In this document: positions 1-33,967 of the stretch, in pieces
Numbering within the stretch: position 1 is the first letter of the stretch
Layout of the letters: the number at the start of each line of letters is the position of its first letter
Made by a program: the position numbers and the translations under genes
The notes under the pieces: model-generated
Databases searched by the model: none
What the model saw: only the letters and a program-made list of their open reading frames with translations
Told to the model about the DNA's origin: nothing
Source of the DNA: Gemmatimonadales bacterium
Lineage (GTDB): Bacteria; Gemmatimonadota; Gemmatimonadetes; Gemmatimonadales; GWC2-71-9
Reading direction: 5' to 3'
DNA length: 33,967 nucleotides
Assembly: GCA_025928955.1 (NCBI GenBank)
Contig: JAICNA010000005.1
Coordinates: 1 to 33,967, forward strand

Positions 1-2340
1 CCCTATGTCGAAGGGGAGACGCTGCGGGAGCGCCTGAACCGCGACAAGCAGCTCCCGATCGCGGATGCCGTGAGGCTCTCGGGGGAGATCGCGAGTGCGC
101 TCGATTACGCACACCGGCACGGCATCATCCATCGCGACATCAAGCCCGAGAACATCCTCCTCCACGACGACCAGGCCCTCGTCGCCGACTTCGGCATCGC
201 GCTCGCCGTCTCGAGCGCCGGCGGCACGCGTATCACCGAAACCGGCATCTCGCTCGGCACGCCGAGCTACATGTCGCCGGAACAGGCCCTGGGGGAGCGG
301 GACATCAGCGCCCGGGCCGACGTCTACGCGCTCGGCGTCGTCACGTATGAGATGCTGCTCGGGGAGGCGCCGTTCACGGGGCCCACCGCACAGGCGGTCG
401 TCGCCAAGGCGATGAGCGAGGACCCGCGCCCACCGACAGCGCTGCGGCGCAACATCCCGCCGCACGTCGAGAGCGCCATCCTCACCGCCCTCGAGAAGCT
501 CCCCGCCGATCGGTTCTCGACGGCCGCGGCCTTCGCGCACCAGCTGCTCACGCCGATCGGTGCACTGCCGCCGGGACCGCGAGCCCCCGCGCGGCCACAC
601 CTGCCGATCTGGGTCCCCGTCGGAGCCTTTCTGGCCGGCGTGGCACTCGCCGCCGCGCTGTTTGGCCTCCGCGGGCGCGACGATCTTCCCGCCTTCGGCC
701 AGGTGACGCGCCTCTCGTGGCAGCCGGGTCTCGAGCTGCAACCCGCGATCTCTCCCGACGGCCGGTTCGTCGCGTACGGTGCGGGGAGCGCGACCAACAC
801 GCGGATCTTCGTGCGGCAGATCTCGGGCGGCCGGGTGGTGCCGCTCACGACCGACTCCACGGCGGTGCAGTCGGCGCCGACCTGGTCGCCGGACGGGACG
901 CGGATCCTCTACCTGGCGGGCGGAGCGGTCTTCAGTGCCCCATCGGCGGGCGGCCCGGCCCGGCAGGAGGTGCGCGGGCGGCCGAACAATCCGATCACTT
1001 CGGCGGAATGGGCGCCGGACGGCCGCACGATCGCGTTCGCCGCCGGCGATTCGCTCTTCCTCCAGGTAGCCGGTGACACGGCGCGGTTCCTCGCGACGGT
1101 GCGCAGCGCGAATGGCTGCCGCTGGTCCCCCGATGCGCGGTCGATTGCCTGCGCGTCGGGGAACGCCTCCTACGCCACCATCGGGCCGATGTACGGGAAT
1201 CTCGCGGCGAGCGCGATCGTACAGGTGTCGACGTCGAACGGCACGCTGCGGTACCTCACGGACAGCACGACGCTCAACCAGACGCCGGTCTGGTCACCCG
1301 ACGGAGATCGCGTGTACTTCGTCTCGAGTCGGCACGGGCCGCTCGACATCTATGCCGTCCGGGCCGGGCGCACCGCGGAGGAACCGGTGCGCCTCACCAC
1401 CGGGCTCGGCGCGCAGTCGATCTCGCTCTCGGCCGACGGCCGGCGCTTCGGCTACTCGATTCTCCGCGACATCGGGAATATCTGGTCGCTGCGCCTGAGC
1501 GAGCTCCGGCTGGGCCTCTCCCGCGCGGAGCCGCTGACGCGAGGCACGCAGCCGATCGACGCCTTCTCCGTGTCGCCCGACGGCCGATGGATTCTCTACT
1601 CCGCGGATCTCGCGGGAAACGGCGACATCTACCGCATTCCCTCGGGTGGCGGCGAAGTGGAGCGGTTGACGACCGACCCGAGCGGAGATTTTTCCCCGCA
1701 CATGTCGCCGGGACCGCGGGAGGAAATCGCGTTCCAGTCGTGGCGCCGGGGGACGCGCGACCTCTTCGTGATGCCGCTCGACGGCGGACCGACGGAGGCG
1801 GTGGCGACGTCGGCGCGCCAGGAGATCATGCCGCGGTGGTCGCCGGATGGGAGGAGCATCGCGCACGCGTACTTCGACGCGGTGGGCGGGATCGGGATCA
1901 TCCGGCGCTCGCAAGACGGGGCGTGGCAGCCGCCGGTGAGCCGGCACGGGCAGGGGCAGTGGCCGTCATGGTCACCCGATGGGCGCCTGCTCGCATTCTC
2001 GACGTCACTGACCGGCGGATCGCTCTTCGTGATCCCGGTCGATTCGGGGCCCGCCCGCATGCTGATCGACGCCGCGGCGCCCGGCATGCCACGCGTGCTG
2101 CAGCCCTTCTTCATGCCCGACGGCCGCGAGATCCGTTTCATGGGCCACGACGCCCGCGGCGTCGCCTCCATCTGGAGCATCCCCGTCGCCGGCGGCACCC
2201 CGAGCCGGCTCGTCACGTTCGACGACCCGTCGCACCCGGTCTATCGCCCCTACTGGGCCCTCGGGCCCGACCGGATCTATTTCATCGTCCAGGAGCAGCA
2301 GAGCGAGGCGTGGGTGATGGAGGCGGTGGACGGGCGCTGA
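1..2340 (+). CDS. Ser/Thr protein kinase with PD40 beta-propeller sensor (5' end outside window)
   Basis: The reading frame is open from base 1, so the N-lobe with the glycine loop and the ATP lysine lies upstream. The visible part begins in the hinge/C-lobe. It has the catalytic loop HRDIKPEN (about 130-153), the DFG segment (about 190) and an SPEQ activation-segment end. Residues encoded near 600-665 form one hydrophobic membrane span. The remaining ~550 residues are a chain of WSPDG/SPDGR repeats (about nine), typical of PD40/TolB-like propellers, presumably outside the membrane as sensor or scaffold. This kinase-TM-propeller plan is common in Gemmatimonadota and Acidobacteriota. The first in-window start codon (GTG at 70) is inside the kinase domain and is not the real start. 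The gene converges on the ABC permease with a 21-bp gap. The propeller ligand and kinase substrates cannot be told from sequence. Confidence 0.93.
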   Translation, partial: PYVEGETLRERLNRDKQLPIADAVRLSGEIASALDYAHRHGIIHRDIKPENILLHDDQALVADFGIALAVSSAGGTRITETGISLGTPSYMSPEQALGERDISARADVYALGVVTYEMLLGEAPFTGPTAQAVVAKAMSEDPRPPTALRRNIPPHVESAILTALEKLPADRFSTAAAFAHQLLTPIGALPPGPRAPARPHLPIWVPVGAFLAGVALAAALFGLRGRDDLPAFGQVTRLSWQPGLELQPAISPDGRFVAYGAGSATNTRIFVRQISGGRVVPLTTDSTAVQSAPTWSPDGTRILYLAGGAVFSAPSAGGPARQEVRGRPNNPITSAEWAPDGRTIAFAAGDSLFLQVAGDTARFLATVRSANGCRWSPDARSIACASGNASYATIGPMYGNLAASAIVQVSTSNGTLRYLTDSTTLNQTPVWSPDGDRVYFVSSRHGPLDIYAVRAGRTAEEPVRLTTGLGAQSISLSADGRRFGYSILRDIGNIWSLRLSELRLGLSRAEPLTRGTQPIDAFSVSPDGRWILYSADLAGNGDIYRIPSGGGEVERLTTDPSGDFSPHMSPGPREEIAFQSWRRGTRDLFVMPLDGGPTEAVATSARQEIMPRWSPDGRSIAHAYFDAVGGIGIIRRSQDGAWQPPVSRHGQGQWPSWSPDGRLLAFSTSLTGGSLFVIPVDSGPARMLIDAAAPGMPRVLQPFFMPDGREIRFMGHDARGVASIWSIPVAGGTPSRLVTFDDPSHPVYRPYWALGPDRIYFIVQEQQSEAWVMEAVDGR

Positions 2341-2361
2341 CCGTCTGGCGCCTCCGCCCCC

Positions 2362-3408
2362 TCACCTCCACCTGAACACCCGGAGCGCGACGACGAACGG
2401 CACCACGAGCCAGGCGAGCAGCAGCGCGAGCTCGCCTGTCACCGACGCCAGCGGCGCGCCGCGCAGCATCACCGCACGCAGCGCATCCACCGTTGCGGTG
2501 AGGGGCAACGCCTGGACGAACGGCTGCACGGCTTGCGGGAAATTCGCGGCCGAGAAGAACACGCCCGAAAAGATCCACATTGGAAGCATGACGAGGTTCG
2601 CGAGCCCTGAGACCGCCTCCACGGTGCGCGCGCGGGAAGAGACGAGGAGCCCGAGTGCGCTGAAGGTGAGGGCCGCCACGAGGCAGACGGCTGCGAGCGT
2701 CCAGAGCGAGCCGCGGAGCGGCACGTCGAAGACGAGCACGCCGAAGCCGAGCAGCGCGCCGACCTCGAGCACGAGGAAGAACAGCCGCGAGAGCAGGAAC
2801 GACATCAGGTACTGCGTGCGCGACATCGGGGTGGCGACGAGGCGCTTGAGCAGCTTCTGCTTCCGCGCGGTGACCACCGCGAACCCGATCGACCAGATCC
2901 CGCTCCCCATGAGGTTGAGGCCGAGGAGTCCGGGAATGAAGAAGTCGATGTAGCGGGATCCGCGCTCGCTGATCGTGGTCTCGCGGATGGCGAGCGGGTC
3001 GCGGCGTCCCGCGCCGCGCTGGATCGCGTCGTCGGCGAGCTGCCGTGCCGCGCGTGCGTCGGGTCGCGACGGGTCGAAGCGGTACTCGACCTCACCGTTC
3101 GCCGCCGCGACGACGAGGGCGACGTCTGCATTCCGGAGTGCGCGGGCGCCTGCGCTGTCGTCCGCGAGCCGTTCGACGGCGAGGCCGGCCGAGGAGTCCA
3201 GCGAGGCGGCGAGCGCCGCCGGCGCGGGCTGGAGCACGCCGATCCGGATGGACTCCGGCGCCCGGTTGCGGAAGGCGATGCCGAGCCCCAGGGCGAGGAG
3301 CAGCGGAAAGCCGAAGACCCAGAACATCGCCTCCGGCTCGCGCACGAACTCGCGGAGGCGAACGAGGGTGAGCTCGATGATTGCCGGCCGCACGCCATCC
3401 CCCTCCAT
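2362..3408 (-). CDS. ABC-2 type transporter permease
   Basis: This is a 348-residue membrane subunit of an ABC exporter. One hydrophobic helix near residues 27-45 is followed by a ~120-residue polar, presumably extracytoplasmic region. A C-terminal block of about five membrane helices follows (from IDFFIPGLLGLNLMGSG onward), with the RLVATPMSR segment typical of ABC-2 permeases between the first two. This is the usual ABC2_membrane_3-like layout for drug, lipid or polysaccharide export. It lies directly downstream of its ATPase on the same strand. An ATG at 3423 would overlap the ATPase stop by 8 bases and an ATG at 3408 leaves a 7-base gap; I chose 3408 but both are possible. The open frame continues upstream inside the ATPase gene, where it codes low-complexity Ser/Arg sequence and is not coding. 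The substrate is unknown. Confidence 0.9.
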   Translation of the reverse strand: MEGDGVRPAIIELTLVRLREFVREPEAMFWVFGFPLLLALGLGIAFRNRAPESIRIGVLQPAPAALAASLDSSAGLAVERLADDSAGARALRNADVALVVAAANGEVEYRFDPSRPDARAARQLADDAIQRGAGRRDPLAIRETTISERGSRYIDFFIPGLLGLNLMGSGIWSIGFAVVTARKQKLLKRLVATPMSRTQYLMSFLLSRLFFLVLEVGALLGFGVLVFDVPLRGSLWTLAAVCLVAALTFSALGLLVSSRARTVEAVSGLANLVMLPMWIFSGVFFSAANFPQAVQPFVQALPLTATVDALRAVMLRGAPLASVTGELALLLAWLVVPFVVALRVFRWR

Positions 3409-3415
3409 CCGGGGC

Positions 3416-4381
3416 TCAGGCATCGCGCAGGGCCCGGCCGGTGAGGGAGACGAAGACGTCCTCGAGGGTCGGGAGGTGGGTGCGGAGCTCCGCGAGCGGG
3501 AGAGCGCGCCGCTCGAGCTCGGCCAGCAGCGCCGGGATCGCCTCGTGCGTCGCGGTGACCGGGAGCTCCCACCCGCCGTCGGTCGCGCGCGCCGGCTGCG
3601 TGGCGCCCGCGGCGCCGGCGATTGCGGCGAGCGCATCGGCGGTGATCCGGGGAACCGCGTCCTCCGCCACCGAAAAGAAGACGATCTGGTCGGCGCCCAG
3701 CCCGGCGACGAGGCGGCGTGGCGTGTCGAGCGCCATCACCCGGCCGTGGTCCACGATCGCCACGCGATCGCAGAGCCGCTCCGCCTCTTCCATGTAGTGC
3801 GTCGTGAGCACGATGGTGCGCCCGGTCGCCTTGAGCTGCTCGACGAGGTCCCAAACCTGGCGGCGGGCCTGAGGATCGAGCCCCGTCGTCGGCTCGTCGA
3901 GAAAGACGAGATCGGGATCGCCGACGAGCGCGCAGCCAAGCGCGAGGCGCTGTTTCTGGCCGCCGGAGAGCGCACTGACGCGGGCGCGGCGCTTTTCCTC
4001 GAGGCGCACCAGCGCGATCACGTCGTCCACGGCGCGACCCCGCGCATAGAAGCTGCGAAAGAGGCGCAGCGTTTCGAGCACGGTCAGCTTCTCCGCGAGC
4101 TGCGTCTCCTGCAGCTGGATGCCCAGTCGCTCGCGGAGATCCCGGCCGCTTTCCGCCCAGGTGCGGCCGAGCACGATCACCTCGCCTGCGTCCGGCTCGG
4201 TGAGGCCTTCGCAGATCTCGATGGTCGTCGTCTTTCCGGCGCCGTTCGGACCGAGCAGCCCGAAGCATTCGCCGGGTCGGACGTCGAGGTCGAGGCCGTC
4301 CACGGCCACGACGTCGTCGTACCGCTTGCGAAGGCCGCGGACGAGCAGGGCCGAGGAGCCGTCGGGCGCGGAGGCGGTCAT
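3416..4381 (-). CDS. ABC transporter ATP-binding protein
   Basis: This is a 321-residue cytoplasmic ATPase that powers the adjacent ABC-2 permease. All nucleotide-binding motifs are present: Walker A GPNGAGKT (44-51), Q-loop around Q91, signature LSGGQ (138-142), Walker B with D162-E163 and the switch histidine in the TTHYMEEA segment. The ~100-residue tail is typical of the CcmA/DrrA/NatA-like group that pairs with ABC-2 permeases. An in-frame GTG exists 15 bases upstream (4396), but the ATG at 4381 gives the normal start just before the domain. A TATTTT-like -10 lies only five bases upstream of this ATG on the minus strand, so the mRNA may have little or no leader. The gene diverges from the PP2C phosphatase across 107 bp. 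The substrate cannot be told from sequence. Confidence 0.93.
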   Translation of the reverse strand: MTASAPDGSSALLVRGLRKRYDDVVAVDGLDLDVRPGECFGLLGPNGAGKTTTIEICEGLTEPDAGEVIVLGRTWAESGRDLRERLGIQLQETQLAEKLTVLETLRLFRSFYARGRAVDDVIALVRLEEKRRARVSALSGGQKQRLALGCALVGDPDLVFLDEPTTGLDPQARRQVWDLVEQLKATGRTIVLTTHYMEEAERLCDRVAIVDHGRVMALDTPRRLVAGLGADQIVFFSVAEDAVPRITADALAAIAGAAGATQPARATDGGWELPVTATHEAIPALLAELERRALPLAELRTHLPTLEDVFVSLTGRALRDA

Positions 4382-4423
4382 CCCCGAAAATACCACCCCC
4401 TCGCCGGACGCCGATTCCGCGGG

Positions 4424-4455
4424 TATGATCCATCAGCAGCCCGGGCCCGGGCTGC
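4424..4455 (+). promoter_or_regulatory. Putative -10 box and 20-bp palindrome at the 5' end of the PP2C transcript
   Basis: TATGAT at 4424-4429 is a good -10; the best -35 at 17-bp spacing (TCGCCG) is weak. A perfect 20-bp palindrome, GCAGCCCGGGCCCGGGCTGC, occupies 4436-4455, starting where transcription would be expected to begin. It could be a repressor site or a 5' stem protecting the mRNA. The spacing to the ATG at 4489 leaves a ~50-base leader. Role inferred. Confidence 0.4.
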
Positions 4456-4488
4456 CGTTGCGCCTCGCCCACGGGCATCGAGGTCCCC

Positions 4489-5427
4489 ATGACACCGATC
4501 CGAGCGATCACCGCCGCACCTCCCGCCAACTGGCGCCGCCCGCGCGATTCCGAGCTGGATCTCTTCGGCCTCACGCATCCGGGAAACGTCCGGAAGGAAA
4601 ACCAGGACCACTTCATGCTCTGTACGGTCCACCCGCAGGTGGTGGTGCACGGCACGAGCCTCCCGGACGTGGATGATCTGCCGCTCCGCGGCGAGCGCCT
4701 CGCGACGTACATGCTGGTGGCCGACGGCGTGGGCAGCGGTACCGGCGGGGGAGACGCGAGCCGGGTGGCGCTCGCGACCATCACGCAGTACGTCGCCTCG
4801 TCGCTGCGGTCGTACCACGCTGCGGGCTCGGCGAGTGACGGCGAGTTCTACGAAGCGCTGACCACCGCGGCCCTCGAGGCGCACGAGGCGGTTCGCGCCG
4901 AGGGCGCGGCACAGCCCGACGCCAAGATGGCGACGACGCTCACGCTCGCGGTGGCGGTCTTTCCGTGGATGTACGTGACGCAGGTGGGGGACAGCCGCTG
5001 CTACCGCTACTGGGACGGCGAGCTCACGCAGATGACGCGGGACCAGACGATCGCCCAGGGCCTCGTGGACCAGGGCATCCTGCCGGCCGACCGGATGGCG
5101 AAGTCGCCGTTCAGCCACGTCCTGTCGAGTGCCATCGGCGGCGGCGAAGCGACGCCGGTCGTGACGCGCATCGACATCCCTCGCGGCTGCGTGATCTTCC
5201 TCTGCACCGACGGCCTCACGAAGCACGTCACCAACGAGGAGATCGCGGCCGAGATCAAGGCGATGACCTCGTCGGAGCAGTTGTGCCAGACGCTCCTGCG
5301 GATGGCGCTCGACCGCGGCGGGTCCGACAACATCACCATCATCTCCGCACGGGCACCGCTGCCGGCGGACGTCGTCGCCGATACGCGGACCGGGGAGCGG
5401 CCGGCGGTCAAGCCGGACGCCGCCTGA
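4489..5427 (+). CDS. PP2C-family Ser/Thr protein phosphatase
   Basis: This is a 312-residue soluble metal-dependent phosphatase that should remove phosphate from Ser/Thr residues, making it the natural counterpart of the two kinases nearby. PP2C motifs occur in order: the RKENQD motif with metal-binding D40, VADGVGSG (D79-G80), VGDSR (167-170), CTDGL with D241, and SDNITII with D280-N281. All expected metal-coordinating aspartates are present, so it should be active. The N-terminal ~20 residues and the last ~20 are flexible and proline/alanine-rich. No membrane segment is seen. The ATG at 4489 is the only good start before the domain. It ends 3 bp from the convergent MFS gene. Whether it acts on the flanking kinases is inference from position. 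Confidence 0.93.
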   Translation: MTPIRAITAAPPANWRRPRDSELDLFGLTHPGNVRKENQDHFMLCTVHPQVVVHGTSLPDVDDLPLRGERLATYMLVADGVGSGTGGGDASRVALATITQYVASSLRSYHAAGSASDGEFYEALTTAALEAHEAVRAEGAAQPDAKMATTLTLAVAVFPWMYVTQVGDSRCYRYWDGELTQMTRDQTIAQGLVDQGILPADRMAKSPFSHVLSSAIGGGEATPVVTRIDIPRGCVIFLCTDGLTKHVTNEEIAAEIKAMTSSEQLCQTLLRMALDRGGSDNITIISARAPLPADVVADTRTGERPAVKPDAA

Positions 5428-5430
5428 GCC

Positions 5431-6702
5431 TCAGGGCTGCGTTCGCCGCTCCGCCGAAACGGCGACGGGGATCTCGGCCGTGATATCCGCCGCGGCGATC
5501 GTCGGCTCCGGCGCCGGCGTGCCGGCAGACGGGCGGAGATAGCCGGCCAGCGCACGAGTGAGCGGCAGCGTCGCCAGCACGAGCGCGGCCGCGATCAGGT
5601 AGGGAACACCGACGCCCAGCAGGTCCATGAGCGCGCCGGCCGCAATCGGAAAGACCACCCGGGATACCCCGCCGAACGTGTGCTGAACCCCCATGTAGAG
5701 GCCCCGCTCCGACGCCGGGACGACGCGTGACAGGAGGCCCGTCACGCACGGGAAGAGAAACGCCGTGCCGAGCGGCATCAGGGTAAAGCCCGCCGCGAGC
5801 AGCGGCCAGTCGTGCGCCAGCCCGGTGGCCGCGAGTCCAGCCGCGAGAATCACGATCCCGAGCGCCGACAGACGCGCCTCGCCGAGACGATCCACCATCG
5901 GCCCCAGGAGCAGCGTCCGCACCACCACGCCCATCCCGCCCAGGTACATGACGAAATACCCGACGTTCCGGGCGGAGACGGCGAGGCGCTCGGAGAGCAG
6001 CAGCGGCACGATCTGGATCGTGCCGTAGAATGCCCCGATACCGATCGCGTAGATCCAGATGAGCCGGGCAGCGGGATCGTTCCAGTGGAACGCCACGCGC
6101 GTGATGGCGGCGCGGCTCGACGGCCTCGGGTGAGACCCTGCGTCGCCGGCACGCTCGAGATGTGATTCGCCGAGGTACCGCCAGGCGAACAGCGCCACGA
6201 GGAGTGACAGCGCGGCGGCGCCTAGACCCGGCGCCGTGCGTCCGCCGAGCGCGATCATTGCCGAGCCGAACGCGGGGCCCGCCACCGCGCCGAGGCTCGT
6301 GACGGCGGAGAGCCAGCCGAGGCTCCGGGTGCGCTGCTCGGGAGCGCTGGTGTCGGCGACATAGGCCTGCACGACACCGATCGTTCCCCCACCCGCTCCC
6401 TGCACGAGCCGGGACACGAGCAGCACCGGCACCGACGCCGCGAGCGCGAAGATCCCGTAGGCAAAGGCGGATACGAGGAGCCCTGCGAGAATGGCGGGGC
6501 GCCGGCCGTACCGGTCCGAGAAGCTTCCCCACGCCGGCGCCACCGCGAGCTGCGCGATCGAAAACGCCGAAATGAGAACGCCGACCGCCGTCGCACTCGC
6601 CCCGAACGCGGTGGCATAGAAGGGCAGGAGGGGCACGATCATCGTGAGCCCCACCATGTCCACGAATGCGGTGACGTAGAGGACGGGGAGCTTGCCGCGC
6701 AT
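5431..6702 (-). CDS. MFS transporter, DHA1/TetA-like drug-efflux type
   Basis: This is a 423-residue, 12-helix major facilitator protein, probably a proton-driven exporter of small lipophilic compounds. MFS motif A appears after TM2 as GSFSDRYGRRP, and a motif-C-like segment (GAVAGPAFGS) sits in the fifth helix, which supports antiport of the TetA/DHA1 class. A charged cytoplasmic linker rich in Arg/Ser (about residues 170-190) separates the two six-helix halves. The ATG at 6702 begins MRGKLPVLYVTAF. The frame continues 93 bases upstream, but that part reads through an inverted repeat and is not coding. A CATACT box ends six bases before the ATG on this strand, so the transcript may be leaderless. 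The substrate is not identifiable. Confidence 0.9.
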   Translation of the reverse strand: MRGKLPVLYVTAFVDMVGLTMIVPLLPFYATAFGASATAVGVLISAFSIAQLAVAPAWGSFSDRYGRRPAILAGLLVSAFAYGIFALAASVPVLLVSRLVQGAGGGTIGVVQAYVADTSAPEQRTRSLGWLSAVTSLGAVAGPAFGSAMIALGGRTAPGLGAAALSLLVALFAWRYLGESHLERAGDAGSHPRPSSRAAITRVAFHWNDPAARLIWIYAIGIGAFYGTIQIVPLLLSERLAVSARNVGYFVMYLGGMGVVVRTLLLGPMVDRLGEARLSALGIVILAAGLAATGLAHDWPLLAAGFTLMPLGTAFLFPCVTGLLSRVVPASERGLYMGVQHTFGGVSRVVFPIAAGALMDLLGVGVPYLIAAALVLATLPLTRALAGYLRPSAGTPAPEPTIAAADITAEIPVAVSAERRTQP

Positions 6703-6721
6703 GGGGGTAGTATGGGGGAAA

Positions 6722-6812
6722 GGACGGAAAGATGGAACGATGGAAGGGTGGAAGTACGGCAATTCGTGCACGCTTCCACCCTTCCACCTTTCCATCGTTC
6801 CATCATTCCGTC
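6722..6812. repeat. Inverted pair of 8-bp-period repeats (GRYGGAAN / NTTCCRYC)
   Basis: The left arm (about 6722-6754) reads as degenerate octamers such as GATGGAAC, GATGGAAG, GGTGGAAG. The right arm (about 6771-6812) is the reverse complement in kind, with octamers CTTCCACC, CTTCCACC, TTTCCATC, GTTCCATC, ATTCCGTC. An 18-base loop separates them. The two arms are so similar that frames starting in either direction begin with the same residues (MERWKGGS). The same octamer recurs at 9545-9596. It lies between the divergent MFS and kinase genes. Confidence 0.75.
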
Positions 6813-6828
6813 ATCACACCGTCCACGC

Positions 6829-6834
6829 TAGATT
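6829..6834 (+). promoter_or_regulatory. Putative -10 box for the second kinase gene
   Basis: TAGATT at 6829-6834 matches the -10 consensus at four or five positions and would place transcription start near 6841, 17 bases before the TTG start. The -35 (TTCCGT at 17-bp spacing) is weak and falls in the last repeat octamer. Support is sequence match only. Confidence 0.35.
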
Positions 6835-6857
6835 CGACCATCCACCCCGGAGCCCCA

Positions 6858-9521
6858 TTGCCCCCAGCCCCGCGCCTCGTAGCTGCCCTCGCCGACCGCT
6901 ATGCCTTCGAGCGCGAGCTCGGTCAGGGGGGCATGGCCACGGTCTACCTGGCCGACGACCTTCGCCATCATCGGAAGGTGGCCATCAAGGTGCTCCGGCC
7001 GGAGCTGGCGGCCACCATCGGCCCCGACCGGTTCTTCCGCGAGATCCGCATCGCCGCGCAGCTGCAGCATCCACACATCCTCCCGCTCCTCGAGTCGGGG
7101 GAGGCCGAGGGATTTCTCTTCTACGTCATGCCGTTCGTGGATGGCCACTCGCTGCGCGACCGGCTCGCGAAGACCGGCGAACTGCCGGTGCACGAAGCGG
7201 TCAAGCTTCTCACCGAGATCGTGGATGCGCTGAGCTACGCGCACGCGCGAGGCGTCGTACATCGCGACGTGAAGCCCGACAACGTCATGCTCTCGGGCCG
7301 CCACGCGCTGGTGATGGACTTCGGCGTCGCGAAAGCCGTGAGCGAGGCGAGCGGGCGCAACCAGCTCACCACCGCAGGCGTCGCGCTCGGCACTCCCGCG
7401 TACATGGCGCCGGAGCAGGCCGCGGCAGATCCGAACCTCGACCATCGCGTCGACATCTATGCGGTCGGTGCCATGGCGTACGAGCTGCTCGCAGGGCGGC
7501 CTCCGTTCGTCGGGGGCACGCCGCAGCAGGTGCTCGCCGCGCACGTGACCCAGTCCCCCGACCCGGTCTCGCGCTTCCGCCCCGGCATCTCGCCGGCCCT
7601 CGAGGCGGTGATCATGCGCTGCCTGGCCAAGCGACCCGCCGACCGCTTCCAGTCCGCCGACGAGCTGCTCGCGCAGCTCGAGCCACTCGTGACGCCGAGC
7701 GGTGGGATGACGCCGACGAGCACTCGGCCGATCGAAGGGTGGAAACCCGGCGGGCGCTCGAAGCTCTGGGTCGGGATCGCAGCGGCGGCGGTGCTCGGCG
7801 TGGCAGCGCTCGCCTGGGCCATCGGCCGTCCCCGGGACCGCGCGCCGCTGGCGCAACTCGACCGCGCGCAGCTCACCTTCACCGGGAACGCCTCCGCCCC
7901 CTCGCTCTCGCCTGACGGCGAGCGCATTGCGTTCGCGCAGCGGGAATGCGACAGCGCCGGGCTCTGCACCCAGAGCATCGTGATCGAGGATATCGGGGGC
8001 GCCGGATCGGCGAAGATCCTGTCCGGCGCGCTTGCCGTCTGGGACACCGAATGGACCGGCGATGGACGTCACCTCCTCGTCGGCGCCTACTTTCCCGAGG
8101 GGTGGGGGAACTTCAGTGTGCCCACGCTCGGCGGCGAGCGCAGAAGCCTCGGACAGGGACGCGCCAACCTCATCGGCAACGGCGACACGACGCTCGTCAC
8201 GTGGAAGCTTCCGGGCGATTCGATCGCGTGGCTCCGTCGGGTGGGGACGGCCGACGGTACGATCTACGACAGCGTAGCCCTTCGCTCCCCCGCTGCCGAG
8301 TTTCCCCAGATTTCCCCGACGTCGGACGGGCGGTGGCTCGCCATCTACTCCGAGTCGGACGCCCGTGTCGCCAATCGGGGCATCCTGACGATCGCGGATC
8401 GGGCGGGCCGGGTGCGCGATTCGGTCGCGTTCGACCACGATCGGGTCTGGGGAGTCGAAGTCATTCCCGGCACCCGCTCCATGGCAGTGTTCGTGGACAG
8501 CCGGGACGGACTCGGTGCCGACGTGGTGATCTATCGTTTCGACGGCTCGGGCCGCATCGCCGCGGATGCCGACACCGTGATCCGCGGGCTGGACGCCGGT
8601 GTCAGCGGGCTCGGTCGCCGGGGCGAGCTCCTGCTGCTGGCGGGGACGCGGGAGGCGTCGGTCTGGAGCTTCCGGTGGGATGACTTCCGACGCGTCGATC
8701 TCGCCCTCAGGCGCCTCGCGCTGTCCACCTCCCTCCACGTGACCGGAAGCATCAGCCCGGATGGGCAACGGATCTTCATCGTGCGGGACATCCTGCGCGG
8801 GGGGCGCCTGACGAGGCAGGCGGCGGTGATGCCGACCGACAGTGGGCCCGAGCGGCTCCTCGGAAGCCCGATGATGCTGCAGGACTGGGACTGGAACCAG
8901 CGCGAGATCATGGTCACGCTGCGCGGCGAGGACAGCCTCGTGCTCGGAACCCTCAATCCCGACAACGGGCAGTTCCGGCGCCTCCGCTCCATCGACCCTG
9001 CGCTGATCCAGGAGCTCGAGGCGCTCCCGGACGGCGGGATCGTGTTCTATCCCCCGCTTCGAGACCGCGTGTACCGCGCGCTTGCGCCGGGACTTCCTGA
9101 TACGGCCTTCGCGAAGTCCGAAGGGATGGGGCTGATCGATGCCATCGAGCCGTCTCCGGATGGCCGGAGCGTCGCGATCGTCGGGTTCGGCGATCTCCGG
9201 ACCGATTCGATCGTGGTGGACATCATGTCGCTGGCGGACGGCTCGACGAAGCGGATCGCCGCCTTCACCGGCGAGTCGGCCGATACGCCACGCTGGCTGC
9301 CGGACAATACGCTGATCATCCCGGTCAACGAAACCGGGTGGACGCTCTCGCTCTACCGGGTTTCCGTGGACGGAGGGCCGCTGACGCGGCTCGGGACCGT
9401 TCCGAGGTACCCCGGCTCCTACCGCTTCGCCGCCGACGGCCGGCGCGGCATCATCCGCTCGACCGACTTCAATCAGGATGTGCACGTGGTGCGGAATTTC
9501 GCGGAGCTGGTGGGGGAGTAG
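6858..9521 (+). CDS. Transmembrane Ser/Thr protein kinase with PD40-like propeller
   Basis: This is an 887-residue Hanks-type kinase. Residues 1-290 hold the complete catalytic domain: glycine loop GQGGMATV (22-29), ATP lysine K44, helix-C glutamate E62, catalytic loop HRDVKPDN (135-142), DFG (154-156) and MAPEQ at the end of the activation segment. All catalytic residues are present. One membrane helix lies near 302-322 (LWVGIAAAAVLGVAALAWAIG). The rest is a long beta-rich domain with SPDGERI, SPDGQRIF and SPDGRSV repeats, a propeller expected outside the membrane. The TTG at 6858, preceded by CGGAG, fits the family start just before ALADRYAFERELG. The frame upstream of it reads through the inverted repeat. 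It is a close architectural relative of the kinase at 1-2340. Ligand and substrates are unknown. Confidence 0.92.
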   Translation: MPPAPRLVAALADRYAFERELGQGGMATVYLADDLRHHRKVAIKVLRPELAATIGPDRFFREIRIAAQLQHPHILPLLESGEAEGFLFYVMPFVDGHSLRDRLAKTGELPVHEAVKLLTEIVDALSYAHARGVVHRDVKPDNVMLSGRHALVMDFGVAKAVSEASGRNQLTTAGVALGTPAYMAPEQAAADPNLDHRVDIYAVGAMAYELLAGRPPFVGGTPQQVLAAHVTQSPDPVSRFRPGISPALEAVIMRCLAKRPADRFQSADELLAQLEPLVTPSGGMTPTSTRPIEGWKPGGRSKLWVGIAAAAVLGVAALAWAIGRPRDRAPLAQLDRAQLTFTGNASAPSLSPDGERIAFAQRECDSAGLCTQSIVIEDIGGAGSAKILSGALAVWDTEWTGDGRHLLVGAYFPEGWGNFSVPTLGGERRSLGQGRANLIGNGDTTLVTWKLPGDSIAWLRRVGTADGTIYDSVALRSPAAEFPQISPTSDGRWLAIYSESDARVANRGILTIADRAGRVRDSVAFDHDRVWGVEVIPGTRSMAVFVDSRDGLGADVVIYRFDGSGRIAADADTVIRGLDAGVSGLGRRGELLLLAGTREASVWSFRWDDFRRVDLALRRLALSTSLHVTGSISPDGQRIFIVRDILRGGRLTRQAAVMPTDSGPERLLGSPMMLQDWDWNQREIMVTLRGEDSLVLGTLNPDNGQFRRLRSIDPALIQELEALPDGGIVFYPPLRDRVYRALAPGLPDTAFAKSEGMGLIDAIEPSPDGRSVAIVGFGDLRTDSIVVDIMSLADGSTKRIAAFTGESADTPRWLPDNTLIIPVNETGWTLSLYRVSVDGGPLTRLGTVPRYPGSYRFAADGRRGIIRSTDFNQDVHVVRNFAELVGE

Positions 9522-9530
9522 CACGCGGCA

Positions 9531-10475
9531 TCAACCCGGGGTGCCCTTCCGTCCTTCCGCCTTTCCGTCCTTCCGTCCATCTCCCATCCTCCCTTCCCAC
9601 TCGTCGATCGACCTCGGCCAATCCGCCTTCAGCAGCCGGGACATGCCCCGATCGGCCAGCACTTTCCCCCCGGTCTGGCACTGGGCACAGTAATTCACTT
9701 CGTTCTCCGCGTACCTGATCCGCTGGACCGGGGCCCCGCAGACGGGACAGGGCTTCCGGTAGCGACCGTGCACCGCCATCTCATCCCGGAAGGCGGTGAC
9801 CTTCTCGGGGAATCCGTCGGCCGTTTCGACCCGCAGCCGGTCGGTCCACACCGTGAGGGTCTCCTGGACGGCACGGTGGAGCCGCGCGATCTCGCCGGCA
9901 TCGAGGTTCGTGGTGAGCTGAAGCGGCGAGAGACGGGCGGCGTGGAGGATCTCGTCGGAGTAGGCGTTCCCGATGCCTGAGAAGACGTGCGGGTCGGTGA
10001 GCCGGCGCTTGAGCGTGTGCCGCGCGGCGGTGAGCGCCGACGCGAAGGCGGCGAGCGTGAGGTCGAGCGGCTCCAGGCCGCCGGGGTCATGCGCGGCGAG
10101 CGCATCCTCCCCCTGGGCGAGCCATAGCCCGGCGCGGTGCTTCTTACCCTCCTCCGTGAACAGCAGCGTACCGTCGGGAAAGTCGAACGCCGCGAGCCCT
10201 CGCCCGCGCGGCAGCGCGGCGCCGGGCTTTCGCCACCGGAGCCGCCCGGCCACCATCAGGTGAATGACCAGGAAGAGCCCTCCGTCGAGCTCGAGGACGA
10301 TGCGCTTGCCCATGCGCCGCACGTCGAGCACCCTCCGGCCGGCGGCCGATTCGATCGGCGGCTCGAACGTCCGCAGCACGAACGGGCTCGCGACGCGTAC
10401 CCGCTCGAGCAGCGACCCCACGATTCGCCGCTCGAGCGCTTCCACGTACACGACGACGTCCGGCAGCTCGGGCAT
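9531..10475 (-). CDS. Fpg/Nei-family DNA glycosylase (formamidopyrimidine-DNA glycosylase-like)
   Basis: This 314-residue protein should excise oxidised bases and cut the abasic site (base excision repair). It starts MPELPDV, so the catalytic proline-2 and glutamate-3 are in place; K57 (MGKRI) and the GIGNAYSDEIL helix with N170 match Fpg. A four-cysteine zinc finger is formed by C243, C246, C263 and C266. Oddly, the zinc-finger arginine that contacts DNA in E. coli Fpg (five residues before the third Cys) is N258 here (ENEVNYC), and the N-terminal motif reads PELPDV rather than PELPEV, suggesting a distinct Fpg/Nei clade. The last ~20 residues (Gly/Lys/Arg-rich) are encoded by an 8-bp-period repeat and probably fall outside the fold. 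It converges on the kinase with a 9-bp gap. The damage specificity cannot be predicted. Confidence 0.9.
   Translation of the reverse strand: MPELPDVVVYVEALERRIVGSLLERVRVASPFVLRTFEPPIESAAGRRVLDVRRMGKRIVLELDGGLFLVIHLMVAGRLRWRKPGAALPRGRGLAAFDFPDGTLLFTEEGKKHRAGLWLAQGEDALAAHDPGGLEPLDLTLAAFASALTAARHTLKRRLTDPHVFSGIGNAYSDEILHAARLSPLQLTTNLDAGEIARLHRAVQETLTVWTDRLRVETADGFPEKVTAFRDEMAVHGRYRKPCPVCGAPVQRIRYAENEVNYCAQCQTGGKVLADRGMSRLLKADWPRSIDEWEGRMGDGRKDGKAEGRKGTPG
9545..9596. repeat. 8-bp-period pyrimidine repeat inside the 3' end of the glycosylase gene
   Basis: CTTCCGTC, CTTCCGCC, TTTCCGTC, CTTCCGTC follow one another, then more degenerate CATCTCCC-like units. The 13-mer TTCCGTCCTTCCG occurs twice (9547-9559 and 9563-9575). 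It matches the octamers of the inverted repeat at 6722-6812. Here it is translated on the minus strand as a Gly/Lys/Arg-rich tail. Confidence 0.7.
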
Positions 10476-10519
10476 CTGATCGCCGCTGGTTGAAGTGGAG
10501 CTCCGAAGTTACTCCGCTC

Positions 10520-10555
10520 CGCCCCTTCCGCCCCTTCCGCCCCTTCCGCCGCTCC
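10520..10555. repeat. Tandem 9-bp repeat CGCCCCTTC x3
   Basis: Three exact copies of CGCCCCTTC (10520-10528, 10529-10537, 10538-10546) are followed by a degenerate fourth (CGCCGCTCC, 10547-10555). It lies in the divergent region between the glycosylase and the acyl-CoA dehydrogenase, upstream of the latter's likely promoter (TATTTT near 10597). Confidence 0.75.
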
Positions 10556-10638
10556 CGCCTCGTCCGTCCGCCCAAGCGCCGGGCGACCACCCCCATTATT
10601 TTCGGGGTCCGGACCCAACCCCGAACCCGAGGGCAGTG

Positions 10639-11841
10639 ATGGCCACCGCAGCAGCAACTTCGCAGTTCACCGGTGTCGATTTCCTCGACATCGATTCGCT
10701 CCTTGCCGAAGAGGAGCGCGCCATCCGCGACACGGTGCGTGCCTGGGTGGACGAGAACCTCATCCCGGTGATCGGCGAGGCCTACGTCGAGGGGAAGTTC
10801 CCGAAGCAGCTCATTCCGGGAATGGCGGAGCTCGGGCTGTTCGGCGCCAATCTGCCCGAGGAGTATGGCTGCGCCGGGCTCAACAACGTCGCCTACGGGC
10901 TCATCATGCAGGAGCTCGAGCGGGGGGACAGCGGGATCCGGAGCTTCGCCTCCGTCCAGGGCGCGCTCGTGATGTATCCGATCTACGCCTTCGGCAGCGA
11001 GGAACAGAAGCAGCGGTGGCTGCCGGCGCTCGCCACGGGGAAGGAGATCGGCTGCTTCGGACTCACCGAGCCGGACTACGGCTCCAATCCCGGCGGCATG
11101 ATCACGACGGCGCGTGAGACGAAGGAGGGCTGGGTCCTCAACGGCACCAAGATGTGGATCACGAATGGCTCGCAGGCCACGGTATCGATCATCTGGGCCA
11201 AGACGGGCGATGTGAAGGACACGAAATCGATCCGCGGCTTCATCGTGCCCACCGATGCGAAGGGCTACACGGCGAAGGACCAGAAGGGAAAGCTCTCCCT
11301 CCGCGCGAGCGACACGAGCGAGATCCATCTCCAGGACGTCCACCTGCCGAAGGACGCCGTTCTTCCGAAATCCGGCGGCATCAAGAGTCCGCTCATGTGC
11401 CTCACCCAGGCGCGCTACGGCATTGCCTGGGGCGCCATGGGGGCGGCGATGGCGTGCTACGACGAGGCGCTCCGCTACGGCCAGAGCCGCATCATGTTCG
11501 ACAAGCCGATCGCGGCCACGCAGATCCAGCAGGTGCGCCTCGTGGACATGCTCACCGAGATCACCAAGGCGCAGTTCATGACGCTCCAGCTCGGCCGGCT
11601 CAAGGACGCCGGCACGATGACGCCGGAGCAGGTCTCGCTGTGCAAGCGGAACAACGTCAACATGGCGACCGAGTGCGCCCGCGAAGCGCGCCGGCTGCTC
11701 GGCGCCAACGGCATCCTCGCCGAATACCACGCGATGCGCCACATGGCGAACCTCGAGTCGGTGTATACGTACGAAGGGACGCACGACATGCACTCGCTCA
11801 TCGTCGGGCAGAAGATCACCGGCCTGGGCGCGTTCTCCTGA
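10639..11841 (+). CDS. Acyl-CoA dehydrogenase, glutaryl-CoA dehydrogenase-like
   Basis: This 400-residue FAD enzyme should oxidise an acyl-CoA and pass electrons to ETF, which is encoded just downstream. The order is acyl-CoA dehydrogenase N-terminal helices (to ~125), beta domain with FGLTEPDYGSNPGGM and WITNGS, then the C-terminal helical domain. SLRASDT, LTQARYGIAWGAMGAA, LLGANGILAEYHAMRH and the YTYEGTHDMHSLI segment with catalytic-base E379 follow glutaryl-CoA dehydrogenase closely, unlike straight-chain dehydrogenases. The ATG at 10639, after GAGGGCAGTG, is chosen. The frame extends 144 bases upstream through a proline-coding CCCCTTCCG repeat and is not coding there. It forms a probable operon with the small gene and etfBA. 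Glutaryl-CoA as substrate (lysine or aromatic breakdown) is likely but not proven; other branched substrates are possible. Confidence 0.92.
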   Translation: MATAAATSQFTGVDFLDIDSLLAEEERAIRDTVRAWVDENLIPVIGEAYVEGKFPKQLIPGMAELGLFGANLPEEYGCAGLNNVAYGLIMQELERGDSGIRSFASVQGALVMYPIYAFGSEEQKQRWLPALATGKEIGCFGLTEPDYGSNPGGMITTARETKEGWVLNGTKMWITNGSQATVSIIWAKTGDVKDTKSIRGFIVPTDAKGYTAKDQKGKLSLRASDTSEIHLQDVHLPKDAVLPKSGGIKSPLMCLTQARYGIAWGAMGAAMACYDEALRYGQSRIMFDKPIAATQIQQVRLVDMLTEITKAQFMTLQLGRLKDAGTMTPEQVSLCKRNNVNMATECAREARRLLGANGILAEYHAMRHMANLESVYTYEGTHDMHSLIVGQKITGLGAFS

Positions 11842-11851
11842 GGAGCATCCG

Positions 11852-12094
11852 ATGAAGCGCGTGACGGTGCAGCACGGAGGGAAGTCGTACGAGGCGGAGA
11901 TCCGCCCCGGCGAGGAAGTCGGCGCCGGCGCCGATCCCACCGCCGCGCGCGTCTGGCACGTGACGTCCGGGGGCGCGACCGTCACGACCTTTCCCGTCTC
12001 CGACGGCGAGAAGGGCGACTCGATCCGCGAGAAGATCGTCGAGTGGCTCGTGGCGAACGAGGACCGTCCCGAGGCGGACGTCGGTCGGCAGTAG
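11852..12094 (+). CDS. Small conserved-looking hypothetical protein between acyl-CoA dehydrogenase and etfB
   Basis: This 80-residue soluble protein begins 10 bases after the dehydrogenase stop with a strong ribosome site (GAGGAGCATCCG before the ATG), so it is probably translated with that gene. It reads MKRVTVQHGGKSYEAEIRPG at the start, with alternating polar/hydrophobic residues that suggest a small beta-rich fold, then a predicted helix (SIREKIVEWLVANEDRP). There are no cysteines, no membrane segment and no motif that I recognise. Its position between an acyl-CoA dehydrogenase and its electron acceptor suggests a role linked to that pathway, but this is inference. I cannot assign a function. 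Confidence 0.75.
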   Translation: MKRVTVQHGGKSYEAEIRPGEEVGAGADPTAARVWHVTSGGATVTTFPVSDGEKGDSIREKIVEWLVANEDRPEADVGRQ

Positions 12095-12194
12095 CGGCGC
12101 CTCGCGGACGGGCGGGGGATCGGTCGCTGGGGAGATGAGGCCGGAATGCGGCTGCGGACGGCCTGGTCGATGACACGGTAATCCGGGGGAGACG

Positions 12195-12944
12195 TTGAAG
12201 ATCGCGGTCTGTATCAAGCGCGTGCCCGACACCGAGATGCGCTTCGCCATCGCAGGCGATGGGAAGTCGCTCGACCAGGCGGGACTCAAGTACGACATCA
12301 GCGACTTCGACGGGTACGCCGTCGAGGTCGCGCTCCGGCTCACCGAGAAGGACGGCGGCGAAGTGGCCGTGATCTGCCTCGGACCCGACGGCGTGCAGGA
12401 GACGATCCGGAAGGCGTTCAGCATGGGCGCCGCGCGCGGCGTGCAGCTCAAGGCGGACACGGTGCCCTTCGACGGCTCCGCCATCGCCCATGCGCTCGCG
12501 GCGGAGCTCAGGGACGGCGGATACGATCTCATCCTGTTCGGGCGCCAGTCGGCCGACGCGGGGAACGGCACGGTCGGTCCGATGACGGCGCACCTTCTTG
12601 GCCTCCCCTGCGTCACTGCCATTTCGCATCTCGAGCTGGCCGACGGGCGCGGGACGGCCCATCGGGAGCTCGAGGGCAGCGCCGAATCGGTCGAGTTCCC
12701 GATTCCGGCGGTGCTCACGATCGACGAAGGCATCGCGCGCCCCCGGCTCCCGTCGCTCAAGGGGATCATGGCGGCGAAGAAGAAGACGATCGACGTGCGG
12801 CCGGCCCAGCTCGGCGAAGAGCGGCTCACCGTGCAGTCGATGGCGCTGCCGCCCGAGCGCGCTGCGGGACGCATCGTGGGCGAAGGCCCCGACGCCGTGC
12901 CCGAGCTCGTCCGGCTCCTCAAGACCGAAGCGAAGGTGCTCTGA
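12195..12944 (+). CDS. etfB: Electron transfer flavoprotein subunit beta
   Basis: This 249-residue ETF beta subunit, paired with EtfA, carries electrons from acyl-CoA dehydrogenases to ETF-quinone oxidoreductase. It starts MKIAVCIKRVPDTE (TTG start at 12195, with GGGGGAGACG just upstream), the standard EtfB opening. The AMP-binding region has LFGRQSADAGNGTVGPMTAHLLGLP, and the conserved recognition loop ends in AVLTIDEGIARPRLPSLKGIMAAKKK, the segment that docks acyl-CoA dehydrogenases. Length is normal for the family. Its TGA shares one base with the etfA ATG (TGATG), showing translational coupling. The 100 bp upstream hold no clear promoter, so it may be read through from the dehydrogenase gene. 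Confidence 0.96.
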   Translation: MKIAVCIKRVPDTEMRFAIAGDGKSLDQAGLKYDISDFDGYAVEVALRLTEKDGGEVAVICLGPDGVQETIRKAFSMGAARGVQLKADTVPFDGSAIAHALAAELRDGGYDLILFGRQSADAGNGTVGPMTAHLLGLPCVTAISHLELADGRGTAHRELEGSAESVEFPIPAVLTIDEGIARPRLPSLKGIMAAKKKTIDVRPAQLGEERLTVQSMALPPERAAGRIVGEGPDAVPELVRLLKTEAKVL

Positions 12945-13936
12945 TGGCGAACGTCCTGGTCGTGGCGGAGACGCGTGGCGGTGAGCTCCGCTCGGTGGCG
13001 CTCGAGGTGGTCACCGCCGCACGCAAGGCGGCCGATGCATCGGGTGGCGGCGAGGTCCACGCGCTCGTCTTCGGTGCGCCGGGCACCGGTGCCGCGGTTC
13101 AGGATTCGCTTGGCCGGCACGGCGCCGACCTGGTCGTGGCGGTCGAGTCCGCCGGTCTCGAGCACTACGACGCCGAATCGCTCGCCGCAACGACCGCGGA
13201 GCGGCTCCGCTCGGGCGGATACCGCGCCGGCTTCTTCGCGGCTTCGGCGCAGGGCCGGGATCTCGCGCCCCGCGTCGCGGCCGCGCTCGGCGTGAGCCTC
13301 GCATCGGACGTGACCGCGCTCGAGCTGAGCGGCGACGCGCTCGTCGTGCAGCACCCGGTGTATGTCGGAAAGGCGATCGCGACGCTGCGCCTCACCGGCA
13401 CGCCGGCGCTCGCGTCGATCAGGCCCGGCGCCGTCACGGCCGCCGAAGCGGCGCGGACGCCCCGCCTCGAGACGGCTCCGCCGGCCAGCGATCCCGCGTC
13501 GTCGCGCGTGAGGGTTCGCGAGATGCTCGCCCGCGGCGATGCGAAGCTCGATCTCGGCGAGGCCCCGGTGATCGTCGCAGGAGGGCGCGGGCTTCGCGCC
13601 GCGGAGAACTTCAGGCTCGTGGAAGAGCTCGCCGCCGCCTTCGGCAATGCGGCCGTCGGTGCGACGCGCGCCGTGACCGACGACGGCTGGCGACCCGCCA
13701 CCGACCAGATCGGGCAGACCGGCAGGATGGTGAACCCGAATCTCTACGTCGCGGTCGGCATCTCGGGCGCCATCCAGCATCTCGCCGGCATGCGCACATC
13801 GGGCACCATCGTCGCGATCAATCGCGACAAGGACGCACCGATCTTCAAGCTCGCCGACTACGGGATCGTCGGAGACCTCTTCGAGATCGTCCCGCGCCTC
13901 ACCGAGGAGATCCGGAAGGCACGCTCGGGGGGATAG
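12944..13936 (+). CDS. etfA: Electron transfer flavoprotein subunit alpha
   Basis: This 330-residue FAD-carrying subunit of ETF starts at the ATG overlapping the etfB stop. An N-terminal nucleotide-binding-like domain (to ~190) is followed by the C-terminal FAD domain. Its family signatures are plain: [61 protein letters not shown] and [21 protein letters not shown]. All are needed to hold FAD, so the protein should be functional. It functions as a heterodimer with EtfB in the cytoplasm and would deliver electrons to the ETF-QO encoded at 20366-22018. A repeat-filled 330-bp region without genes follows. Confidence 0.96.
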
Positions 13937-13976
13937 CCTCCGGGCTCTGCCTCGATGCCCGCCGGGGAAGGGGAAT

Positions 13977-14190
13977 CAGAAAGCACGAAGGGCGTCGGCG
14001 GAATCGCGAAACCGCGAAAGGAAACGGAGACCGCGGAAGGTTCCCCGCACTCGTGCAGCGAACGGCCTGTGCGCGCGGTGCCTTTCGTACTTTCGTGTTT
14101 TCGTGTGTGTTGTTTCCGCACCAGGCCCGATCCTCGCACCGCCCAATCCTCCCGCGGTTTCGCGGTCCTTTCGCGGTTTCGCGATTCTGC
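13977..14190. repeat. Nested inverted repeat built of 8-bp CGAAA units, in a gene-free stretch
   Basis: The gap 13937-14229 contains no gene. Its left arm (about 14001-14036) carries TCGCGAAA-CCGCGAAA-GGA. Its right arm (14151-14190) is the inverse, with the same units in reverse complement and a duplicated CCGCGAAA. Between them, 14077-14107 holds GTGCCTTTCG...TTTCGTGTTTTCGTGTG, which is nearly the same as the right arm of the element at 23431-23598. A short inverted repeat GTTGCG...CGCAAC lies near 14201-14218. Confidence 0.75.
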
Positions 14191-14229
14191 GGATGGCAGC
14201 GTTGCGGACGCGACGCAACGTCCCGCCGC

Positions 14230-14258
14230 TTGACAACAGGTGTGACAACACCTATAAT
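14230..14258 (+). promoter_or_regulatory. Consensus promoter of marR with a palindromic operator in its spacer
   Basis: TTGACA (14230-14235), a 17-bp spacer and TATAAT (14253-14258) form a perfect sigma-70-type promoter. The spacer holds the palindrome AGGTGT-GACA-ACACCT (14238-14253). The -10 ends seven bases before the ATG at 14265, so transcription should begin at or next to the start codon and the mRNA would be leaderless. A protein on the palindrome would block RNA polymerase, which fits autorepression by MarR. Confidence 0.88.
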
Positions 14259-14264
14259 GCATCC

Positions 14265-14732
14265 ATGTCGCCGAGCCTGCAGTCCGAGCTGAAGCAGCGG
14301 AAGCCGTTCTCGAGCCTCGAGCACGAAGCGGTCGTCAGCATTGCCCGGACCGCCGCGATCCTGGAGCACGAGACGGCCGAAGCCCTGAAACCCCATGGAC
14401 TTACGCCGACGCAGTACAACGCGCTCAGGATCCTTCGAGGCGCGGCGCCGGAGGGGCTCTGCCGGAACGAGATCCGCGATCGCCTGATCTCTCCGATGCC
14501 GGACGCAACCCGGCTGCTGGACCGGCTCGCCGAGATGGGGTACCTGGTGCGCGAACGGGAAGGAGATGATCGCCGATTCGTTCGGACGCGGATTACCCCG
14601 GAAGGGCGCGCCCTGATCGACCGGCTCGACGACGTGATCCACTCGCTGCACCGCGAGCAGCTCGGCCATCTCGGCGCTGACCGGCTTGCCAGACTGGTCG
14701 AGCTGCTCGACGACGCCCGGACCCGTGGTTAG
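14265..14732 (+). CDS. MarR-family transcriptional regulator
   Basis: This is a 155-residue dimeric winged-helix regulator. The helix-turn-helix follows LTPTQYNALRILRG with CRNEIRDRLISPMPDATRLLDRL as recognition region, and the wing is REGDDRRFVRTRITPEGR, whose DxR motif is a MarR hallmark. The C-terminal helix (LHREQLGHLG...) completes the dimer interface. A single cysteine (C66) lies at the start of the DNA-binding domain; one-cysteine redox sensing is known for some MarR proteins, but here it is only a possibility. The ATG at 14265 sits seven bases after a perfect -10, so a leaderless start is likely. It precedes doxX and the VOC gene on the same strand, with operator-like palindromes in both promoters. 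It therefore probably represses itself and the pair downstream. Confidence 0.93.
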   Translation: MSPSLQSELKQRKPFSSLEHEAVVSIARTAAILEHETAEALKPHGLTPTQYNALRILRGAAPEGLCRNEIRDRLISPMPDATRLLDRLAEMGYLVREREGDDRRFVRTRITPEGRALIDRLDDVIHSLHREQLGHLGADRLARLVELLDDARTRG

Positions 14733-14744
14733 CTCTTTTTATTT

Positions 14745-14768
14745 CTGTCAATAGGTGTTATCACACTT
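14745..14768 (+). promoter_or_regulatory. Second MarR-type operator in the doxX promoter region
   Basis: AGGTGT-TATC-ACACTT (14753-14768) repeats the marR-promoter palindrome with one change in the right half. It sits in the same register: a -35-like CTGTCA (14745-14750) precedes it just as TTGACA precedes the first copy. The -10 position (TTCAAG) is poor. Two sites in matching positions strongly suggest a shared regulator. Confidence 0.75.
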
Positions 14769-14783
14769 TCAAGGAATCGGACC

Positions 14784-15230
14784 ATGACCACAGCACTCTA
14801 TCCCGAAGCCGCCAGCCGCCAGGTGACCGTTCCCGCGGCGCGGATTCACGCCGGGCTCGCCGTTTTGCGCACGATTCTTGGCGGCATCTTCATCGCCCAC
14901 GGCGCGCAGAAGGTGTTCGTCTACGGGTTCTCGGGCGTCGCGGGATCGTTCTCGCAGATGGGTATCCCGTTCGGTGAGATCGCGGGCCCGGCCGTGGCCC
15001 TGCTGGAGCTCTTCGGCGGCATCGCACTGGTGCTCGGGCTCTTCACCCGGATCACGGCACTCGGCCTTGCGGGGGTCATGGCGGGCGCCATTCTCTTCGT
15101 GCATCTCCCGTCCGGGTTCTTCGCCCCGAACGGAATCGAGTTCCCGCTGGCGCTGATGGGCGGATCGATTGCCCTCGCGCTGATCGGCCCGGGCGCCTGG
15201 TCGCTCGATGGCGCGCGGAGCCGGCGGTAA
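14784..15230 (+). CDS. DoxX-family membrane protein
   Basis: This 148-residue integral membrane protein has four hydrophobic helices: [56 protein letters not shown] and [18 protein letters not shown]. The HGAQKVF motif after the first helix and the ELFGG motif in the second are typical of DoxX. Members act with quinone- or thiol-stress enzymes; in Bacillus subtilis CatD is a DoxX protein encoded beside the CatE dioxygenase. It starts at the ATG at 14784 after AAGGAATCGGACC. It has a MarR-type operator just upstream and the VOC dioxygenase 17 bases downstream. Its molecular activity is not settled for the family, and a role in quinone/electrophile detoxification is inferred from context. Confidence 0.92.
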
Positions 15231-15247
15231 TCCCTGTGGAGGCAACC

Positions 15248-16138
15248 ATGAGCACCAGCTACGGGATCGCGCCGCCGGGATACCGGCTTCCGGCGGCCAC
15301 CCATCTCGGAAAGGTCGTCCTGCAGGTGGCAGACCTGGACCGCTCGATCGACTACTACCAGCGGATCGTCGGTTTTTCGGTGCTGGCGCATGAGGGCACC
15401 GCCGCGTCGCTGGGTCCCGCATCCGGACCCGCGATCCTCGAGCTCCGCGAGCGGAAGGGCGCGCGCGCGGTCCCGCGGCGCGGTCTGCTCGGGCTCTACC
15501 ATTTCGCCATTCTGCTGCCGAGCCGCGCGGGACTCGCGCAGTTCGTCCGCCACCTCGCGGCGGAAGGCGCGCGCGCCGGCATGTCGGATCATCTGGTGAG
15601 CGAGGCGGTCTACCTCACGGATCCCGATGGTCTCGGCATCGAGGTGTACGCGGATCGCCCGCGCGACGCGTGGCAGTCCGCGGATCGGCAGCTGGTGATG
15701 GCCACCAACCCGCTCGATGTGGCCGATCTCATGGCTTCAGCGGATGGCGGGGAGTGGGCCGGTCTTCCGGAGGGCACCGTCATCGGTCACGTGCACCTCT
15801 TCGTGGGGAGCATCGAGTCCGCCGCCCGCTTCTATCACGAGGGGCTCGGCCTGGACAAGATCGTCTGGAATTATCCGGGCGCGCTCTTTCTCTCGGCGGG
15901 CGGTTACCACCACCATCTCGGAACGAACACCTGGGCCGCCGGCGCGCCCCCCGCAGGCGACGATGACGCCCGGCTCCTGGAATGGGAGGTCATCGTGCCG
16001 ACGGGCGACGATGCCGTGCGCGCGCTCGACAGCATCGCGGGGCAGGGCGGCACCGTCGAGCGTGCGCCCGCCGGCGGCCTCGCGCGCGATCCGTGGGGGA
16101 CGGCGGTCCGGCTGCGAACGGAGGGGCGGAGTCCGTGA
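15248..16138 (+). CDS. Two-domain VOC-family protein, CatE-like ring-cleaving dioxygenase
   Basis: This 296-residue protein has two vicinal-oxygen-chelate modules: residues ~17-140 (THLGKVVLQVADLDRSIDYY to GIEVYADRP) and ~175-290 (GHVHLFVGSIESAARFY onward). The second carries the metal-ligand candidates: a His in GHVHL (about 181-183), the YHHHLGTN cluster (about 221-223) and a Glu in LLEWEVIVP (245-247). This matches catechol-2,3-dioxygenase/CatE proteins that use Fe(II) to open catechol rings. The ATG at 15248 follows GGAGG at the usual spacing; the GTG at 15236 is less likely. It sits with doxX and marR, as CatE sits with CatD in Bacillus, so it probably removes catechols or quinones under MarR control. 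A glyoxalase or hydroquinone dioxygenase activity is an alternative. Confidence 0.9.
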   Translation: MSTSYGIAPPGYRLPAATHLGKVVLQVADLDRSIDYYQRIVGFSVLAHEGTAASLGPASGPAILELRERKGARAVPRRGLLGLYHFAILLPSRAGLAQFVRHLAAEGARAGMSDHLVSEAVYLTDPDGLGIEVYADRPRDAWQSADRQLVMATNPLDVADLMASADGGEWAGLPEGTVIGHVHLFVGSIESAARFYHEGLGLDKIVWNYPGALFLSAGGYHHHLGTNTWAAGAPPAGDDDARLLEWEVIVPTGDDAVRALDSIAGQGGTVERAPAGGLARDPWGTAVRLRTEGRSP

Positions 16139-16156
16139 TCGACGGGGGTCGCCGGC

Positions 16157-16903
16157 CTACGACACCCCCGCCGAATCGTGCAGTCGGACCGGCGGCGCCG
16201 TCACCTTCTTGAGCCGCAGGTTGAGCATTTCGACCGCCACCGAGAACGCCATCGCGAAGTAGGTGTATCCCTTCGGAATGTGCTGGCCGAGGCCCTCGGC
16301 CACGAGATTGGTGCCGATCAGCACGAGGAAGGCCAGCGCAAGCATCTTCACCGTCGGGTGGCGGTCCACGAAGCCCGCAATGCTCCCCGCCGACATCAGC
16401 ATGAACCCGAGCGCCACGATGTTGGCCGCGACCATGATCGAGATCTGATCGACCATGCCGACGGCCGTGATGACCGAGTCGAGCGAGAAGACGATGTCGA
16501 TCACCATGATCTGCAGCACGATCGACGTGAGCGACGTCGCGGGGCCCTTGAGCTCGCTCGCCTCCTGCTCGCCCTCGAGCTTCTCATGGATCTCGTGCGT
16601 CGCCTTGGCGATGAGGAAGAGTCCGCCGAGGATCAGGATCAGGCTCCGGCCGCTGATCTCGAGCCCGGCGACCTCGAAGAGCGGCCGGGTAAGCCGGACG
16701 ATCCAGGCGATGCTGAACAGCAGGCCAAGCCGCGTGACGAACGCGCCCGCGAGCCCGAGGCGCCGGGCCTTCGGCCGCTGCGCCTCCGGCAGGCGACCCG
16801 CCAGAATCGAGATGAAGATGATGTTGTCGATGCCGAGGACGATCTCGAGCGCGGTGAGCGTGAGAAGTCCGATCCAGGCGTTCGGGTCCGTGAACCAGTC
16901 CAT
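16157..16903 (-). CDS. TerC-family integral membrane protein
   Basis: This is a 248-residue protein with about seven membrane helices. The family's conserved acidic motifs are seen: EIVLGIDNIIFISIL in the first helix and VIDIVFSLDSVITAVGM in the middle, where the Asp residues are thought to bind a divalent metal. HEIHEKLEGEQE lies in a charged cytoplasmic loop. TerC proteins are linked to tellurite resistance, Mn2+ export and metal loading of secreted enzymes. It starts at the ATG at 16903 (MDWFTDPNAWIGLLTLTALE), diverging from nadB across 76 bp. I found no GGGGAGTAG riboswitch element upstream, in contrast to the htpX-terC operon at 27430-29441. The metal and the role here are not known. Confidence 0.92.
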   Translation of the reverse strand: MDWFTDPNAWIGLLTLTALEIVLGIDNIIFISILAGRLPEAQRPKARRLGLAGAFVTRLGLLFSIAWIVRLTRPLFEVAGLEISGRSLILILGGLFLIAKATHEIHEKLEGEQEASELKGPATSLTSIVLQIMVIDIVFSLDSVITAVGMVDQISIMVAANIVALGFMLMSAGSIAGFVDRHPTVKMLALAFLVLIGTNLVAEGLGQHIPKGYTYFAMAFSVAVEMLNLRLKKVTAPPVRLHDSAGVS

Positions 16904-16967
16904 GTCGAGCTCGGGTTGTGGTAGCCTTCTCGATTCCTGACGCGGCCCGGAAGATAGAGTGCCCCCC

Positions 16968-16973
16968 TATATT
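16968..16973 (+). promoter_or_regulatory. -10 box of nadB, likely leaderless transcript
   Basis: TATATT ends six bases before the ATG at 16980, giving a predicted transcription start at the start codon. No good -35 is seen at 16-18 bp spacing. The same -10-to-ATG distance is seen for marR (14253-14258) and the UMF1 transporter (27404-27409). Confidence 0.55.
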
Positions 16974-16979
16974 TCGCCC

Positions 16980-18473
16980 ATGACCTCCCATGCCGCCCCG
17001 CTGATCGTCGGTGCAGGAATCGCCGGGCTCTGGACGGCGTGGCGGCTGTCGGTCGAGGGGCGCGGGTCGGTCGTCCTCACCAAGTGCGCCCTCTCCGACA
17101 GCGCGAGCGCCTGGGCGCAGGGCGGCATCGCCGTCGCCCTCTCGCCCGGGGACAGCCCGGCCGAGCACGCGGCGGACACGATGGCGGCGGGGCGCGGGTT
17201 GTCGGACCCGGAAGCCGTCCGTGTCCTCACCACCGAAGGTCCCGACCGGATCCGTGAGCTCCTGGCGCTCGGCGCGCGGTTCGACGTCGCGACGGATGGC
17301 CGGCTCCGGTTCGGGCTCGAGGCGGCGCACACGCGTCCCCGGATCATCCATGCCGGCGGCGACCGGACGGGCGCAGTGCTGGTGAGCACGCTCGTCGAGA
17401 TCATCCGGGCCGATCCGGCGGTCGAGATCGTCGAGTATGCCGAGGTGCGCGAGCTGCTCGAGCTCGACGGTCGCATCGCCGGGGTGCGCATCGTGCGGCG
17501 GAACGGCAGGGTGGAAGAGCGGTGGGGTCCCGCCGTGGTGCTCGCGACGGGGGGCGTGGGGCAGCTCTTCGAAACGACGACGAATCCCCTCGTGGCCACC
17601 GGCGACGGTTGGGCGCTGGCGTACCATGCCGGTGCCGAGCTGCGGGACCTCGAGTTCCTCCAGTTCCATCCCACGGCGCTCAGGCTGCCTGGCGTGAATC
17701 CGGCGCCGCTCATTTCGGAAGCGGTCCGCGGCGCTGGCGCCGTTCTCGTGGACGCCGGCGGGCGCCGCTTCATGGTGGAGCTCGATCCCCGGGCAGAGCT
17801 TGCGCCGCGGGACGTCGTGGCGCGCGCAGTTGCCGATGCCGAGGGTGGTGCGTGGCTGGACGCACGCGAGGTGCCCGATTTCGCCGCGACGTTTCCCGGC
17901 ATCACCGCGATGCTCGCGACGCACGGTCTCGATGCCTCGCGCGATCTCCTCCCCGTTGCGCCGGCCCTGCATTACGCGATGGGGGGCATCAGCACCGATC
18001 TCGACGGACGCACCACACGCACCGGCCTGTGGGCGGCCGGCGAAGTCGCCTCGACCGGGGTGCACGGCGCGAACCGTCTCGCGTCCAACTCGCTCCTGGA
18101 GGGGCTCGTGTTCGCCGACCGGGTGGCGCGCGAGATCGTGGGGGAGCCGCCGGTCACCGTCGCCGCCGAGGAGCGCGAGTCGCTTTCACCGGATGATCCG
18201 GCACCGGACCGCGCCGCCGAGCCGGTGCGGGCGGAGATGCGCCGCGTGATGTCGGCGAATGTGGGCGTCGTGCGGAGCGAAGAGTCGCTGCGGGAGGCCG
18301 AACGCGAGCTGCTCCGCCTCAAGTCGGCCACGCCGAGGCAGGCATGGCGGACGGCGAACCAGCTCCTCGTTGCCCGGCTCATCGCCCGAGCCGCTCTCGA
18401 GCGACGCGAGACGCGGGGCGGCCATGCGCGAACCGATTTTCCCGAGCCGCTTCCGACTACCGAAGGCGCCTGA
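16980..18473 (+). CDS. nadB: L-aspartate oxidase
   Basis: This 497-residue FAD enzyme oxidises L-aspartate to iminoaspartate, the first step of de novo NAD synthesis. The FAD site LIVGAGIAGLWTAWRLS is at the N-terminus, followed by SASAWAQGGIA and AAHTRPRIIHAGGDRTG, which matches the NadB active-site region. Later come LEFLQFHPTAL, the FAD-binding MGGISTDLDGRT and GANRLASNSLLEGLVFADR, whose arginine is the family's substrate base. The C-terminal helical domain is present, so the length is complete. The ATG at 16980 follows a -10 box directly; a start at 16959 would place seven extra residues over the promoter. Its TGA overlaps the nadA ATG by one base (TGATG). The product passes to NadA in the same operon. 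Confidence 0.96.
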   Translation: MTSHAAPLIVGAGIAGLWTAWRLSVEGRGSVVLTKCALSDSASAWAQGGIAVALSPGDSPAEHAADTMAAGRGLSDPEAVRVLTTEGPDRIRELLALGARFDVATDGRLRFGLEAAHTRPRIIHAGGDRTGAVLVSTLVEIIRADPAVEIVEYAEVRELLELDGRIAGVRIVRRNGRVEERWGPAVVLATGGVGQLFETTTNPLVATGDGWALAYHAGAELRDLEFLQFHPTALRLPGVNPAPLISEAVRGAGAVLVDAGGRRFMVELDPRAELAPRDVVARAVADAEGGAWLDAREVPDFAATFPGITAMLATHGLDASRDLLPVAPALHYAMGGISTDLDGRTTRTGLWAAGEVASTGVHGANRLASNSLLEGLVFADRVAREIVGEPPVTVAAEERESLSPDDPAPDRAAEPVRAEMRRVMSANVGVVRSEESLREAERELLRLKSATPRQAWRTANQLLVARLIARAALERRETRGGHARTDFPEPLPTTEGA

Positions 18474-19486
18474 TGACCCTGCCGCTTCCCGTGATCCAGC
18501 CCAGCACGTTGTCCGCCGACGAGATCGCGCAGCTTCAGCGCGAGATCCGTGAGCTGGCGGCGCGGCGCGGCGCCGTGATCATCGCCCACAACTACCAGCG
18601 ACCCGAGGTGCAGGACGTCGCGCACTTCGTGGGAGACTCGCTCGGGCTGTCGCGGCAGGCGGCGAAGACGGACGCCGACGTCATCGTGTTCTGCGGCGTG
18701 CACTTCATGGCGGAGACCGCGGTGATCCTCGCGCCCGGGAAGCGCGTGCTGTTGCCGGACCTCGAGGCGGGCTGCTCGCTGGCCGCGACGATCACCGCCG
18801 AGGACGTCCGCCGGTGGCGCGCGGAGTTCCCCGGCTACATCGCCGTCGGCTACGTGAACACCACGGCGGACGTGAAGGCCGAGCTCGACTACTGCTGCAC
18901 CAGCGGCAACGTCCTGGACGTCATCGATGCCATTCCCGCCGACCGCGGCATCCTCTTCCTTCCCGACTTCTTCCTCGGCAGCCACGTCCGCCGCATGCGC
19001 CCGGACCGGCGCATCGAGGTCTGGATGGGCGAATGCCACGTCCACAAGGGCATCAACCCCGAGCGGCTCGAGGCCCAGCGGCGCGCGCATCCCGATGCGG
19101 AAGTGCTGGTGCATCCCGAGTGCGGGTGTGCCGGCCAGCTGGTGTACAGCATGGGGATCGGTGACATCGATCCCGAGGGCCTGCACATCGCCTCGACCGA
19201 GCGCATGATCCAGCTCGTGGCGGAGCGGCCGGCGTCGGAGTTCATCGTCGCCACCGAGACCGGCATCATGCACCGCATGGCCCAGCTCGCGCCCGAAAAG
19301 CATTTCCTGCCGGCGGACCCCGAGGCGGTGTGCGCATACATGAAGACGATCACGCTGCCGCGGGTGAAGGAATCGCTCGAGCTCGACCGGTATCACATCA
19401 CCGTCCCGAAGGACGTCGCCGCGCGTGCGCGGGCGGCGGTGGACCGCATGGTGGCGCTTGGCGCCGGAGGAAAGCCGGGTGACTAA
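18473..19486 (+). CDS. nadA: Quinolinate synthase
   Basis: This 337-residue [4Fe-4S] enzyme condenses iminoaspartate (from NadB) with dihydroxyacetone phosphate to quinolinate. Motifs are AHNYQRPEVQDVAHFVGDSLGLS, VFCGVHFMAETA, LEAGCSLA and VHPECGCAGQ. The three cluster cysteines are best assigned to C74 (FCGVHFM), C188 (MGECHVH) and C287 (VCAYMKTI). Their spacing (114 and 99 residues) resembles the longer Bacillus-type NadA rather than the ~300-residue Thermotoga type. The ATG at 18473 shares one base with the nadB stop, and the end overlaps nadC by 8 bp, so the three genes are translationally coupled. Assignment of C188 as the middle ligand rests on spacing and is slightly uncertain. Confidence 0.95.
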   Translation: MTLPLPVIQPSTLSADEIAQLQREIRELAARRGAVIIAHNYQRPEVQDVAHFVGDSLGLSRQAAKTDADVIVFCGVHFMAETAVILAPGKRVLLPDLEAGCSLAATITAEDVRRWRAEFPGYIAVGYVNTTADVKAELDYCCTSGNVLDVIDAIPADRGILFLPDFFLGSHVRRMRPDRRIEVWMGECHVHKGINPERLEAQRRAHPDAEVLVHPECGCAGQLVYSMGIGDIDPEGLHIASTERMIQLVAERPASEFIVATETGIMHRMAQLAPEKHFLPADPEAVCAYMKTITLPRVKESLELDRYHITVPKDVAARARAAVDRMVALGAGGKPGD

Positions 19487-20348
19487 GCGCACGCAGCTGA
19501 CGGAAGCCGCGCACCGCATCGCGCGCCTGGCCGTCGAGGAAGACGGCCGGGAGGACATCACGTCGCTCATCGCCGTTGCCAAGGGCACGCGCGCCGAGGC
19601 GCGCATCGAGTGCCGGTCGGGCGGCGTCGCGGCGGGACTCGTGTTCGCGGATGCCGTGGCCGAGGTGTGCAGTACGCGGCCGGCCGACTGGCAGGTTCGC
19701 GAGGGGGACGAGGTGGCGGCGGGGACGGTGCTCGGGACGATGAGCGGTGACCTCGCGCGCCTCCTCCGGGCGGAGCGGCCCATGCTCAACATCCTGCAGC
19801 GCGCGGTCGGGATCGCGACCGCGACGCGCGCCTACGTGGACGCCGTCCGGGGAACGAGCTGCCGCGTTCTCCATACGCGGAAAACGGCCCCGGGGCTGCG
19901 CGCCCTCGACATCGCCGCGGTGCTCGCCGGAGGCGGCGCGGCGCATCGTGCCGACCTGGCGCGGACAGTGATGGTCAAGGACAATCACTGGCGCGCGCTC
20001 GAGCTCGCCGGCCGGACGCTCGCCGACGCGCTGGCCGATGCGCGGCGGCGGAAGGTCGAGGGGCTGCAGGTCGAAGTCGAGACGGCGGAGCAGGTGGAAT
20101 CTGCCTGCCTTGCCGGCGCGACGCGGCTCCTCGTCGACAACCAGCTCCCGGCCACCGTCGCCGACTGGGCGGCGCGCGCCCGCGCCCTCTCGCCCGGCAT
20201 CGAGATCGAGGCGACCGGCGGGATCACGCTCTCGAACGTGCGCGAGTATGCCGATGCCGGCGCCGATTACGTTTCGATCGGCGCGCTCACCCACAGCGTC
20301 AGTGCCGGCGACGTCGCGATCGAGATCACCGACGGCGCCGCTCCCTGA
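19479..20348 (+). CDS. nadC: Nicotinate-nucleotide pyrophosphorylase (quinolinate phosphoribosyltransferase)
   Basis: This 289-residue enzyme joins quinolinate to phosphoribosyl pyrophosphate with loss of CO2, giving nicotinate mononucleotide and finishing the NadB-NadA-NadC branch. The N-terminal half holds REDITSLI and LNILQRAVGIATATR. The barrel holds HTRKTAPGLRALDIAAVLAGGG, with the RKT and GGG motifs that bind quinolinate and PRPP, then VMVKDNH, EVETAEQVESA and EATGGITLSNVREYADAG. The GTG start at 19479 lies nine bases after GGAGG inside the 3' end of nadA, an 8-bp overlap. Length is typical. The ETF-QO gene follows after 17 bp and may be part of the same transcript. Confidence 0.95.
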   Translation: MTKRTQLTEAAHRIARLAVEEDGREDITSLIAVAKGTRAEARIECRSGGVAAGLVFADAVAEVCSTRPADWQVREGDEVAAGTVLGTMSGDLARLLRAERPMLNILQRAVGIATATRAYVDAVRGTSCRVLHTRKTAPGLRALDIAAVLAGGGAAHRADLARTVMVKDNHWRALELAGRTLADALADARRRKVEGLQVEVETAEQVESACLAGATRLLVDNQLPATVADWAARARALSPGIEIEATGGITLSNVREYADAGADYVSIGALTHSVSAGDVAIEITDGAAP

Positions 20349-20365
20349 CTCCGACCCGGAACCTC

Positions 20366-22018
20366 ATGTCCAGGATTCTCCCGATTCGCCATCAGCGCGG
20401 CCTGCCGCTCGACCGGCTCATCCTCACGGACGCACCGGGAGACGAGGCGCTGGAGATGGATGTGTGCATCGTCGGCGCCGGGCCGGCCGGGCTCGCGTGC
20501 GCGATCGAACTGGCGCGGCTCGCCCAGTCGGACCAGGCCCGGGGTGAGGGCGGCGAGCTCAACATCGCCGTGCTCGAGAAGGCGGGCAGTCTCGGTGAGC
20601 ACAACCTCTCCGGCGCCGTCGTGAATCCGCGCGCGTTGCGCGAGCTGTTCCCCGACCTCACGGATTCCGACTTTCCGTTCCGCCAGAAGGTCGCGGGAGA
20701 GGCGGTCTATTTTCTCACCGCCTCGCGCGCCCAGCGCATTCCGACGCCGCCATCGATGCAGAACCACGGGAACCACACCGGCTCAATCTGCGAGCTCGTC
20801 CGGTGGCTCGGCGAGCGCGCGGAGGGCCTCGGCGTGAACGTGTTCACCGGGTTTCCCGTGGATGCGCTCCTCGTGGCGGGCCAGACCGTGCGGGGCGTCC
20901 GGACGACTCCCTCCGGCCTCGGACGGAACGGCGAGCCGGGGAGCGACTATACGCCGCCGACGGACGTGACCGCACGAGTCACGGTCGTCGCCGACGGGAC
21001 CCGGAGCGCGCTGAGCCAGGCGTACCGCGAGTGGCAGGGCATCTCGTCGCCGAATCCGCAGCTCTTTGCGCTTGGCGTCAAGGAAGTGTGGCAGGTGAAG
21101 CGCCCGCTGGATCGCGTCGTGCACACACTCGGCTGGCCGCTCCCGAGCGACGCCTTCGGGGGAAGCTTCATGTACCCGCACGGTCCCGATCAGGTCGTCG
21201 TCGGGCTCGTCGTGGGCCTCGACTATCCGGACGCATCGCTCGACGTCCACGAACTCCTGCAGCGGATGAAGCTGCACCCGCTCTTTCGCTCGCAGCTCGA
21301 AGGGGGCACGCTGCTCGAGTGGGGTGCGAAGACGATCCCCGAAGGCGGTTACTACGCACTCCCCGAACGGCGCCACGGGGACGGAATTCTGCTCGCCGGG
21401 GATGCGGTGGGCTTCGTCGACGTGCCGTCGCTCAAGGGCATCCACTATGCGATGCAGTCGGGCATCTACGCCGCGCGCGCCGCGCATGCCGCGCTCCGGG
21501 GCGGGGACACGACGCGCGCATCGCTCGCAGCATATGACCGGATGGTCGACGACAGTTACATCGTCGCCGACATGCGCCGGACCCGGAACATGCGGCTCGC
21601 CTTCAAGGACGGCCTCTGGATCGGCGGCGCAAAGGCAGGATTGATGACGGTGACCGGCGGGCGCTTTCCGGGCGGCCGCATCGCCATGCACCAGGATGCC
21701 GAAGCCCCGCGCGCGGCCGGCGACGGGGCGCCGTTCACGCCCGACGGCGTGCTGACCTTCGGAAAGCTGGACGCCGTGTTCAAGTCGGGTAACGCAACAC
21801 GCGACACCATCCCGAGCCACCTGCTCGTGGGTCCCGATATCACGCCCGAAGTCGCCTCGTTCTATACCCACGTCTGCCCCGCCGGCGTCTACGAGCTCGA
21901 AGGCGGCGAGCTCAGGGTGAACGCCTCCAACTGCATTGACTGCAAGGCGACCGACGTCCTCGGGCCCCGCTGGACCCCCCGGGAGGGGGGAAGCGGACCC
22001 CGGTACAGGCTCATGTAG
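20366..22018 (+). CDS. Electron transfer flavoprotein-ubiquinone oxidoreductase (variant Fe-S motif)
   Basis: This 550-residue peripheral membrane flavoenzyme accepts electrons from EtfAB and reduces quinone. The N-terminal FAD fold reads VCIVGAGPAGLACAIEL, followed by GEHNLSGAVVNPRAL, FMYPHGPDQVVVGLVVGLDY, TIPEGGYYALP and LLAGDAVGFVDVPSLKGIHYAM, all close to ETF-QO. The C-terminal cluster domain has CPAGVYE (C504) and NCIDCKATD (C523, C526). Human ETF-QO has a fourth ligand where this protein has T529 (KTCD there, KATD here). The DNA codes this Thr clearly (acc). Its [4Fe-4S] cluster may therefore be altered, three-iron, or completed by another ligand. It follows nadBAC and presumably serves the etfBA/acyl-CoA dehydrogenase genes 7 kb upstream. 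Overall family assignment is firm; cluster type is not. Confidence 0.93.
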   Translation: MSRILPIRHQRGLPLDRLILTDAPGDEALEMDVCIVGAGPAGLACAIELARLAQSDQARGEGGELNIAVLEKAGSLGEHNLSGAVVNPRALRELFPDLTDSDFPFRQKVAGEAVYFLTASRAQRIPTPPSMQNHGNHTGSICELVRWLGERAEGLGVNVFTGFPVDALLVAGQTVRGVRTTPSGLGRNGEPGSDYTPPTDVTARVTVVADGTRSALSQAYREWQGISSPNPQLFALGVKEVWQVKRPLDRVVHTLGWPLPSDAFGGSFMYPHGPDQVVVGLVVGLDYPDASLDVHELLQRMKLHPLFRSQLEGGTLLEWGAKTIPEGGYYALPERRHGDGILLAGDAVGFVDVPSLKGIHYAMQSGIYAARAAHAALRGGDTTRASLAAYDRMVDDSYIVADMRRTRNMRLAFKDGLWIGGAKAGLMTVTGGRFPGGRIAMHQDAEAPRAAGDGAPFTPDGVLTFGKLDAVFKSGNATRDTIPSHLLVGPDITPEVASFYTHVCPAGVYELEGGELRVNASNCIDCKATDVLGPRWTPREGGSGPRYRLM

Positions 22019-22148
22019 CGTCGTATTTCTTTGCAGTAAAGGAACTTGGCGGTCCCGGGTGGCCCGTTGATTGCGGATACATAATGCGTTCTGCGTCAAT
22101 CGACTCCGGACCCCGTTCCTGCGAGGTCGTACGCCGCAACTGCCGTCC

Positions 22149-23399
22149 GTGCGCAGCACGCCACAGGGTCAGCCGTGGCGAAGCTTCCTCACCAACGACG
22201 ATCCCGTGCTGTCGCACGCGGGTCAGGCTGGGGAGCTGGTCGTGGCGCGCACGCGGCTCGTGCTGTCGCTTGCCCTCCTGGTCATCCCGCTTTCCGGCGC
22301 GATGGTCCAGCCGTGGGGCGACAAGCACATGGTCGGTCTCGGCATCCTCGCCTGCTCGGCCGGCATCGCGCTCGCGGTGCTGCACCTCGTGCGGCAGGGG
22401 ATGCTCGAGCGCTGGATCGCGATCGGCAGCACCGTCCTCGACGTCACGCTCGTCACGGCCGCGCTGATCACCTTCCTCGCTGTCGGGCAGCCGAATGCGG
22501 CCGTGAACAGCCGCCTGGTCTTCGACTGCTACTTCATCGCCATTGCCGCCACGTGCCTCCGTTACGACGTGCGGCTCTGCGCACTCGCGGGCGTGCTGGC
22601 CATCGTCCAGTACCTCGGGGTGGCCATCTACGCCGACATCAACTGGGACGTGTACGGCGCGGTCTATCGGCCGACCGAATACGGTCTCTTCGACTGGCCG
22701 GGCCAGCTCGCGCGGCTCGTGCTGCTCGGAATCGCGTCGGTGCTCGCGGCCACCGTGGTCACCCGCGGGAAGGCGCTGCGCCGGCTTTCCAGCATGGACC
22801 GGATGACCGGGGTGTACAACCGCGGCTACTTCGATGAGCGGCTGAGTGCCGAGATGAGCCGCGCGCGCCGGCAGTCCGAGCCGCTCGCGCTCGTCATGCT
22901 CGACGTGGACCACTTCAAGCGGTTCAACGACAACTACGGGCATGCGGCCGGTGATGCCGGCCTCCGCGCGCTCACGAACCTGATCCGCCACTCCCTGCGC
23001 CGGAGCGACCTCGTCGCGCGCTACGGCGGCGAGGAATTCGTCGTCGTCCTGCCCGTGACGACGGCCGAGCAGGCGATCGACAAGATGGAAGCGATCCGGG
23101 AGGCGGTGGCGCAGCTTCCGATCCGGCTCCCGAAGCAGCAGACCACGGCGCTGCTGACGATGAGCGCGGGCGTGGCGGTCTTCCCGGAAGATGGCGTCAC
23201 GGCGGACGAGCTCCTCGACTGCGCCGACGACCGCCTCTTCCAGGCGAAGCAGGCGGGGCGGAACCGGGTCGTCGGTCCGCCGTCAGGCCGACCCGAGCCC
23301 GCGCCACGCGCGGAGCCGACGCCGCGTGCGTCGCAGCGGCCCGATCTTCGGGCCAGGCCGCCGCGGGACAAGGAACGGGAAGGGAAGTCGGCCGTCTAG
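22149..23399 (+). CDS. Membrane-bound GGDEF diguanylate cyclase
   Basis: This protein of about 416 residues should make cyclic di-GMP from two GTP. The N-terminal ~200 residues hold six hydrophobic helices (for example LVLSLALLVIPLSGAMV, GILACSAGIALAVLHLV, LLGIASVLAATVV) and probably form a membrane sensor I do not recognise. The cyclase domain runs from DRMTGVYNRGYFDERL through LDVDHFKRFNDNYGHAAGD to RYGGEEFVVVLP; the GGEEF active-site motif is intact. RRSD lies five residues before it, the RxxD inhibitory site, so feedback control is expected. A Pro/Arg-rich tail of ~40 residues follows. The start is uncertain: GTG 22149 is my choice, with TTG 22071 and GTG 22206 as alternatives, and none has a good ribosome site. 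A CATAAT -10-like box is at 22080-22085. Confidence 0.88.
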   Translation: MRSTPQGQPWRSFLTNDDPVLSHAGQAGELVVARTRLVLSLALLVIPLSGAMVQPWGDKHMVGLGILACSAGIALAVLHLVRQGMLERWIAIGSTVLDVTLVTAALITFLAVGQPNAAVNSRLVFDCYFIAIAATCLRYDVRLCALAGVLAIVQYLGVAIYADINWDVYGAVYRPTEYGLFDWPGQLARLVLLGIASVLAATVVTRGKALRRLSSMDRMTGVYNRGYFDERLSAEMSRARRQSEPLALVMLDVDHFKRFNDNYGHAAGDAGLRALTNLIRHSLRRSDLVARYGGEEFVVVLPVTTAEQAIDKMEAIREAVAQLPIRLPKQQTTALLTMSAGVAVFPEDGVTADELLDCADDRLFQAKQAGRNRVVGPPSGRPEPAPRAEPTPRASQRPDLRARPPRDKEREGKSAV

Positions 23400-23430
23400 G
23401 CAATCGCACGGTCGTGCACGATCGGGAAAG

Positions 23431-23598
23431 CACACGAAAACGCGAAAGGACGAAAGGCACCCGTGCCGATCGTCCTTTTTCATTGCATCCTCGCCGGCAT
23501 CGTCTTCCGCCATCCGACAAATACTCCCGATCTCCGCCCCGGCGCCACGAAACTCCGGGCGCACCCTGTGCCTTTCGATTTTTTCGTGATTTCGTGTG
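23431..23598. repeat. Inverted pair of CGAAA-unit repeats in a gene-free stretch
   Basis: The gap 23400-23728 has no gene that I can support. Left arm 23431-23460 contains CACGAAAA-CGCGAAAG-GACGAAAG-GCAC. Right arm 23568-23598 is its inverse with a few changes. They are separated by about 107 bases. It lies between the convergent cyclase and yjbQ genes and shares its units with the element at 13977-14190. The long spacing argues against a simple terminator. Confidence 0.7.
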
Positions 23599-23728
23599 AC
23601 GTTGTCTGGCCTGCCCGGCCAGGAGGGCTTCGTGGGCTTCCGCCTCCAATCGTGGCTTCGCGATTCCGCCGAGGTGCCGCCGCCCAGCGATCGCTGCCGC
23701 GCGGGGCCGGTTCGTGCGCGCTCCCTGG

Positions 23729-24151
23729 TCAGCGCTCGCCGAGCACCTTGACGATCACCCGCTTGCGCCGCTGGCCGTCCCACTCCCCGTAGAAGATCCG
23801 CTGCCAGGGGCCGAAGTCGAGATTCCCCTCGGTGATCGGCACGATGACCTCGTGGCCGATCGTGAGGCTCCAGAGATGTGCGGCGGCGTTGTCCTCACCC
23901 GTTTCGTTGTGGCGGTAGCGCGCGGGGTCCCATGGCGCGATGGTCCCGTCGAGCCACTTGAGGATGTCCTTCCAGAGCCCCGATTCATGGTCGTTCACGA
24001 AGACGGAGGCGCTGATGTGCATGGCGCTCACGAGCACGAATCCCTCCCGGATGCCGCTCGCGCGCACCTGCGCCGCCACCTGATCGGTGATGTCGATGAT
24101 CTCCTGACGCTTCCTGGTCTCGAACCAGAGGTAATGGGTGTGGGCCGCCAT
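23729..24151 (-). CDS. yjbQ: YjbQ (UPF0047) family protein
   Basis: This 140-residue soluble protein has the full YjbQ family pattern: [28 protein letters not shown] near residue 42, the [23 protein letters not shown] segment with conserved His and Asp/Glu residues, and [22 protein letters not shown] near the end. Family members form trimers with a His-rich pocket and have weak thiamine-phosphate synthase activity; the physiological role is unsettled. It starts at the ATG at 24151, preceded by GAGACCTCC, 10 bases after the dapD stop, and is the last gene of the UMF1-dapE-dapD-yjbQ run. Context says nothing definite about its job; it may simply be co-transcribed. Confidence 0.93.
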
Positions 24152-24161
24152 GGAGGTCTCG

Positions 24162-25010
24162 CTAGCGGAGGAGTCCCTCGAGCCGCACTGCGGTCTCGGT
24201 CTTCTCGTCCCGGTACTTGACGATCACGGGCGCATAGAGGGCAATTCCCGGTGCGCTTGCCGGCGCGCTCGCGACCGGCCGTGTACCGGGCACGACCACA
24301 GCGCCAGCCGGAATCTCGAGCGGGCGGTCGCCGCTCCTCCGGTAGACGCGGTCCCGCACCAGGTCGAAGACGGGCGTGCCGGCGCTCAGCATCGTCCCGG
24401 GCGCAAGCACCGCCCCGGCCCGGACGATCGTTCCCTCGAAAACGCCGCAGTTCCCGCCGACGAGCACGTCGTCCTCGATGATCACCGGAAGGGCCGTGGC
24501 CGGCTCGAGCACTCCGCCGAGCTGTGCACCCGCCGAGAGGCGGACGCGGCGGCCGACCTGGGCGCAGCTCCCGACCAGGGCGTGGGAATCGATCATGGTG
24601 TCGTCCCCGACGTACGCGCCGACGTTCACGTACATCGGCGGCATGCACACGACGCCACGCCCGACGTACGCGCCGGAGCGCACCGCCGAGCCGCCCGGCA
24701 CGATGCGGACGCCATCGTCGGGCCGGAACTGCCGGGGCGGGAAGGTGTCCTTGTCCACGAACGAGAAGATCCCCGCCTCCGACTGCGTCGAGCGCCCGAG
24801 GCGGAAGCCGAGCAGGATGCCCTCCTTCACCCACCGCTGCACTTCCCATGTCCCGTCAGGCCGCGGCTCGGCAGCGCGCACCTGGCCGGACTCGAGGGCG
24901 CGCAGGAGCCGCGCCACGGCCGACCGCGCCTCGCGCCGCTCCTCCGCGCGGATTTCGCCGGGAAAGCGCGCCAGGTCCGCGCGGAGGGAGCCGGCATCGA
25001 TCTGGCTCAC
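24162..25010 (-). CDS. dapD: 2,3,4,5-tetrahydropyridine-2,6-dicarboxylate N-succinyltransferase
   Basis: This 282-residue enzyme succinylates tetrahydrodipicolinate in the succinylase branch of meso-diaminopimelate/lysine synthesis. After an N-terminal helical part (to ~80, [14 protein letters not shown]) comes a left-handed beta-helix of hexapeptide turns: [44 protein letters not shown], then [28 protein letters not shown] and [27 protein letters not shown] and GSCAQVG are DapD landmarks. The GTG start at 25010 overlaps the TGA of the M20 gene (GTGA, 4 bp); the open frame upstream is noncoding. Together with the neighbouring desuccinylase-like gene it gives two successive-type steps of the same pathway. 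Confidence in function is high. Confidence 0.95.
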
Positions 25011-26011
25011 GCTGCCTCGGTGGCGAGGAGGTCGGTCGCAAGCGCGACGTAGCGGTTCACGCCTTCCAGGAACTCGGCCTTCGCGATCCGCTCCTCCGCC
25101 GTGTGAGCGACACGAATCGAGCCCGGCCCCATCTGGAAGCACCTGCCCCAGGGAAGGAGGAACGGGAGGTCGCTGGCGAAGCTGACGACGGTCGCATCCC
25201 AGCCGGGCGGGGCCGACCCCTTGTACGCCGGGATCTCGACGGCGAACCGGACCGTCACGCGGGTCCCGGCCGCTCGCACGATCTCCGCCTTGAGCTCGTC
25301 CGTCGGCCCGACGGTGCGGATGAGAAGCTGAGCCGTCGCCTCGGGCGGGATCACGTTGGGGGCAACGCCCCCGCGCACGAGGCCCACGTTGAGCGTGGAC
25401 GGTCCGAGCAGCGGATCCTCCGGGAGCGGAAGTGCGCGGACCCGCTCGATCGCGTCGAGGAGCGGAAGGAGCGCCGAATCTCCTTCGGCAGGGTAGGCCG
25501 AGTGCGCCGCGCGTCCGGCCGCGAAGAGGTCGACGCGGAGCGCACCCTTCTGGCCGATGGTCAGCCGGTTGTCGGTCGGCTCGCCGTTGATGAGGAAGCG
25601 GCCCTTCGGCGCGAGGCGCGCGGCGGCCTGCGCGCCGTCGGAGCCGTTCTCCTCGCCGACGACGAAGAGGAGCCCGATGCGGTGCTCGCCGCGCGCCGCG
25701 AGGCGCTCGGCCGCGGCGACCATCGCCGCGGCAAGGCCCTTCGCATCGCAGCTTCCCCGGCCGTGAATGAACTCGGTGTCCTCGCGCAGCGGTATGTAGG
25801 GGGGCACGGTGTCGAGATGCGTCGAGAAGACGAGCGCGGGTGGCTCGCGCCAGGCATAGATGTTCTCACGCCCCGGCGACACCTCCTGAAGTTCCACCCG
25901 GTAGCCGAGCGCCCGGAGATGCATCCCCAGGAGTGCGGTGGCCGGGCCCTCGGCACCTGTGGGTGACTCGACCGCGACGAGCCGGCGGACGAGCTCGAAT
26001 GCATCCGTCAC
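25007..26011 (-). CDS. M20-family amidohydrolase, probably succinyl-diaminopimelate desuccinylase (DapE-like)
   Basis: This 334-residue dinuclear zinc hydrolase has the catalytic residues of the M20/DapE/ArgE group: H65 and D67 in STHLDTVPP, bridging D89 in GRGSCDAKG, catalytic E120-E121 in VGEENGSDG and E144 in INGEPTDN. A dimerisation lid begins near AAHSAYPAEGDS, and the C-terminal ligand histidine is probably that in VAHTAEERI. DapE, ArgE and LysK are hard to separate by sequence; translational coupling to dapD favours desuccinylation of N-succinyl-diaminopimelate. GTG start at 26011 overlaps the UMF1 gene stop by 4 bp (GTGA) and the end overlaps dapD likewise. The protein is slightly shorter than E. 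coli DapE (about 375). Confidence 0.9.
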   Translation of the reverse strand: MTDAFELVRRLVAVESPTGAEGPATALLGMHLRALGYRVELQEVSPGRENIYAWREPPALVFSTHLDTVPPYIPLREDTEFIHGRGSCDAKGLAAAMVAAAERLAARGEHRIGLLFVVGEENGSDGAQAAARLAPKGRFLINGEPTDNRLTIGQKGALRVDLFAAGRAAHSAYPAEGDSALLPLLDAIERVRALPLPEDPLLGPSTLNVGLVRGGVAPNVIPPEATAQLLIRTVGPTDELKAEIVRAAGTRVTVRFAVEIPAYKGSAPPGWDATVVSFASDLPFLLPWGRCFQMGPGSIRVAHTAEERIAKAEFLEGVNRYVALATDLLATEAA

Positions 26012-27396
26012 GGGGCCGCCACCAGCAGGTCCGCCTCCGCGGCGCGCGCGGCGCGCGCTCCCTCCTCGGGATCGACCTTCCACAGCAAGGCTGCGCCGAC
26101 GGCGAAGAACGCGATGATGGAGAGGATGGCCGAGCGGCTCGAGCCCGTGAGCTCGATAGCCACGTAGAAGAAGAGCGGCCCCACGATCCCCGCGAACTTC
26201 TCGAAGACGCTGAAGAAGCCGAAGAACTCGCCCGACTTGTGCTTCGGAACCATGCTCGCGAACAGCGAGCGGCTGAGCGCCTGGGTGCCGCCCTGCACCA
26301 TGCCGACGAGCCCGGCGAGCACGAAGAAGTGCGTCGCAGTCGTCATGAAGTATCCGAGGACGCTGATGGCGGTGTATGCGAGGAGGCCGACGAAGATCGC
26401 GCGCTTGGCGCCGACCCGGCCGGCGAAGATGCCGAACAGGAACGCGAACGGGACGCCGACGAACTGCACGATCAGGATCGCGGCGATGAGGGCGCCGGAG
26501 TCGATGCCGATCTCGGTGCCGTACGCCGTGGCCATCTTGATGATCGTCTGAATCCCGTCGTTGTAGATCAGGAACGCCATGAGGAAGATGAACGCGTGCC
26601 GGAAGCCGCGGAGCTCGCGCAGCGTCTCGCCGAGGCGGGAGAACGCCCCCGCGATGGCCCGGCCGGCGCGGGGCTCGTCGGGCTCGCGGGTTCGCGGCGG
26701 TTCCGGCACCCGCCGGAAAAGCGGGATCGAGAAGAGCGCCCACCAGACGCCGACCGATACGAACGCCAGCCGGGCAGGGAGGGTCGCCTGGGACGGCGCG
26801 AGTCCATCCCCGGACGGGAGCCCGAACAGCTCCGGCTTCTGGATCCACGCGAGGTTGAGTGCGAGCAGGAGCCCGCCGCCGAAGTACCCGAGCGCAAAGC
26901 CCGCGGTGGAGACGCGGTCGATCTCATCGCCCCGGGCGATGTGCGGGAGCAGCGACTCGTAGAAGACGAAGCTGCCCGTGGCGCCGATCATCGAGACGAT
27001 GAAGAGCACCGAGGCGAGCGCCAGGTCGCCATGCTGGATCCAGTACATCCCGCCGGTCGCCGTCACCCCGGCGATCATGAACCCGGCCAGCATCCGCTTC
27101 TTGTTGGCCGCGAGATCGGATATGGCGCCCAGGATCGGCGAGGCCACCGCGATGAGGGCGAGCGCGATCGAATTGACGAGGGAAAGCTGCTGCGTCGCGC
27201 GCTCCGGCGGCAGGTTCGCCCCGGCGACGCTCACGAAATAGATGGGAAAGACGGCGGTCATGATCACCGTCTGCATCGCCGACGTGGCCCAGTCGTACAT
27301 GGCCCAGGCGCGGAGCTCGGGGCGGGCCAGGCCGAGCCGCGCAAGCAACCCTGCGCCGGGAGGCGGCTCCGCGGCAACGGTCGATGAGGATGGCAT
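26008..27396 (-). CDS. UMF1-type MFS transporter (Atg22-like)
   Basis: This 462-residue membrane protein has about 12 helices. The opening AWAMYDWATSAMQTVIMTAVFPIYF is the signature of the UMF1 (unknown major facilitator) group related to fungal Atg22 vacuolar amino-acid effluxers. Other conserved parts are ISDLAANKKRMLAGFM (motif A-like loop), FVFYESLLPHIA and PIPLFRRVPEPP-like linker residues before the second half, with VQFVGVPFAFLFGIFAGRVGAKRA in helix 8. Its substrate is unknown; translational coupling to the DapE-like gene raises the possibility of amino-acid or diaminopimelate-related transport, but this is inference. The ATG at 27396 lies seven bases after a TATATT box on the minus strand, suggesting a leaderless transcript. 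Confidence 0.9.
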   Translation of the reverse strand: MPSSSTVAAEPPPGAGLLARLGLARPELRAWAMYDWATSAMQTVIMTAVFPIYFVSVAGANLPPERATQQLSLVNSIALALIAVASPILGAISDLAANKKRMLAGFMIAGVTATGGMYWIQHGDLALASVLFIVSMIGATGSFVFYESLLPHIARGDEIDRVSTAGFALGYFGGGLLLALNLAWIQKPELFGLPSGDGLAPSQATLPARLAFVSVGVWWALFSIPLFRRVPEPPRTREPDEPRAGRAIAGAFSRLGETLRELRGFRHAFIFLMAFLIYNDGIQTIIKMATAYGTEIGIDSGALIAAILIVQFVGVPFAFLFGIFAGRVGAKRAIFVGLLAYTAISVLGYFMTTATHFFVLAGLVGMVQGGTQALSRSLFASMVPKHKSGEFFGFFSVFEKFAGIVGPLFFYVAIELTGSSRSAILSIIAFFAVGAALLWKVDPEEGARAARAAEADLLVAAP

Positions 27397-27403
27397 CGGG
27401 GGG

Positions 27404-27409
27404 AATATA
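27404..27409 (-). promoter_or_regulatory. -10 box of the UMF1-dapE-dapD-yjbQ operon, likely leaderless
   Basis: TATATT reads on the minus strand at 27409-27404, followed by seven bases (CCCCCCG) and the ATG. The arrangement is the same as for nadB, and close to marR. The -35 region (TGATCG) overlaps the terC stop and is weak. Confidence 0.5.
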
Positions 27410-27429
27410 CGGGAGAAGTGGAGGGGCGA

Positions 27430-28365
27430 TCACCCCGCCACCCGTGCCTCCCGCCGCGTCTTCCGGAGCGACAGCAGTACGCCCGTGGTGAGCGCGGTAA
27501 TGATGAACCCGAGCGAGAGCAGGGTCGGGAGGTGGACCCAGTTGCTCGCGATCATCTTGATCCCGACGAAGATCAGGATCACGGCGATGGCCGGCTTCAG
27601 GTAATCGAACCGGTGCATCATGTCCGCCAGCACGAAGAAGAGCGCGCGCAGGCCGAGAATCGCGAAGATGTTCGAGGTGTAGACGATGAAGGGGTCCCGC
27701 GTCACGGCAAAGACCGCCGGGATCGAGTCGATGGCGAAGACCAGGTCGGTCCACTCGACGACGAGGAGGACCAGGAACAGCGGGGTGGCCATCAGCGTGC
27801 CGCGGAGCGAGCGCACGAAGAAGTGCTGTCCCGAGTAGGTATCGGTGAACGGGAGGATCCGCCGCGCGAGGCGGACGATCGGGTTCCGCTCCGGCTCGAT
27901 GCGCTCTTCCTTCGACGAGAACATGTGGAAACCGGTATAGACCAGGATCCCGCCGAAGACGTAGATGATCCAGGTGAAGCGCTCGAGCAGGAGCGCGCCC
28001 GCGAGGATCATGATCAGCCGCATGATGATCGCGCCGAGGATGCCCCACTTCAGGACCCGCGGTTGGAGCTCCGGCGGCACGCCGAAATACTGGAAGACGA
28101 GAATGAAGACGAAGAGGTTGTCGACGCTGAGGCTCAGCTCGATCAGGTATCCCGTATAGTACTCGAGGGCCGACTTCGGGCCCTCGCGCAGGAGGAGGAA
28201 GACGCCGAAGAGGAGCGCGAGCGCGACGATGCTGCCGCTCCAGCGGAGCGCCTCGCGCATCGAGAGCACGTGGGAATGCCGATTCAGGACGGCGAGGTCG
28301 AGGATCAGGAGCACCGCGACCGCGCCGCTGAACCCGAGCCAGACGCTCAGGCTGTGATCGCCCAC
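27430..28365 (-). CDS. TerC/Alx-family membrane protein
   Basis: This 311-residue protein has about nine membrane helices. The Alx-type opening (DHSLSVWLGFSGAVAVLLILDLAVLNRH) is followed by ELSLSVDNLFVFILVFQYFGVP and VEWTDLVFAIDSIPAVFAVTRDPFIVYTSNIFAILGLRALFF, which hold the acidic residues thought to coordinate Mn2+. This is the longer Alx class, distinct from the 248-residue TerC at 16157-16903. Members export Mn2+ or help metal supply to secreted proteins, and many are controlled by yybP-ykoY riboswitches. The GTG start at 28365 follows the htpX stop with no gap (TAG then GTG), so translation is coupled to htpX and both lie under the riboswitch upstream. Mn2+ specificity is inferred from that riboswitch. 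Confidence 0.93.
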   Translation of the reverse strand: MGDHSLSVWLGFSGAVAVLLILDLAVLNRHSHVLSMREALRWSGSIVALALLFGVFLLLREGPKSALEYYTGYLIELSLSVDNLFVFILVFQYFGVPPELQPRVLKWGILGAIIMRLIMILAGALLLERFTWIIYVFGGILVYTGFHMFSSKEERIEPERNPIVRLARRILPFTDTYSGQHFFVRSLRGTLMATPLFLVLLVVEWTDLVFAIDSIPAVFAVTRDPFIVYTSNIFAILGLRALFFVLADMMHRFDYLKPAIAVILIFVGIKMIASNWVHLPTLLSLGFIITALTTGVLLSLRKTRREARVAG

Positions 28366-29205
28366 CTATCTGCCCGCGGCCATGGCCTCGAGCCGAGCGA
28401 CACGCTCCGACGTCGGCGGATGGGTGCTGAAGAGCTTCGCGACGCCGCCGCCGTGGGCGGCCAGCGGGTTCACCTGGGCGAGGGGTGCGGCCGCGGGCGC
28501 CACGTGCATCGGAATGCGCCGCGACATCGCATCCAGACGCTCGAGCGCACGCGCGAGCGGCAGCGGCCGCCCGAGGATCAGCGCGCCCACGCGGTCGGCC
28601 TCGAACTCGCGCTGGCGCGAGACGGCGAACTGGATCAGCATTGCCCCGATCGGCGCGAGGAGGATCAGCGCGAGCTGGGCGAACGGGTGGCCCCCCTCGT
28701 CGTCTCCCCCGCCGCCGAACATCAGCAGGTACGGCAGGTTCGAGAGCGCACCGGCGATGCCCGCCGCGATCGTCGAGATGAGCATGTCACGGTTCTTGAT
28801 GTGGGCGAGCTCGTGCGCGATCACGCCCTCGAGCTCGTCTGCCGGCATCTGCTTGAGAATGCCGGTGGTGACCGCAACGACGGCGCGCTCCGGGCTCCGG
28901 CCGGTCGCGAAGGCGTTCGGCTGCTCGTGGGGAGCGATGGCCACGACCGGCATCGGGAGGCCGGCCCGCTGGCGCAGCCGGTCCACCATCCGGTACAGCT
29001 CGGGCGCCTGCGCTTCGGTGACGACCTGGGCGCGGTACATCTTCAGGACCAGGCGGTCCGAGAAGAAGTACATGATGAAGTTGAATGCCCCGCCGATGAT
29101 CAGGGCCATGATGAGCCCGTTCGACCCGCCGAGCAGCTGCCCGACGAGGAGAAAGAGGCCCATCAGTCCCGCCATCAGGACGAAGGTCTTCACGTTGTTG
29201 TGCAT
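28366..29205 (-). CDS. htpX: M48-family membrane metalloprotease HtpX
   Basis: This 279-residue zinc protease of the cytoplasmic membrane degrades misfolded membrane proteins. Two hydrophobic helices open the protein (residues ~7-26 and 30-48). The active site is IAHELAH (H131, E132, H135), with the third zinc ligand in the SRQREFEADR segment. A second membrane pair (ISTIAAGIAGALSNLPYLLMF and FAQLALILLAPIGAMLIQFAV) lies between. The end, LFSTHPPTSERVARLEAMA, is the family tail. The ATG at 29205, after AGGAGCAGGAGCCAG, is chosen; the frame extends 33 bases farther but without a good start. Its leader carries the Mn2+ riboswitch and terminator (29241-29404), and it is followed without a gap by terC. 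Control of a protease by this riboswitch is unusual. Confidence 0.95.
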   Translation of the reverse strand: MHNNVKTFVLMAGLMGLFLLVGQLLGGSNGLIMALIIGGAFNFIMYFFSDRLVLKMYRAQVVTEAQAPELYRMVDRLRQRAGLPMPVVAIAPHEQPNAFATGRSPERAVVAVTTGILKQMPADELEGVIAHELAHIKNRDMLISTIAAGIAGALSNLPYLLMFGGGGDDEGGHPFAQLALILLAPIGAMLIQFAVSRQREFEADRVGALILGRPLPLARALERLDAMSRRIPMHVAPAAAPLAQVNPLAAHGGGVAKLFSTHPPTSERVARLEAMAAGR

Positions 29206-29236
29206 CTGGCTCCTGCTCCTGCGTTGGCTGCATGAC

Positions 29237-29288
29237 AAAAGCGAGACCTTCGTCCCGCTGCCATGGCAGCGCCGGACGAAGGTCTCGC
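29237..29288 (-). terminator. Intrinsic terminator, expression platform of the riboswitch
   Basis: On the minus strand GCGAGACCTTCGTCC (29288-29274) pairs perfectly with GGACGAAGGTCTCGC (29255-29241). The inside of the stem is the 16-bp palindrome CGCTGCCATGGCAGCG (29271-29256). TTTT (29240-29237) follows at once. The 5' arm contains the CCTTC that can alternatively close the aptamer's first stem, so metal binding would prevent termination. It lies 32 bases upstream of htpX. Confidence 0.88.
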
Positions 29289-29404
29289 TCTGATGTCGGA
29301 GGCTGGTCCCTCCTCGTCCCGGCCGGACCGTGCCCGCCTGGGCGGACAGTCTTGACGATCCGGCCGTCCGCCGGCTGTCGGCGGACGAGCTACTCCCCTT
29401 CTCT
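29274..29404 (-). ncRNA. yybP-ykoY (Mn2+) riboswitch aptamer
   Basis: Read on the minus strand, the leader opens with AGAGAAGGGGAGTAGC (29404-29389), the hallmark 5' element of yybP-ykoY RNAs. It continues through several strong G+C stems (GTCCGCCGACAGCCGGCGGAC near 29384-29364 and CGTCAAGAC further on), then GACCAGCCT, and ends in GCGAGACCTTC (29288-29278). GAAGG of the opening can pair with CCTTC at the end to close stem P1. These RNAs sense Mn2+ and switch genes on; typical targets are TerC/Alx and MntP. The genes below are htpX and an Alx-type terC, which fits. Identified by eye from motif and context; no covariance search was run. Confidence 0.82.
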
Positions 29405-29412
29405 TGGCCTGA

Positions 29413-29441
29413 ATTCTAGCAGGCCGGGTTCGCCGAATCAA
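29413..29441 (-). promoter_or_regulatory. Promoter of the riboswitch-htpX-terC operon
   Basis: On the minus strand TTGATT (29441-29436), a 17-bp spacer and TAGAAT (29418-29413) form a good sigma-70-type promoter. Transcription would start near 29406, two bases before the riboswitch's opening motif. The -35 box overlaps the stop codon of the upstream HD gene. Confidence 0.75.
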
Positions 29442-30076
29442 TCCGCGGCAGCGGCGGGCATGGCCTCGAGCAGGGCCAGCGCGCCCGTGATGTTCGCGCG
29501 CGCCTGCGCCTCGTACCGCTCGCGGAAGGCATCGGTATGGTAGATGGTGGGGCGGGCGAGGAACGAGCGGAGCACCGCGGCGCGGCCGGACCGGTACTCC
29601 GCGTCGGGAAGCGCGTGGAACTCCCGGCGGATCGCGCGGTCGTAGATGCCGAACCGGTACGGGTCGGCACCGAGGATCGCGAGATCGATGTCGGCCAGGA
29701 TCCGTGCATCGTTGCCATGCGGGATGGCGGTGTGGCGCGTGGCCAGCACGAGCGACCGGACTCGATCCTTCACCGGCCCCGCGACTCCTCCCGCCGAAAG
29801 CGCCTGGTCGGCGAGCGCAGCGCTCGCCTCCTCATTGTCGGCGCGGCCGGGGACATAGACGGCGTCGTGGAACCAGATGGCGACCTCGATCTCATCCGGG
29901 CGCTCCGCGTCGTCGTGCACGCGATCGAGCTCCTTCAGGCACTCGGCGATATGCGAGATGACGTGATACTGCCGCCACGGCTCGGCGTAGCGCGCGATCA
30001 GCTCGCGGTGGAGCGCCGCCGCATTCGATCCGGCGCCGATCCGGCGCCAGAGGGCACGGAAGCGCCGGATCTTCAG
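29438..30076 (-). CDS. HD-superfamily phosphohydrolase, non-canonical start
   Basis: This predicted 212-residue metal-dependent phosphohydrolase has an N-terminal RFRALWRRIGAGSNAAALH, RYAEPWRQYHVISHIAECL with the first metal histidines, AIWFHDAVYVPGRADNEE with the HD pair, and LATRHTAIPHGNDARILADIDLAILG with further ligands. The set matches small HD proteins of about 200 residues. No ATG, GTG or TTG exists in frame before the conserved N-terminus. The frame is closed by TGA at 30118, and only CTG at 30076 (overlapping the upstream TGA as CTGA) or ATT at 30079 fit. The GTG at 29920 would remove about 50 conserved residues. Translation by coupling from the upstream gene is the likely explanation; a sequencing error is the alternative. 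The substrate is unknown. Confidence 0.8.
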   Translation of the reverse strand: MKIRRFRALWRRIGAGSNAAALHRELIARYAEPWRQYHVISHIAECLKELDRVHDDAERPDEIEVAIWFHDAVYVPGRADNEEASAALADQALSAGGVAGPVKDRVRSLVLATRHTAIPHGNDARILADIDLAILGADPYRFGIYDRAIRREFHALPDAEYRSGRAAVLRSFLARPTIYHTDAFRERYEAQARANITGALALLEAMPAAAAD

Positions 30077-32637
30077 AATGTGAAGCCGAGCTCGATGTAG
30101 ACACCGGTGCGCTCGTCACTGTCGGCCAGCGTCACGCTGAGCACGCCGGCCGGGCGGTCGAGGCCGAGCGAGAACCCGCCGCCGAACGCATGGTGCCAGT
30201 CGTCGGAGTCCTCGCCTTCCGACCAGACGCGTCCGGCATCGGCGATGCCGTGCACGCCGAACTCGAGCGGCACGAGGAAATTCACGTCGAACAGCGCGAG
30301 GCGCAGCTCGGCGCCGCCGTAGGCCATCGCATCGCCGGCGAACCGCTGCTCGTCGAACCCACGGAGGGTGGTGACGCCACCGAGGAACGACGACTCGTAG
30401 AACGGAAAGGTACCGAACGCCTTCCGTCCGCCGGCGCGCAGCGCCAGTACGGGCTCGAACGCCGTGCCTGCCGACAGGTAGGTCACCGCGTCGGCGCCGA
30501 GCGTGCCGAACGCCTCGTCGAGATCCCAGGCCGCGGGCCAGGCGGCGCCTTCGAGCGTGAGCCGCACTCCCGATGGCGCGTCGTCCGACTCGCCGCGGGA
30601 ATCCACGCGCCACCGCGCACGGCCACCGACCTGCCCGACATCCCCGGTCCCGTAGGGTGCGCCGCCGGTGAAGGCCGGCTGCGCCGCGTCGGTGCGGGCA
30701 TACTGGACCGCCGGCCCGAGCTCGAAGGTGCCGCCGAGTACGTCCGCCGCCACCATGAGCTCCGCGCCGTACCGCCCATGTTCGATCCGATTGGCCTTCC
30801 CCCCGGCCGTGCGTGCGGTCGCGTTCCCCGGCCCGTACCACCGCAACAGCTCCAGCCCGGACGCCAGCGCGCGGAACGTCGGCCGGAGTCCGCCGCCCTC
30901 GCGGCGGAAATCGGCAGCGATCCGCAACCGCGTGTCGGCCGGGGCCCCCGCGTGATCGAGCTCCACACGGGTGCGCCGGGCATACGGCCAGGTGCGGAAC
31001 GCATACCGGTACATGTCCATGCCGACGCTCGTGACCAGGCCGAGGTCACTGTAGTAGCGGAGGTCGACGAGCGGCGTCGCCTTTCCTCCGCGGTCCGGCA
31101 GCGGCGGAAGCGTATCACCTTCCTCGATGCGCCAGGGGCGGCGGTCGAACAGGGTATCGGGGCCATAGGTGACCTCGACCGGAGGGCCCTCGAACTCGTA
31201 CAGCCGGGCGAGGGCGCCCGTATCGCCGCTCTCGTTCTCTCCTTCACCACCGATCACGCGCACGAGGACCTGCGTGCGCTGCGGACCACTCGCGGCCACG
31301 CTGTCGTTCCCCCCGTGGAGATAGACGCGCACCTCGCTCGTCTGACCGGGCACGAAGCGCCGCGAGAAGTACGGCGCTTCCGACGCGTCAGCCTCCCGTC
31401 CGTCGAGGAGCTCGACGGTCACGGCGCCGTCGTCATGATGCACGACGCGAGCGAGATCGCGCTCGTCGGTGCCGTGGATGTCCACGACCCGCGCCAGCTT
31501 CGAGTAGAACTGCAGCGCCACCGTGCGGAGGCCGTTCCGCCGCGAGATCAGCCGCCCGGCCACGAGCTCTTCACGCTCGGGGCGGTACTCGGGCGGAATC
31601 CGCGCCTCGGCCGCGATGATCGTGCTGTCGGTGATCTGCGCCATGACGAAGGTCGCGATGGAATCCCACGCCGCGCTGTCGAGCGGGGCGAGGATCGCGT
31701 TATCGAGCTCGCGACTGCTCACCGTGAGCCCCTTGAGCGAGATACGCGAGCCGAACGGAATCAGTTTCGGCGCCGCCATGCGCGCGATGCTCGGCAGCAG
31801 GCCATCGAACCAGAAGAGGGCGTTGTCCCGGTCCCGAGGAATCGGCACCCACCACGTCCGCCCGCGGCGTTCGAGCTTGGCCCACCGCCACTGGTCCTTG
31901 TGCCGGTCCCAGTCGTTGATGAGCAGGTCCAGGAGGCGCGCCTTGAGGAAGTCGTGCGCATCGATCCGCACCGCCGGGTCTGCGCGGAGCTCCTCGAGGA
32001 GATCGACGCTGTTGACGATGTCGTCCGAGCCGGCGAAGCCCGGCTTGTCGTCGGGCAGGTTGTCCATGAATTCCTCGATGATGCCGAGCATCCCGGCATA
32101 CTCCGCGCGGAACTCCCCGAGGCGCGGGTCGTCGGGCATGACGGCGAGCTGCGGCTGCGCGTGCAGGATCCCGATGGCCGAGGCGAGCGGGGGCACGACG
32201 AGCGCGCCTCCCGGATGGGCGTGACTGATCTGGTCGTTCACGATCCCGACCAGGAAGGAGTTCCGGAGACCCTCCGGAAGGATCGATCGCGCGTCCTTTG
32301 CCACCGACCGGAACGCCCACTCGCGCCCCACGCCGTTCGCCAGGCGGAGCGATTTCGTCTGGAAGCCGCCGCCCGCTTCCGTGGGGCGCAGGCCACCGTC
32401 GAAGCGGGCCAGATCCAGGACCGGCACCTTGATCGGCTTGACCCAGAGATCGCGATAGCCCGACCCGAAGAAGAAGCGATGCACCGGCCCTGCCGCATGC
32501 CCGCTGTCGGCTGCCGTCACCACCGAATCAGTACCGACACGCGGCGGCGCCTCCAGCCTTGGCTGCTGCGCAACGGCGGACTCGGCGAAGAGCGCCATCG
32601 GGAGGGCAAAGGCCGTGAGCGGGGGGAAGCGTCGCAT
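30073..32637 (-). CDS. Outer-membrane protein: CotH/Fam20-like kinase-type segment fused to an Omp85/BamA-like barrel
   Basis: This 854-residue exported protein starts with a signal peptide (cut after AVA, residue 23). Residues ~90-290 resemble an atypical kinase fold: GGGFQTKSLRL then REWAFRSVAKD (about 106-115), a catalytic-loop-like NDWDRHKDQW (241-250) and a metal-site-like VPIPRDRDNA (264-273, D269 and D271). CotH and Fam20-type kinases carry similar DRH and DxD pairs. A beta-rich linker follows. The C-terminal ~300 residues look like a surface-antigen barrel: repeated beta strands, TTLRGFDEQRFAGD with the RGF motif, GGAELRLALFDV, and a final aromatic residue (ELGFTF). It begins 10 bases after the metallophosphoesterase gene with AGGAAA upstream and overlaps the HD gene. 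Kinase activity is inference; the usual N-terminal POTRA repeats are not recognised. Confidence 0.85.
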   Translation of the reverse strand: MRRFPPLTAFALPMALFAESAVAQQPRLEAPPRVGTDSVVTAADSGHAAGPVHRFFFGSGYRDLWVKPIKVPVLDLARFDGGLRPTEAGGGFQTKSLRLANGVGREWAFRSVAKDARSILPEGLRNSFLVGIVNDQISHAHPGGALVVPPLASAIGILHAQPQLAVMPDDPRLGEFRAEYAGMLGIIEEFMDNLPDDKPGFAGSDDIVNSVDLLEELRADPAVRIDAHDFLKARLLDLLINDWDRHKDQWRWAKLERRGRTWWVPIPRDRDNALFWFDGLLPSIARMAAPKLIPFGSRISLKGLTVSSRELDNAILAPLDSAAWDSIATFVMAQITDSTIIAAEARIPPEYRPEREELVAGRLISRRNGLRTVALQFYSKLARVVDIHGTDERDLARVVHHDDGAVTVELLDGREADASEAPYFSRRFVPGQTSEVRVYLHGGNDSVAASGPQRTQVLVRVIGGEGENESGDTGALARLYEFEGPPVEVTYGPDTLFDRRPWRIEEGDTLPPLPDRGGKATPLVDLRYYSDLGLVTSVGMDMYRYAFRTWPYARRTRVELDHAGAPADTRLRIAADFRREGGGLRPTFRALASGLELLRWYGPGNATARTAGGKANRIEHGRYGAELMVAADVLGGTFELGPAVQYARTDAAQPAFTGGAPYGTGDVGQVGGRARWRVDSRGESDDAPSGVRLTLEGAAWPAAWDLDEAFGTLGADAVTYLSAGTAFEPVLALRAGGRKAFGTFPFYESSFLGGVTTLRGFDEQRFAGDAMAYGGAELRLALFDVNFLVPLEFGVHGIADAGRVWSEGEDSDDWHHAFGGGFSLGLDRPAGVLSVTLADSDERTGVYIELGFTF

Positions 32638-32647
32638 CGTGGGTTTC

Positions 32648-33787
32648 CTATTCGAGGAATGCCGAAAACGGCTCCGAGGCCGCGCTGTCGGAATCGACGG
32701 TGATCACGCCCAGCCGCACTCGCCCGTCGCGCAGGATGTCGAGGCGCATGAAGCCGCTGAGCGACGCGGCGAACCGCGTCGCTGCGGTCTGGTGGACATC
32801 GGTGACGTGGCCGTAGATGCCCGTCCCGCTGATGAGCAGGTGGCGCGCGGAATGGCCCCGCAGCACCTCGAGGTCGTGCTCGTGGCCCGAGACATAGACG
32901 AGAGGCTTGCGCCGCGCGAAGACCCAGTCGAGCGCACGCCGCATCCGGACGTTTTCCGGGCCGTTGACGTCCTGGTTGGACGATCCCTGCTTCCGGTTGA
33001 ACGCGTAGTAGGAGCCGATGATCGGGAGGGGAATCCAGAGGTCGTCCATCAGCGTGCGCAGGGGGAACAGGTGCGGCAGGAGCCCGAGGTGCGCGCCATG
33101 GATCCCGCCGGTCCGGAGGGGATGGTGCGCCGCGACGATGACGTGGCGGTTTCCGGCCTGCGCGAGGGCCGAATCCAGCGCGCGGATGGCCTGTGGCCGC
33201 TCGTACTCCCGGCAGCCGTCGGTCGAGTCGCGCGGTTTCTCGAAATCGTGCAGCCACCACTGCGTGTCGATGAACACGAGGCGGACGCGGCCGGTATCGA
33301 CGACCTCGGGACCCGGGCACCCGCCCGTCGGCAGCATCGAGACGTATGGCGCGCCGTAGATCTCGATGAACGCGGCCTGTCGCCGGATCGCCTCCCACCC
33401 GCCCGGCCCCATGTATTCCCAGTCGTGGTTGCCGGGAATGAAGATCGTGCGTGTCTGCGTGCGGGTGCCGACGGCCATCTGCGCGAGCAGCTGCTTCTCT
33501 GCGCCGTCGCGGCCGGTAGCCCCCGTATCCGGGAGCCCCATCGGATAGATGTTGTCGCCGAGGAAGACGATCAGTTTCGCGCCGGGCGCTTCCGTGACCT
33601 GCCGTTCCAGGGCAATGAGCACCGGCTCCTGGTCGTGCGGCGCGCCCGCGTCCCCGATCAGGAACACCGTCGTCTCGATCGCGGCCGGGTCCGCCGCCGG
33701 CGCGGGAGGCTCCGGCTCGCGAATGACGTGGCTGCACCCGGCCAGCAGCATCCCTGCCAGCCCGACGACGCGCCAGCGCGCCGTCAC
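32648..33787 (-). CDS. Metallophosphoesterase lipoprotein
   Basis: This 379-residue protein has a lipoprotein signal (LLAGC, lipidated C18), so it is envelope-anchored. The dimetal phosphoesterase motifs are in order: FLIGDAG, VFLGDNIYPMG, IPGNHDWEY, AAHHPL and SGHEHDLEVL, giving all expected Asp/Asn/His ligands. The sequence is of the purple-acid-phosphatase/calcineurin-like class. The GTG start at 33787 overlaps the preceding gene's TGA (GTGA, 4 bp). It is followed after 10 bases by the kinase-like/barrel gene. In Bacteroidota a similar phosphoesterase is, from memory, often fused to a barrel in one protein, so these two genes may work as a pair. The substrate (phospholipid headgroup, nucleotide or phosphoprotein) is unknown. 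Confidence 0.92.
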   Translation of the reverse strand: MTARWRVVGLAGMLLAGCSHVIREPEPPAPAADPAAIETTVFLIGDAGAPHDQEPVLIALERQVTEAPGAKLIVFLGDNIYPMGLPDTGATGRDGAEKQLLAQMAVGTRTQTRTIFIPGNHDWEYMGPGGWEAIRRQAAFIEIYGAPYVSMLPTGGCPGPEVVDTGRVRLVFIDTQWWLHDFEKPRDSTDGCREYERPQAIRALDSALAQAGNRHVIVAAHHPLRTGGIHGAHLGLLPHLFPLRTLMDDLWIPLPIIGSYYAFNRKQGSSNQDVNGPENVRMRRALDWVFARRKPLVYVSGHEHDLEVLRGHSARHLLISGTGIYGHVTDVHQTAATRFAASLSGFMRLDILRDGRVRLGVITVDSDSAASEPFSAFLE

Positions 33788-33967
33788 CGGAAGGGCTCCG
33801 GATACACCGTGAGCGCGGCGGAGCGCCCCGTCACCTCGTCGGCGATCAGGAGCTCGCCGTTGCTCGTCCACGCGATGCCTTCGGGCTGGCCATGATCGGC
33901 CGGTAGCGCACGCGCGAGGACGATCCGCCCATCCGGCGTCACCTCCAGGTATCCGCGCTCGGGTCCG
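33784..33967 (-). CDS. Beta-propeller protein, SdiA-regulated-like (5' part outside window)
   Basis: The window holds only the C-terminal 60 codons, ending in VYPEPFR. PDGRIVLARALPADHGQPEG and IAWTSNGELLIADE resemble the last blades of SdiA-regulated or phytase-like propellers, in which a PEGIAW-type motif repeats per blade. The stop overlaps the metallophosphoesterase GTG, so the two are in one operon. With so little sequence, a generic NHL/SMP-30-like propeller is also possible. Confidence 0.6.
   Translation of the reverse strand, partial: GPERGYLEVTPDGRIVLARALPADHGQPEGIAWTSNGELLIADEVTGRSAALTVYPEPFR

Follow-up and report, generated by a model that had tools for sequence, protein, structure and literature searches.

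The leader that precedes htpX and terC on the minus strand of the window (the whole stretch of DNA analysed, 33,967 nucleotides of contig JAICNA010000005.1 from a Gemmatimonadales bacterium) is a member of the yybP-ykoY Mn2+ riboswitch class, and riboswitches of this class are kept in front of htpX, the gene for a membrane protease, in three phyla, namely Gemmatimonadota, Nitrospirota, and Actinomycetota. Mn2+ binding and Mn2+-dependent expression are inferred from the class. The RNA class and the protein families are known; the novelty, as far as the open-access literature searched shows, lies in Mn2+ riboswitch and htpX being paired repeatedly. No paper tying the riboswitch to htpX was found in that literature, and the target survey of Dambach et al. 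2015 was outside its scope, leaving a mention in a table possible.

Organization of the Locus and Class of the Leader

The minus strand carries, in order, a promoter (29441-29413), the leader (29404-29275), a terminator (29291-29237), htpX (29205-28366), and terC (28365-27430). The promoter, TTGATT-17-TAGAAT of the sigma-70 type, was the sole promoter-like site in a 3 kb scan (0.2 expected); the original prediction of this promoter held, with an extended -10 (TGn before the -10) to be added. A promoter of the form TTGA-N(19-22)-TAnnnT lies just 5' of 17 of the 28 riboswitch copies in the window's family, where shuffled sequences would give 0.1. The first gene encodes a 279-aa M48 membrane zinc metalloprotease (Pfam PF01435, 3e-35), in which alignment showed the HELAH motif and the downstream Glu (RQREFEAD) to be intact. 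It matched the NCBIfam HtpX model PRK03001 over the full model length (344.7 bits, 3.6e-103) without reaching the model cut-off of 369. Membership of the HtpX family is met by the M48 domain, the HExxH motif with its downstream Glu, and the full-length HtpX-type match. The start codon is ATG 29205, as the alignment with relatives begins at the residues NNVK just behind it; TTG 29238 was rejected as a start, since it sits within the terminator and is not conserved. The second gene encodes a 311-aa TerC protein (Pfam PF03741, 1.4e-53) of the Alx subfamily, as shown by its match to NCBIfam TIGR03718 R_switched_Alx (400.2 bits, cut-off 246.4), and its GTG start at 28365 is the base immediately after the htpX stop. 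The predicted control of htpX and an Alx-type terC with zero gap thus held; the interval first noted, 28366-29441, covers promoter to htpX stop, and terC extends to 27430. A 160-aa ORF without a Pfam family (29438-29920, minus strand) ends right at the riboswitch promoter, and upstream of it lies the gene of a large protein whose C-terminal domain belongs to the Omp85 superfamily (30073-32637, minus strand).

A match to Rfam RF00080 had been proposed as a check of the class, and it did not reach the cut-off. The model aligned in full and at the correct place on a 154-nt stretch, with 9.3 bits against a gathering cut-off of 45 bits (E 0.74 over 4227 families; with RF00080 taken alone, about 2e-4); this match surfaced in the 154-nt search only, with none on 351 nt either at gathering or at E<=10. 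RF00080 of Rfam release 15, at gathering, also misses the validated E. coli alx and mntP leaders (L296:4374-4501, L297:3464-3574). Its cut-off therefore does not define the family, and the test is uninformative for the window. The curated model under-detects the yybP-ykoY class and misses a large clade.

A reciprocal search settled the assignment. Homologues found by DNA similarity within the window's family (15 of 61 genomes, the window's own included), together with a few from the wider order, were used to build a model, R1, from Gemmatimonadota only (alignments A1 and A2). Its top two matches in 18 kb were E. coli mntP (35.8 bits, E 7e-8) and alx (35.1 bits, E 1e-7), located directly upstream of these genes, with everything else in the 18 kb far lower. 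The recovery of these validated leaders, together with the conservation of the L1 and L3 metal-site nucleotides, places the window leader in the class, as originally predicted; covariation, described below, supports this too. R1 found the window aptamer with an E of 3e-27 in the whole genome (the window sequence was part of R1), and a further model, R2, gave it 102 bits. Matches of the leader stretch to miRNA, sRNA, and RAGATH families were rejected as chance matches of long hairpins, and weak R2 matches elsewhere in the window (20188-20287, 17920-17960) were also taken as chance.

Aptamer, Terminator, and Predicted Switching

The aptamer (29404-29275) comprises P1.1, L1, P1.2, P2, P3 with L3, and P4, and the full leader folds with a z of -7.5 over 172 nt. 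The 5' strand of the switch helix P1.1, GAAGG (29401-29397), opens the stretch GAAGGGGAGTAGC, which begins at 29401, and pairs with CCTTC (29282-29278), the end of GAGCGAGACCTTC (29290-29278). For the L1 metal-site loop GGAGUA (29396-29391), the stretch GGGGAGTAG is invariant in alignment A2; this loop holds an A that makes a cross-helix A-minor contact (PMC6754395). In the L3 metal-site arm GATCGTCAAGACTG (29360-29347), TCGTCA is invariant in the 16 sequences of A2, and A29353 is inferred from its sequence context to be the counterpart of the invariable Mn2+-sensing A (A41 in L. lactis, A48 in X. oryzae), the L3 adenosine seen in crystal structures to contact Mn2+ (PMC6754395). The L1 motif GGGGAGUAG, CGUCA in L3, and the 3' motif GCGAGACC are conserved, with the key nucleotides of L1 and L3 kept in most further copies.

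The structure was assessed in a 72-sequence alignment of Gemmatimonadota, Nitrospirota, one actinobacterium, and E. coli. The covariation score was 0.555, compared with 0.167 +/- 0.008 after shuffling and 0.04-0.09 (max 0.086) with pairing partners slid; both sides were changed in 27 of the 31 pairs, and 93.6% of cells were paired. P1.1 was paired in 98.3%, with both sides changed in four of its five pairs. Because this alignment was fitted to the structure of R1, its exact figures are biased toward that structure; double changes were already present in 18 of 31 pairs in alignment A1, which was not fitted to a structure. Class membership is thus met structurally, P1.1, P1.2, and P3 being backed by covariation and P1.1 competing with the expression platform. 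Compared with known members of the class (RF00080; E. coli alx/mntP, L. lactis, X. oryzae, B. subtilis), the leader has the same L1, L3, and 3' motifs, the same P1.1/P1.2/P3 core, and an Alx-type terC downstream. It differs in that its first gene encodes a membrane protease rather than a transporter, and in that its clade lies far under the Rfam cut-off.

The intrinsic terminator (29291-29237) is a hairpin followed by UUUU whose left arm overlaps the 3' strands of P1.2 and P1.1. The prediction of a perfect 15-bp hairpin held in part: the GC-rich 15 bp are perfect, but the stem is longer, with 18 outer pairs (29291-29274 with 29255-29237) and, after a 2-nt bulge, an inner 6-bp hairpin (-44 kcal/mol, z -8.2). 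When the leader was folded truncated before the right arm of the terminator, P1.1 formed; in the full leader the terminator formed and P1.1 was lost. Folding thus bears out the earlier suggestion that the two structures exclude each other through their common CCUUC. The same doubling of the P1.1 3' strand as a terminator strand is found in the L. lactis riboswitch, where Mn2+ stabilises P1.1 and blocks the same strand exchange, leading to read-through (PMC11087558). In the Nitrospirota homologues examined, the P1.1 3' strand finds a 12/12 pairing partner in a downstream arm, after which a T-tract nearly always follows. A terminator-type downstream arm is present in most copies of Gemmatimonadota family f1, slightly bulged in some; in family f2, many copies have no clear U-tract. 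Given these f2 copies and the window's U-tract of only four, the strength of termination is uncertain.

The whole account, a Mn2+ transcriptional ON-switch for htpX-terC whose products act together at the membrane, is likely. The element, its structure and class, the terminator overlap, the operon, and the conservation of the operon are shown. The Mn2+ response is inferred from the class, there being no Mn2+ binding or expression data for any such leader, and the ON direction (read-through at high Mn2+) is inferred from the anatomy and by analogy with L. lactis. The nascent leader would fold into a four-way-junction aptamer (P1.1/P1.2, P2, P3-L3, P4); Mn2+ bound between L1 and L3 would stabilise P1.1 and hold back CCUUC, and with this strand sequestered the terminator could not form and polymerase would read into htpX-terC. 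Without Mn2+, the terminator would win. TerC, of the Alx type, may then export Mn2+ and/or deliver it at the Sec translocon, and HtpX may degrade membrane or translocating proteins that fail in Mn2+ excess.

htpX as a Recurrent Riboswitch Target

Searches with R1 found riboswitch homologues in 71 of the 288 genomes of the window's order; with the fold z and the R1 E value given above, this sets the element well apart from chance. The original prediction had proposed a survey of the riboswitch-htpX-terC order in related genomes; it is kept in 19 family f1 genomes besides the window, with a zero htpX-terC gap in many. Across the sampled phylum, 105 Gemmatimonadota copies with the key nucleotides were counted, and weak model matches without them (L146, L159, L183, L184, L185) were excluded. 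The first gene was htpX in 52 copies and terC in 31, the remainder being other genes or contig ends, which makes htpX the commonest first gene of the riboswitch in sampled Gemmatimonadota. The suggestion that it is unusual for a protease gene to come first is therefore true of the literature that could be searched, but in nature the arrangement is recurrent.

One alternative is that htpX is a passenger inserted between terC and the riboswitch of terC. In its favour, terC is a classical target, and the switch lies directly 5' of terC in two genomes of the same family (G052, G003) and in many others. Against it, 28 of the 52 htpX-first copies do not have terC next (19 do, and in five the retrieved sequence stops too early to tell), and there are also 14 htpX cases in Nitrospirota. 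In addition, four genomes (G086, G392, G400, G442) have two distinct switches, one for htpX and one for terC, and at one locus (L218) riboswitch-terC is followed directly by riboswitch-htpX. These stand-alone loci and separate switches within one genome indicate that the switch targets htpX independently of terC. The passenger account is refuted by them as a general explanation, and it is all but excluded overall, remaining conceivable for single genomes only.

The link between riboswitch and htpX can be lost. Among HtpX proteins of the family at least 63% identical to that of the window, three (G008, G029, G017; 74-79% identical) come from genomes in which neither the riboswitch nor an adjacent terC was found. 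A decayed riboswitch was observed 5' of terC in G003 (L045:5580-5645), with an altered L1 (ACGGGAGTAG) and the whole P3/L3 arm missing; it retains the P1 strands and the terminator, a natural sensor loss before terC. Elsewhere, two divergent copies lie about 190 nt apart (L134/L133; G260:C159:2491-2614 minus, 2803-2933 plus).

Outside Gemmatimonadota, the riboswitch was found in 35 of 246 sampled Nitrospirota genomes, with htpX next in 14 of the 33 copies examined (two of these genomes may be near-copies). The construction of model R2 had included three Nitrospirota-type htpX leaders. The search for HtpX relatives in named genomes placed the window's lineage in Gemmatimonadota, and it returned riboswitch-htpX at the Nitrospirota loci L223 and L230, and also at L227, whose HtpX groups with those. 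Two Actinomycetota lineages have the arrangement, L269 and L289, the latter as riboswitch-htpX-terC; L269, in which the GGGGAGUAG motif is missing, is the weakest of the cases. The L289 record is titled as a Bifidobacterium breve MAG, but its HtpX groups with Acidimicrobiia and the species name looks wrong; base pairing between CUUUCGAC of its leader and GUCGAAAG close to the start codon is possible, which suggests translational control. Among the 80 HtpX loci, the riboswitch was present in none of the betaproteobacterial ones. Mapped onto a tree of 124 HtpX proteins, the presence of the riboswitch required 10 changes, with at least six of them forced by well-supported branches, so gains or losses have been repeated. 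The tree was a quick one with many weak inner branches, and the number of independent gains is not settled by it.

Envelope Targets and the Possible Role of HtpX at High Manganese

Other genes behind the riboswitch were also identified. In one genus (g47, family f2), seven genomes have a second copy 5' of an SPFH/Band_7 lipoprotein gene (Pfam 4e-28; L131, L136, L138, L139, L147, L148, L154). The best NCBIfam match of this lipoprotein is HflK (1e-6, under cut-off); HflK/C modulate FtsH. The key nucleotides are intact in most of these copies, and the terminator arm pairs in 10-11 of 12 positions. Two genomes of the same genus have an OmpH/Skp-type gene behind the riboswitch (L151, L157). Nitrospirota targets also include P-type ATPases, beta-carbonic anhydrase (L330, L333, L336, L308), UPF0182 (L310, L314), a Zn-ribbon protein of the TFIIB type (L324, L325, L334), and UPF0114 (L315), and the overlap of P1.1 with the terminator is perfect in all the unusual ones. 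Within the actinobacterial class the genes behind the switch also include TerC, GDT1/UPF0016, and P-type ATPases. Further unusual genes lie directly behind the riboswitch in Gemmatimonadota, those of an unknown protein without a Pfam match (QQTVINAPS...; L149, L155), of an SNF-type symporter (L144, L152), and of Usp (L119).

Such diversity could be taken to mean that this RNA, as a yybP-ykoY variant, is specific for some other divalent metal and that the genes do not form a Mn2+ regulon. A review does expect specificity variants among yybP RNAs (PMC7266159), and carbonic anhydrase, the Zn-ribbon protein, OmpH, and SPFH are unusual targets. Against this, the L1 stretch and the L3 stretch with the sensing adenosine are unchanged, and the same RNA also precedes classical Mn2+ targets (Alx-type TerC, GDT1/UPF0016, P-type ATPases), in part within the same genomes. 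This alternative is very unlikely.

The best reading is that TerC and envelope proteostasis factors are induced jointly at high Mn2+, with Mn2+ binding inferred and the substrates of HtpX hypothetical. In B. subtilis, HtpX, FtsH, PrsA, and flotillins co-immunoprecipitate with the TerC proteins MeeF/MeeY (He et al. 2023, PMC10550928), and FtsH is essential when MeeF/MeeY are absent (PMC10550928). The riboswitch targets found here (HtpX, SPFH, OmpH, TerC) overlap in kind with this co-purification list. The two systems also have in common the link of TerC and HtpX to manganese and, at the B. subtilis secretosome, the clearing of failed translocation by membrane proteases (PMC10550928). The B. subtilis link is physical, established by co-immunoprecipitation, whereas the loci described here show operon organization and riboswitch control in common, in other phyla. 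The idea that HtpX clears damaged or mismetallated membrane proteins has gained indirect support and is still possible, its substrates being hypothetical. For a joint proteostasis role of HtpX and TerC, inferred from the B. subtilis HtpX-MeeF co-purification and the other switch targets, the arguments for and against are evenly balanced.

The main rival to this reading is that HtpX is induced at high Mn2+ for the removal of one divalent-metal importer (MntH, MgtE, or similar), that is, regulated proteolysis of uptake rather than general quality control. A precedent exists in B. subtilis, where the rhomboid YqgP acts with FtsH to break down MgtE when Mn2+ is high and Mg2+ low, which protects against Mn2+ (PMC7231995); behind the switch, moreover, htpX is often found by itself, with no terC as the next gene. 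On the other side, the genome of the window, whose assembly is only 79% complete, yielded neither an Nramp nor an MgtE domain, and relatives have SPFH and OmpH genes among the targets, which speaks for proteostasis of the envelope in general; the importer explanation is judged unlikely. The YqgP-FtsH-MgtE system is still a close parallel in one respect, membrane proteolysis protecting against excess Mn2+ in both cases, but there Mn2+ activates the rhomboid directly, whereas here it is predicted to induce the synthesis of an M48 protease via an RNA.

A third possibility, that HtpX uses Mn2+ or has its metal loaded by TerC and is made when its cofactor is available, had been raised in part by the original prediction. 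B. subtilis TerC proteins metalate exported and membrane enzymes, HtpX co-purifies with MeeF (PMC10550928), and the HExxH motif and downstream Glu are intact in the window's HtpX. However, riboswitch-htpX without terC next is common, and HtpX is known as a Zn2+ enzyme with a cytoplasmic active site, so no exported metal is needed. No support for metal delivery through TerC was found in the analysis, and this explanation is very unlikely.

Induction of TerC together with envelope proteostasis factors remains the preferred reading. It can be extended to a bolder one, in which Mn2+ riboswitches run an envelope quality-control regulon consisting of HtpX in at least three phyla, SPFH/HflK-like and OmpH/Skp proteins in one genus, and TerC; we lean slightly towards this extension. 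The loci yield a testable prediction, namely that Mn2+ would induce HtpX and that loss of HtpX would be toxic at high Mn2+. Since RF00080 misses a large riboswitch clade, the targets of the class are under-counted. The TerC family is widespread, and whether it serves simple Mn2+ export or protein export is an open question; the loci give independent evolutionary evidence for a TerC-HtpX partnership, in one operon or through separate switches in one genome, across phyla. If the regulon reading is true, membrane proteolysis would be a core and evolutionarily recurrent arm of bacterial manganese homeostasis.
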